Below, piece after piece: positions 1-64,000 of a DNA stretch of 64,000 bases. Numbering within the stretch: position 1 is the stretch's first letter; each line of letters begins with the position of its first letter. The notes beneath the pieces were generated by a model. The model ran no database searches. It saw only the letters and a list, made by a program, of their open reading frames with translations, and was not told where the DNA came from. Both the position numbers and the translations under genes were made by a program. The stretch is from Calliopum simillimum (Eukaryota > Arthropoda > Insecta > Diptera > Lauxaniidae), in assembly GCA_951812925.1 (NCBI GenBank), contig OX638368.1:83806909-83870908 (forward strand). The letters run 5' to 3'.

Positions 1-2315
1 TAAAGACTCTCAGCCCTTTGTTTTCCCGCCCGTTTAAGTAATAAAATTGTGTATTTTAAAAAGTTCTTCAAGAAGTCATGTAAATAAGTTGTTTGCCATA
101 CGCAATTTAAACGTCCAAAATGTATAATTGTAAAAATAAAAAGAACCGTTTCATTTGGAGTCTTACTTAAGCGCGTACCCGTATTGTAAGTCCATTTCTA
201 TACATACTTATTTTGGTCCCAATTGTGTTTCTTGGTATTTAATATTTTTTAGTCTTAAGCTTTAAAGTCTTTTTCAATTAAAATTTCTCTTCAATATTGA
301 TTCATGGTTTTCAAAAAAAAAAAGAAATAAGAAATTCTACATTTTTAATTCACATAGCATTCCAAAATAAAAGAAAAATGGAACTTTAACGCGCGTATTT
401 CTTATACTAACTCAAAATATAAAAGTATTACTGTTTTTTTTTTTTTAATTTGATTTTATTGTTCGTGCTTTGGCACAAATTCGCAAAGGCATTATTGATC
501 CAAAACTTAAAACTTGGTAATCGTTCCATTTTGATCAGCCATGTATATTGTTTAGTGACAGAATACAGTAATTTAATTAAATCTAAATTATATGCAAAGT
601 TAAGCCGCAATAAAATGTTTGTTCAAAAGTGTAAAATATAATTATAAAAAATGATAAAAATATAAAATGTATTCTCATTTTGTTGTTAACTGTTAAAATT
701 ACAATTTTCACCCTACTGTTTTTTATTTATTTATGTATTCTTAAATATTTAACTTGAATAGACAATAAACTTAAATGTTTGCAAGCTTTAATATAAAAAA
801 AAAATTCGAAAGTTCCCATTTTGTGCGCATTTTTAGACATCCTTTTCATAATGGAATAATTGCCATTATTTTGCTGCATTTTAACAATTTTCTTATTGAT
901 ATCCCCCTTTCACGACCAACGGGACATATATATCCCATTTGAATTGTTCAATGTCAGGTCTTCGTCAATAGAGAATAGATATAGATGTTCCAGTGTCATT
1001 GTCACGGCATTTAATGTTGTAAGCGATTTAGAAATATAACTTAATCAAAATACTAAAGAAACTTTTATGGAAAATCCAGCACATTCAAAAAACTGAAAAG
1101 CGGACCAAGGTACACACATCTACAAAGAACAAAACCTATTTACCAACTAGCTTTTCTATTGTAGTTGTCGCGGAGTAGGCGTCGATAAGACGACGAGCAG
1201 CGCCTGCCGTCGTCAAAGTTTTGACGCTTTTAAAAAGTGTATTTTGGTCTCTTTAACACGAATGTGCTGTTTTATTTTTTTGGGTCGGTCTAGGTTTTCT
1301 GTAAAACCGGCTTAAAAGTTATTGGGGAATCGGTGATATTACTTATAATGTTAAATCAGCTAAAAATAGAAAAGTGCTATATTCAGGCATGTTCTGAAAT
1401 CCGATTCACTTCGGAATCGGAATGAAAGCAATCTTCAAGAGCTCTGCATTGCGACAAATAAGATGGAATCGGATTTGTATTTCAACAAACATTTGTTAAT
1501 GGTTCTTTTTCGATTTACCAAAACTGCAAAATCACGGTTTATACGGTACTAGTCGCCTGGGAAGCGACTTCGTTCGCCCGTTCCCGATAACCTTTAAAAA
1601 TGTATGTCAATCATTTCTGTCAAATAGTCTAAGACTGTTGTTTTTTATATAGCTGTTTTGGACATTTTCTAGTGGATGTTATTTGTCCCGGTGCCAGAAT
1701 TTTTAAATATACCGGGTGAGGCCGTGGGAGTTTTAAATTCGAGTTTGTCCTCGAATCTCATCTCGTAACATGCCTCAGAAAGTAAAAAAAAAAACTGATA
1801 TTAAAATTATGAGGTTTCCAAAGAATCCGGTCGTAGAAAATCATGCGAATCGGACAAATGGTTCTCGAGTTATAGTGACACCGATAGACGTTGTATTTAA
1901 TATTGTAGTATGATACATTTTAATATGATCTGAAAAATTTTCGAAAATATCTCTAATTTAACATCAACATCAAAATCCTCAAAGCAACGTATCTTTGAAC
2001 TCCACCATACTGTAAGTCTCTAAAACTTCATTTAGATAAAGCATTTTGTTCCAATCACGCAAGGAATATTTTTCTGGAACACATTAATACATTATATCCT
2101 GTTTTGATGGGTCTTTTGACCACTTTTTTCAAAAACTGGACTATAATATATTAAGGTTTTCTACTAAAAATTTTCTAGGAAAAATTTTACTAGGGGTCAC
2201 CAAAGACGAGAAATGCTTACAACTTAAGAAAATACGTTAAAAATTTAGTTTGGTTCATTAAATGATTTATAAAGCGCCATTTGGTGAAATATTATTTTTT
2301 TCCCTAAGGAGAAGA
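1..2315. other. AT-rich intergenic sequence, nothing recognised
   Basis: I found no exon, RNA gene or transposon end here. Only short open frames occur, with no family resemblance. Around 1400-1480 the words ATCCGATT and AATCGGA recur in both orientations, giving a weak imperfect palindrome. Homopolymer A/T runs are frequent. Confidence 0.5.
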
Positions 2316-2902
2316 GCTTCAAAAACCCTTCTGCATCTTCCCAAGAGGAAAAATTTCTAGCGCTTCTGATCCAAGCACTTCAAAAGTGCTTGTCCCCATA
2401 GAAATTTAGAAGCACTATCACAATGATTTTTTATAAGGCTGAAGTAAGAACAACGTGAGTTCGAACCCAGCCCGGGAGATTTTTTTTTTTACTTTTTTTT
2501 ACTTTTTTTTGCTTTATTTTTTTTTTTAATTAAATATTTTTTATTCAACATCTTTTATTTTACTATTCTATTTTACTTTCTCTTATTAATTTACTTTTGT
2601 TTAACCGAATTGAAATTGATTACACAATGATTCCATATAAGGCTGCAGTAAGAACAACGTGAGTTCGAACCCAGCCCGGGTGTTTTTTTTTTTCCGTTTT
2701 TTTATTTGTTTTTGCTTTATTTTTTTTTTTTTTTTTTATTAAAATATTTTTTATTCAACCTTTTTTATTTCACTTTTCTATTTTAATTTCTCATTTTTAT
2801 TTACTTTTGCTTACTTGAATTGAAACTGATTGCACAATGATTCTATGTAATGCTGCAGGACAACATTTGCTTAATATACAAATTTAATACCTCTTCATAT
2901 CA

Positions 2903-2996
2903 TCGGGCGTTGGTGGACCGGTCTAAAGGGTTGGTAAATATAAGAAAAAAATATCTATCACGCGGAGGGTCGTGGATTCAAATCCTGGCGGGGCCA
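2903..2996 (+). other. tRNA-Leu/Ser-like module (SINE-type pol III promoter relic)
   Basis: The segment has an A-box-like part (TTGGTGGACCGGTCTAAAG) and, 65 bp later, a B-box-like part (GTGGATTCAAATCC) followed by CTGGCGGGGCCA. GTCTAAAG in the D-arm and the long variable region resemble type II tRNAs such as tRNA-Leu. The acceptor and T stems do not pair well, so it is not an intact tRNA gene. It is probably a tRNA-derived repeat captured in the foldback arm. Confidence 0.45.
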
Positions 2997-3360
2997 GTTT
3001 TTTATTTTTTTATTTTTTTTAATTTTGTTGAAAAAACGCTTACCGCAGCATTACAAATAAGCGCTTTAAAAACTATTTTTTGGTAAGGCTGCGGTAAGCT
3101 TTTGCTCGCTTACATCCTATGACATGCAATGTTAAAAAGAAAGTATTGTTCTTACGGAGCGGAAGCGCTTATTAGTGCAAAGGATGCACTTCAGAAGGGT
3201 TTTTGAAGCACTTCTTTTCCCCTTGGGTTTTTCACCAATAAGCGCTTCTGCTCCGTAAGAACTATTCTTTCTTTTTAACATTGCATGTCATAGGATGTAA
3301 GCGCGCTTAAGCTTACCTCAGCCTTACTGTAAAAGGCCTTTTGAAGCGCTTATTTGTAAT

Positions 3361-3460
3361 GGCCGCACCAGGATTTGAATCCACGACCGTACGTGCGATA
3401 GACAGATCAGATTATTTTTACTTACATTTACCAACTCTTTAGACCGCTACACCAATGCCC
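3361..3460 (-). other. tRNA-Leu/Ser-like module, inverted copy
   Basis: This is the mirror copy, in the opposite foldback arm, of the module at 2903-2996. On the minus strand it has TTGGTGTAGCGGTCTAAAG (A-box-like) and GTGGATTCAAATCCTGG (B-box-like). TGGTGTAGCGGT is closer to a real tRNA D-arm than the other copy. The acceptor stem is degenerate. Confidence 0.45.
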
Positions 3461-4025
3461 GATGATATGAAGAGGTATTAAATTTGTATATTAAGTAAGT
3501 GTTGCCCAAACAGATTTTGAAATTCGAATGCTCCTACAGCCTTACATAGAATTATTGTGTAATCAGTTTCAAGTAAATTAATAAGAGAAAGGAATATAGA
3601 AAAAAGAAATAAAAAAAGGTTGAATAAAAAATATTTTAATAAAAAGAAATGAAGCGAAAAAAAAATCACTCGGGCTGGGTTCGAACTCACGTTGTTCTTA
3701 CTGCAGCCTTACATGGAATCATTGTGTAATCAATTTTAATTCAATTAAACAAAAGTAAATTAATAAGAGAAAGGAAAATAGAAAAGTGAAATAAAAGATG
3801 TTGAATAAAAAATATTTTAACAAAAAAAAAAAAAAATAAAGCAAAAAAAAAATAACAAAAAAATAATAAAAAAAAATCACTTGGGCTAGGTTCGAACCCA
3901 TGTTGTTCTTACTGCAGCCTTATAAAAAATCATTGTGAAAGTGCTTCTAATTTCTATGGAGACAAGCTCTTTCGAAGTGCTTGGATCAGAAGCGCTAGAA
4001 ATTTTTCCCCTTGGGACCTTTCTAA

Positions 4026-4797
4026 CAAGCCCACGATCATAAAAATCCGAGCACTTCTTTTATTTACTTTTTTATAATTACTGGGTTTAAAATATTTTTC
4101 TACATCTAATAACTTGCCTGTGTAAAAAATAATTGTTTTAATCATATAAAAAATGATTCTTTAATTATTTGGTGCCTTAAATCCCTCAAATCTTCTATAA
4201 GTAGGTCTTTTAGGTTACGCTCGACCGCTTGTGTTACAACACTTGCTTGTTTTGGAAATGTGAAATAGCACTTATTTTCGTTGTTTTTAAAGTACCTGAA
4301 TCTGTTTGGTTTTACACAAATAGAAGATTAAGGGCCAAGGCTTTCTGATCAAAAATATTAGATACTTCATTTTTTTTCTTGTGATCGCTTTATTTTCCCG
4401 TTTTAAAACAAATGCTAAAAATCGGCAACTGCTCACTGCTGCATAAAATGTTAGTACCTGGAGATCGATCCTTGCTTGGTACACAATATAATTTGATCAT
4501 TTTAAGTCGGTGTCTTTTACTAACAGCGTTTTTATGTGCTGCAATTCGTGTCTAAAAATTTTCAAATATGGGAATGGCATCGGAAAAAATAAAAATATTT
4601 CAAACTCCAAAAAGCGTTGAAAAGTTGCAAACAATATAGAAAACCGTCAATAAAATTAAATAGAACCTATAGAAATTATTTTTCAAAAGTAATCTTGTTT
4701 TCTTAAATTTGCATCGAAATTGTTGGAGTCATTTTCGAGTAATATTGAATCATAATTTGAACAAGCTTCTTCATTAAGTTTGAGTTCTATAGCCATT
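4026..4797. other. Intergenic, nothing recognised
   Basis: AT-rich sequence with short open frames only. The minus-strand frame at 4287-4484 has no recognisable domain. Confidence 0.4.
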
Positions 4798-4929
4798 GAA
4801 AGCAGGCAACCCAGTAATGAGCTCTTCATTCGACCCAAATCTCTTACCGCCTAGCCATTTCTTCAGGTTTGGAAACAGGAAATAGTCGCTGGGTACTAAA
4901 CATGGAGAAAATTCTGAATGAGGTAGCAG
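4798..4929 (-). pseudogene. mariner transposase C-terminal fragment
   Basis: Read on the minus strand, 44 codons contain VPSDYFLFPNLKKWLGG followed by KRFGSNEEL. This is the signature around the last catalytic Asp of mariner (DD34D) transposases, usually written SPDLAPSDYFLF. It follows a degraded LPHSEFSP, matching the usual HPPYSPDL. Stops appear soon after. No inverted ends were found; the piece is cut off by the MITE at 5000. Confidence 0.75.
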
Positions 4930-4999
4930 TTCGGTTTCCGACCCTGCTTTTTTTCTTCAGCTTGTATGTTTAACTATGTATATGAATTATATAATATAA

Positions 5000-5151
5000 A
5001 ACCCAAGATACAATTGTGCGAACCGAGATGCGTCTGCGTTTTTAACCATCTCTGTCTGTTTTATGTTCATATAATTTATATGGAGCATACCGAGACAGAG
5101 GCGGTTAAAAAACGCAGACGCATCTCATCTCGCACAATTGTATCTTGGGCT
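5000..5151. mobile_element. MITE, GCCCAAGATACAATTGTG family, copy 1
   Basis: The element is almost a complete hairpin. It starts AACCCAAGATACAATTGTG and ends with the complement, CACAATTGTATCTTGGGCT. The inner arms (GATGCGTCTGCGTTTTTAAC and its complement) also pair. It is flanked by TAA/TTA. The same ends occur at 28854 and at 33476-33929. Confidence 0.75.
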
Positions 5152-5381
5152 TTAAACTACGAGTAATTAAGAAAAAAAATGTTCATCAAAAAAATCATTT
5201 TTTATTCATTATTATATCTTCATAAATTGCCTCAGTACTCTGGTATAGGTACTATATTCCGAAGTGAAAGCTACTCTTATCGATATTGGTTTAAAGGTTA
5301 CTACTAATATAGTGTAATGAGTAGATGAATATACCATACGTAAGTAATTTGAAATAACTGAGATTGAACCTTATTTGATTT

Positions 5382-5596
5382 TCATATAAAGAAATATGCC
5401 GAAACAAAAATACCGAATGATAAAACTCCAGGCAATAGTGCTGCAACACCACTACTAAGTGTGCAATTGATATTGTTAACGGTATTGTAACCATACTTGC
5501 AGTTGCATTCGCCTTTACAACAGGTCATAGATTGATCAGATTCTAGCAGATGAAACTGATGGCATTCTTCGTCCTTGCGACAGTATTTTCCTAAGA
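5382..5596 (-). CDS. EB/EGF-like protein, terminal exon
   Basis: The acceptor is ATACAAAAAG before 5596. It encodes GKYCRKDEECHQFHLLESD, then CCKGECNCKYGYN, and ends with about 24 mostly hydrophobic residues and TGA at 5384-5382. The hydrophobic end directly after a small-residue stretch suggests GPI anchoring or a single membrane segment. Confidence 0.75.
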
Positions 5597-8500
5597 CTTT
5601 TTGTATAAAAAAAATATTTATATATAGGAAATTCTTAACCTCTTAATCAGTTTCTGTTGTTTCTAGCACACTTACCCACTTTACGCTTGCATACGGTTAA
5701 AAGCGATCCGTCTGTTAAATTGAGTCTTGTGTCATAATATTTTTCATCACAGATACAAACACCATTGTCACAAATGCCACCAGGTCCAAGTTTTCGCTGA
5801 CATTGCTGCTGAACGTTGCATTTTGTTCCATAATCGGAAATTTCAATGCAGTTGGTTTTGTTGGCAGTACCAACAAATTGTGGTGGACAGAGACATAAAT
5901 CACCATTTATTTTCGTATGGCGGCAGACAGCCACGCTATCGAATTCATAACATTGGCTATCATTGAGACAAGAGGCTGAGGAACCTAAAAGCAAAAATGT
6001 TAAATATCAAATGTTGAAAGACTTCACATAAGCTTATTATATACGCATTCTGAAAAACATACCTAACACTTTCTTAATGTGAGAAATTAAAAACAAAAAT
6101 TTATTGAATTTATAAAAAAAAGTTTTCACATTTACAAATGTTTACATTCGGTTTCTGATTTTGATTAACCATACTTTCCCATTCTAATGGTTATATTAAA
6201 AAATAATAAAAATCCGGGACTGTGATTCCTTTTTCTTTATGTCAAAGATTGCAATTTTTCCATTTTACCATATTTTAATTTAGAAATCAAAAAATCCGCA
6301 TAGTTACATAAAATCGATAGAAAAAAAGTAACCCCATTTTATTCTCCCAAATGACTATTATAAACAGTATAGGCAAATTGGATAAACTAATCTAATTTTG
6401 TTGAACATGCACCGATTTTGATCCGACATGGATCATTTTCTTTATATGTAATTGAATTTAGAAAAAAAGAAAAACTTTAAATTTATGCGGTTTTTGAAAA
6501 AGGTATTATTTGAAAAAATAATATACTATTTGTCAATGATGAATGAAAATTTGCCCTCTATGCTTTTTGAGATATCCTAATGTAAAAGGTCAAAAAACAC
6601 GCTATTTCGATGCATCGTCTCAAATAAAACATCTATGTACGGAGGGCCTAACAAAAGTTTGCTTAGTAGGTGTTATAAATGTTATAAATTTTTAGTAAAT
6701 CAAAAAGTTGCGTACTGTTTGTTACAGTCTTACGATATATCATTTTAATTTTCAGAAAGATCGGTCAAAATGTAGAGAAGAAAATGTAAAATTCGTGAAA
6801 CAATGTCAGCAGATATTCCAGTGCCGACGCAGCAAGAGATTGGATTTCAACGTAAGATCAAGCCTGTGGAAATATTAAGTGAATGCCAAATAGCATTTGA
6901 AGTGAATACTCCACCCCTCGTGACTATTTCAAAGTGGTTCCGAAGATTCCAGACAGGTAATTTTTCTGTGGAGGACGAACCGCGAGAATGCCGCCCAAAT
7001 CTTTAACTGTTTAGGCCAAGGGTGTCAGCGTTTTCAAATCACTGAGCCAAACGCATGCAGCGCAGTCAGCGTTGCTTTTACAACAACTTTAAATTCGAGT
7101 AACAACAAACAAAAAACAATTTTTTGTTGTTTTTTCATGCCTCATTTACAACAACAATAATATTTACTTCAACAATTTTCAAAATTTCTAAGAACTGGGA
7201 CACACACAAAAATTAGGGGAACTCACGCGTTGATGCGCAATGCCCTTGCGTCGTTGCGAAAGTGCAATTTGCTAAAGTTTGATATTAGTAAAATAACAAA
7301 AATATTGCCGAAAATTTCGCACTACTTTTGCAATTTCTCAAGATGGAATATTCACATTGATCGTTCAGGCGTTAGTGCGTAAAAGACTTGCATTTTTGCA
7401 ACTGCGCATCAACGCATTAATACCCATATTGTTTGTTGTTTTTGATGCGACGTAGTCTTTGTTGTTGTTTTATGTTGGTTCGAGTTCGATTTTGTGTGTA
7501 CGCAAAGAAAGCAACAAAAACGCGAAATTTTGACGAGCGTGAAAAAAAAACAACAAAAATTATTTCTGTGAATGTTGTACAGAAATATTGATGTTGTTGG
7601 GTCGAGCCAAAATTGGCTCACTTTTCTTCTACGCTGACAACCTTGGTTTAGGCAAGTGTAGCGCTGGTGAAGTCTAAAATTGACGAAGATCCAAGATTGA
7701 CCCAGGAAAACATTGCTGAATTACTAGGCTTGAATGCCATGGCTGTATCGCGAATATTAAAAACTGTTCTTGGATACACGAATAAATCTGCACGATGGGT
7801 TCCTAGAAATTTAAGTGATGCTCGAAAAGAGGCACGTGTGCGTTTTGCTAAGTATTTCTTGAATAGTTTAAAAACGGAGAGTCTAACACTTTCAAGAAAA
7901 TTGTAACAGGTTGCAGCATAGTTTTACAAGTACCAAAAACAATCCATGGTATGGAGCCCTGAAGATGCAAATCCACCTGTTAAAGAAAAGCAATAAAAGT
8001 CAGCAACAAAAGTAATGATGTCAGTTTACTTCACCAGGGAGAAAGTTGTAGCTGCTATTCCTTTGGAAAAAGGTCATACGGTTATTGCTTAGTGGTATAC
8101 TGAAACCTGCTTACCAAAATTTTTCCAAAATTTATTGGGAAAACGCCAAAAAAAGATCTACGCCGCTACTTTCTACACACTGCTGAAAAAATGCGGAGAT
8201 AATAAATGCGGTTAATGATGAAATTGTAGAACTGCAAAGCCGATTTGGATGACTGTTTTTCAAAATGGATTTATCGACCTCTAAAATGTATCAAAATAAA
8301 TGGCGATTACGTTGAAAAAATACAAACAGATGAAGAATAAAGTAATAAATTTAAAAATTTTTTTATCAAGTTTTTCCAATTCTACTAACCGAACTTTTGT
8401 TAGGCCCCTCGTACATATGTACTTACGTATGTGTCGTCCATTTTAATAATGATGCAAGTCCATTCAATGGCAAAAGTAATGTCATACACATTATTTGAAT

Positions 8501-11500
8501 AATAATCGCTTATTTGACAAATATGGTTTTTTAACTTGTTGTTATCAATTTAACACCATCAAGTAAACTTTCTGTGAAAACTAAGCCCAATTTTTTTAAT
8601 TTCCAACAATATACCAGTCAGTTCCTATTATGACATTACTTTTGCTATTAAATGGAATTCGCCATGCACTGCTCAAAAATTAAACTCACCATTGACAATA
8701 GCAAGACATTCACTACCATTTTCCGCAAAACCTTCACTGCATTGACATCTGCGATGTGTCATATTACAAATAGCCAAATTATTACCCACCTTCGGCGTGG
8801 TACACTGATCATCCATCTCGCAAGCAGCACCCAACTCAACAGCTTCTGCAAATACGATCAAAGAGATTGACTACTCGGACCAGACTACATATCTGACGTA
8901 CAATAATCATAAAAAGACGAGCGATAGCGTTTATCCCCCTCAGCCCACTTAGAAAGTTTTAAGTTAAAAGAAATATAGCATATTTAGAGTTTCTTTATAT
9001 GGGGGTACAACGTCTCTGGTCCAAGGCCCCCATTTTTTGCATGGCCTTTAATATATACCATGTACATGAGAGTGGTCCAACTTAGCTATTAGTAACACTT
9101 TTACCCACTATTCTAACATAAAAGTGTAAAAAACACCGTTTTCGCTATTTTTAAAGTGATATTACAAGTCAAGGTTACTTTCAGCCACAAAAAGTGGTAA
9201 AGTGGTTGAAAGCGCCAGTCTGTTTCTTTAAAATTCAATTTAGATTATGCCGATATCTTTTTTATTCTCGCAGATATCCAAACCTAAATAGTTAAAAAAG
9301 TGTAAAAAAACACATTTTTTGTTATTTCAGCATAAGATATTTCGGAGGAACAAAGTGATATCGATACAATTTAAATTGGGTTTTGAAGAAAAACTAAAAT
9401 ACCAGGCAAAATCGTATTGAGTACCTTAGTCAGGGTAGAAAAGATTGAATTTAGTCTCATCCGAACCCAGAATATTCCGCCATTTCATCACTGACCAGAT
9501 GGCGAAACGTAACCTTTAAATAACATTCTGTTTTAACAGAAAAAGCTATTTTTTTAATCTCTTTGCTTTCAAATTATTATTAATTTGTATTTTGCGAATA
9601 GTCAAAGCATTAATATCCATAGAAAACTCTTTTTGACATCATTTTAAGATGCAAAGGGGTTCTGTCTCACAATACTTAACATGTTCCTCTTAAGAGTTGG
9701 ATATATTTTTGATTTTTGGCCATGAGTTTCCTTCTGGGAATTATATTTTACTGCGATTTCTACCATTTTCTTGGAGCATTTCAACGTCCTGGCTGGACGC
9801 TGCAGCGCGGTGTAATGTCTTCCTCTTCGTTCTGAATCACTAAATTATAGTAAGTGGTAATCTAATACAATACATTTATCGCGTAAAAATATTTAAGAAC
9901 TCCAATGTATCAAAAATACAATTCACTAAACATTCGTGTCCCCATAATTTTTCACAGGCTAAACTGCGAAACGACTCAAAATATTTTTGCTATGATAATG
10001 GTTCTTTACTGCTTGGACATTGACCCGATCAAAAAAACTTGTCAAGTACTTGTCATTGTATCAGAAATGTATATCAAAATGATATCAAAAATGTATCAGC
10101 CGCTGATATCCATTTTTTGTATATCATTTTGATAAATTTTTGATATCATTGAAAAACATGTCAATTTTGTATCAGAAATGTATATCAAAATGATATCAAA
10201 AATTTATCAGCTGCTGATATGTCAAATTTAACGCTTTAGTTTGTGGATTTTATGGAAGACGAACGCGCAGCCAATTTTAGTGAAGAAAAAGTGAAAATAT
10301 AATTATAATATATAATACAAATATAATTGAGAGCAAAAAACCCGACACTCCATTTAGTTGCTGCATGCAGCCTGTGGTTGGGAAAACAAAAAGTATGGAA
10401 AACGGACGAGCAGCCAATTTTAGTAAGAAGTGAATTTTCTAATAAAATTCGTGAAAAAGCACAAAAAATATAATTGAGTTAAAAAAAAACCGACACTTTA
10501 TTCATTTGCTGCATGCGGGCAATTTCTAAAAACTTGTTGCCGACGATCAAATACAATATTGCAAATTGTCAAAATTAAGTATGTCACTGACAAATTTTGG
10601 ATATCATTTTGATATATCTTTGATATACTTTTCTTGATCGGGTCATTTTGATATATTTTTGATATACTTTTTTTGATCGGGGACATTCAAAATTTGGTGT
10701 GATATTTGCTTATGTTTGAACTATTTTGATGCAAGTGTCCCTATTACTTTTCACATGACTGTACATTAGGGTGGGCCGATTTGAAAACTGATCTCGGCTA
10801 CCCCCCTATGTGAAAGTTCATTCAATTCTATGAATATTTGCCCAAGGAACTATACCTCTGTGTTCAACTTTAGTTCGGCGCATTTTTGATGGAAAATTGT
10901 ACCATTCATCAACATTTTTTTTTATTTTCAAACTAATTTTTAAAAATTTTTATAAAGACAAAAGTAATGTCATTATATGATTTGGCTGGTATTCTGTCAG
11001 TAATCAATTAAATTGAAAATTTTACCGGATTTTCAATTGAAAATGCGCCGAACTAAAGTTGAACGTAGAGGTATGGTTCCTTGGGCAAGTATTCATAGAA
11101 TTGAATGAACTTTCAGCCTAGGTTGGTGTTTTGTTTGAAAAAATTCATCCAAAAATATGAATCGTTTATTTTGAAGAACTGTCATAATAATCCGCTATTT
11201 GACCCATAATACTTTTTTAAATATATGGCATCAATTCCACACTATCAAGTAAACTTTTTATGTAAACAGAACCCAATTTAATTGATTACTGATAGAATAC
11301 CATCCAAATCATATAATGACATTACTTTTGTCTTTATAAAAATTTTTAAAATTTAGTATGAAAATAAAAAAAAATGCGCCGAACTAAAGTTGAACGAAGA
11401 GGTATAGTTTCTTGGGCAAATATTCATAGAATTAAATGAACTTTCACATAGGGGGGTAGCCGAGGTCGATAAAATTTCCTCCATACAATTTGGCCCACCC

Positions 11501-12311
11501 TACTGTACATGTATAAGAAAAATGAAAAGTTGTTTTGCCAAGAACTAAAAACCACCTTTTCTGCAAAAAACAAATACGATATACAACTTCCTATAAAATT
11601 AAATTGAAGACCTTGCTGCATAAGTATAAAGCTCCATTTTTTGGTGTATCCTTATCCCTTGATTCGGAAGAAAAGAAGATTGGTATAAGGATTGAAAGAT
11701 GCGATCCAGTAGTCTAGCTTCATAAGGATATTAGACATAAAAATTCAATAATTGCATGTTCTTGGAACATGGAATATAATTTTTGTATCATTAAAAGCAC
11801 TTAAAACAGTAGAATAACATGATTTAAGTGAGAGAAATACATAAAATATTACAAGATTGCATCCCCTTTCATCTTGCACCTTCGAAAGCGAAATTCACAT
11901 TTATGTTTTCAACTATTTGACCATTTTTAACCATTTCTTTACATAATCTAGAACTTTGTTTAAGTATTCATATATACCCTTTATACAGCGTCGACGATCC
12001 ACACTAGGCACGTAATTCTCAGCACAGTAGCAGATGTCTTGCTTATCGTCGCATTCAGCGTTTGGCTGGCTGCAGGGGCAAGCTCCACCGATGACGTTGC
12101 TATGTTTCATGTCCTGTGAAAATAATTTATTACAGAAATAAGCTTAACTTTAAATAAATACTTCACACTTTTGGTTCACATTTTATCCGCTCCCCAGTGC
12201 CTATTTGAATGCATTGACAATAACTTTCTACACAGATTACATCGATGCCAGGTTGATATTTTTTCAATTGACTGCAATGCGAATCCTGTAGACATGTTAA
12301 TTCCAGTAAAT
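5382..12311 (-). CDS. Cysteine-rich EB/EGF-like extracellular protein, five exons, 5' end missing
   Basis: Five minus-strand exons (12311-12169, 12113-11978, 8845-8690, 5984-5676, 5596-5382) are bounded by AG/GT sites whose phases match at every junction (phase 0 at the first, phase 1 at the others). They join into about 319 residues with no stop until TGA at 5384-5382. The product is a run of short cysteine-rich modules with C-x(5)-C and CxC spacing and several N-x-S/T sites, as in EB-module or EGF-like extracellular proteins. It ends in a hydrophobic stretch (SSGVAALLPGVLSFGIFVSA) that is either a GPI-anchor signal or a membrane segment. The signal peptide and start codon must lie on exons upstream of 12311 that I could not identify. 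The introns are filled with transposons. The ligand is unknown and I cannot name an orthologue. Confidence 0.75.
5676..5984 (-). CDS. EB/EGF-like protein, exon
   Basis: The acceptor is TTGCTTTTAG before 5984 and the donor is GTGG|GTAAGT at 5675. It carries two modules: SCLNDSQCYEFDSVAVC to CLCPPQF, and KCNVQQQCQRKLGPGGIC to CICDEKYY. Phase 1-1. This is the clearest coding exon of the gene. Confidence 0.85.
5985..6639. repeat. Intron sequence with a fragment of the 43811 foldback family
   Basis: The stretch 6365-6480 (AATCTAATTTTGTTGAACATG, then ACCGATTTTGATCCGAC) matches the end of the element at 43811-45973. The rest of this intron part holds nothing I recognise. Confidence 0.5.
6803..8330 (+). 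pseudogene. mariner transposase, broken
   Basis: The N-terminal helix-turn-helix part includes WFRRFQTGNFSVEDEPRE and is cut by the hAT MITE after CRPNL. It resumes after the insertion with KIDEDPRLTQENIAELLG and NAMAVSRILK. A third block near 7970-8130, with stops, reads VYFTREKVVAAIPLEKGHTV and WYTETCLPKFFQ, as in mariner. The C-terminal block near 8240-8310 (FSKWIYRPLKCIKINGDYVE) matches the usual end. The catalytic region between these blocks is largely lost. It is non-functional because of the insertion, stops and frame changes. Confidence 0.8.
7017..7645. mobile_element. hAT-type MITE inserted in mariner transposase
   Basis: The ends are CAAGGGTGTCAGCG and, inverted, CAAGGTTGTCAGCG. 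A perfect 8-bp duplication GTTTAGGC lies at 7009-7016 and 7646-7653. An 8-bp duplication is the hAT signature. The 629-bp interior is rich in CAACAA/TTGTTG tracts and has no transposase. Confidence 0.85.
8478..8646. repeat. Shared MITE core (AAAGTAATGTCAT family), copy 1
   Basis: The block opens AAAAGTAATGTCATACACA and closes with an inverted ATGACATTACTTTTG, with CATCAAGTAAACTTT and CCCAATTT inside. The same core recurs in the elements at 10769-11500, 42101-42349 and 55311-55550. Confidence 0.6.
8690..8845 (-). CDS. EB/EGF-like protein, exon
   Basis: The acceptor is TATTTGCAG before 8845 and the donor is AATG|GTGAGTTT. It encodes one full module, with LGAACEMDDQCTTPKVGN and RRCQCSEGFAENGSECLAI. 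It is a symmetrical phase 1-1 exon, as expected for a modular extracellular protein. Confidence 0.8.
9070..9420. repeat. GAGTGGTCC-family fragment
   Basis: It starts with GAGTGGTCCAACTTAG, like the end of the 19232-23264 element. It then runs through AAAAACACCGTTTTCGCTAT and AGTCAAGGTTACTTTCAGCC, which recur at 19890-20270. The right end was not found, so this is a one-ended relic. Confidence 0.55.
9995..10690. repeat. Repeat with TATCAAAATGATATC palindromes and an internal tandem duplication
   Basis: Many copies of GTATATCAAAATGATATC and inverse forms lie at 10065-10230 and 10590-10680. GACCCGATCAA at 10023 and TTGATCGGGTC at 10634 are inverted. The interior contains two direct copies of a block of about 140 bp, GAGCAGCCAATTTTAGT through CGACACT...TTTGCTGCATGC, at about 10265-10375 and 10405-10520. 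Confidence 0.55.
10769..11500. mobile_element. Foldback MITE, ends GGGTGGGCC, TA target duplication
   Basis: GGGTGGGCC opens the element and its complement closes it, each flanked by TA. The arms are long: GTGAAAGTTCATTCAATTC and AAGGAACTATACCTCTG on the left return inverted on the right, and a third partial copy lies at 11040-11115. The middle contains the AAAGTAATGTCAT core twice. There is no coding capacity. Confidence 0.7.
11978..12113 (-). CDS. EB/EGF-like protein, exon
   Basis: The acceptor is TTTTCACAG before 12113 and the donor is AAGG|GTATATATG at 11977. It encodes GGACPCSQPNAECDDKQDIC and then CYCAENYVPS, a typical EGF/EB cysteine pattern. Phase 0 in, phase 1 out. Confidence 0.75.
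12169..12311 (-). CDS. EB/EGF-like protein, most 5' exon visible
   Basis: The acceptor is ATGTAG before 12311 and the donor is AAA|GTGTGAAG at 12168. It adds two bases and 47 codons, including ELTCLQDSHCSQLKKYQPG and VICVESYCQCIQ. The entry phase (two bases) means another coding exon lies upstream. The donor is the weakest of the set. Confidence 0.65.
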
Positions 12312-12939
12312 CTACATAATTTAGTAAGAATTATAAATTACTTTAGTCAAAAATATTTATTTTTTCTTAAATTTTTTTTACGTCTTTATTAACAAGTTCG
12401 ATACCTTCACAAAAACACAAATTTATTGAGATTATCAATAAATATGACATAAATAAAAGAAACTTTAAATTTCTCATATTTTATTTTAAATTAATTTAGT
12501 TAAGGTTAACTGTGTTACTGGAGCAATGAAACCGTTAATTTTTCTTTAGTATGTATACATATGTAAATATGTGCATATATATATTCCTACCCAGAAAACA
12601 TTTTGAACAGCGAAATTCAGTCACCGTGGAAATCATACTTTTATCTCGGGCTATTGTTTGTTCGGAAAAACTGTCCGGTGGAGCGGAGACGTTTAAAAGA
12701 ATCCGCATATTACTCCCTAATATGAGTCCGCCGACTGACTCCCCAGGATGAATCTGCGGACTCCTCAAGGTGGTTTTTATATGTTTAGTCGTAAAAAATA
12801 AAATAAGAGAATTTTGTTATTCTCGCAGTTGTAAATTCGTACTAAAGAAACAATGGAAGATTCAAAGGTCTTCCAAATGTTTGCTGGGTATACATGAATC
12901 AATCATACTAATTGTCATGTTGACCTTACAGGTAAAAAA
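12312..12939. other. No recognised feature upstream of the EB/EGF-like exons
   Basis: I looked here for a signal-peptide exon on the minus strand and found none. The moderately GC-rich part 12590-12780 is open on both strands but shows no domain. Confidence 0.35.
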
Positions 12940-13385
12940 AGTCAACTATACACCATTGAATCCGAATTATTTTTGCAAAGCAATTGCGAAAATTTTTTTT
13001 TTTAATTTTTGCCGAACCTAGGGGTCGCGCACTAACATTTTTCGTCATATCTTCGGCATTTACTGTCTGATCTAAAAGTAAACATGATATATCAATACTT
13101 ATGTCTTAAGGGGACTGAGAGTCAGTACTACTAAGATGATCTCTGACGTCTGATTTGCTGACCTAAGGGTGGTACATTAGTATGGTAGAAAGCGAGATGT
13201 GGTGGGTAAGTACTGTAACGGGATACTTGATGTCAATGAAGTCCAGAGCAAAAAAAAAATAAGGTCTTCTTGAAACATAAAAATTGATAAATCATATTTT
13301 AAGATCGGACAGTAAATGCCGAAGATATGATGCAAAATGCAAAAATGCTTCGGATTCAATGATGTTCGGTGGACGTTTTTTTTTT
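12940..13385. repeat. Imperfect inverted repeat
   Basis: CATTGAATCCGAA and TCATATCTTCGGCATTTACTG on the left are matched by their complements at 13315-13365. The arms are about 130 bp, with about 170 bp between. It is probably a decayed foldback element. Confidence 0.5.
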
Positions 13386-13664
13386 GGTACGGTCCAATGT
13401 ATATGGAATCAAAACTGGTTCTAGTCCTTTGAAAAAATGTATGCTCTCTGCAAATCACGAGTGTTCAGAACATGTTTCAAGTCTTATGTTGCATCATTTT
13501 GGATATTTGTATAGGCAAAATTGAGTTAAGTCAAAAGTAACATGCGAAAACTAAATTCCATAAAACGAAATACAAATAGTAATTTGTAACTAACTTTTTG
13601 ATGTTGAATTCAAATCCGTTAACGGAATTGCTCAGAACTTTGAGATATACTAACCTAAAAATTA

Positions 13665-13948
13665 CACAGGCCCACAAAAAAAAAGTACCATGCGCGAAAG
13701 ATCAGACCACCTGAACTTTATGTTTTCGGGGTCGCTGAATCCGAATATGGTGCCAGATTAGCGAAGTTGGTTCGCGTTTTTTCAGAAACCAGCAAAAATC
13801 AGTAATTTTCAGCATTATTGTTGATTTCTGAAAAAACGCGAACCAACTTCGCTATTCTGGCACCATATTCGGATTCAGCGACCCCGAAAACATAAAGTTC
13901 AGGTGGTCTGTTCTTTCGCGCATGGTACTTTTTTTTTTGTGGCCTGTG
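13665..13948. mobile_element. Near-perfect hairpin MITE, CACAG ends, TTA target duplication
   Basis: The whole 284 bp folds on itself with few mismatches. It starts CACAGGCCCACAAAAAAA and ends with the complement. The arms include TCGCTGAATCCGAATATGG and GAACCAACTTCGCTA. Direct TTA lies at 13662-13664 and 13949-13951. The high arm identity suggests recent formation. Confidence 0.8.
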
Positions 13949-14017
13949 TTATCTAAATATAAGAATTTCCGTGATTTTTTGCTACTTTTGAGGTTATGTA
14001 ACAAGACGTTGTAACAA

Positions 14018-14926
14018 CACAGGTTTACAAAAAAAAAAATGTCATGGTGTTTTGACCAGATTATGTGTTTCTTAGGGACTTTGACGTCCTGAATCCGAAT
14101 CCCGGGTCCGTTTTTTTTCCAGAACGTCTGGGAAAAATTATTTTAAGGTCATATGGAGGTCATGAATTAGCCCTATGCTCCTCCTAGGAGTTAAAGGGGA
14201 ATACATACATACATATGGAGGTCATGTGTCGTTTAGTGATAAATTCACTAAAATTCTGAAACTAATTTTTTATCATTGAGTCCTTAGTCCTTTAAAAGAA
14301 TATGTGATCAAAAAGGGTATCTCGCACCTATTTTCGGAGACATAGCCATCGGAAGATCCGTATATATCTTCTATGAAAACCGCTATAAGTTGGGAACCCC
14401 TAGATAGATTTGTAAAATATTGGTGTCATATGAAAGGTATTTTGACAGCCTATAAAAATATTTTGAGCATATTTTCAATTGGATTCATAGTTTTCGAGAT
14501 ATGAGCTTTTTTGAAATTTTGTGAAATTTTTCAATTACAACAACAAATAAATCAACAACACCAACAACAACAAAATACCTTTCATATGACACCAACATTT
14601 TCTAAATCCATCCAGGAGCTCCCAACCTATAGCGGTTTTCATAGAAGATATATATTCTGATCTTCCGATGGCTATATCTCCGAAACTAGGTCCGAAATAC
14701 GCTTTTTGATCACATATTCTTTTTAAGACCTAAGAGCTCAATGATTAAAAATTAGTTTCAGAATTTTAACGAATTTATCACTAAACGACACATGAACCCC
14801 ATTTTGAGCTTCATATGACCTTGAAATCTCTTTTCTCAGACGTTCTGGAAAGGACGTCAAAGTCCCTAGGAAACACATAGTCTGGTCAAAACGCCAGGAC
14901 ATTTTTTTTTTTTTTTGTAAACCTGT
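14018..14926. mobile_element. Foldback element, CACAG ends
   Basis: It starts CACAGGTTTACAAAAAA and ends with the complement, followed by TAA. The arms pair over about 320 bp: GGACTTTGACGTCC, CCGATGGCTATGTC-like blocks and TCATATGACACCAA-like blocks return inverted. Near the left end, 14085-14100, is TCCTGAATCCGAATCCC, a variant of the shared internal motif. Simple CAA repeats sit at 14540-14570. Confidence 0.7.
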
Positions 14927-15059
14927 GTAATTGGTCATAAAATCCGTTATGTAAGGTGAAAGTACTAATCTTTATCTACAAAAGTCGTTTTAAGCTTTGT
15001 CGATATTTTTTTTCGACGAACTATCCTTATCATAGAATTTAAAAATTAACAAAAACTAG

Positions 15060-15425
15060 GGTTTTGACTACTTTGGAGGCTACATAGAGAAGGCACGGAA
15101 TTTTACTGCTCTTTTGTACCAACTGAATTAGTTCTATTCCTCGTCTTCAAAATCAGTCATCGAGTGGTCATCTATGAATTTTCCCCACTACTTTACAACT
15201 ATTATAAGCACACTAATTTTTTTTCTTAAGTGTACTCCTTATTTTGGCATAACGTTTTTCAATTTCATGGTGTCATATTAAAGAGCTCATAACTTTGCAA
15301 AGAAAAATCATAGATGACCACTCGAAAGCTCATTTTGAAGACAAGAAATGGTACTAAGTTATGCAGTTTAGTATAAAAGAGCAGAAAATTTCGTGCATTA
15401 CCTATGTAGCAGGGGTTGAAATAAG
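15060..15425. repeat. Inverted repeat element, about 365 bp
   Basis: GGCTACATAGAGAAGGCACG, TGCTCTTTTGTAC and GAGTGGTCATCTATGA on the left are matched by complements at 15300-15410. The exact ends and the target duplication are not clear. Confidence 0.6.
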
Positions 15426-16490
15426 AAAAAGTTATTACTGCAGTTTTTTTTTGTTTTTATTTGAAATTTTTAGCAAAATTTTTTTAATGTCTTATTCAAG
15501 TGATTAATATTAAATAACAGATATCATGGCAATGGTTCAATTTAAAATTGAAAATTTATAGCGAAATTTTCTTCGAATGCATTTATAAAAATATGTTTAA
15601 AGTAGAGTTGCCGAGATCTTATTGTGGTTGCTACATTTTTGCCCAGATTAGTGAGGTTATACAACTAAAACAACGGTTATAAGCGAAATAAAATGAGTAT
15701 TTAGTTTCAACGATTAACGCAAAACAAAGTACAGTGAAAGTCGCTTATAACGACGGCCAAGGGACCGCGCAAAACCGGTCGCTTTAACCGGCGGTTGTTA
15801 TATCCGATATTAACGCAAATAATTAAAATAAAAAACAGTGTTTGCATTTGCTATCAATTTTATTAAACTAACGTACTCAATGCAATTCTTTACAAACAAA
15901 ACTGAATTAACCCTTTTTTGCATGCAGTAAATACATCACGCCTTGTTTGAACTAGGTTTTACGTCGATGTCGTCCCATTCCATGTTTTTTTATGCAAAGT
16001 TATTCACTGGAGTCCAAATATACAGAAAAAGTTTTTTAAAATCGGTCAACGAGTTAATCGATTTTCAGAGTTGAATTTCAGTTACCAAATGGTCTTAACA
16101 TTGATTCCGAATCCAAAAAGAAAAAAAAGGTTTGCCAAAAATAATCTAAGAAACTAAAGTATGCAGTTCTTTTCCCAGACTCAAAAATGGTTTTTTCGAA
16201 AATTCTACCTGATCGCGTTAAAGAAATATTGTGTTTTTCAATATCTTGTCTGGTTTTCGAGAAATCTTAACCTTAAAGTTTGGTTTTTCGAGATTTTTGT
16301 GGATATAATCACATTTTTAAATCTCTCCTTTTGAGGCCAGATTTGGATTCAACATTGTAATTTACATTGAAAATTAATTTTTTTGTTTTTGTTTGTTGCT
16401 AATTTAAAAAATTTTATTTCAATGAATGATTTGATAATCGAGCCTGAGTCCAATCACTGCAATGTATATTTATAAAAACTAGATTTTTTT
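15426..16490. other. Intergenic sequence upstream of the H1 variant; one possible transposon end
   Basis: At 15732-15812 the words CAGTGAAAGTCGCTTATAACG and CGGTCGCTTTAACCGGCGG resemble the end of a Tigger/pogo-like transposon, but no partner end was found. A polypyrimidine tract and TTTTTTTACAG at 16484-16494 could be the acceptor of a 5' UTR intron of the H1 variant. Otherwise nothing is recognised. Confidence 0.3.
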
Positions 16491-16596
16491 TACAGTGTAT
16501 GCTGGAATTCACCGTTTATCCACTAACTGTATAAATGTACATATATGTTCTTTGAATCAAGAACATAAAAAGCTCTTCAGTTTTTCAGTCGTCACA

Positions 16597-16917
16597 ATGC
16601 CGCCGATAGCAGCACCGACATCGGAAATATCAAAATCAAAACCATCAACTGAAAAAATGGTTACAACGGCAATCAAGAGCCTTAATGAGCGGACTGGTTC
16701 TTCTGTTCAGGCTATCACGAAATTCATTGTTTCCAACTTTAACAGTATTGATGAGAAAAAAACTAGAACATTTATTAAAAAATACTTGAAAAAAGCGGTG
16801 AACGATGGTACACTCGTTCAGACCAGAGGTACAGGAGCAACTGGATCATTTAAAATTTCCGAAAATGCAATAAAGGCAAAAGCGGCCGAGTTGAAACTTA
16901 AAAACAAAAATAAAAAG
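16597..16917 (+). CDS. H1 variant, exon 1 (globular domain)
   Basis: 107 codons, from ATG to AAAAAG|GTAATA. It contains the complete H15 fold. Upstream, 16495-16596 stays open in frame but begins at a likely splice acceptor, so I treat it as 5' UTR. Confidence 0.85.
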
Positions 16918-17479
16918 GTAATAAAAGAAAATATCAATTCAAAAATTTTTTAAAAATTTATTAAAAATACAAGGATTTAATATGCTTGTTATTTTTTTCT
17001 TTGTTTTATTAAAGTCGCTTACTGAAACTACCAAAAAGCAAACTCAATTTGATGGACAAAAAAAAATTCAGAAAAAGAACCTGAAAAACACTGAAAAAAA
17101 GATTATAAAAAATGATAAAAAGGAGCCAAAATTAACAAAATCAGTAAAGCCTAAAGAAATTCAAGTTGTCGCTAAACTTAGCAAGTTGTCGGTGGAAGAA
17201 AATTCTGCGGATGAACTAGCCGCATCCGATGTGGAAAACAACAACATTACTTTAAAGGGTGCTGCAAAAAGTAAAAATCAGGCAACGAAATTGGTGCGTA
17301 AGTCGATAAGCATATTAAATACAGCAGCGCAACGCAAAATTAAACCCACCAAAAAGGATAAAACTGAGCTTGCAGAACCGACCGCTGAAGTTAAAACTGC
17401 AAGCGCTGAGGCTGAGAGTGAAGCAAATCCTTTAGTCCCCGCAAAAATTAAACGCAAAAAGATTGTTAAAGCAAAATAG
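16597..17479 (+). CDS. Linker histone H1 variant with an intron
   Basis: Linker histones bind nucleosomal entry/exit DNA and compact chromatin in the nucleus. The protein has 261 residues: a short N-tail rich in P/S/K, a winged-helix H15 domain at about residues 20-95 (MVTTAIKSLNERTGSSVQAI, FIKKYLKKAV, LVQTRGTGATGSFKIS), and a long lysine-rich C-tail with a small acidic patch (SVEENSADELAASD). The start at 16597 is in good context (CACAATGC). Exon 1 is 16597-16917 and exon 2 is 17015-17479; the 97-bp intron (GTAATAAAA to TTATTAAAG) is phase 0, just after the globular domain. Replication-dependent H1 genes lack introns and end in a stem-loop; none is visible here, so this is probably a replication-independent or germline variant. 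Whether it is the BigH1 orthologue cannot be decided. Confidence 0.85.
17015..17479 (+). CDS. H1 variant, exon 2 (C-terminal tail)
   Basis: 154 codons and TAG, opening after TTTTATTAAAG. It is strongly basic and ends KIKRKKIVKAK. It is frame-compatible with exon 1 in phase 0. Confidence 0.8.
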   Translation, partial: SLTETTKKQTQFDGQKKIQKKNLKNTEKKIIKNDKKEPKLTKSVKPKEIQVVAKLSKLSVEENSADELAASDVENNNITLKGAAKSKNQATKLVRKSISILNTAAQRKIKPTKKDKTELAEPTAEVKTASAEAESEANPLVPAKIKRKKIVKAK

Positions 17480-18960
17480 AATATCTTTATAATTCGTGAA
17501 TTTATATACATTTTTGTTTTAAGTGCCATTACTATTGTATTTATTAATTTTAATTACTCATTTTATACATGTTAGATGTAAATACTATTATTTATTACAG
17601 TTTGCGGTGATTTCAAATCTGAAGGAATTATTTAAATCGGTCTGGCAGATTTATTTCAAAAATTAATAATCCGACATGGCTCATTTTGTTCGTAATTAAA
17701 TTTAGAACAAAACCAACAGTTTAGTTTTTTCCAGTCCTTCCCCAAAACTTTTTAAATCCCCCATGAACCCCAATAATCTGATAAATTCAATAAAACTGTT
17801 TAAAAATACTTGAAAAGTGGTGTTCGAGGTCGCTGAATCGAAATATGATGTTAAAGAATAGAAAAACAAAAACCAAAATGGCGCCCAAAAAACTGTGAAT
17901 ATCCCCATTTATTGCACCCAACAAGAAAAAAATCGTTGTAGTGGAGTGAATCAATTTATATGGTCGAGGTGGGATTTTATTTTTTATATTATAAAAAGTA
18001 AAGTTTACCTAAAACTTTTTTGTGTTTCAGATTTGTTTATTATTTAAACAATAACTATAAAAAGTTAATGCAACATTAAATTACGAATATTTGTAACATT
18101 TTGCAAACCATTTTTTCTAGACTAATTTCATGTCGCTGAACACGTAAAACGCAATTAATTTTTATTTCCTTGGGGTCGTTCCCGAGTTAGTCGAAAATTT
18201 ATTTTTTCGAGGTGATAGCTCATGATCTATTTTATTTTCCACGCTTTCGAAGAGAAACTAATTGTGCTTCTTACAAGTATACCAATGATTAACGATCCGA
18301 ACAAAATTGTTATACTTAGTACGAGATCCGGCAGTAAAAAAACGTATAGATATACTTTTTAATTAAAATCCAATTTTTACATATATTTAGGAATGGGGGA
18401 ATATATTTTTGCCGGGTTGCCTATAAAAATGTGGTCACTAGTATTTCCAAATTGCGATAACTTATGAACCGTGAGTCTCACGGGGAAAAGTGCCGAGATC
18501 TTTTTATGGGTTATATGTATAAAAAAAAATTTACCGTTTGGGAGTTATTTATTAAAAATTGATATTTTTACGTTTATTGTTTATTGCGATTTTCGTTTCA
18601 TAATTTGTACTGAGGTTTTAGATTCGCTATAACTTCTTTAATTTCAACAATTTGAGGAAACTTCGTGGGGATAAATTTTATGATTTTTTTATGGGCTTCA
18701 ATTTTATGAAGTGTCCTTGGTACCTTATGGTGGTAGAAACTGAGATAATAATTACAACTAGTCGAAAAAAAACATTTGAGATAAATTACTTCAATGAATG
18801 AAATATAGACCACATCGAGACATTTAACCCTTTAACTGTTTAGTTTTGTTTCGAAAAACTTTTTCTGCCTGCTTAGTTATTTTCCATCGAAGACGAGTAT
18901 ACTCGACATAAACAGAGTAAAAGTTGCGTGTTGGTTTTTTAAAAAAATTTATATTTTTAT
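17480..18960. repeat. Region containing one arm of the 43811 foldback family
   Basis: From about 17670 to 18340 the sequence matches one arm of the 43811-45973 element: GGCTCATTTTGTTCGTAAT, then TTTTTTCCAGTCCTTCCCC, then CGCTGAATCGAAATATGATG and CGTTCCCGAGTTA. Only one arm is present, so this is a truncated copy. 18350-18960 shows nothing else recognisable. Confidence 0.6.
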
Positions 18961-18974
18961 TCGTTGTTAATAGG

Positions 18975-19065
18975 GATTCCAATTTTTGGACTTTTTGCGA
19001 TCCCGGGATTTCGGGATCAAAAATTTTGAATCCCGGGATCCCGGGATTTTTCGGGATTTATATGA
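18975..19065. repeat. ATCCCGGGAT palindrome cluster
   Basis: Reiterated TCCCGGGATTTCGGGATC and GAATCCCGGGATCCCGGG words form a local GC-rich palindrome cluster in otherwise AT-rich DNA. Confidence 0.6.
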
Positions 19066-19509
19066 ATTTTTTTTTCTTCCTAAATAAAACAGAATTTAGT
19101 ATTAAAAATTCCTAATATTTTGTCTTATATACCCCTACTACACCCCTATAAAGATATTTTATTTAAAAAGTGTCAAAAATATAAAGAATAATTTCTTAAA
19201 GCAGGTACATTTTATTTAGCAATTCACACTAGAGTGGTCCAAATTTTGTATGGAAAAACCAAAAGTGTTAAAAAGTCAAGGTGCGCGTGAATCCTTGGAT
19301 CCTGCTGATTACAAAAAGTGCTTTGGAACCAAAAAAAAATTGCGTTTAGATATTCCGCAACGAGCTTGAATGTAATTTTTTAGGAATATTTGAGTTTCTG
19401 AGTACTTTTTTTAATTTAAACGCTATATCTTTTGAACCAGATAAGGTATTTGGAAAAATTAGATTGCATTTTTTTAAGAATATTTTGAGCCAAATTCTGC
19501 ATTAATAAA

Positions 19510-20815
19510 AGCTAATCTATTCTTTTCCAATTTTTTAAAGCAGCACTTTAAACTTCAAAATTTGTTAATTTTTTGAGGTGTTTGCACATTTAAAAACCGA
19601 TTTTTTTCTTATTTTGCTGTAGCAAATTTTTTTTATATATTATTTTTTTAGGCATTAATTTATCTATTAACCGACTTCAAAAGCTAAGCCATAAACTTCA
19701 CTTTACTTACTAAAAACCGTTAAGTGTGATCAAATTTGGCCAAAAAAAAAAACTTTGAGTTTAAAATTTTCATGGTGAAACAGAAACAACAATAGTCATT
19801 CGCGATGTAAGCGTTCATGAAAATTCTAAATCCGGTCTCAGAATTACTCTACCTCATACGGTATTAAAGATATCCTAACCTAAAAATGCAAAAAACACCG
19901 TTTTTGCTATTTTTGAAGCTGTTATATCAAGACACAGTAACTTTCAGCATGGTACTGAAGTTAAAAGTGACAGCCTTTTCTTGAAAACCCAATTTAAATT
20001 GAATCGATATCTCTTTGTTCCTCCGAAACATCGCAAGCAGAAATAACAAAAAAACCTATTTTTCGCACTTTTTCAACTTTTTAGGTTAGAATAACTCCGA
20101 GAATAAAAAAGATATTTTGAATTTAATTTAATTTAAATTGAATTTTAAAGAAACAGACTGGCACTTTTAACCACTATACCATTTTCTGTGTTTGAAAGTA
20201 ACCTTGACTTGTAATATCACTTTAAAAAGAGCAAAAACAGTGCTTCTTATACTTTTATGTTAAAATATTTCCTTAACCGTACAAGATACAGCAATTTTGA
20301 GAATGAATTCGGAATCAGCATCAGCAAATACATCGGAAATGGCTATTTTAGTTTCTTTTTGATTTATTTATTTTTTTGGTTTCCTTAGAAGGTCTATGAA
20401 AACTATCTGTTAACCTATTTTGCCAAAAATAACATGAAGTGCCAAGGTTTCGATATTGCAAAGAATGATGTTTTACTCAGAAGATTAGGAACTAATGATT
20501 TATAAGAAAAAAGTGGTACCTTACGTCATCTCATTAAGATATCTTATTTCAATGCTTTGAAAACATTAAAATGAATTTTTTTTTAAGTCCTATTTAATTA
20601 TATTTAATTGCTTTTAGTGAGTAAAAGTGTTACTAATAGCTTGGTTGTTGAAATTATTTTAAAGATAAACTAATGCACAAAAATATAAAAATTTAAAAAA
20701 AAATTTGCTAGAGCAAAATAAGAAAAAATCTGTTCTTGAAAGTGCAAACACCTCAAAAAATTAACAAAATTTGAAGTTTAAAGTGCCGCTAAAAAAAATT
20801 GGGAAAGAGTGGATT
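19510..20815. mobile_element. Nested inverted-repeat element
   Basis: CTTCAAAATTTGTTAATTTTT, GAGGTGTTTGCAC and TTCTTATTTTGCT at 19550-19625 return inverted at 20700-20790. Inside, 19880-20270 is itself inverted-repeat-like and shares AAAAACACCGTTTTTGCTAT and TTGTTCCTCCGAAA with the 9070-9420 relic. Confidence 0.6.
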
Positions 20816-21717
20816 ATCTATTACACTGTGGAACAATTTCGAACTTTTTTTAAAACACATGAGAAAATCCAAAAAATTCTTAAAGTAGACGTTAAAAAAA
20901 AATACCCGTGTCTCGTGGTTTTTCTCCAGCACGTCACATTTTTTTTTAATCGATATTTGAAGTTTTTTTCCACTGTATATGAAAAAAACAAAAATACCGC
21001 ATTCTTGTGTTAAATCAATGAATTTAACTTATGATCCTTACATTTGAGGTGTATCATGTGTTGAGCAAACTTATGCAAGATATTGCGGGGAATATTTTTT
21101 TAGAAACTTTTAACCCTGTTTGACCCCCACATGTGGGTCATTTTTGCCCTTTTCTAAAATAGGTACAAAAATTACACCCAAAACAGGGAAATATTGAGTC
21201 AGTATGCAGTACAGAAATGTTTGCCATAAAATTTCACTAATAGTTTCTAAACACGTAAAGGTCAAAATTTGAGCCCTAAACCAAAAAAATCGTTAAAATC
21301 AATTAGGACTTTTCACATTGCATATTAATTACATCCCTGACGCGCTTACCTTAAGTTTTAAGAATTTTTCGTCTTTGGCAACCCTTAATGAAATTTTTTT
21401 GTTGGATATTTTTGCAAAATTTTTTAACCCATTGTGGCTCAGTTTTAGGAAAAGGGGTCACAAAGACCAATAAAAATAGGATATAATGGGTTAATGTATT
21501 CTAGGAAAATGATCCTTGTGATTTCGTTATGATCTTGTGAGAACAAGTTTTGTCTAAAATGTTGTTTTAGAGTTTTACAGTGGGGTGAAATTCGGAAAAT
21601 ATTTATTGTTAGAACTGCTTACTGATTTCAATGATTTTTTTGGTTTAGGGCTCAAATTTTGACCTTTATGTGCTTAAAAACTATTAGTGAAATTTTATAG
21701 CAAATATTTCTGTAGTA

Positions 21718-22620
21718 GGGTAAGGGAGGGAAATATGGACTACGTGGGTAATATGGACCACACGGTTATTTTCCACTGCGTACATAGGATTTACCGTTAT
21801 TCATGTTCAAACTTAACGCTAATATCTAAAGCTTATAATAGTGCAATTTTAACGTTCGGTGAAGTCGCATCTTTCTGTTAAGTTGTTTTTTCTAAAAAAA
21901 AGATCAGTGATAATTTTTTTCTAGTGAGTATATTTCATTATTGCACTTTAAAGACATCGTGTTTTTAAATAACTGGTTAATTATATAAAGTCGGTGAATA
22001 CTATTTATTATTTATGAGCACAATTTAGTTCATTAACCGCAAGACTTTTTGATCAAAAACCACTTATTTCACCAATGCGTGCTATGGGTAATATGGACCA
22101 CCAAAGAAAAAAGCCTCAAAAACAAATGTTTTAATCATCTTTTTCAGATGGGGAATCTAGCTGCAGATTTCATGACGATTCTGATGGTCATTATTTGTAA
22201 TTCGTTAACTACAAAGGAAAAAAAGATGAAAAGTGCATATAATGTAATACCTTTTACTCAGAAGATCGCCGTGGCGAATTTTGGGTTGAATGTGTAATCT
22301 GACGTTCTTGGAATCATGAAAAATGTGCCGGATGTGGAAGTGACGTTTTTATATGCAACTTCTGTACCAAATAAACATGTGGGGCAATATGGACTATATA
22401 GTCCATATAACACTACACTTTTTTTTTATCTTCATTTTGAGTATTTTCAGTTTTTTAATTTTTTTTCTTTATCCTGGTGAGATATTTATCTAAAAGTGAA
22501 TCAGAATAAAGGTAAATTGTTTCTTTTAATGAATGGCATAAAATTAATTGTTTTATTTTATGTTTTTTGAGTTTTATTTGAAAAAGAAAGATTGGTGGTC
22601 CATATTTCCCTCCCTTACCC
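21718..22620 (+). mobile_element. pogo-like non-autonomous element, GGGTAAGGGAGGG ends
   Basis: GGGTAAGGGAGGGAAATATGG opens the element and its complement closes it. TA flanks both sides, and the second copy of the host element preserves the empty site (CAGTAGTACATACTG at about 57514-57528). The phrase GGTAATATGGACCA recurs at 21748 and 22087. A zinc-finger remnant lies near the 3' end (22264-22374). It is an internal-deletion derivative of a larger transposon. Confidence 0.75.
22264..22374 (+). pseudogene. Zinc-finger C-terminus of a pogo-like transposase, one stop
   Basis: The reading frame gives DRRGEFWVECVI, a TGA where a Cys is expected, then RSWNHEKCAGCGSDVFICNF and CTK before TAA. The CxxC-W-H-xx-C...CxxC spacing is that of the PHD-like finger found at the C-terminus of many insect pogo/Jerky-type DDE transposases. 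The stop replaces the second Cys of the first CxxC pair (TGA for TGC/TGT). Confidence 0.65.
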
Positions 22621-23450
22621 TACATACTGACTCAATATTTCCCTGTTTTGGGTGTAATTTTTGTACCTATTTTAGAAAAGGGCAAAAATTACCCACATGT
22701 GGGGGTCAAACATGGTTAAAAGTTTCTAAAAAAATATTCCCCGCAATATCCTGCATAAGTTTGCTGAACACATAATACACCTCAAATGTAAGGATCATAT
22801 AGTTAAATTCATCGATTTAACACAAGAATGCGGTATTTTTGTTTTTTTCATATACAGTGGAAAAAAAAACTTAAAAAATCGATTAAAAAAAAATGTGACG
22901 TGCTGGAGAAAAACCACGAGACACGGGTATTTTTTTTTAACGTCTACTTTAAGAATTTTTTGGATTTTCTCAAGTGTTTTTTTTTTGTGTCGAACGGTGT
23001 TATTGATGCAAAATATGGCTCAAAATATTTTAAAAAAAATGCGATTTAATTTTTGCAAATGCCTTATCAGGTTAAAAAGATATAGCGTTTAAAGTAAAAT
23101 AAGTACTCAAAAATTCCTATAAAAGTACCTTCAAGCTCGTTGCGGAATATCTAAACGCAATTTTTTTTTGGTTCCAAAGCACTTTTTGTAATCCGCAGGA
23201 TCCAAGGATTCAGAAAAGTCACGCGCACCTTGACTTTTTAACACTTTCGGATTTTGGACCACTCTACTATACATGCAATAATTTTACCTTATTATACTTT
23301 AACATAATTTTATGTTAAAAACTAATTGATTTTTATTTAATTGAACTTTTAGTCATATATTTGCAAAGATCGATTTACATATAAATCTATCAATGCATTT
23401 TTTCTAACACATAATTATGACAAATGAAGGAACGGATTAAAAACACGGCT

Positions 23451-23497
23451 ATAGTGACATATGTTTCGTCTTTCGCCACAAAGACTCATCAGACTAT
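23451..23497 (-). ncRNA. Hammerhead ribozyme motif (type I, minimal stem III)
   Basis: On the minus strand the order is ATAGT (stem I, 23497-23493), CTGATGA (core), GTCTTT-GTGGCG-AAAGAC (6-bp stem II with 6-nt loop), GAAA (core), ACA-TA-TGT (stem III, counting the last A of GAAA), C (cleavage after GUC, 23456), and ACTAT (stem I, 23455-23451). All invariant core bases and three helices are present in 47 nt. Such short-stem-III hammerheads are known from Penelope-like elements and retrozymes and often act as dimers. Here the motif overlaps the degenerate end of a hAT transposase. Activity is untested. Confidence 0.75.
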
Positions 23498-23733
23498 TTT
23501 AGATCTAAATTTATTACGTATATAACCTGCACACGAAAAGCATCTTTCTGATTCAACACTTGTTGGTTGAATTGAAGAAAGATAATCGAAAGTTTTCTGG
23601 AGGAAATAACCCCTATCACCACATTACAAAATATATCAATTTCTTTCATTAAAACGTCGGATAAATTATAAGACTTTCTAGAAAACAAATTTTTTGAAGT
23701 GGTATTCAAAACTAGATTTAATTTTTCTTTCAA
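23498..23733 (-). pseudogene. hAT transposase C-terminal dimerisation domain, frameshifted
   Basis: The minus strand gives LMKEIDIF, a frame change, then GDRGYFLQKTFDYLSSIQ, PTSVESERCFSCAGYIRN and KFRSK. PTSVESER-FS-AGYI-NK-RS is the core of the hAT dimerisation domain. A second frame change follows; the next words could be SDESL, also typical of hAT, and lie within the hammerhead motif. The N-terminal and catalytic parts are absent. Confidence 0.7.
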
Positions 23734-23885
23734 AATTATTGATGAGTTTACTTTAACTGTATGGCTATTGTCCTCAATTTTGCAAGAAGATTCAGTTTCA
23801 AATCTGGAGAGAATACGTTTTATCTCTACTTTAATGCGATTTAACGGCTTTGTCGTGGATGAAAGCTACTTCTTTTGCCAATTTT

Positions 23886-24794
23886 CTAATCTAATAAATC
23901 GTCAACATAATGATGGCTTATGACGGACGCTGCAGCCCTTGGAAACTTTTTCTCATTATCTAATGCATTTTTATTTTTGATATATTGCGCAGAGCTGGGA
24001 GAACATGCAGCACCAAAAGTCATTACCTGCATAACGTAGACATCAGGGTTTCTCTGAGTTTCATTACTGCGCCAAAGGGATCTCTGTGCATTTTGATCTT
24101 CTTCTCGAATTTTTACTTGGTGGAACATTTCCTTAATATCTGCACATATTGCAATCTTCCTTAAGCGAAAACCATATAAGACCGATATAAGTGGTGTCAT
24201 CAAGTCGAGGCCTTTTAAAAGTAATGAATTTAATGAAACTCCACGTACCTTTGCAGCAGCATCCCAAACGAGTCGAATTTTGCCTGGCTTGTTTGGGTTA
24301 ACAACTGTGAGTATGGGAAGATACCATGTACTTTTGTTGCATTGTGTTGCTTCTTTTGTAGACAATTTCTTTGCGTAGCCCTTTTCAACTAAATTTTCGA
24401 TTTGTCGTGTTATAATTGGCACTTGATCACTATTAAGCATCTTTTCTAGGCATTGAAGACGTCTCATGGCCATCGGATAGCTATCTGGAACTACAGGATT
24501 TTCGTTCTTCCATATCAAGCCAGTTTCAAATCGATTACCAATACGTTTTGTTGTTGATTGCATGACAAAATTTGCACGTTTTATTTCTGGTGAGACAATG
24601 GTCTTGCGTCCAACGTTTTCAAGAGACAGGTACTCAGATACTATTTTTTGAAGCTTTTCCATTTCAAATTCGCAATCGCAGTATTGTATGTTGTGGTAGG
24701 AAAGAGTTTGTCCTTGATTAGAATCACCTCCATGTAACACCCATCCAAGCCGAGTTTTAGAAGCATACGGCTCATTTGCTTTACCTTCAACCAC
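23886..24794 (-). CDS. BEL element reverse transcriptase, truncated
   Basis: 302 codons in the frame after the protease. Landmarks: ASKTRLGWVLHGG, GLIWKNENPVVPDSYPMA, KIRLVWDAAAKVRGVSLN, ADIKEMFHQVKIREEDQNAQ, TFGAACSPSSAQYI and HHYVDDLLD, the catalytic YVDD box. The frame stops right after YVDDLLD; another frame continues briefly with LAKEVAFIHDKAV. Later RT, RNase H and integrase are absent, so it cannot transpose alone. Confidence 0.85.
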   Translation of the reverse strand: MVEGKANEPYASKTRLGWVLHGGDSNQGQTLSYHNIQYCDCEFEMEKLQKIVSEYLSLENVGRKTIVSPEIKRANFVMQSTTKRIGNRFETGLIWKNENPVVPDSYPMAMRRLQCLEKMLNSDQVPIITRQIENLVEKGYAKKLSTKEATQCNKSTWYLPILTVVNPNKPGKIRLVWDAAAKVRGVSLNSLLLKGLDLMTPLISVLYGFRLRKIAICADIKEMFHQVKIREEDQNAQRSLWRSNETQRNPDVYVMQVMTFGAACSPSSAQYIKNKNALDNEKKFPRAAASVISHHYVDDLLD

Positions 24795-25385
24795 TTATAG
24801 TGTTTTACAAACGTAGCCATTGTAGAGTCCTATCAGAATTGCTGGAACTGCATTACTGTACGTTGATATTGGAATATTCTTGAAATGTTTATATGATAAT
24901 AAATTTTCTAGTTCTTTGCATTGAACTGGTAATAATAATTTATTATCTGTATAAACATTCAGCAAATCATATTTTCTTGCACTTGTAGTACACGCAGAAA
25001 TCTGTATGCTGACTTTCATTGAATCTTTTTCTATCCGTGATGTATCTGATGTCCATTTCAAACACAGATTGTTAACATCACTTTTCAGGCCCAACTGCAG
25101 AGCAACGCTTTTTTCTAGAAGAGTCACATTCGAACCATCATCCAAAAAGGCAAACGTATCAATGCTTCGATCTTTCGAGTGCAATGTCACTGGTTGAATT
25201 TTAAAATAAGTTTTGGTTCCATTAAAACTGGAGTGGGTAGTAACCTGAATAGGGTTTTGAATGAACTTGTGTAGCAATTTATGATGCCTTGCCTCACAAC
25301 CTTGTAAGGAACATTTTTCTTCAGTACAGCGGAAATTGCCATGTTTCTTCAGACATATCCGACATAATTTAAACTTACGAACCAC
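24795..25385 (-). CDS. BEL element zinc-finger and aspartic protease segment
   Basis: 196 codons. A Cys/His cluster (CRICLKKHGNFRC, then CSLQGCEARHHKLLH) precedes an aspartic protease core (TFAFLDDGSNVTLLE), as in DUF1758. It ends VCKTL and a stop, directly before the reverse transcriptase frame. In intact elements this is one pol reading frame, so the stop is a lesion. Confidence 0.85.
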   Translation of the reverse strand: MVRKFKLCRICLKKHGNFRCTEEKCSLQGCEARHHKLLHKFIQNPIQVTTHSSFNGTKTYFKIQPVTLHSKDRSIDTFAFLDDGSNVTLLEKSVALQLGLKSDVNNLCLKWTSDTSRIEKDSMKVSIQISACTTSARKYDLLNVYTDNKLLLPVQCKELENLLSYKHFKNIPISTYSNAVPAILIGLYNGYVCKTL

Positions 25386-25400
25386 ATCCTATCCTTCAGC

Positions 25401-26150
25401 TTACTTCATGTTGGAAAATTTTTCACATACATTGATTAAATGCTGCTTTTCACGCAGGATACATCTATTGTTGAATGCTGGTATTTTTTTAGCTTCGTGC
25501 TCATGAAAGTTGCCATTTACTTTTGTGAACAAAATAGAAGGAGTTACCAATGTTACAGCTTCTGCAAGATCAAAAAGCCATTTTGAAAAAGTAGATATGT
25601 TTGATTCTTGATTTCTGCAATGCATTGCCCAATTAAGCTTTGCCTGAGCCGGTAGTTTTTCCACGATCTCTGGGAGTAACAAAGGATTGTTCAAATGTAT
25701 CTCCAATCCAGAGGCTTCTAATGTTGAACATAAGTTTCTTACCACGATGGCGTAACTCACAAGGGATTCAAGTTTCTCTGGCTTGAGGACCGGTTCAGCA
25801 CGAATCTTGTCCAGAATTGTATTAAAAATAGTTTCTGGTCGTCCAAAAATCATTTTCAATGTTCGAATCACCTCTAAAACATTTTTTGGAAGCAAAAGGT
25901 GGCAGCTAACAGCATCTAAAGCTTTTCCTTTTGGACACTTTTGAAGACGTAAAAGTTTTTCGGAATCAGTATATCCACACATGTTAGTGCTTTCTACAAA
26001 AGAGCTGTAGAAGAGAGGACAGTCTTCAGGCTTTCCATTAAAAATCGGTAGCTCTTTTGAAACAGCTTGACGTGCAATTAATTGTCCTGACGTTAATTTA
26101 TTTTCCATTGGTTCCTTTTTAGGGACCTTGAAGATCCATTCTTGTACCAT
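25401..26150 (-). CDS. BEL element gag segment (DUF1759-like)
   Basis: 249 codons. ELPIFNGKPEDCPLFYSSF, LLRLQKCPKGKALDAV, FGRPETIFNTILDKI and LPAQAKLNWAMHC are the conserved signposts of BEL/Pao gag (DUF1759). It ends in a stop just before the zinc-finger/protease segment. The copy at 30645-31394 differs by one residue (K to N). Confidence 0.85.
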   Translation of the reverse strand: MVQEWIFKVPKKEPMENKLTSGQLIARQAVSKELPIFNGKPEDCPLFYSSFVESTNMCGYTDSEKLLRLQKCPKGKALDAVSCHLLLPKNVLEVIRTLKMIFGRPETIFNTILDKIRAEPVLKPEKLESLVSYAIVVRNLCSTLEASGLEIHLNNPLLLPEIVEKLPAQAKLNWAMHCRNQESNISTFSKWLFDLAEAVTLVTPSILFTKVNGNFHEHEAKKIPAFNNRCILREKQHLINVCEKFSNMK

Positions 26151-26213
26151 TTTAGATTTTCCACTCGTTACGCTTTTATTTTCACTGCAACCTTTTTGGG
26201 ATAGTGCAAGAAT

Positions 26214-26549
26214 TTAAAATTTATTTTCCAAATACTTCTTTTCAAGATTCTTTTCTTCCTCAAGACGTTCGAGTTCTAGATTTCGTCTTCGCTGCTCTGA
26301 GGACGCATTGGAGTGCACTGATGCAATGATTGTTTTAGCACTTTTTCCATCGCATTCATTTTCAGCTGCATTGCATTCGCATTTGGAACACTTCCAGGGT
26401 CGATTAGCCACAGAATCGTTTACTCCAGCGCAGGAATAGTGGTACCATGTATCACATACATCGCATTGGACCATCTCCGGCGAATCTTCCATTTGACATT
26501 GGCCACAGGAATTGCGGTTTTTTTGAGTTGGTGAATGGCAAATTATCAT
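26214..26549 (-). CDS. BEL element N-terminal PHD-finger segment
   Basis: 111 codons with NSCGQCQMEDSPEMVQC, DVCDTWYHYSCAGV and RPWKCSKC: a C4HC3 PHD finger of the kind that begins many insect BEL polyproteins. A basic/acidic coil follows (SEQRRRNLELERLEEEK). A stop separates it from the gag part, so the original frame is broken or joined across 26151-26213. Confidence 0.8.
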   Translation of the reverse strand: MIICHSPTQKNRNSCGQCQMEDSPEMVQCDVCDTWYHYSCAGVNDSVANRPWKCSKCECNAAENECDGKSAKTIIASVHSNASSEQRRRNLELERLEEEKNLEKKYLENKF

Positions 26550-26720
26550 TTTTTATAATAATTTTGAAGAATGTTCAAAAGAAAACAGTTTTTCCAATTT
26601 TTGAAAGTTTTTTTATTAAAATTAAAAGTTTACTTCAAAATTATTAGTGTTTTAGACAAGTTTTCTTTTGAAATTGAAAAATTAAATTCAATTTCTATTT
26701 GGTGTTTCTCCGTTTCTCCG

Positions 26721-26955
26721 ACGATGTTGCCACCCATATTTTTTTAGATATACTTAATTCAATGCGGGAAAGTACTTTTTGGAGATCGAAAGTACTTTTT
26801 CAATCAGCCACACTTACTAAAAAAATAAAATAGCCCAACAGTCCGTGACACCTTGTGGAAAATCGTGGTGTCACAAAAATCTAATATTTTTTCGGTGTCA
26901 CAGACAAAAACTAAGTGTCACATGTGACACCGAAAGTGTCACAATGGCAACGCTG
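26721..26955. mobile_element. hAT right-end fragment
   Basis: ACGATGTTGCCACCCATAT through GTCACAATGGCAACGCTG matches the right end of the hAT element at 58068-62643 (62409-62643) with only a few differences. It includes the palindrome GTGTCACATGTGACAC. No partner left end is seen nearby, so this is a solo end next to the BEL copy. Confidence 0.75.
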
Positions 26956-28850
26956 TAAACTATCGATTTTTTCCTAATAATTTAATAAATTTCAAGAACG
27001 CATTTTTTATTTTTTTAATAAAATGAGTATCATTTAAATGGTATTATAATAAGGGACCGTTCATAAAGGACGTCACGGCTTGAGGAGGAGGGGGTTCTAG
27101 CATAATGCGACGATTTGTGACAGGGAGGGGGTTCATGAAAATGTAACGTCCTAACGTCCGGAATAATAATTCTAATTGAGTATCTTTCCAGCCAAAAACT
27201 TTCCTATTCCATACGATTAATTTTACCCTTCAGTCCAAAAACATCTCGAGTCGAAAATTTGTCAATCATGTCACATATATTTCGCTTCAAATTTTTCCCT
27301 CAAAAACACATAGTTTGTTACATGTCCCGGAGCCATCTTACCCAATGCAGTCCGCCACGGCTAGCTTGTGGTTTACAGGGGGGAGTCCTAACCTGCTGCA
27401 ATGAGTCGCGGGAGCAACAATAATTGTACTTCCGACTTCCGCCGGAAATACAATTTGAAATTTAAATAAAAACTCAAACACCTTAAAAAAAAACCCTAAA
27501 AAAGAAAACCCCATGATCACAAAAAAAAAAACAATCATACAACTATCCCCACCACCATTTTGAATTGTACCGCACGACCACCATTTTAATTCCTACGCGC
27601 CAAAATCAACCCAAGCCAACCCATAAAGTCCCCAATTGACCACCATCAGTACCCCCATCTTCAAAGAATTTTACTCCATATTTTTTTTCAAAAACCGCTT
27701 AATTTATTTCTACACAAGACCATTAGAATCTTTGGTCAACTCACTATAACGCTGGAGACATTAAAAAAAAATAAGTTATTGTAAATAGCCCCTAAAAGTT
27801 TTTTCTCTTTACTGAAAATTTGTTTAACATGGTTCTATGACCTTTTGAAAAATCACTCCTCAGTTCATTTTCATAAAAAAATACTGAAATATTTGATGTC
27901 GAAGTTTGGCGAACGTTGCAAATAAATATATATAAAATAAGAGTTAATGAAAAATCCTTATTTTAAACACTAGTGTATTCTGCACCCAAATCAATAAATT
28001 ACAAAGTTATGATTACTATCTGTGGTTTTTGACAAAACAACCTAATTCGAAACTGACGAAGTATATTCGAATTTTATATTTATGACTAAAATTATGCAAA
28101 AATGTTTAATTTTGACAAAAATATTTTTGTTAAAAGTACTTAGATATTACTCTAATAATTCTTCTTCCAATAGTTGAGTATTTGGTAAATTTGTGTAAGC
28201 TTGTTCGTAAAATCTCAGTACCAATATCAAAGGTATAACAACAACAATTTGTTTACTTAATTAAGTCTTTAGCTTGTATCAGAGCTGAGCAAGTAGAGAC
28301 CTCCAAACGATTTTGACATCTAGTTTTTATCAAGTTTTATTCAGAAAATATTCTCCGCACATTTGCAGAAGAAATCTCAATTTATAAAATTCCCTGTGCA
28401 ATTCTGTATATATTTCCATCTTTTCTCCTAGTTAATTTTTTAATACATGCTACAATAATCCTACATGTCCCAGAGAAGTATTTTGTGCGTTGCTATAGCA
28501 AGTTTACATACTAATTACACAAAAAATTGCGAAAGGACTTTTTCGAGCCGAAAGTACTTCAGTACTTTTGTAAAGTCAATAGTACCAAAAAAAGTACGAT
28601 TCCACTACAAATATCATCCCTGACACGAATACAGGAAAAGCGACATAGTAGGCGGCTTGGGTCGCCATTATAATTTGCTACCAGTGTTGCCGAAATACTC
28701 AGATAGTCTCCAAACCGGAAAAATACTCCCTTTTTTCATCTTTATATTTAAATGAATTTTTTTGCACATTTTCCAAATAGATTTCCAAAAAGGTGCATAA
28801 TTTGTATGACAGGGCTATCACATGCAATATAAATGCATTTGAAGAGTGAC
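26956..28850. repeat. Repeat-rich gap with transposon-end fragments
   Basis: At 27052-27080, GGGACCGTTCATAAAGGACG with GTCACGG looks like a DNA-transposon terminus; no partner was found. 27719-27862 (TTAGAATCTTTGGTCAACTC to GAAAAATCACTCCTCA) matches the right end of the 58025-62888 MITE. 28765-28850 shares GGGCTATCACATGCAATATA-type sequence with 39240-39310. No gene is recognised. Confidence 0.5.
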
Positions 28851-28853
28851 TTA

Positions 28854-29140
28854 AGCCCAAGATACAATTGTGCGGGAAGCTACAAAAAGCGTCAAGCGCC
28901 ATACCGAAACAACAATATGATTTTGACAAACAAATGACTTCAACGCAACGCTCTTTGTTTCTTTTTTTACTTTTCTGCAGCTAACTTCACTCCAAAACGC
29001 TTTGTCAAAATTGGAAATTCGAATAGCTGAGCGTTGAGCGTTGGCAATTTCGGTATGCGCCATACAAATTGTATGTACATGAGAAACTTTTGACAGTAAA
29101 AAATCGCTGACGCTCCAATTTAGGTATGGCAGTTTGGTTT
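28854..29140. mobile_element. MITE, GCCCAAGATACAATTGTG family, copy 2
   Basis: The left end AGCCCAAGATACAATTGTG follows TTA. GCGCCATACCGAAA near 28888 and TTTCGGTATGCGCCATAC near 29050 are inverted. The right end is degraded and its position is approximate. Confidence 0.55.
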
Positions 29141-29513
29141 GGTCCTCCTCCTCGGGGGGTCCATCTATCATTCCTTTTGGACATGTTTCAAATTTAATTT
29201 AATTTTTGTTATTTTAATTCGTTCACTTTCACTTTTATTTTTCTTTACAAATTTTTTCAAGATTTTGTCAATCATTCGGCTTGCGATTTTTAAAATGAAT
29301 GATATATATACAATATATAATAATGTTATTGTATATTCCGCAAAATTTCAAATATTTGCAAAATTTGCTCCATTTTGAAGCGAAATCCTACTTTTTTTTT
29401 CAAACATTTCAAAACGACAGCACTAGAAAAAGAAACCATCATTAATTTAAAATATGTGGAGCGAAGCAGTGCGAATTTGAATTTAAATTTAAAAATTTAA
29501 CTTAAAAAAGAAA

Positions 29514-29889
29514 ATGTCCGGAAGAGGAATGCCCGTGTAAGTAAAATTTACTTTAAAATTATTTTTTATAATAAATTAATTTTTCCCTTTTTTTCAGGAT
29601 AAACTTCTACAATGGAAGGGCGCATATAGAGCGCCCAAGCCGCGGTCCCAACAGGAATAGAAGGACGCAAAACTTAAACCATTTCAACCACTACAACCAA
29701 TACCAGTCGAACATGGAAGAAAATGTTCGTGAAATAATGATGCGGGTAGAAAATCTGGAAGAAGAAAATAAACGCCTCAAAGAAGACAATGAGCATCTGA
29801 ACAAGGACTTGGACAAGCTTTGGTTTGATTTCGGAAAGCTAACTGAGGAGCTGGAAGATGTGAAAAAATTGCAGGGGGGAATGGGGTGA
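29514..29889 (+). CDS. Small two-exon coiled-coil protein, family unknown
   Basis: Exon 1 (29514-29536) encodes MSGRGMPV and ends CCCGT|GTAAGTAAA. The 61-bp intron closes with a pyrimidine run and TTTTTTCAG, and exon 2 (29598-29889) continues in frame to TGA. The 104-residue product has a basic N-terminal part (HIERPSRGPNRNRRTQN), an N/H/Y/Q-rich stretch, then a heptad coiled coil (MRVENLEEENKRLKEDNEHL and on to LTEELEDVKKLQ). Good splice sites, a short fly-sized intron, higher GC than its surroundings and AATAAA at about 29928 support a real gene. I recognise no family; it could also be an ORF of an unknown element. Confidence 0.6.
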
Positions 29890-30045
29890 AAATTTTTACT
29901 AAAAATATTTCAAATATTTTATAAAGAAAATAAAAAAATGTATTAATTTCTTTGTTGTTTTTTTATTTTTTTTGGAAATGAGTATATAATAGATACGTGA
30001 ATATTTTTATGCTATACACGAAGGTTTCCGAAGACCACCCGAAGG

Positions 30046-30600
30046 GAAAATATCTATGGCGGACTATCAACAAGCTTTAAGTGATAGTTTCTTGGAATAC
30101 CCGAATGTGTTCCAAGGTCACCCGAAGGCTTCATAGTCAAAACGAAGAAAATCTAGGTATACGAGAGGGAAAATATCTATGGCGGACTATCAACAAGCTT
30201 TAAGTGATAGTTTCTTGGAATACCCGAATGTGTTCCAAGGTCACCCGAAGGCTTCATAGTCAAAACGAAGAAAATCTAGGTATACGAGAGGGAAAATATC
30301 TATGGCGGACTATCAACAAGCTTTAAGTGATAGTTTCTTGGAATACCCGAATGTGTTCCAAGGTCACCCGAAGGCTTCATAGTCAAAACGAAGAAAATCT
30401 AGGTATACGAGAGGGAAAATATCTATGGCGGACTATCAACAAGCTTTAAGTGATAGTTTCTTGGAATACCCGAATGTGTTCCAAGGTCACCCGAAGGCTT
30501 CATAGTCAAAACGAAGAAAATCTAGGTATCCGAGATGGGAAAAATCTATGGCGAACTATCAACAAATTTTAATTGATAATTTTTCGGAATACCCGAAGGT
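30046..30600. repeat. 123-bp tandem satellite, four identical copies plus a diverged one
   Basis: Units start at 30046, 30169, 30292 and 30415, spaced exactly 123 bp and essentially identical. A diverged partial unit follows to 30600. Each contains CACCCGAAGGCTTCATAGTC and ATCTATGGCGGACTATCAAC. A decayed array of the same unit lies inverted at 49630-50010. The array directly abuts the BEL duplicate. Confidence 0.9.
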
Positions 30601-30644
30601 TCCCGACATAATTTAAACTTACGAACCACATCCTATCCTTCAGC

Positions 30645-31394
30645 TTACTTCATGTTGGAAAATTTTTCACATACATTGATTAAATGCTGCTTTTCACGCA
30701 GGATACATCTATTGTTGAATGCTGGTATTTTTTTAGCTTCGTGCTCATGAAAGTTGCCATTTACTTTTGTGAACAAAATAGAAGGAGTTACCAATGTTAC
30801 AGCTTCTGCAAGATCAAAAAGCCATTTTGAAAAAGTAGATATGTTTGATTCTTGATTTCTGCAATGCATTGCCCAATTAAGCTTTGCCTGAGCCGGTAGT
30901 TTTTCCACGATCTCTGGGAGTAACAAAGGATTGTTCAAATGTATCTCCAATCCAGAGGCTTCTAATGTTGAACATAAGTTTCTTACCACGATGGCGTAAC
31001 TCACAAGGGATTCAAGTTTCTCTGGCTTGAGGACCGGTTCAGCACGAATCTTGTCCAGAATTGTATTAAAAATAGTTTCTGGTCGTCCAAAAATCATTTT
31101 CAATGTTCGAATCACCTCTAAAACATTTTTTGGAAGCAAAAGGTGGCAGCTAACAGCATCTAAAGCTTTTCCTTTTGGACACTTTTGAAGACGTAAAAGG
31201 TTTTCGGAATCAGTATATCCACACATGTTAGTGCTTTCTACAAAAGAGCTGTAGAAGAGAGGACAGTCTTCAGGCTTTCCATTAAAAATCGGTAGCTCTT
31301 TTGAAACAGCTTGACGTGCAATTAATTGTCCTGACGTTAATTTATTTTCCATTGGTTCCTTTTTAGGGACCTTGAAGATCCATTCTTGTACCAT
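30645..31394 (-). CDS. BEL gag segment, second copy
   Basis: 249 codons, identical to the 25401-26150 copy except Asn for Lys in TDSENLLRLQKC. It is cut off from protease and polymerase. Confidence 0.8.
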   Translation of the reverse strand: MVQEWIFKVPKKEPMENKLTSGQLIARQAVSKELPIFNGKPEDCPLFYSSFVESTNMCGYTDSENLLRLQKCPKGKALDAVSCHLLLPKNVLEVIRTLKMIFGRPETIFNTILDKIRAEPVLKPEKLESLVSYAIVVRNLCSTLEASGLEIHLNNPLLLPEIVEKLPAQAKLNWAMHCRNQESNISTFSKWLFDLAEAVTLVTPSILFTKVNGNFHEHEAKKIPAFNNRCILREKQHLINVCEKFSNMK

Positions 31395-31457
31395 TTTAGA
31401 TTTTCCACTCGTTACGCTTTTATTTTCACTGCAACCTTTTTGGGATAGTGCAAGAAT

Positions 31458-31793
31458 TTAAAATTTATTTTCCAAATACTTCTTTTCAAGATTCTTTTCT
31501 TCCTCAAGACGTTCGAGTTCTAGATTTCGTCTTCGCTGCTCTGAGGACGCATTGGAGTGCACTGATGTAATGATTGTTTTAGCACTTTTTCCATCGCATT
31601 CATTTTCAGCTGCATTGCATTCGCATTTGGAACACTTCCAGGGTCGATTAGCCACAGAATCGTTTACTCCAGCGCAGGAATAGTGGTACCATGTATCACA
31701 TACATCGCATTGGACCATCTCCGGCGAATCTTCCATTTGACATTGGCCACAGGAATTGCGGTTTTTTTGAGTTGGTGAATGGCAAATTATCAT
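31458..31793 (-). CDS. BEL PHD-finger segment, second copy
   Basis: 111 codons, identical to 26214-26549 except Thr for Ala in AKTIITSVHSN. All PHD zinc ligands are retained. Confidence 0.8.
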   Translation of the reverse strand: MIICHSPTQKNRNSCGQCQMEDSPEMVQCDVCDTWYHYSCAGVNDSVANRPWKCSKCECNAAENECDGKSAKTIITSVHSNASSEQRRRNLELERLEEEKNLEKKYLENKF

Positions 31794-31945
31794 TTTTTAT
31801 AATAATTTTGAAGAATGTTCAAAAGAAAACAGTTTTTCCAATTTTTGAAAGTTTTTTTATTAAAATTAAAAGTTTACTTCAAAATTATTAGTGTTTTAGA
31901 CAAGTTTTCTTTTGAAATTGAAAAATTAAATTCAATTTCTATTTG

Positions 31946-32876
31946 CTTGTATTTTCAAATAACTAGATTAAAATTATAAAAATTGTACAGTGGTTGTCTT
32001 CAAAGTGTTCGCAACATATACATAGCTTACACTAAAGTTTGTAAATTGATAAATCTAAGTTACTCGTCCCATTCATTTTGAAGTGTTCTTTTTACAAAAA
32101 AATATTTCTTGGTGAAAATTTGAGCGATATAAGAGAAAAAAAAATTTGAGCTGGTACGCTAGGCGTGGATTGCTTCATATACATAAAAAAAATGTTTAAA
32201 CATTAACTCAAAAAAACTTTTATGTAGTAAGAACCACAATTACCTGAAGTTGAAGGTTCCATTAAAACTTTTTTCACAAAAAAACTTTTTTTTTTAATAA
32301 AATGTACTATAAAAAAGCCAAAAAATTCCAATTTTTCACTGAGCGCGAACGAAAGCAAAAAAAGTAAATCTTTAACCGCGAATAACTTTCCAACTACATA
32401 GTAATGTTAAGTCAAAAATTTTTGTTGATTGTGACGCAGAATTTAATTATCTTTAAGCCGGTATCAAAGAAAGCCGGTACAATACGCCTTTGTGTGGCGA
32501 TTGATTGAAATAGTGAGAAAAACAACTGATGGGGATCGATTCTAGATTTATTTACGAACATTTTCCCGCAAGCCGCATGAATTAAACCGCTCGGTTTGGT
32601 CAGTTATGCACTTGCGGCATTATCTCCATACACAAAAAAAATACAGCAAAAAAATAAAACTAAACATTTTCGATTAATTTTGCGATGCTGAGTTTGAAAA
32701 TGGCATCAGAATTGCTGTAACTCATAACACTGCTTTTTGCAATATTTGAGGTTGTATAACAAAACAAGTTAATTTTTTTTTACATAAAACTTGATATGGT
32801 AATTAAAAGGTCTAGTTATTTTCTTTAAAACCTAATTTAAATTATTTCGATGTCTTTATTTATAAAAATTTTAGTA
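31946..32876. other. Intergenic, nothing recognised
   Basis: AT-rich with long A/T runs. No exon, inverted end or recognisable repeat was seen. Confidence 0.4.
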
Positions 32877-34246
32877 AGGGAATGTATCCGGGTATGAGAC
32901 GGGTTTTGTTTTTGAGCCATAACTTTTTACTGGTCAAACCGTTTCAGGTATTTTATATATCGTTCGAAAGGTAAGAACACACAACTTTCTTTTCAAGGAC
33001 GTAGAAAGTTATTTCATCACATTCAAAAGTTATGGCCAATTTTCTAAGCACTTTTTTTAAATTTTGTATCCGGGTATGAGACACTTAGAAAAATGCAATG
33101 AAAATCAGAAAATATGGAATAAAAACCCCATGACTGTGTATTAGCACAAATTTTTATTCATTTTTCGTTACATTAATATTGATATTTGATAGTTGCACTA
33201 GATTTTGGTTCCAAAAAAAAAATTTCCATATCGTTACAAATTTTGTATCCGGGTATGAGACATCTTTAAAAATGCAATATAAATTAGAAAATATGAAATT
33301 AAAACACCATAGCTGTACGTTAACACATGAATCATTACATACATGTCGATATATGACAGTTGCACACGATTTGGGTTCGAAAAAAAAGTGTCTCATACCC
33401 GGATACATGATGTGTCTCATACCCGAATACATGACACCTTTTAAAAAAGCTTAAAAGTAATGTTTTAACCATTTAAGCCCAAGATACAATTGTGCGAGAG
33501 CGAGATGCGAGTGCGAGTGCGATGCTAGTCTGCGATATCGCAGCGCAACCCAATATACAATAGTGCGAGACACGTCTGCGTTGCGACTGTCAAAATACAA
33601 GGAAAACGAAAAAATGTATGTCAAAATAAAAAAAAAAAAGTTAAAAAAAAAATTGTTTCAATTATTTTTTTTTTATTTTTTTTTTATTTTCTTTATATTT
33701 TCATTTTTCAATGTGCAAATAATTTTGTTTTTACAATCAACAAAAAATTTACAGCTTAAAATTTTTGCTCTCGCACATCAATTTTCATTTTTTCGAAAAC
33801 TGTTGCGTGCGTGATATCTCTCGCAGACGCAGTATTGTAAATTGCTTCATTTGTCTAAGTGTATTGAATATTTTTTTAACAACCAGAGCGTCGCGCACGC
33901 ACGCTTCTCGCACAATTGTATCTTGGGCTTTATATTTGCACAAACCCAAATCGTATCCCAATGTAGATATAAAACACTAAACGCTTACGCATGACACTTC
34001 CCATTTCCAGTTGATTAAATCCAAAATATAACACTTTGATTATAAAAGACTTTTTACAGTCGAGTTGTGACCTGAGGTGTATATCTTAAATAAGCAAGAA
34101 ATCTTTTCACTTCGGTGTTGGCTTAAAAACTTGGTCAAAGTAAGAGGATAGTTCGACAGTAGTCAGATTGGCAATATTAATTTTGCATCATAGAAAAAAT
34201 CAACTGTCTCATATCCGGAGGTGTCTCATATCCGGATACATTCCCC
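32877..34246. mobile_element. Phrase-repeat element, ends GGGAATGTATCC, TA target duplication
   Basis: AGGGAATGTATCCGGGTATG opens the element and GGATACATTCCCC closes it, flanked by TA. The phrase TATCCGGGTATGAGAC recurs at 32885, 33068 and 33247 and inverted at about 33390, 33413, 34207 and 34228. No coding remnant is seen. A MITE is inserted at 33476-33929. Confidence 0.7.
33476..33929. mobile_element. MITE, GCCCAAGATACAATTGTG family, copy 3
   Basis: AGCCCAAGATACAATTGTG opens and its complement closes the element. TTA flanks both ends (33473-33475, 33930-33932). The termini are rich in GCGAGTGCGAG-type words. 454 bp; TTA/TAA duplications suggest PIF/Harbinger, unproven. Confidence 0.8.
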
Positions 34247-34284
34247 TAAAATTTTCAAAATGAGATTTTTCAAAAACGGTCAGA

Positions 34285-34317
<33 letters not shown>

Positions 34318-35837
34318 CAGAAAAAAAGAAAAACTATCCAAGAATTTCATACGGATATTATAACTCAAATCATATAAATTTGTGCCAGTAGTTCTGGCTG
34401 CATGTGTATCAACCACAAGAAAAATATAGAGAAAGTATGCGCCAGTGGCTGCAAGTTTGAAGTCCCACAAAAGAGAATGTGCTTGATACCGGCTACATAG
34501 AAAGAGTATGTGCCAACGACTGCGTATATAATATTAGAATCAGCGCTTCCGAAACGGGCACTTTCAAAAATATTGGGTACTTGACCACTCTTGAGCACTT
34601 TCAAAATCTTGTTTGGGCACTCAGTTTTTGTTCAGGTACAAAATTAAATTTTCAGAGCCTGGGAGATAGCATTGTTCTCTGTTTAATTTATTTCCAAATA
34701 TTTAAATTGCCAAATTTTTAAAAGGCGGAAGACATGAATTTCGACATAAGTTTTAGTTTTCTTGCAAATTCCTCATACCAGAGGATAGGTCTATCGTCCT
34801 GTGTTATAAGGAAGCCTGAAAAAATGTACCCTTATCTGTATAGCCCCTTGAAATATCATTTTTTTGTTAAAAGGGTGGATGCCATGTCTATTTACTTAGC
34901 TTCATGAAATTTTAACAAAAACAAAGCAGGCTATAATTTGGACTAAGCCATAGTGTCATACTGAAGAAATTTACATTCAAATGTTTTTTGAAACTTATCA
35001 AAAGTGGCGGAGATATAGGACATTGCATTTTGAAGGATTTTTTTTTTTTTTTTTCTTGAGAAGCTATAACTTTAGTTCTACTTATCCAATTTTAAGTTTT
35101 ATCATGTTGAACGATCTGCTTTAAATTAAATTACACATAAGCCAAAAATTCACTAAAAAAAAGTTGTTTTCTCCAATTTTACACTTTAATTTTTTGTCCA
35201 AAAAGTAGTTATAAGTATAGTCTATAAATCCTCCAAGATTTAGCTTGGAACCACATGTGGTTCTCCAGAAAACAAATGTAACTTCTAGGAGGCTTTTTGA
35301 TGCAAATAGTGAGTCACACGATAAAGAGTATACACTCAAAAAACTTTGTAGGTAAAGTAACAGTCAAAATTTACAGTCAATTTTGAATTTTACAGTTGAC
35401 TACAACTGTAAAAATAGTAATTTTTCTATGAAAATACATTTTTGATTGTAAATCGACAGTTATTTTTATTTCTACCGTGAAGGTAAGTAAAATACATTTT
35501 GCAGTTAAATTTTGCAGTCATTTCTAGAGACATAAAATGACGGATATTGACGGTTTTTAACAGTCAGAAACTATTATTTTCAGGTCAAAATCAGGTACAT
35601 ATCTAATACGTCGCCAAAAAAGTATTGAGAATTATTACGCGACTTTAAAATTTTACCTTTAGCGCGGCCAAAGAGTTTCCCTTTAAAAAACTTTAATGAA
35701 ATAAAAATTTTATTTATCTATAGATAAGTTAGCAAGTTTTTTCTTGTGTAAAAATTAACAAATTTATTTGTTTGAAAGAAATAAAAAAAGAAAACAATCT
35801 GTGAATTTTATTTTCAATTAATAAATTTATTGATTAA
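34247..35837. other. Intergenic with a poly-T tract and an ACAGTCAAAATTTACAG repeat cluster
   Basis: A T-run of about 30 lies at 34288-34318. Two related blocks (GTATGCGCCAGTGGCTGC and GTATGTGCCAACGACTGC) lie at 34435 and 34506. 35335-35600 carries repeated CAGTCAAAATTTACAG-like words in both orientations, probably a decayed MITE. No gene is recognised. Confidence 0.4.
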
Positions 35838-35976
35838 GAGCCGGACAGGATAGTTGGGCAACTATCCGATTCTACAATGGCGGCATATGAGAACGATCAC
35901 ACGAGCGATTTGCTATACAAACACGATCAAGACAAGATAGTTGTGCAACTATTTTGTCTGCCGTGTGTCCAGGCTC
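35838..35976. mobile_element. 139-bp MITE flanked by TTAA
   Basis: GAGCCGGACA and, inverted, GAGCCTGGACA form the ends, and both flanks are TTAA (piggyBac-like target). GATAGTTGGGCAACTATC near the left end is a perfect small palindrome, with a related one near the right end. Confidence 0.65.
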
Positions 35977-36331
35977 TTAAGTGCTTGAGTTGAGATAGCT
36001 GAACCAGGTAAGTAATGTGTTTGTTCGCTTAGGGCTAGTTAACATAAGCTGTTTTTTATGGACTCTTTATCTGGGCTTCTCCTAAGCACATTCATTTATC
36101 TGGCTAAAGTTAAGCAAATTTGTTGTTGCTTTCTCATACATTTCTCGGAATGTGCTAACACAAGCCCATATAAAGTGTCCACAAATACACAGCTATAGAC
36201 ATTCATAATCAAAATAATCATGAATTTGTTTGCTTAATGATTAAAACCATGGTTGAATTACCTTGGTTGCAGCGAGAACAAATGCTGCTTCTTCTTAAAC
36301 TACGAAAATGTCAAAATTCTTTGATTTGGTT

Positions 36332-36616
36332 CTAGTCTTTTGACAGCAAGTCAAGATCAGAGTTCCATTTTTTTTTATTTTGACAACTTGCCATAACCAT
36401 TGTTATTGAATCATGGTCCATATCCAACTTTAAGGCTCCAATATAAAGAAGGGCAGCGCGTGCAGCGCGGGCATTATAAGCTTTGACAGTTGATTTAAAA
36501 ACATAGCTCTTTATGGAGAGTGATACATACAGAAAAGCGAACAACGCACGCGCTGTGTTCAATGCGTAGAGTTGACCAACTTTAAACTTTTTGAACGCAT
36601 CATTTGCGTTTGACAT
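36332..36616 (-). CDS. Hypothetical 94-aa ORF overlapping an inverted repeat
   Basis: It opens MSNANDAFKKFKVGQLYALN and includes ARAARAALLYIGALKLDMDH and KKKWNSDLDLLSKD. There is no recognised domain. About a third of it lies in the left arm of the perfect inverted repeat 36470-36849, whose other arm encodes the same peptide on the plus strand. It may be a transposon gene fragment. Confidence 0.25.
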   Translation of the reverse strand: MSNANDAFKKFKVGQLYALNTARALFAFLYVSLSIKSYVFKSTVKAYNARAARAALLYIGALKLDMDHDSITMVMASCQNKKKWNSDLDLLSKD

Positions 36617-36849
36617 TTCGTTTCTTTTGTTTATTTATTTAGTCCGCACTTATACTAGGAAATTCTATTAAAGAAATTCTTGTCTATTTCCTTTTGTGAA
36701 TTTGTTTTGCGTTTACACACAAAAATTTAAATTTTTCTGTGTTTCAACTCTACGCATTGAACACAGCGCGTGCGTTGTTCGCTTTTCTGTATGTATCACT
36801 CTCCATAAAGAGCTATGTTTTTAAATCAACTGTCAAAGCTTATAATGCC
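36470..36849. repeat. Inverted repeat with two apparently identical 106-bp arms
   Basis: 36470-36575 and 36744-36849 appear identical in inverse orientation (ATAAGCTTTGACAGTTG through CAATGCGTAGAGTTGA), separated by 168 bp. The lack of divergence points to a recent inverted duplication. Confidence 0.85.
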
Positions 36850-37208
36850 CCTGTCACAATAAATGTAAGGTCAAAGGAAATGAAAATGACTATTTTTGTT
36901 TTGAATTGATTGTATTTTATATTTTTTTTTTTTTTTTTTTGTCATAAACTATTTTCCATACATTTTTCAAAAACTGCATAAATCTAAACTTGGGATTTTC
37001 CTAAGTTCAATTACCAACAAAATGAGCTATGTTAGTTAAAAATCGGTCTCCATTTATTTAATTTTAACAAGTTTCCTTGTTTTTTTTTTTTCAATTTTTT
37101 TATTTGATATAAGTAATTTTCATTATCATTTTCGTCACACGCTTAGTGCCCTGCTGTGCTTCTTTTTCACCAGTAGTATCGTTCTGCCTGGAATGATTGT
37201 GTTTGAGT

Positions 37209-38396
37209 TCAGCAACCAATTGTACCTTTTTGTTGAATTATAGTTGGCAATGGCCTATATACTTCATCTCTATGTGGGTTCGCTTTTTTAGGTGGATGCG
37301 AAAAATCGCTATTGTTATCACTATCAGAATTTGCGAGGCGCTTTCTTTTTGAATCTGGAGTACCTACTATATTTGGCATTGAATCATCTGTGCTACCAAT
37401 TACCCCACTTATATTTTTGGAATTTCAAAATCACTATCAGATACACTCTTATAACGTTTTCTTTTCTCGACTAAAAATTCTGCCCTTTAAAGATGCAGAA
37501 TTTTATAAATGTTGACCTGAATCAAAAAATGTTGACCTGTTCAAGTTTACAATAGATCAGAAAAAATGCAACATTTTTTTCAATGTTTAGATATTGGCTA
37601 CACTGTTATTTACTTTTGACGAACACACAACAGATTTTTCATTTGTTTCTTTTAAAAATTAACGCTTGAAATGTGTGGCAAGGAAATTATATTTGAAGGT
37701 AAATATCTCCGTCTTATGCAATCTTTAGAATTTATCGGAAAATTTTTATAGGATATCTTGTTGATGAACCCATGCTGGAGTCCTCACCATGCAGAGCTGT
37801 GGAAAATAATGAAAAAATAATGGTGATGAACTTGTAATTAATTTCTTATGCAATAAATTACACCAAAAGCAGTTTTTTTTTTGTCCATTTCGAAGTTATT
37901 TTTGTTTTATTTATTTGTTTAAGTTTTTATTTATTTACCGCGAATAACAGTTTCAAATTATTGACATGACAAATGTCAAAACAGCATCAAATTTTTTTAC
38001 AGTTGGTAGCACTTACAAGACAGAATTCTTTGCACCTTCGAATTTTACGGGTCAAAAAATTCTACATTTTTTGCATTTTAAATGTAGCATTTTTTCAGAA
38101 ACGAACACGACTAGTTTTACAGGTCAGACTTTTTTTTTAGAAACGAACGGAAAAAATGCGACTTTCAAAAAGAGGGCAGAAAAAATGCAGAATTTTTTTC
38201 AGAAAAGAAAACGCTATTAGTATTACCTATTCGACTATCATCGGCAAAAGCACTGCCCAGTGAATTCATAGCTTCTGCAGCTGGCATTAATTCTGTTGAT
38301 AATCGGGATTACAGTATTTCTGAACTGAGGACAAAAGAATTGCCAAGCCAATTTCATGTTCCGGAATGATCCATTTAGAGTTTGATTGCAATTCAT
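37209..38396 (-). pseudogene. Coding-like blocks of an unknown nuclear-type protein, broken
   Basis: Block 1, 38396-38227, lies between a TTTTTTTAG acceptor and an AATAG|GTAATA donor and reads ELQSNSKWIIPEHEIGL, a frame change, then LMPAAEAMNSLGSAFADDSR. Block 2, 37458-37209, reads YKSVSDSDFEIPKI, a frame change, then VGTPDSKRKRLANSDSDNNS and PPKKANPHRDEVYRPLPT to TGA. The charge pattern (SDSD, KRKR) is protein-like, but both blocks need a frameshift, and block 1 is also open in another frame. I recognise no family. Confidence 0.25.
37671..37837 (+). CDS. Possible two-exon micro-ORF (37 aa)
   Basis: ATG at 37671 (MCGKEIIFEG), a donor GAAG|GTAAAT at 37698, an acceptor TTTTTATAG, then YLVDEPMLESSPCRAVENN to TAA at 37837, with AATAAA about 13 bp after the stop. 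The splice sites and poly(A) signal are plausible, but the peptide is short and unknown. Confidence 0.25.
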
Positions 38397-39040
38397 CTAA
38401 AAAAAAAATTATTTAGATATATATAAATTAAATTAAACAACTTTCTGCACTAACCAGTTATATTATATATTGTATGTGCACTTTGAGAATGTGTTGATGG
38501 CACATATTGAATTAACACAAAATTTGGCTTAATAAAGTTTTTTTCAACACCGCTTTTCACCATTTTATTCATAAAAATGAATGTTTTGTCAGAGAATAAT
38601 GATTTCAGCTCAGAACGAAAATTTCGTTTATAAATTTGTTTTATATTTTTTTTTTATATCACGTCAACCGTTTTTCAGATTAACGAACAAAAATAAAAAA
38701 TAGTGACAAAATATTTCTACAAACGAACAGAACGAAAGAGAATTTCCGAGTACGACAAACTGTGTACTCGTTTCTCAAAAAAATTTCCTCGTGTAAATGT
38801 ACACTTATGAATAATTTTCGCAGTTGATAAAATAAATTAAAAAATAAATAAGTTCAAAATGAAGGAAAAACATATAAGCGAAGTGCAGGAGCCTGTCTGC
38901 CTATATAATGAAGGCCATTTTGAGTATATTTGAAACCGCGTATACGCGTTCTATGTAACAGTACACGCATTACTTGCTTGTATTATCATGTGTATGATGC
39001 GCACGCTGCACGCGCTGCCCTGTATATACTGGCGCCTTTA
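38397..39040. other. Intergenic, nothing recognised
   Basis: No gene or complete element was seen. Isolated palindromic words such as CGCGTATACGCG occur near 38936. Confidence 0.35.
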
Positions 39041-39372
39041 AGGGCCGTCCAAACGTACAGTCTTACCTGCGTTCTAGTTCGTGCAAACTAGAGATATTGC
39101 GCATACTTTTTTTATCGCGTCCACAGGACACAGGCAAGTCTGTGCAGTTTTCGGTATACTTCATATTCATAGTAACATGACGTATTGCAAAAATATTATT
39201 TTTATTTGAATTGTCTTTTCATTTGTATATTTTCCAAAATGGATCAATGAAAAAACGCATAATTTTCATAGCAGAGCTATCACATGCAATATAAATGCAT
39301 TTGAAGACTGCAATTTAAGCGACAGTTTGCGCAGGCAAGTCTTGAGGTAAAATTGTGCGTGTAGACGGCCCT
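39041..39372. mobile_element. 332-bp MITE, AGGGCCGTC ends, TTA target duplication
   Basis: AGGGCCGTCCAAACG on the left and AGGGCCGTCTACACG inverted on the right, with TTA directly outside both (39038-39040, 39373-39375). The sub-block 39240-39310 is shared with 28765-28850. Confidence 0.7.
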
Positions 39373-39436
39373 TTAGGGGTTAAATATTCTGAAATTAAAC
39401 ATATCCATTTTCATGCATAACATTAAACACATCGTG

Positions 39437-39785
39437 ACTTTACTGTCAAAACACAAAAGAGGACAAAACTTATCGTGACTTTACTGTCAAATCACAAAAG
39501 AGGAGAAAACTTGAAGTCGCCATTTTAAGAAGTCAAATTTCAATTTTTCTGTCAAAGTACAAAAGAGGAGAAAACTGACCGTAACTTTTCTGTCAAAGTA
39601 CAAAAGAGGCGAAAACTGACCGTAACTTTTCTGTCAAAGTACGAAAGAGGAGAAATCTTACCGTAACTTTTCTGTCAAAGTACAAAAGAGGAGAAATCTT
39701 ACCGTAACTTTTCTGTCAAAGTACAAAAGAGGAGAAATCTTACCGTAACTTTTCTGTCAAAGTACAAAAAAGGAGAAAAACAAGC
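39437..39785. repeat. 41-bp minisatellite upstream of ssh
   Basis: GTCAAAGTACAAAAGAGGAG starts at 39551, 39592, 39633, 39674, 39715 and 39756, exactly 41 bp apart. Two diverged units stand at 39445 and 39486. It lies about 280 bp upstream of the ssh start codon, so it may fall in its promoter region. Confidence 0.9.
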
Positions 39786-40064
39786 GAAATGGTCGGCCAT
39801 TTTTATTAAATTGACAATTGACGTTGTTCAACATTAACTTAAGAATTTCTGTTGTCTTCTCCTCTGTGTGTTTTCGCTGCAAAGAAAAAAATTGTTTTTC
39901 GATGTAGACTTTTTCACTGTGTTTCGTTTTATGTGCGATTTATAAATGAAAGAATAATAATATTAAATTGAGTAGCTAAAAATGATTTTGTGATTTTAAA
40001 GCAAACCCAACGAAATAGTGCACAACTTCCAGGAAGCAAACAAAACGCGAATAAAAAGAAAGAA

Positions 40065-40127
40065 ATGGCTTTAGTGACAGTGCAAAGATCGTCAAGTGTT
40101 GCTGACTCCCCCCAGTGCTCCAATTCG
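40065..40127 (+). CDS. ssh: Slingshot (cofilin phosphatase), first coding exon
   Basis: Slingshot is a dual-specificity phosphatase that activates cofilin by dephosphorylation and so drives actin filament turnover. The exon encodes MALVTVQRSSSVADSPQC and NS; MALVTVQRS is the hallmark start of fly and vertebrate Slingshot proteins. The start context GAAATGG is good. The exon ends at a strong donor (TCG|GTAAGAAAG) in phase 0, which fits the next exon at 63054. The 5' UTR lies upstream, after about 39800. The following intron is 22,926 bp and full of transposons. Confidence 0.85.
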
Positions 40128-41519
40128 GTAAGAAAGTGAGAAAAAGTCACAAAAAAAAAAAATCGAGACGAGACTCCACTTGGAACCTTAAAACGAAAAT
40201 TGCCCAATGACTCAAGCAGGAAATGTTCCAAATGACTACGGGGAAAAGAAGAAGGTGAAAATAAAATTGTAAAAATTCTATAAATTTGCTTAGTGAAATT
40301 TAAAGAGAAAAAAAAAAATGATTATGAAAGTGTTCACAAAAAAAAAATCAGGAAAAAAAAATGTTCTCATCTTCTGGTTTTATTGTTGCTTTTATTTTGG
40401 GTTTTGTACGCCGTCGATGTGCAAAAAAGGAAAAAGTGCGTTGCGCAAATACAAAAATAAAAAAACACTCATTTCTTCCGTTTCGTTTTCTCTTTCGCAA
40501 GTTATTTTTTCTATTGTATTTTTTGGTTTTTTTTGTTTTGCTTGCGGTAATTAATAGGATAATGAATGAATGATAGATGGATAAATTGATGAATGGATTA
40601 ACTGATCGCAGCGCACTGTCGTCGTTAGCTACGGCGTGACAGACAAAAATATTGAAATGTGTAAATATTGAAATGTATAAAAATCTTCCCCCAAATCGCC
40701 AAGGTTACGCCTCTGCCAGTTGTTGCACACAAATTGTTTTTCAAGGTACATATTTACAATTTTTATTTTGGTTTTCATTTGTGTCTTCTTATTTGTAAAA
40801 TTTCTAAAATTGAGCTATAATTTCCATTTGATAATGGATCATTAGTTTTGTTTGATGAGCTTATATCTTTGACGTTAGACAAAAAGGTCTTAAGTCAAAA
40901 AATTGCATTTTCGGTTTTTGATTGGGTTTAACTCAATTTTTATTTTCTTTTTCGTTTGTTATTAACGACTAAAGTCTAGCACAACTGCTATCGTAATAAT
41001 TTAGTCTTTAGGCAATAAGTCAGAAAAAACTATTTAAAAATTACATTGTGCTCGAATCGGAGCATTTTTTTTCTAACATTGATGGGAGCCATGTAGTAAA
41101 CGAAATTCGGGCACGCTGATTTTAATGGTCATAGTCATTTTTATGGTTTGGCTCTTCTTTTTGAGATATTCTAGTTTGAAAATTTGTCTAAAAAAAATAA
41201 ATTTTAATAAATAACAGGTATTTTTTTTTTCCATTTCAACCATTTTTTTAACAGATACGTATTCGGTTTGGTCAAATTTTTTACTTTTGTAACTTATTGA
41301 GTATTCACGACTGCCGTAAGTGCAGCGAAATCTTAAAAAAACTTTTTTTGGCACTATTTAGAGTTTTTTACATGCAAATAACATTTTTTTCCACAAATTT
41401 ATTGTATTTTTGATATCGGCGAAAAGAAATCATTTATTCATCTGTCAGAGCAAAACTTAATCGGTTGATCATATTAAGTTTAAAAACTAAGAAAATTAAC
41501 AATTGTGCGAAATTAAACA

Positions 41520-42641
41520 ATGTTTGCGGAAAATTTACTATTCCGTCAAGCAAGCGTGGTATTACTTGAGAAACCGCTAAAGTGTATTATTTATACTTTG
41601 AAGAACATATACATAGTTCGTGATGTGGAATGGGCCCCGTCTATCATATGTACAGGATGCTTAGTGCGGTTAACGGAATGGAATAAAGGCAAAATCAATT
41701 GAATGCCTTTTGGTGTTGCAATGATTTTGTTGACCTCATAAGTACATGATCCAGAAAAATGTTATGCGTACTTGAATTCTAGTTATGGATTAAACAGAAC
41801 AAAAAAACGTTAATTGGAATACAAGCCAACAAAATTTATTCAGTTGCCATTGCCGCATTCAGGTGTTATTCCCATTTTAATCAGACCAACTCCAACGAGT
41901 GAATATTTGCAACCATCATTAGGAAGCATCTGGAGAATCAATTCAACATCAAATGTAAATCCACAATACAAGCACATCGAAATTACTCAATATAGTTTAG
42001 ATATCATTGTACGACGTCGCATGTTATCGGAACGACAGTCGATTGCCGTAGCCAAGGAACTAAAACAAATGAACGTTTTAGCACCAGATGTTTGAGTATA
42101 TGAGGAGTGTTTTTTCAAAAGGGCTTATAACCAAAAGTAATGTCATAAACATTATTTGCATAATAATCGATTAGTGGATAAATCTGATTTTTTTTAACTA
42201 ATTGTAATTAATTTCAAGCCATCAGGTAAACTTTTCGTGAAAAAAGAACCCAATTTTATTTATTTATAGCAAAGTATCAGGCAATTAATATTATGATACT
42301 ACTTTTGCCTCGTTTTGGTTATAAGCCCTTTTGAAAAAAAAACTCCTCATATGGTACATATGGTTGTCAGCATAATTTTACACATTTTTTTCAGTCAACT
42401 GAGAATAATCCCTTTGCTTATTGCAAAAACATCAGATTACTTTCGACAATGCACAACATATCAATCTAAAGAGTGGATATTGTTCATTGATTCCTCCAAG
42501 AACAGTCTGAAGGCAGTTCTTCTTCATATCAATAATGAGAAAAATTCTGTTCCAATCGCACTTAACACTGACACTAAAGAAACCTATACATCATTGAAAA
42601 AGATGACCACCAATGGAAAATTTGTCCCGACTTTAAAGTAA
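41520..42641 (+). pseudogene. Decayed transposon protein with FIDSS-SLKAVLLH motif
   Basis: Three open blocks: 41520-41702 (VEWAPSIICTGCLVRLTEWN), 41814-42095 (LQPSLGSIWRINSTSNVN and LSERQSIAVAKELKQMN), and 42315-42641 (EWILFIDSSKNSLKAVLLHI, SVPIALNTDTKETY). The last resembles a recurring invertebrate transposon-associated protein with LFIDSS-x-SLKAVLLHNGN followed by a SVPIAHS-like segment. The superfamily is not known to me. Stops, frame changes and the MITE at 42101 break it. Confidence 0.45.
42101..42349. mobile_element. 249-bp MITE, TGAGGAGTG ends, TA target duplication
   Basis: TGAGGAGTGTTTTTTCAAAA and its complement form the ends, flanked by TA at 42099-42100 and 42350-42351. The interior is the AAAGTAATGTCAT core. 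Relatives: 55311-55550, and the end regions at 58025 and 62888. Confidence 0.85.
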
Positions 42642-43070
42642 TAGCCCTTTTGAGAGGAATGGAAATAGGATACACAAAAATATTTGATTTAAATTTGTGA
42701 AAAAAAATATATTTCCATGTAAAAAATAAAAAATTTTTACAAAATTTTTTTTTTGCATTTTGTTGTTCTTTTTGTGGGCGTAAGCACTCAATAGAATGCA
42801 AAAGTCAAAAATTTTACAAACTGTTAAAAAAATGGTTGAAATGGATAAAAATATATCTAATTTTAATTTAAAATTTTATTTTTTTTTAGTCAAATTTTCA
42901 AACTTGAATATCTCGAAAACAATAGCCAAACCGTAAAAATGACTATGACCATTGAAATCAGCCCGAATTATGTTTACTACATGGGTCCCATTAATGTTAG
43001 AATTTCCGACTAGCACAGTGTTATTATTAAACTGTTTTCAATTTAATTTTACCTAAAACTCCTTAAGACC

Positions 43071-43215
43071 CAGGGCTATCGCAATCACTTCAATCGCAGC
43101 TTTTCACTGCGATTTCGAAACGACAATTACGTTTTCAAAACACTGCGGACACTTCACTTTTCCAGAATTTTTCGGAATTTTAACTGCGGTCAAAAATTCA
43201 AAAACGACAGCCCTG
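43071..43215. mobile_element. 145-bp hAT MITE with 8-bp target duplication
   Basis: CAGGGCTATCG and, inverted, CAGGGCTGTCG form the ends. A perfect direct repeat TTAAGACC lies at 43063-43070 and 43216-43223. It sits in the right arm of the 40858-43258 foldback, so it is the younger insertion. Confidence 0.85.
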
Positions 43216-43258
43216 TTAAGACCTTTTTGCCTAACGTCAAAGATATCAGAGTCAAGTA

Positions 43259-43810
43259 GAGCAGCTGTTGAAATTTGTCAAGTACAAACTAAAAGTATAT
43301 CAGCGAAAATTTAAAAATATTTACATTTATCGACTATAAAAATAAACAAATATGATGTTAAATTTTAAAAATATTTATTTTGATTTTTATCTAACCTGCT
43401 CCACATAAAAAAATTTAGACAGGAAAAAGTTAAAAGAGCAGTTTAGATCAGACTCTTCGAACCCCTATAGTTCGGTAGCACTAGTGCTGAACTAGCGATT
43501 TCGCTAGATACCTAGTACTAGTACTAGCTATTACTAGTCCCCAGCCTTTCTACCGACAATGTTTTTCATTGGCGAATTTAACACAGCGATGTCATTGAAA
43601 GGGACCGACCGGCAAAACTATGCATCGCTAGTGAAAGAGAGCGCTCTCTTAGTGAAAAAAAGAAAAACACATTCATGCTGAGAATCCAAGGGCACAACGT
43701 CTTATACCTATGTAGATAAATTACGAAATTTTTAGCTCATTTGGATATTAAGCTTATTGACGTTGTTGTGTCAAATTTGTATTTAAACTTTTAAAAAAAT
43801 ATTTATTTTA
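43259..43810. repeat. Gap with a CTAGTACTAG-rich palindrome cluster
   Basis: 43483-43545 has GCACTAGTGC, CTAGTACTAGTACTAGC and related words. A similar cluster (ACTAGTTCG, CGCTAGCTACTTCGCTAG) lies at 46150-46190, beyond the other end of the next element, so the two may be ends of one older repeat. Confidence 0.4.
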
Positions 43811-45973
43811 GTGCAGGCAAATTAGGTAAAAACAGGTATTCATTTCTAATTTTGTTGAACATGCACCAATTTTGATCCGACAAGGCTCATTTTGTTCGTA
43901 ATAAAATTTAAAACAAAACCAACACATTAGTTTTTTCCGGCCTTTCCCCAAAATTTCTTTAGTCCCCCGTGAACCCTCACAATCGGATAAATTCAATAAA
44001 ACTGTTCTAAAATGCTTAAAAATGGGAAGTTATGCTATTCACGGGGTTCTCTAGATTGCTGAATCCAAATATGATGTTGGAAAATGAAAGAACTCAAAAT
44101 GGCGCCCGGAAAACTGCGTACATACCCATTTTAAGCACAAAAAATGGGAAAAAATCGTTACAGGGGGTTTTAGCCTAGAAGTTTTGTTACATTGAATGAA
44201 TTTATACGGTCGGTGTGGGATATTGTTTTTTATACTATAAAAAGTAAAGTTTACCAAAAATTTTTTTGTGTTTTTGATTTGTTTATTATTTAAGCAATAA
44301 CTATAAAAAGTTAATACAACTCAAAATTAAAAATATTTGTAACATTTGGCAAACCATTTTTTCTAAACTAATTTGAGGTCGCTGAACACGAAAAACCCAA
44401 TTATTTTTTTTCCTTGCGGCCGTTCCCGAGTTATTCGATAATTTATATTTTCGAGGTTATAGCTTCATATACATCAATATATTTCCATGACGCCAAGTTC
44501 GATCAACTTTATTTTTCCATTTTGACAAAGAGTGATTAATGGCGCTTCTAACAAGTATACCAATGATAATGCTTCGAACAAAATTGACTGAGTTATAGCA
44601 GGAAAAAGTTTGAAATTTCTCAAATTTTTGAAATTTTTCACATCAACTTCAAATGAAACATTTGGTTTTTGGCATATAATTTTTTTTAATACTTGTTTTT
44701 TAGTAGTTCTATTAAATGGCGCATATAATTGCAAACATTTTAGGCCTATGTTGAGCAAACTCGAATGAAATTTCCAAAAGATATTAAGGTTTTAGTGCAA
44801 TAAGGAAGATGTGAGAATTTTCGAAATGTTCGGCCTGAGTCAACAGATCCAATTTTTTAGCGTCCAGATAGGACACCCTACATTTATTGAACACTTTAAA
44901 GATGTTTTAAGTAACTTCTAATCATTCTCTGTGGAAGAACATTGCGGATTGTATCAAAAATATTAATTTTTGAAAGAAATCGAAATTTCACTATTGCACT
45001 AAAACCCTAATATCTTTTGGAAATTTCATTCGATTTTGCTCAATCTAGGCTTAAAATGTTTGCAATTATATGAGCCATTTAATAGAACTACTTAAAAACA
45101 AGTATTAAAAAAAATTATATGCCAAAAACCAAATGTTTCGTTTGAAGTTGATGTGAAAAATTTCAAAAATTTGAGAAATTTCAAACTTTTTCCTGCTATA
45201 ACTCAGTCAATTTTGTTCGAAGCATTATCATTGGTATACTTGTTAGAAGCGCCATTAATCACTCTGTCAAAATGGAAAAATAAAATTGATCGAACTTGGC
45301 GTCATGGAAATATATTGATGTATATGAAGCTATAACCTCGAAAATATAAATTATCGAATAACTCGGGAACGGCCGCAAGGAAAAAAAAAATAATTGGGTT
45401 TTTCGTGATCAGCGACCTCAAATTAGTTTAGAAAACATGGTTTGCCAAATGTTACAAATATTTTTAATTTTGAGATGTATTAACTTTTTATAGTTATTGC
45501 TTAAATAATAAACAAATCAAAAACACAAAAAAATTTTTGGTAAACTTTACTTTTTATAGTATAAAAAACAATATCCCACACCGACCGTATAAATTCATTC
45601 AATGTAACAAAAATTCTAGGCTAAAACCCCCTGTAACGATTTTTTCCCATTTTTGGTGCTTAAAATGGGTATGTACGCAGTTTTCCGGGCGCCATTTTGA
45701 GTTCTTTCATTTTCCAACATCATATTTGGATTCAGCAATCTAGAGAACCCCGTGAATAGCATAACTTCCCATTTTTAAGCATTTTAGAACAGTTTTATTG
45801 AATTTATCCGATTGTGAGGGTTCACGGGGGACTAAAGAAATTTTGGGGAAAGGCCGGAAAAAACTAATGTGTTGGTTTTGTTTTAAATTTTATTACGAAC
45901 AAAATGAGCCCTGTCGGATCAAAATCGGTGCATGTTCAACAAAATTATAAATGAATACCTAATTTGCCTGCAC
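43811..45973. mobile_element. 2.16-kb foldback, GTGCAGGCAAATTAGG ends, TA target duplication
   Basis: Both ends read GTGCAGGCAAATTAGG inwards and are flanked by TA. The arms stay closely similar for about 1 kb, with a short centre near 44880. They include ATGCACCAATTTTGATCCG, GATTGCTGAATCCAAATATG and ATCAACTTTATTTTTCCA. Partial copies lie at 6365 and 17670. There is no transposase. Confidence 0.85.
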
Positions 45974-46920
45974 TATTTGTTTTTTAATTTTGTTCTAGTT
46001 CTTTTTTTGCTCTTTTGATAAATAAAATTTCTCAAATTTTGAAACTAAAAATTCTCCAAACTAAATTTGAAATTAAAACGTTTTTATCGCTCACGTTTTA
46101 TATTTTGTTTTTGAACTGACTTCTTCTTGCGTTACCCTGGTTCAAAAAAGGAACTAGTTCGTATATCGCTAGCTACTTCGCTAGTGATATTGGGCCAATT
46201 GTCTCGTTGAGAAGTGCTGGGGCACATTCCAGAGTAGAATAAAGCAAGCTCGAGCAGAAAAAAAGTTTCATCGAACGCTTTTGACAGCTCCAGAATACTC
46301 TTAAGCAATAATCAAACAAGGCTATTCATTCGATTGCACTATAGGTTATTTTATCCATTTTTGATGCATAAATTAATAACAGCCAAACTGTTTGAAGTAC
46401 AGTAACAAAAATTGATATTTACTAATTTGTCAAAAATGGGCGTCATCAGATCAAGGACACGCCCAAATTCCATATAACCCAAAGTATAAAATCCTCATAA
46501 CTGTTTAAATATTTTAAGTACAACAATATTTGATACCTTGGGTGTTGTTGGTAATATCTACCCACATATTAAAAGCAGGCGTGATCGGATGAAAAAAGCG
46601 GCCACTCCGAATTTAGCACATATGATAAAATTTTTGAATAAAAAATGTGGGTTTTATGAAAAAATTACTGAAACGAAAGTAAGGAGGGGCTGACTACGAA
46701 ATTGATAAAATGAACTCAAAATTTAACACTTTACATGATTATGATAGTCAAATCCGGCAAGCACTTTGTACGCTCTAGCTTAGTTCATTTTAAGAAGAAA
46801 AAAAAATTTAAATCAAAGGTTAGGTCCGAAATATGAGTTTTTTTCACCAAAAGAAAATTCTAACTAAAGTCTTTCTCTTCAAATATTAAGCACTAACCAT
46901 TACTTGTTTATTCCATATAT
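45974..46920. other. Intron sequence, nothing firm
   Basis: Apart from the CTAG-rich cluster at 46150-46190, no element end or coding fragment was recognised. Confidence 0.35.
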
Positions 46921-47154
46921 CTGTGGCAATAAGCGATAACAGCTTAAGTCGACTTAAGAAAAATTGGTTTGAGCTCAATTTTCCATTTGTTCTGGTTAAA
47001 ACTTTACTTTTATTTGTATGCGTTTATTTAGTGCTTATTAAGATCTTAATAATGCCTAAAAATTTGATATTAATTTTACCCAGAACTAATGGAAAATTGG
47101 GCTCAAACCCATTTTTTTTAAGTCAACTTAAGCTGGTATCGCTTATTGCCACAG
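46921..47154. mobile_element. 234-bp hairpin MITE, CTGTGGCAATAAGCGATA ends
   Basis: CTGTGGCAATAAGCGATA opens and its complement closes the element. The arms pair for about 90 bp (CAATTTTCCATT, GTTTGAGC). The target duplication is unclear. Confidence 0.75.
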
Positions 47155-47169
47155 CTATGTGTCGTTAAA

Positions 47170-47272
47170 TATCAAAACTGCCTATAGAAAAAATAAAATA
47201 AATTTCATTAAATTGATTTTAGTTTATTTTATTTTGCCTTCATATCAGAGAGGGACTTAGGCAGTTTTGATA
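47170..47272. repeat. 103-bp hairpin, TATCAAAACTGCCTA ends
   Basis: TATCAAAACTGCCTA at 47170 is inverted at 47258-47272. TTAA lies near both sides. It is a tiny MITE or the remnant of one. Confidence 0.6.
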
Positions 47273-47414
47273 TTAAATAACACATATTATTTAATTGTTC
47301 TTGTATTACATTAAAATAATTTTAAAACTCTCACAAAATTCACTGCGTATTCTACATTCCAAATTTTTCTCACAAACTTTGATTTTGACTGCCTGCGGTT
47401 CATCCGGCAGTATA

Positions 47415-48904
47415 CAGTTGTGCTCAAAAAATAGTATTGATACTACCGGTTAGCTTGTTTTTGTCATATCTAACTGATTATTGGAACTTTCGATATTTTT
47501 TTTTACCAATTTGTAACGCTATGAAAGTATAATAAGAAGACCCACTACTTTCAATTTTTACGTATGTACTTGTTCTAATTTTTACTTGAAAAAATTCGCA
47601 GTTGAGCTGGTTTTGGTGTGATCAAAATAATAGTAGTGTATGTAAAAATTTTGTCAAAAAATTAGAATAAACCGGATATCCCTAACAAAAAGGGCATTAT
47701 TATAATCATTTATCAGTTTCTCATCGGCGTGCAACAAAAACCTTTCCAAAAATGGGACGAGGCAAGCATTGCAGTTCTGAGCGGCGTGCACTTATAAAAA
47801 AATTGATTTCGAAGGGCAAAACTTACAAGGAAGTGGAAAATTTAGTAGGTTGTTCACCGACGATGGTTCGAAATGCTATCACGTTCACCCCACGCCTTGA
47901 AAAACGCGGCCGACTTCTTCTAATCTCCAAGAAAGAAGAAAATCGTGTGGTGAGATACTCAAGACTCAATCCTTTTGCGAGCTCTCCCAAGATAAGGGAT
48001 GAACTTAAAGTCAATGCCAGTACACAAACAATACGAAGATATTGCGCTTCTAAATAAAAAACATGTAGCAGCAAGAATGAAATTCGCTCAAAAACACATC
48101 GACTGGCCAGTTCAGAAATGGAGAAATATTTTATGGACTGATGAATCCAAAATTGTGCTTTATGGTGGAAAGGGCTCTCGGCAATACGTAAGACGACCAC
48201 CAAATACGGAATTCGATCCAAGATTTACCTTAAAAACAATCAAACACGGAGGAGCTAGCATAATGATTTGGGCATGCTTTTCGTACAACGGTGTGGGGCC
48301 TATATATTGGATCCAAGAAATCATGGATCGGCACCTATACGTCCATATACTGCAGGAAGTCATGTTGCCATAAGCTAGCGACCAAATGCCACTGAATTGG
48401 GTCTTTCAACAGGACAACGACCCCAAGCACACTAGTAAAGTCGCCAAACAATGGTTTCAGGCCAACGACATAAATGTTCTTGAATGGCCCGCCCAGTCGC
48501 CAGACCTGAATCCCATCGAGAACCTATGGTGCGACGTGAAGAATGCAGTCGCCCAATGTCGACCGACCAATGTTTCGCAACTTTGGGAAACAGTTAAAGA
48601 CGCCTGGAAATCCATACCTGTCCAAAGATGCCAAAATCTTGTGGAGTCGATGCCAAAGCGCTGCGCTTGTGTTATTGCAAATAAAGGCCATGCAACTAAA
48701 CACTAATGATAACGTTGTGTTTTTAATAACCCATAATTTAAAAAACGTGGCTATTTTGCAAAAGTTACACTACTGCAAAGTTACCACTACTATTATTTTG
48801 AGCAGCCAGAGTTTAAGAACTTGTGAAAACTTTAATTTTTTTATCCCAACTGCCTTGAAATCTTGTTAATTATTTTTTTAATTTTTTTAATTTGGACACA
48901 GCTG
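47415..48904 (+). mobile_element. Tc1-like element, nearly complete
   Basis: The ends are CAGTTGTGCTC and, inverted, CAGCTGTGTCC, with TA on both sides (47413-47414, 48905-48906). 1,490 bp with a single transposase gene in the usual place. Confidence 0.85.
47752..48706 (+). pseudogene. Tc1-like transposase, one deletion and one stop
   Basis: DDE transposase that cuts and pastes the element. The N-terminal helix-turn-helix (MGRGKHCSSERRALIKKLIS, CSPTMVRNAI) is followed by a frame break near 48050 that removes the start of the catalytic domain. All three catalytic acidic residues remain: ILWTDESK, FQQDNDPKHTS and LNPIENLW (DD34E spacing). One TAA after VMLP (48371) interrupts the second part. 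It ends CACVIANKGHATKH. The lesions are few, so the copy is fairly young. Confidence 0.9.
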
Positions 48905-49629
48905 TATATGGGGAAATCTCAGCAAATGTGGCTTTTTTGAAAAAAAAGAAGTTATTTTTCAAACATGTGGCACCCTTTTTTGGACCGCGAATTATTGATT
49001 TGAGATACATTAGAAGTATTTTACAGCCAGCGTTACTGACTTTTTTCGATCGCCCCCCCCAATATCGTCAAAAATCTCGCGTCACGGTGTTTGTGTTTGA
49101 ACTCCTCTGAAATGGCTCGACCGATTTCTATGAAATTTTTTATATGTATTTGGTAGGTATGGAAATCGGTTATAAAGTATTTTTCATTCCGCAAGAGTGT
49201 ATATTTAGGGTGGCCCTCATACAAAAATTTTTTTTAAATCTGATTTTCTGACATACCGGTTAATCGATTCACATTTTTTAAATCGTATTTTTTCGATGCA
49301 CATGGAATTTGCCTTTTATATCAAGAGGCACATCTAAGGTTACAAAATGTTTATAAAGGGTGCATATTTACAAAAAATTTTTTTTAAGGTTATACTGCAC
49401 TGATTATCATGAAAGTAAGCATGGAAATTGAAGGGAATATTTCTGAAGAATAAAACTTAGCATCTATGTATAGTTAGGGTGGCCCATAATATAAAAAAAA
49501 AAGAGTGGCCTTCATACAAAAATATTTTTTAAATCGAATTTTTTGGATTCACATGGGATTGAAGGAAAAAAAATTCATTGCTGGGGTAGGTGTGAGAAAA
49601 GGTCGAAAAGTATATTTCATGCCTAACGA
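48905..49629. repeat. Gap with AGGGTGGCC-type repeated words
   Basis: TTAGGGTGGCCCTCATAC near 49207 and GAGTGGCCTTCATACAAAAA near 49502 suggest two decayed copies of one element end. No gene is recognised. Confidence 0.35.
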
Positions 49630-50010
49630 TCGTATAATTTTTTGTGACCTTCGGAAATCTTCGGGTGTCACAGAAAACTATTAGTTAAGGTTTGTTGATC
49701 GTTCGTCATATATTTTTTTCCTCTCGTATTCTTCGCTTTGAGTATGAAGCCTTCGGGTGACCTTTGGGAACTATCAGTTAAAGTTTTTTGATAGTTCGCC
49801 ATAGATTTTATCCCTCTCGTATACCTAGATATTCTTCGTTTTGACTATCAAGCCTTCGGGTGACCTTCGGCAAACTTCGGGTGGCCCAGAAAATTATCAA
49901 TCAAAACTTGATGAAAGTTTGCCATAGATATTTTCCCTCCAGTGTACCCAGATATTCTTCGTTTTGACTATGAAGCCTTCGGGTGATCTTCGGAAACCTT
50001 CGTGTATAGA
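49630..50010. repeat. Decayed array of the 123-bp satellite, inverted
   Basis: About three diverged units carry GAAGCCTTCGGGTGACCTT, ATATTCTTCGTTTTGACTAT and GTTCGCCATAGAT, which are complements of the 30046-30600 unit. It is far more diverged than that array. Confidence 0.75.
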
Positions 50011-50740
50011 ATCAACACATTTCCATACCTGAGATACACTCATTCTCAAAATTTTAGCTCAATTGTCTTAGTAGTTCCTGAGCAGTGCTGGGCACCACTA
50101 CATGCAACTAATTTTTTGTCTCGTTTTATCTTATAAGAAAAGATACGAAAAAAATCCTCTCTTTGATACGAAGCTGCCCTAGGGCAACGTTTTGCCCACC
50201 ACCGTTCCTGAGTGATAATGCTTCACACACACACACAGTCATTGTATGTATATATAGATGAACCTTAAAAAATTTTACATATTAGCCATTGTTGAAGTAT
50301 GTTCTGAGGGGCGATTTTTTTACATATTTATTGGCCCTAGGTCCAATGATTTCGCAAGGTTTGAGACAATTTCGTGCCCTCGGATTTTTGTGCCCCTCAA
50401 AATACCATTTTTTTAGACGTAATTTCGCATGAAAAATCGCCATTTGAGCATCTTCTCAAGAGTGTTACCACCGAACCAGAGGTGGCACACCCTTCTATCT
50501 GGTCATTCCTTTTAGTCATAACATTAAGAAATCATATTTCATGAGAAATATTGCGAAAAAATAATCGCCTCCAGAGCAGCATGTTAGAAACCGAATATTA
50601 CCCGATTTCGGGTAAAAACCATTCACACAACTTTGGAGACCCATATCTAGCGTTCTACCTGAGGCACATCAACGGGATGCAGTTTTTCTTACGCCTTAAC
50701 ATTCATTTTAAAGATTAAACTCTTACAAAAATTTTCTAAC
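50011..50740. other. Intron sequence, nothing firm
   Basis: It contains a short CA microsatellite at 50225-50239. No element end or exon was recognised. Confidence 0.4.
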
Positions 50741-51766
50741 GGGTGATCCAATAAGAGCTTCCGACTTTGTTTTCTAAGTAAAATACATAAAAATCAATGT
50801 ATTGATGCAAATCTTTGTTTGGAATGATAGTTCGGTTCCTACAAATCAATGTTTAAAAATTATTTCGTTCAAATGTTGCCACGACTAGCTCTTAAATGGT
50901 TCATTCTGTGGGTCCAATTTTCCACAACTCTTTCAAGCATATCGGCCGATATTCCTTGAACAACATGAGTTATGTTGGTTTCCAAAGCGTCAATATGTAA
51001 TTTCGGGTTTGTCGACATAAACAAGTGATTCAACATATCCCCAAAGAAAGTAATCCAATGGCTTCAAATGACATGATCTTGGTGGCCAATCAACAGAAGC
51101 ATTTCTTGAGATGATGTTTTCATCGAACGTTTCCCTCAATAAAGCGATTGTTTCTCCAGCTGTATGGCATCTTGCTCCATCCTGTTCATTGATCATTGCT
51201 CTGTAGCGAGCTCCATTAACCGTAACACGGGGACCATCCCCATTTTCGAAGAAAAACGGTCCGATGTTGCCTCCTGCCCATAAACCACACCAATCACTAC
51301 ACATACCAGGATACATTGGAAGCTTTTGGATTGCTGGTTGTTCATAGGTCCAAATACGACAATTTTGCTTGTTAACGTAGCAGTCCAACCAGAAATGAGC
51401 TTTATCGCTAAACACAATTTTTCGATCGGCGATGAATGGATTGTTCACGGTTTTCACGAACACACTCTGCTACTGCAGCAATATTCTCTAAATTACGGAG
51501 ACCAATAACGCATGTTTTGCTTATTGACGAACCCATTGAGCCAAAAATGAGCTTCGTCACTGAAGATGATTTTGCGATGAAATTCATCATCTTGGCGCAT
51601 CTTGTCGAATCGACCGCTGCACACGTGCCCGCGGTGGCCATATGAACAAAGTTGAGTTCATAAATATTTTGATTGTATTTCCAGCCGATAATAAAGTTTT
51701 TGAAATATCTCAAATGGTTTGCGTTTTATTCAAATAAAAAGTTGTCATGTCCCTATTGGAAAACCC
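50741..51766 (-). mobile_element. mariner-like element (GGGTGATCC ends), rearranged
   Basis: GGGTGATCCAATAAGAG on the left and GGGTTTTCCAATAGGG inverted on the right are the typical ends of the insect mariner-like group whose transposase reads WLNGYVNKQNCRIW. At 1,026 bp it is shorter than intact copies. Confidence 0.7.
50990..51655 (-). pseudogene. mariner-like transposase, chimeric and truncated
   Basis: Upstream block: QDDEFHRKIIFSDEAHFWLN and GFVNKQNMRYW. It jumps to an N-terminal-type block (NLENIAAVAECVRENREQSI), then to a second catalytic start (ADRKIVFSDKAHFWLDCYVN). The rest follows in order: WCGLWAGGNIGPFFFENGDG, NEQDGARCHTA, and CHLKPLDYFLWGYVESLVY. The first catalytic block therefore appears twice and the order is not colinear, as if two related copies were spliced together by template switching or unequal exchange. 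Confidence 0.7.
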
Positions 51767-52264
51767 TTTATATGGGCCATATAAAAAAAATTAAATGTTT
51801 CTTCGGCGACTATACGGAATACTTCCTTCTGAATCAAACTCTAAAAATGTCTGACAAAAAGACAAATATTAGATGGAAATAAGCCCTTTTCTACAGGACT
51901 GCGATTTTAAACCACGATTTTCTTTTGGAAAAATGCATTTTTTGTGATGGATTTTGAACTAGAGGATGCGTTTTAGCATGATAATGGCGATGCATTCTTA
52001 AGTTTGTTCCAGGTCGGTAGTGGAAATATTTAATATATACATTTTGAAGCTCATTCTTTGTAGTTTTTTATTCAGCATTTTTGGTTTTGCAAAAACACAA
52101 ACACCGCATTGTTGTCTTGATTTGAAAGAAAATTATAAAAGTGTCTTATAATTATAAAACGCATCTTACATTTATTTTCGTAATGCAGGATAATAATTAA
52201 TCTTAAAATAAATTACTTCTTGAATAGAAAACTCCAATAAAAAAAAAATCGAAGATATGCATCC
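51767..52264. other. Intron sequence, nothing firm
   Basis: It precedes the second Tc1 fragment and may include its eroded 5' part, but no motif could be read. Confidence 0.35.
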
Positions 52265-52643
52265 GGTTCTATGAAACATAGTGTAGGAAATGTACTGGTT
52301 TGGGTATATTTTTCCCGATATGGAATCGGCTAGGAATGTACTAAGATATTTATGAGAAGGTTTTGTTACCTCATGTGGAGGAATGGCAAGTGGATCTACC
52401 AACACGATGACTATCTGAAACACACTGCTCAATGTGTGGAAATCTGTCGAAATTCTGAAGTGGCTCGCGCTTAAGCGCTAGATCTGACCCATCGGAAAGC
52501 TGTGGGAAATTGTGGATCGGAATTCCGCGCGAAAACAGCAAAAACAAAGGTTTTCTTTCCGTACAAGAATAAATAGCATGAACCAGCATTTCCGCGAATA
52601 TTTTAAGTAATTTTATTGAGTCCATGCTTGGCAGATGTAAAGC
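52265..52643 (+). pseudogene. Second Tc1-like transposase, C-terminal part, split by an insertion
   Basis: Decayed but readable: VGNVLVWVYFSRYGIG (usual GSVMVWGCFSYYGIG), WIYQHDDYLKHTAQCVEIC (catalytic QHDNDPKHTA), a decayed NPIENLW region, and FIESMLGRCKAA. The gene is cut there by the 52643-57892 element. Its end resumes at 57893 with IKGCCTKY and TAA, as in the usual VIKAKGGxTKY. Confidence 0.7.
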
Positions 52644-53636
52644 AGCAGACAATTTCAAACTTTTTGTAAAACACATGAGAAAATCCAAAAAATTCTTAAA
52701 GTAGACGTTAAAAAAAATACCCGTGTCTCGTAGTTTTTCTCCAGCACGTCACATTTTTTTAATCGATTTTTTAAGTTTTTTTATCCACTGACCATTAAAA
52801 AAACAAAAATATCGATGAATTTAACTATATGAATAGGTTTTTTTGAAAGTGGAATAAGTCCACTTTTTCATAAACTGAGATATTGAAGGGTTTGCGTACG
52901 ACTCAATTTAAAAATATTGGCAAGCGTTATTAATCTGGTGTTAAGTGCTTACCACTGTAAATTTATCAAATTTTGTTAATCTGTAAAAATTTTAATATAA
53001 AATAGTTGATTGTTTTGGTCTGAATGGACTTATTCCACTTTCATTTATAACAAATTGAAAAATTTGATATACTTTTGTATGACTTATTCCATTGTCATAC
53101 TTATTTTAATTAATTTGTTCAAAAAATTCCATTTATATGTAGCATCCAAATTTAATTTATTTTATATAAAAACGTAGCGCAACTTTTGAATATCTAATTT
53201 CAACAGGTCTCAACGTTGCGTACCGCTACTTTACGATTTCACTAATCGCTTACACGCTTCTGCCATTTGATAGATTTTGACAGACGTCACTTTACGAAAC
53301 GTTACTTCTTGGCTAATTCCACCATTAATTGTAAAAAATTGATTTTGGACGCCATTTTTCCAATATGGCGGCGCGAGCGCACACGACTCAAGGTAGCAAA
53401 GTTGAAATCCTGAAAGAGCACATCGAAATCTATAAAATAATTCATTTGCAAAAATCCCGCAAAACTTTCCAGGCAACATCATTTTATTCTCCCAAATGAT
53501 TGTACTATTAGGCTTTAATTGACTTTTTCTTATGTTTACTTTTTTGTTTTCCTATAAAAAATATGCTAATGCAAGAAATCAGATACAAATTACATGTTAA
53601 ATGAAAGAAAATAAATTGAGCTTTTATAATATGTTA

Positions 53637-54855
53637 GGGGAAAGTGGGGTAAAGTGGGAAGTGGGGTAAAGTGGGAAATGCCCCTTTTCGGGAAAACTAG
53701 CAAAGTATAGCTGTCATGCGCTTCTGACATGTACTTGCAATGACCGTAAGCAAATCTTTATGGTATAGCGATGCGCGCATACGTATTTTTGTGATCTTTG
53801 GAATCATGCAAAGTTTTAAAGTGATTTTGAAATTTCATTTTAAAATTTTTAAGCATCGATATTTTTACTGTTTCTGGAGATAAACCGATTGTAAGTACAC
53901 AAAAATATTCTTTGTAGTCTTAATTTTGATAACGCAAAAGGATTCCGTGTAATTCATAGAGTAAAAGAATGAAGCTCACATTTTTTGCAAAATGTGATAT
54001 CGGGGTAAAGTTCGAATTTTTTTATGGGGTAAAGTGGGAAATGTTATCCACTTGTCAACGTATTATACTATTTCATGATCCAAATAAGTGTTGTACATTT
54101 ATATTGTGAGTAAACACTCCGGAAAAGCTAAGCGAGTTGCAAAAAGCAGCTGAGAAACGTTAAGCAAATGAACGGAAGAAAGAGGGAAACGAATCACAAA
54201 AAAAAAAGTACCAAGAGCAAAAAAGCACCACCAGCAAAGAAGCGTCAAAGAAGAAACAAAGAAGTTCAAGCTCAGATGAAGATCGTGATTTTTGCACCAT
54301 TTGCATGGAACTCATGCCCGAAATCATGACCAGACACAATACCATCAAATGAAACCTAAAGGATTGTCAACGCCCATTTCACTTGAAATGCGTGAATCTC
54401 ACTTATTACTAACACTGTGACTCGGACTTTGATGTTTCATCAGAGAACGACGAATAAGTTACTTTTTCACAAATTTTTTTAAACACATTTTTTCATTTAT
54501 TTTTTTCCAGCAAAATCATTATTTCTTTTCATATTTACTCCTATGGGTGTCTTCCTTGAACCTTTTTTGACTTACAATAAATATATTAGAACATTTTTCC
54601 AAAATTTGTATTAGTTTTTATGAGTTTTGAAAGTTTCCCACTTTACCCCACGATTTTTAATTTTTGCCATTTTGGGCATCCTCGATTAAAGCGTCGTATT
54701 CAACAGAAAATCCATATTTTCGGTTCGTTACTTCGGCAAAAATATAGCTTATTTAATTTTCTTTATTAAAGGAAGTTGAAACATGAAAAAATAAGAAGTT
54801 TTGTTCATTTTATGGAGCTTCAAAAAAAAGTTTCCCACTTTACCCCACTTTCCCC
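53637..54855 (+). mobile_element. pogo-like non-autonomous element, GGGGAAAGTGGGG ends
   Basis: GGGGAAAGTGGGGTAAAGTG opens and its complement closes the element; TA flanks both sides. GTGGGGTAAAGTGGGAA is reiterated at 53660, 54023 and, inverted, near 54640 and 54830. A transposase C-terminus remnant lies at 54166-54457. Confidence 0.8.
54166..54457 (+). pseudogene. Transposase C-terminus with decayed zinc finger
   Basis: A basic/Ser-rich stretch (KKQRSSSSDEDRD) leads into FCTICMELMPEI, then after a stop DCQRPFHLKCVNL, and HCDSDFDVSSEND. CxxC...C...FHxxC matches the C-terminal zinc finger of pogo-type transposases. Two stops interrupt it. Confidence 0.55.
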
Positions 54856-55310
54856 TACTAAAACTATGCATAACTGATACAGTTTTTGGAAAAATAGTGC
54901 TTTAAAAAACAAAAAAAAGTTCAAAATTTCTGAAAATTTGCAATATCAGTAAAACCACGACTCGGATTAAAATTTTTTGTGGGTCGATTTTACAGCATGT
55001 TAACATATCTTTCTTTCGTACTTTCGACACTAATATTATCAAAATCCTTCCAGGGGTTTCCAACTTATAACAATTTTTATAAAAGATATATCTCGATCTT
55101 CTGGTGGCTTTATGTCCGAAAGTAGGTCCGACAAGAACTTTTTGTTGTTATTGTTGTTGTAATTAATTCCAGAGCCCTACTTGGGCAAAAAGAAAAGAAA
55201 CAACAACATTTTTTAAAGTAAAATTTTTCTAAGTTTTAATATTCCTTTGCTTTTATTTACAAAATATTTTGTGACTGAAAATGGAATAAGTCATACAAAG
55301 GTATATCAAA

Positions 55311-55550
55311 TGAGGAGTGTTTTTTCTGAAGGGCTTATAACCAAAACGAGGCAAAAGTAATGTCATACACATTATTTGCATAATAATCGATTAGTGGATA
55401 AATCTGATTTTTTTAACTAAACTTAATTAATTTCAAGCCATCAGGTAAACTTTTCATGAAAAAAGAACCCAATTTTATTTATTTATAACAAAGTATCGGG
55501 CAATTAATATTATGATACTAGTTTTGCCTCGTTTTGGTTATAAGCCTCAA
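55311..55550. mobile_element. TGAGGAGTG-family MITE, second copy, right end shortened
   Basis: It matches 42101-42349 from TGAGGAGTGTTTTTT to TTTTGCCTCGTTTTGG and TTATAAGCC, but the last 25 bp or so of the right end are missing. TCAAA stands on both sides of the insertion. It interrupts the right arm of the 52829-56837 element. Confidence 0.75.
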
Positions 55551-55866
55551 ATTTTTTAATTTATTATAAATGAAAGAGGAATAAGTCCATTCAGACCAAA
55601 AAAACTCAACTATTTTATATTACACTTGCAAACATTTTTACAGATTAACAAAATTTTATAAATTTACAGTGGTAAGCACTTAACACCAGCTTAATAACGC
55701 TTGCCAATATTTTTAAATTAATTTAAAAGCAAAACCTTCTGTATAGCAGTAGATGAAAAAATGGACTTATTCCACTTTCAAAAAAATCATTTTTGTAAAA
55801 ATGCTTTTCATAAAAAGTTCTTTTAAGTAATTTATGATGAAATCGAGGTCTAACGAGTCTGTAATT

Positions 55867-56702
55867 ATACCCTACACCCAGGGTATATTCACTTTGTCCT
55901 TCCGTTTGTAACGCAGAGAAGGAGGCGTGGCAGATATAAAAAGTATATATATTCTTGATCAGCGTCACCTCCTGAGTCGATATAGCCATGTCCGTCTGTC
56001 TGGCTGGCTGGCTGGGTGGCTGGGTGGCTGGCTGGCTGTGTGTTGAAATACACTTTTTGGGAAAACTGAGTAAGATAATTCAATGAAATTTGGTACACTG
56101 CCTCCGTCGTCAAAGATAGCTCGGGGGATTGAAAATGAGCGAAATCGGTCAACGGACACGCCTGCCGCCCATACAAAAAATACGCATAAATACTAAGAAT
56201 TGTAAGCGCAAGCTCTGAGAAAAAATGAACGAATTCGGACAAGAGGGCGTGGCACCTCCCATATAAGCAAAAGGTTCAAAACGCTATACTGAAAGCGTTT
56301 TTTGAGATATTCGAACCAAATTCGACTCAGACACTAAAATAAATGAAAGCTCTCGACAAAAATTGGGTGCAATCGGACAAGGGGGCGTGGCACCTCCCAT
56401 ATAAGCAGAAGTTTCAAAATGCTATACTGAAAGAGTTTTTTGAGATAATCCAACCAAACTTCACTCAAATACTAAAGACTATAAATGCACGCTCTAAGCT
56501 AAAACTAGACAAACTCGGACAAGAGGGCGTGCCACCTCCTATATAAGCAAATGCTTCAAAACACTGTACTGAAAACGTTTTTCACTCAGACACTAAAAAC
56601 TATAAATCCAAGCTCTGGACAAAAACTGGGTGAACTCGGACAAGAGAGCGTAGCACCTCCCATATGAGCAAAATTTTAAAAATACTGCAGTGTAGGGTAT
56701 TT
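55867..56702. repeat. Dispersed dipteran repeat with TACCCTACAC ends and tandem units
   Basis: TACCCTACAC and, inverted, GTGTAGGGTA bound it. The left part has AAGTATATATATTCTTGATC, AGCGTCACCTCCTGAGTCG and a (CTGG)n-like run, wording common in fly dispersed repeats. The right part has four tandem units of 120-143 bp around GGGCGTGGCACCTCCCATAT at 56245, 56382, 56525 and 56646. Confidence 0.7.
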
Positions 56703-57892
56703 AATGTTTGGGCAGGCCAAATTTTACACCCTTACTAGTTTTCAATATAAAAAGAGGGCATATATAGCTAGCTATAGCTACCATAAACTCAATTTTTCCG
56801 AAATCGGACTTATTCCACTTTCAAATAAACCCATTCATAAGATCCTTACATCTGAGGTGTTCAGCAAACTTAAGCAGGATATTGCGGGGAATATTTCTGT
56901 ATAAATACTCTAAAATAACCCTGTTTAACCCCCACATGTGACTAATTTTTGCCCTTTTCTTAAAAAGGTACAAAAATGACACCTAAAACAGGGGAATATT
57001 GAGTCAGTATGTACTACAGAAATATTTGCTATAAAATTTCACTACTAGTTTCTAAACACGTAAAGGTGGAAATTTAAGCCCGAAACCAAAATATCGTTGA
57101 AATCAATTAGGACTTTTCACATTGCATATTAATTATATCCCTGACGCGCTTACCTTAAGTTTTAAGAATTTTTCGTTTTTGGTAACTCTTAGTGAAATTT
57201 TTTGTAGGATATTTTTGCAAAATTCTTTAACCCATTTCGGCCCAGTTTTAGAAAAAGGGGTCGAAAAGACCCATAAAAACAGGATATAATAGGTTAATGT
57301 GTTCTAGGAAAATGATCCTTGTGTGATTTCGTTATGATCTTGTGAGTACGAGTTTTGTCCAAAATGTAGTTTTGAATTTTACAGTGGGTTGAAATTTGGA
57401 AAAAAAAGATTGTTACAAATACTTACTGATTTTAACGATTTTTTTTGCTTTCGGGATGAATTTTTAATTTTTTAGTGTTCAGCAACTAGTATTGAAATTG
57501 TATAGCAAATATTTCAGTAGTACATACTGACTCAATATTCCCCTGTTTTAGGTGTCATTTTTGTACCTTTTTAAGAAAAGGGCAAAAATTACCCACATGT
57601 GGGGGTTGTACAGAATTAAAATTTTCAACAAAAATATTCCCCGCAATATTGCATAAGTTTGCTGAACACATGATACACCTCAGATGTAAGGATCATATCG
57701 TTAAATTCATCGATTTAACACAAGAATGCGGTATTTTTGTTTTTTCATGTACAGTGGGTAAAAAACTTCAAAAATCGATTAAAAAAAAATGTGACGTGCT
57801 GGACAAAAAACACGAGACACGGGTATTGTTTTTAACGTCTACTTAAAGAATTTTTAGGATTTCCTTATGTGTATTTCTTTTGTCTAACAGTG

Positions 57893-57922
57893 TTATTAAA
57901 GGCTGTTGTACAAAATACTAAA
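57893..57922 (+). pseudogene. Tail of the split Tc1-like transposase
   Basis: Directly after the right CACTG end the sequence reads TTATTAAAGGC..., giving IKGCCTKY and a stop. This joins logically to RCKAA at 52643 across the insertion. Confidence 0.55.
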
Positions 57923-58024
57923 GAAAAAGAAATTTTTCATCTATGCATTCCTAATGTGCTTGTGTTTTGTCGCGTCAATTTTTTAGTGCTTTCTATTCAA
58001 GATGACATTTTTTTTTAGATGAAT
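57923..58024. other. Probable 3' end of the second Tc1-like element
   Basis: Short AT-rich stretch after the transposase stop. No clear terminal repeat was read. Confidence 0.3.
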
Positions 58025-58762
58025 TGAAGAGTGGTTTTTCAAAAGGGCATAAAACCAATACCGACCTCAGCGTTGCCATCAACTCAAAAGGGAGAGTGTC
58101 ACAGCGATTCAAAAAAGGTGTCATATAACACCCTCTGATTGTACAAATTGGTGTCATATAACACCCATCATTTTTGTATATTATATTTAATCCTATAGGA
58201 GTTTTAACTATTGTTTGTATGTAGTCTTAGTTTTTATCGTCGTATCGTCTCCAAATTAAGGTTCTGGAAACACAAGTATTAAAGCGTCAAGGATTGTTTA
58301 ACAATTTTAATTTATTTAATGAAAACATAAACAAACTTCAAAAACAAATACATAAATTAGTATGTTAAGAAATTTATAAAAACATATGGGCAAATCCGAA
58401 AAAAGGTCAACCAAGAGAAAAATTTTAAAGTTGCTTCTTCTTCTTTTGTTAATTTATTGAATAATAGGCCATATATATACTCTTAAAAATATCAACAGAA
58501 AAATTGTATCCGGCAATCGCTAGTATGAAAATCAGTCCTAAAACTTCCTCTACCTAGCAGTTTTTTTTATTTTTATTTTTTTTTTTCGAAATATACGTGT
58601 TGTTCGGCTGTTCATAATATAGCTCAAAACAACCATTGTGTGCTCCATTCTTTGATTTACTTTTTTCGCATCAATTTTTCACAATTTGATAAAAGAAAAA
58701 CTTTGGACGCTCAACAGGAAGATAATAAATAATGCTAAGAAAATAAAGTCTATTTTTTGTAA

Positions 58763-61236
58763 CGTTCGCAACAGAAAAAAAGGTTTTATAAATATATAGG
58801 AATAAAGTATAAATTTTTTTTAGAACCTTCTAGCATTTTAAACAAAGCTGATGCTGCGCTTTAAGCTTAGAAAAAAAAATTTTTAAATTATGACGAAGTA
58901 CTAAGTTTTTTTAATATAAACTTGTGTAACGTTCGCAACGGAAAATTAAAATTAATGAAATTATTTAAAAGCTATTGTAAGAATAAAATAGATAAATCTT
59001 GGATCCTCCACGGTACAATACTGTATACTTTTATACCAAGGGTTGTTAGATTCCTTCTTTGTTCCGAATTTTCTAAAAATTGTTGCAATTGTGCAGCCGT
59101 GACAGCAGATTTTGCCGCTAGAGGCATGGCACCGCCTACGAAAAAACAACAAAATTTTTAAAACGCTTCCTAAGGTAATTTCTCCATTTCAATTTTCCTA
59201 ATAACACAGTCCTGCGTTTTTAAAAAAGTTAAAAAAGTATGAGATCAGAGTAGGTGACTGTTATAGATTTTTGCTCGCTGAATCCGAATATGACCTCCGA
59301 TTTGCACCACCACGTCTGAGATCCGACTTATCCTTGATTTAAAATGCAAGAAACGCTATTTTAAGACATATGGCGTACATCCTGAAAGTAGTCTAGTTTA
59401 CTTTTGACAGCGGCATTGAATAGCCCTGAGCTTCTTCTTTAAAGCGTACTTTTAACTTTTCCAATTAGATCATTAGTTTCCGAAATATCATCCGTTAAAG
59501 TAAAAGTATACAAATTGAATATAGTCCTTTAAAGAGATTAGCGATACCTTTACTTCAATCGATGATATCTCGGAAACTAATGATTCAATATAAAAAATGA
59601 AAAGTATGCTTAAAAGAAGAAGCTCAGTGTTATTCAATGCCACTTTTAAAAGTGAACTAGACTACTTTCAGGATGTACACTAGACTGATTCAAAAAAATC
59701 GAAGGTTTTCAAAACCTCGATTTTACAATCTAAATGTCTGTGATAGATTTTTGCTCGCTGAATCCGAATATGACCTCCGATTTGCTCCATCACGTCTGAG
59801 ATCCGAGTTATCCTTGATTTAAAGTGCATGAAACGCTATTTTCAGATATATGGTGTACATTAGACAGATTCAAAAAAATCGAAGGTTTTCAAAACCTCGA
59901 TTTTACAATCTAAATGTCTTCATTAAGCCAAAAAATGAAGCCCCAAAAAATTTCAACTCGATCTAAGCATTTTAACTGGTCGCTCAACGAGCATTTTGAT
60001 TTTACATTTGAATAAAATTGAAAAATTCATTGATTTTACCTATTAACTAGTGTAGGTCACTACAAAGAGATCTAAATGTTATGAGACTACGTGCAAAATT
60101 TTATTACCTTTCAGAATCCGGCGTCAGAATTAAGATTGGTGGCTTATTTCGGGAGCTGTGAGCAAATTAGTGTCGAAAAACGTGGTTTTTGCGTAAATCG
60201 TAAATCATATTTACATACAATCAAAATGCTCGTTGAGCGACCAGTTAAAATGCTTAGATCGAGCTGAAATTTTTTGGGGCTTCATTTTTCGGCTTAATGA
60301 AGACATTTAGATTGTAAAATCGAGGTTATGAAAACCTTCGATTTTTTTGAATCAGTCTAATGTACACCATAAATCTGAAAATAGCGTTTCATGCACTTTA
60401 AATCAAGGATAACTCGGATCTCAGACGTGATGGAGCAAATCGGAGGTCATATTCGGATTCAGCGAGCAAAAATCTATCACAGTCACCTACTTACTCTGAT
60501 CTCATACTTTTTTTCATCGTAGGACTGTGTAATAAGTGCAGTGTTTTAGCCATGCATGTGCATTTTACCGCTAGGAGCGTAACAGCACATACTAAAAACC
60601 AAAATTTTTAACATTGTTTGTTGGGGTTCTATCTTCTATTGGAGTTTCATAAAAATCGATTTAGTGGATAAGCCATGACATCGTATTTACCACGTTAGAG
60701 GCAGTCACAAGGAAACATTTTACTGTTGTGTGCCTTGCGCTTCTTTATAACCTCTCCCACAAATAAACCAAGTGAATATATTGTGTTTAAGGTAGTTAAA
60801 AAGGCACTGAACCACTTTGCTTTAGCTAATGTATATACATAATAAAAATTGTAACGTTCGCAGCGTAACGTGCGCAACACATAAAAGCTAAATTTTTGAA
60901 CGAACGAAGGACTCTTTGATTCTTTCAAAAGCAGTTTCGATATGCTCAAATATTCCTCTTTCTTTGGAGGATTTTGCTTTTTTTGTTTATACTGCAAAAT
61001 TTGCTAAAAATTTTGAAAATGTACATCGATCTCCACAACGACTTCTGTTTTTTGTAACGTTCGAACAGCACTTTATGCACGATTATATCGTAACTGATAC
61101 AAGCCAGGAAATATTTTTAAATGCCTTTTGAAAGTACTCTCAAAGGGTAACATACCGCTCCAGGTAAAATTCGAATTTAACGTTCAGAGCGTCTTCGGGA
61201 TTAAAAAATATGCGTACGAATGTAACGTTCGCAACG
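58763..61236. repeat. Reiterated GTAACGTTCGCAAC motif
   Basis: GTAACGTTCGCA or near forms occur at about 58760, 58926, 60851, 61055 and 61222, with the half-form GTAACGTGCGCAAC at about 60866. The motif is rare elsewhere in the window. The copies lie on both sides of the foldback at 59205-60529. They could be subterminal binding sites of an element, or a decayed satellite. Confidence 0.6.
59205..60529. mobile_element. Foldback element, CACAG ends, TAA target duplication
   Basis: CACAGTCCTGCG and, inverted, CACAGTCCTACG form the ends, with TAA outside both (59202-59204, 60530-60532). The arms share AGTATGAGATCAGAGTA, CTCGCTGAATCCGAATATGA and CCTCCGATTTGC. One arm section is duplicated directly inside (59269-59345 and 59747-59830), so three copies of the GAATCCGAATATG block are present. 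Confidence 0.8.
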
Positions 61237-61948
61237 CAGGATTAGCCCATATATAAAAATGGTTTCTACTTATGGCTTTTTTTCAGATCTAGAAACTTTT
61301 ATTCAAAAAGATTTGCAAATAATTTGCGGAAAATTTGTTTTGCATAAAGGTTTATAATAACTTGTTTTGCTCTTTTCTGTTATATGCATCATTAAGAATT
61401 GTTAATCGTCTTAGAAATGAGCTATAAACTAGTTTTGTGTGATTTGTTTTTTTAAATATGACCATTTGAAAATGTTACCATATAAAAAAACATCATATGA
61501 GAACCTACATACGATTTTTAACTTTCATTTATCCTTTTATAGTGGTTATAACTTTTTTAAAGAAAAATCACACATAACTAGTTTCTAGCTCTTTTTGAAG
61601 ACAAAAATTACTTAAGGATGCATTCAATAGAAAAGACCAAAATGATTTCGTAAGTCTTCCATACGAATTCGAAAATCATGTGTTTGAACATTACAAACTT
61701 TTATCAGAATTTAGGAGTATATATATATTCTATCTGAAGTATGTAGCTTTTTTTAAAAAGCTTTTTAAACAGTTCGTTTCAAGGACTGAAAATTTAACAC
61801 TTCAAAATCACAGTTCAATTGAATTTAACGAGCCATTTTCAAAAAACTCGGTTTTCTTATCTTACTTAAATCACATTTATTGTGAAACCTCATTATAAAT
61901 AATAAAAGCTTCATCAGATTCGTCATCTTCACTGTTCCTTTCATTGTA
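60530..61948. other. Interior of the hAT element, no clear gene
   Basis: Apart from GTAACGTTCGCAAC words, only short open frames without recognisable transposase motifs were found. The catalytic part of the hAT transposase is expected here but not visible. Confidence 0.4.
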
Positions 61949-62425
61949 TTATTTCTTACTGCCTACAATAGATAGTTTTTGATCATCAATATCAATCACA
62001 AAATCATGACAGCATTTGTTCAACGACTTCAGCCATGATTTGATTTGAATTAAAGCATTTAATAACGGCAGGCCCATTCGGTTTCGGATTTTTGTCTTAA
62101 TTAGGTTCATGATGCTAAAAACTTGTTCCACCTCAGCATTAGGAAAGGGAAGAACCAAAAATCTCATGGCAAAGGTTCCTATATCTTCAAATGGGTTATC
62201 ATTTTCAGCGTCTTCATATGCTAATACTTCACTCCAACATTCTATGGAATTTTTATTATGTTTCCATTTGACCAGGTACAAGTTATTAAGTTGATTTAAA
62301 ATCTGCATCTTTTTTTTTTGATAAGCAACTGCTAAAACTGCAATGGCAAAAACGGCAACGGTTAACAAAATTTTATCGTAATCTGATTTTGACATTTCAT
62401 AAGTGCTCACGATGTTGCCACCCAT
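61949..62425 (-). pseudogene. hAT transposase, C-terminal dimerisation part only
   Basis: 158 codons. The C-terminal half has MRFLVLPFPNAEVEQVFSIM, NLIKTKIRNRMGLPLLNALI and QIKSWL, the hAT dimerisation domain. The first 35 residues, including TVAVFAIAVLAVAYQ, are not transposase-like and start inside the terminal region of the element. The BED finger and RNase-H-like catalytic core are missing, so the copy is an internal-deletion derivative. Confidence 0.8.
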
Positions 62426-62888
62426 ATTTTTTTAGATGTACTTAATTCAATGCGGGAAAGTACTTTTTGGAGATCGAAAGTACTTTTTCAATCAGCCACA
62501 CATACTAAAAAAATAAAATAGCCCAATAGTCCGTGACACCTTGTGGAAAATCGTGGTGTCACAAAAATCTGATATTTTTTCGGTGTCACAGACAAAAACT
62601 AAGTGTCACATGTGACACCGAAAGTGTCACAATGGTAACGCTGACCGACCTCGAGCAAACCTAAGATCATGATCAAAAATCACATTTCGGAACAAAAGGG
62701 CTTATTTCCAAATGTTTTTTACATTTTGCAATTACTACAAATATGTAGGATTAGAATCTTTGGTCAACTCACTATAACACTGGAGACATTAAAAAAAAAA
62801 ATGGCTGTAAACAGCCCCTAAAGGTATTTTTTCATTACTGAAAATTTGTTTAACATTGTTTTACGCCCTTTTGAAAAATCACTCCTCA

Positions 62889-63053
62889 ATAATTATCCTA
62901 CATTTTGAAAATTAAAATTAATTGAAATAAATTAATTCGAAACTACTTTCTGAATTTTAATGGACAAAATGTTAACAAAGTTGATCTCATGCTTATGTTT
63001 TGTCCGACACTGTATCTATATTGAAAAATTTTATTAATAATCTTATATTTCAG
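62889..63053 (+). other. ssh: 3' end of the ssh intron
   Basis: AT-rich sequence leading into the branch/pyrimidine region and TTATATTTCAG at 63043-63053. No mobile element was recognised in this last part. Confidence 0.6.
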
Positions 63054-63293
63054 GATGGTGAAACTGAAGACGATGAAGGTAGCAAAACTGAGAAAAATTC
63101 TAGTGAATGTTTTTTTGCTGGTAAAGGCACCGCGTTGGTATTAGCACTTAAGGATATACCACATTACACCGAGCGACGGCTGAGTACCGATTCAACAAAG
63201 TCAACAAATAGCACACAAAGCAATAGTTCTGATATACAGCAACACTTACAGTCAATGTTTTATTTGCTAAGGCATGAAGAAACATTAAAAATG
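63054..63293 (+). CDS. ssh: Slingshot (cofilin phosphatase), second coding exon
   Basis: The acceptor TTATATTTCAG precedes GAT and the donor is AAAATG|GTAATA; 80 codons, phase 0-0. It encodes DGETEDDEGSKTEKN, then SSECFFAGKGTALVLALKDI, RRLSTDSTKSTNSTQSNSSD, and QSMFYLLRHEETLKM, the conserved N-terminal (SSH-N) region of Slingshot just before the expected AVKLES. The acidic/Ser-rich linker is normal for flies. The remaining SSH-N, DEK-like and phosphatase parts lie beyond the window. Confidence 0.9.
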
Positions 63294-64000
63294 GTAATAG
63301 TAGTAATCTAAAAGGGGTATTCCACAAAAGATTAACATTTGAAAAATAGACTTTATTTAAAATTTATTAAACTATCAGACGATATTAATTTCAGCGTTGA
63401 AATTTATAATGAAAAATTTTATTGAATTTTTGACGTTGGGAGAAAATATTTTGAATATTTTTAATTTATTCGGGCATTGCTTATTACAAGATGAAGATAC
63501 ATTGGAATATTTATAACCAAAATATCAATAAAACGTTTTGCTCTGCTTGTCCATTTGGCAGCAATCTTAGCCAAAACTACCCTAAGGTTTTTAAGCGTAC
63601 CGCCGTACGACCTTTAAATGGCAAAAAACCGGTTTTTATTGAATAACTTCTAAACGGTTACTTTAATGTGAACACATATGGATTATTTTTTGTAGATCTT
63701 GTGATTTTCCACAAAATTGATGCTGTTGCTTTTTATCGTATGACTTACCGTTTCAGAGATATCCTTACACCTTGAGTGGCTCCAAAAAAAATTTAATTTG
63801 GTGTTTACAAAATCCAATTATCTTTTGAACAGTTTTTTAATTTTTTTTTTGTACGACTCCTCGTTAAAGAGTATTCGCAATTTTAAAAGTAAAATATTTT
63901 AATATGAACTTATACATAGCATTTACATATAAAAACTGTGCACAACTTTTTAAATTGAGTTATCTCCTAAACTATAAGCTACACAAAAACATTTTTTACA
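63294..64000 (+). other. ssh: Start of the next ssh intron
   Basis: After the donor ATG|GTAATA the sequence is AT-rich non-coding to the end of the window. The next Slingshot residues (AVKLES) are not encoded here. Confidence 0.6.

Follow-up and report, generated by a model that had tools for sequence, protein, structure and literature searches.

Judged by its sequence, the hammerhead motif on the minus strand at 23451-23497 of the window (the whole stretch of 64,000 nt that was analysed) is a genuine one, and it is part of a small non-coding mobile element; its self-cleavage is predicted. The element itself, its high copy number, its ends and the duplications that flank its insertions are directly observed in the genome. 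We think it probable, with good confidence, that it is a non-coding, non-autonomous element of the retrozyme type that depends on a Penelope-like element (PLE) for its copying in trans. The features around the motif are as follows:

23000..23264, minus strand: another repeat, beginning with GAGTGGTCC, which abuts the hAT 3' end; an inverted copy lies near 19232-19508
23266..23327, minus strand: 3' terminal 62 nt of a hAT element, of the same hAT family as 23498..23844
23324..23500, minus strand: 5'-truncated copy of the element, 177 nt, corresponding to unit positions 325-496 and ending at the short 3' end of the family
23451..23497, minus strand: type I hammerhead motif with a two-stranded stem I, core, stem II, GAAA, stem III and GUC
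23498..23844, minus strand: degenerate, frameshifted 3' coding part of a hAT transposase, ending with ...RNKFRSK at the junction
23886..26213, minus strand: retrotransposon fragments (RVT_1, DUF1759) upstream of the hAT fragment, which we take to be BEL/Pao-like

Every hammerhead part named in the preliminary description of this DNA was found at its place, read on the minus strand from 23497 to 23451. Stem I pairs ATAGT (23497-23493) with ACTAT (23455-23451), the core CTGATGA occupies 23492-23486, and stem II comprises 6 bp (GTCTTT, 23485-23480, with AAAGAC, 23473-23468) around the loop GTGGCG. After the GAA, ACATATGT can be read as a stem III of ACA/TGT with a 2-nt loop, more plausibly as AC/GT with an ATAT tetraloop; the palindromic stem III sequence is ACAUAUGU. 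The GTC triplet ends at 23456, and cleavage is predicted 3' of this position. The motif thus has the make-up of a type I hammerhead: the invariant CUGANGA...GAAA, three stems of 5, 6 and 2-3 bp, GUC as the NUH site and an open stem I.

In a descriptor scan of the 64-kb window, this was the single complete hammerhead motif. The chance level was estimated from 161 Mb of sequence simulated with an order-1 Markov model and scanned on both strands. Loose matches numbered 52 (0.041 per 64 kb), matches with at least 5 bp in both stems I and II only 2 (0.0016 per 64 kb), and those with compact loops in addition 0, where the strict and compact limits had been chosen after the motif was seen.

The comparison with a hammerhead covariance model, suggested in the preliminary description, did yield a match to RF00008 (a type III model; 26.0 bits, E=0.0068 in a 1.4-kb stretch), albeit one below the gathering score of 48.5. 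Six other copies of the element reached 23.5-25.1 bits, likewise under the 48.5 threshold, and an Rfam scan of the whole window at gathering thresholds reported nothing. No other hammerhead families appeared in the Rfam listing, from which the tool drops overlapping clan members. Such a threshold is an aid to detection and not a defining feature of a hammerhead; the low score would be understandable for an unusual type I motif whose stem III is minimal. When a 53-nt stretch was folded, stems I and II formed, but the fold was no better than those of shuffled sequences (z -0.18); once 80 nt of the surrounding element are included, a structure other than the hammerhead has the lowest energy. The stem columns hardly vary among copies of the element, which were partly chosen for an intact motif, a choice that biases the divergence figures, which we do not count as evidence of selection. 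Among 13 distinct motifs from the element and of PLE type, stem II has 5-7 pairs in nine, 3 in three and 2 in one; its sequences differ among the 13, with the first two pairs mostly fixed by the search pattern.

When no more than 3 mismatches are allowed, the 37-nt hammerhead core has 2,276 matches in the genome; for the inner tail there are 2,504, and each of the reversed controls gave 0. Fuller copies consist of 541-nt units, arranged in tandem or head-to-head, in which a hammerhead block (75 nt) is followed by a tail (143 nt), 9 nt, a spacer (73 nt), an arm (74 nt), a tRNA-like stretch (88 nt) and a linker (79 nt). In the places listed, head-to-tail units lie 539-568 nt apart; one example is a series of five hammerheads spaced 544 nt on contig C1. 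Inverted (head-to-head) arrays also occur, in many copies with the tails outermost. The GC content of the unit is 32.5%, and the longest open stretch in a doubled unit extends over 107 codons from stop to stop. Upstream of the hammerhead, the tRNA-like stretch contains, by eye, A-box-like and B-box-like words, for which we presumed the usual consensus of the two boxes. The copy in the window is continuous from AAAATAGT to AAAATCAATT and aligns by BLAST with 95% identity over 185 columns to the 541-nt unit (reference taken from locus L005).

A 227-nt circular unit (23266-23492) closed by TATAGT was also considered and rejected: its end pairing is no better than that of shuffles (34% of which were as good), and the stretch 23327-23266 turned out to be hAT sequence. 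Scans for viral contigs gave 0 hits. Two loci (L033:4180-5215 and L035:4640-5620) carry a related longer element between hammerhead and tail, with another tRNA-like stretch and a degenerate hammerhead (in L035: CTGATGT, GACGTAAA), pointing to a wider superfamily.

The ends of the insertions were classified in 52 copy clusters from 49 loci, of which 33 are head-to-head with the tails outermost and 19 single-armed (5 of these being fragments in L033, L035 and L038). The 85 3' ends fall mainly into two classes about 43 nt apart, with 38 at unit positions 525-541 (long) and 37 at 480-515 (short); one lies at 521 and nine below 480. Among the 33 head-to-head insertions, 27 combine a long with a short end, none has two long or two short ends, and six have an end outside both classes. 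Hence, wherever both ends of a two-armed insertion could be classified, the pair was long plus short (27/27). One of the six remaining insertions (L031) is split, with more tail, to position 508, about 1.6 kb away. The rule of one long and one short end suggests that priming may be asymmetric within each insertion event.

Loci L039-L068 had been chosen by an exact hammerhead and L069-L084 by an exact match to the inner tail, neither of which concerns the outer ends. Clusters shorter than 100 nt (including that of L070) and repeat views of one insertion (L041, L048, L049, L053, L059 and L067) were excluded, and L031-L038 took the place of L002-L009. The single-armed L050 and L051 possibly represent one duplicated insertion.

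Flanking duplications of at least 10 nt were present in 16 of 28 insertions (a sample that excludes L069-L084), compared with 1.1% of 756 cross-paired flanks. The insertion flanks are 85% AT versus 67% in the window; for the window copy, no recognisable target duplication was found (5 nt). An AC-rich hairpin, TTAAGT-AACAC-ACTTAA (unit positions 515-531), sits between the two end positions. At the 5' side, none of the 81 listed junctions falls on the predicted cleavage site (unit position 370), and the idea of 5' ends defined by the ribozyme is therefore unsupported, which speaks against a role for cleavage in producing the template; 12 junctions lie at 371-394, i.e. 1-24 nt 3' of the cut, and eight at an A-run at 325-329.

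The tRNA-like stretch with its box-like words upstream of the hammerhead could also be that of a tRNA-derived SINE moved by a LINE in the ordinary way, with the hammerhead as a passenger and the two ends as variants of the family, and LINE-made copies, too, show 5' truncation and target-site duplications (TSDs). We regard this as unlikely. ARAGORN reported 0 tRNAs in the unit at default (with a relaxed threshold there were two calls, one of them 'tRNA-???' at 173-245), and Rfam gave no tRNA match in the element copies at E<=1. A consistent poly-A or simple-repeat 3' end is missing, A-runs adjoining the short end in L042 and L044 among 27 insertions listed. Finally, 27 of the 33 two-armed insertions are head-to-head pairs of one long and one short end, and we know of no LINE signature of this kind.

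Very improbable, in our view, is a foldback or terminal-inverted-repeat DNA element, in which the inverted tails would be transposon ends and the hammerheads incidental. It would account for the inverted arms with outermost tails seen in many copies, but neither for the single-armed state of 19 of the 52 clusters (5 of them fragments) nor for tandem units 539-568 nt apart, and the unit has no long open frame. The arms are truncated at varied inner points and the outer ends differ by about 43 nt in length, which rules against reading the inverted tails as those of a DNA transposon.

The hammerhead copy adjoins hAT sequence on both sides. All 347 nt of the hAT part 23498..23844 align at 88-97% in 19 of 21 hAT loci (shorter in two), and its match to Pfam PF05699 scores 16.4 bits, below the cut-off of 21.4. 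The terminal stretch 23266..23327, whole or in most of its length, recurs in 17 of the 21 loci and lies about 1.1 kb 3' of the junction point in one of them (L020), so that the window lacks about 1.1 kb of hAT between this stretch and 23498. Since 23844-23498 and 23327-23266 are thus separated by about 1.1 kb in L020, the hAT element in the window has a gap, and the hammerhead copy spans it. A protein search for hAT relatives yielded one candidate, and none was scored.

The preliminary description had read at the hammerhead the sequence SDESL, taken as the hAT dimerisation motif expected after NKFRSK. This does not hold: following RNKFRSK, the 21 hAT copies (L010-L030) read LDDK (16 copies), a stop and then DDK (2), LNDE (2) or FNDK (1), and SDESL in none. 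To explain the overlap it had left two options, an origin of the motif within hAT or the joining of a ribozyme-bearing retroelement at microhomology. With 21 of 21 hAT copies lacking SDESL and unrelated 5' flanks in other hammerhead copies, the former fails; the latter is borne out by an element of more than 2,000 copies whose junction with hAT shares AAA/AAAT. The further copies in the genome, whose flanks it had proposed to compare, keep the two sides apart. With a query of 140 nt across the junction, 40 of 451 candidates were scored, of which 31 match the hAT side and eight the hammerhead side, and only the window itself spans both; alignments of the two sides overlap at most at query positions 53-73. 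None of the other hammerhead-side matches among these 40 is preceded by hAT, and hammerhead copies elsewhere share a common core behind unrelated 5' flanks. The hammerhead overlaps the protein motif SDESL by coincidence, at a microhomology of AAA(A)T. That the hammerhead emerged by chance or through minor mutations within the hAT gene, CTGATGAGTCTTTG encoding the dimerisation motif SDESL, can practically be dismissed. A shift by one frame does yield SDESL where it would be expected, and a composite translation containing it aligns with PF05699 as far as this motif, with a score under the cut-off; but the 40-match search with its hammerhead-side matches free of hAT in front, the 2,276 core copies and the deviation of 21 of 21 hAT copies after RNKFRSK rule it out, and chance motifs of such quality are rare.

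Elsewhere in the window, part of a BEL/Pao-like element is duplicated (25359-26701 and 30603-31945, 99.85% identity, 5.2 kb apart), and a tandem array at 30040-30603 adjoins it. The inverted pair 43834-44802 / 44992-45960 (about 970 nt, 97.8% identity, spacer of about 190 nt) is a recent foldback structure. An open frame at 16483-16953 presumably resembles the globular domain of histone H1, and we take 61949-62431 to be a second, different hAT-like C-terminal fragment.

The preliminary description had also named Penelope-like elements among the carriers of such hammerheads. This lead was right in kind, since hallmarks published for PLEs are present at the ends of the insertions; the copy, however, is non-coding and no PLE gene itself. 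In the genome there are 51 GIY-YIG matches, several of them in inverted pairs, and all four open frames that were fetched combine RVT_1 with GIY-YIG. For at least 14 of the 51 matches, a hammerhead-like motif lies within 2.5 kb on the 3' side (12 at 135-456 nt, two at about 1.8-2.0 kb), a lower bound because 25 of 100 listed places (108 in all), picked by eye, were used. The pattern for this PLE-type motif occurs at 108 genome places and 0 times in the control. The PLE motifs carry one extra nucleotide after CUGAUGA, which is absent from the hammerhead of the element, and Rfam gave no hammerhead in four PLE loci at E<=5. In L085, L086, L088, L089 and L090/L091 the motifs are situated in the 3' region behind GIY-YIG and have varied, mostly paired stems II.

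A partner PLE that convincingly shares the hammerhead or tail of the element was not found among the four PLE loci compared, where the best DNA match is 70% over 61 AT-rich nt (E=2e-4). A comparison of both ends was possible for a single PLE insertion, and its two arms end at the same point; in a second, one arm is interrupted. On the evidence of the first, the rule of one long and one short end is unsupported for the PLEs of this genome. The second and third best GIY-YIG matches (C183:63226-63453 and C104:11024-11251) lie on small contigs in open frames of 612 and 622 codons; by their length we presume that these could be bacterial uvrC genes from a contaminant or symbiont.

For a retrozyme copied in trans by a PLE, we propose the following course. 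The repeat would be transcribed, possibly from the tRNA-like internal promoter, and the hammerhead could cut the multimeric RNA into units, perhaps as a dimer pairing via the palindromic ACAUAUGU; circular RNA might arise from such units. The reverse transcriptase/GIY-YIG nuclease of a PLE would bind the 3' part of the element RNA and open AT-rich DNA on both strands. cDNA synthesis would start at two sites about 43 nt apart with the hairpin TTAAGT-AACAC-ACTTAA between them, one cDNA from each site. The two cDNAs, each truncated at its 5' side, would then join head-to-head through microhomology, so that the finished insertion has a long end, a short end and a duplicated target. The copy in the window has a single arm that stops at the 5' edge of the hammerhead and lies within a hAT element from which about 1.1 kb is missing. 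The evidence seems to us evenly balanced on a more specific proposal, namely that a retrozyme with a tRNA-like (Pol III) head parasitises PLEs, its RNA mimicking the PLE start hairpin and a PLE dimer priming exactly one cDNA per neighbouring site.

The family bears on the question what moves ribozyme elements in animals. PLEs have been named as strong candidates for moving animal retrozymes (PMC7229834), and the repeats are described, in the parts of PMC7761336 drawn on here, as showing no conserved motif from which a partner could be deduced. As the PLE insertion signature is present in 27 of 33 two-armed insertions, this question becomes directly testable in one genome. The strict pairing of long and short ends is relevant, too, to the way in which PLE enzymes prime the two strands. 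If the element is indeed a parasite of PLEs, the machinery that moves metazoan retrozymes would be identified, and PLE integration in vivo would be shown to obey a strict rule of one cDNA per site. Retrozymes and PLE hammerheads are already known; an animal retrozyme with the tail structure of PLEs is apparently unreported, since in a literature search, mostly at the level of titles and abstracts, we saw no report that links the two.

How does the element compare with known systems? With the LTR retrozymes of plants it shares the non-autonomous state and the spread with hammerheads (PMC4918200, PMC7761336). The plant elements are described as having type III hammerheads in LTRs, PBS/PPT and 4-bp TSDs (PMC4918200, PMC7761336), whereas our element lacks a coding region and has longer TSDs as well as inverted arms. 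SMalpha/Sjalpha of schistosomes are likewise SINE-like repeats with a type I hammerhead, though of another phylum, a likeness taken from their description (PMC8490949).

Closer are the metazoan non-LTR retrozymes (Cervera and de la Pena 2020, PMC7229834), which are described as non-coding, low in GC and high in copy number, with tandem repeats, a type I hammerhead with a tiny stem III and coexistence with PLEs. All of these traits are found here, together with TSDs. The unit of 541 nt differs from the 150-450 bp quoted, which is not a strict limit, circles from 150 to >1000 nt being mentioned as well (PMC7229834). Unlike the retrozymes as described in the parts of that paper drawn on here, the element has a tRNA-like stretch and head-to-head insertions with PLE-type tails.

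From PLEs the element differs in the lack of an ORF and of the extra hammerhead nucleotide that marks the PLE motifs of this genome. In a lizard PLE, which itself has a hammerhead, reverse transcription by the purified protein begins within an AC-rich stem loop, at two neighbouring internal positions, and the protein cuts and extends both strands at AT-rich DNA; the interval between the start sites is an optional genomic tail of 30-40 bp, and unprocessed RNA is the main template (PMC11167929). In the parts of that paper drawn on here, start sites in vitro show no difference between the strands (PMC11167929). In rotifer PLEs, one of the inverted pseudo-LTRs (pLTRs) may carry a 31-bp tail, the TSDs are 8-10 bp long and head-to-head junctions are palindromic; a foreign gene, too, has been described as mobilised by them in trans (PMC3846280). 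The tail signature recurs in our element as two alternative 3' ends, the longer on one inverted arm, and short TSDs at AT-rich targets were found in the sample of 28 insertions. Common to both are thus the hammerhead, two adjacent start sites or ends and an AC-rich hairpin (PMC11167929), as well as inverted arms with a tail on one, tandem or inverted arrays, AT-rich targets and short TSDs (PMC11167929, PMC3846280).
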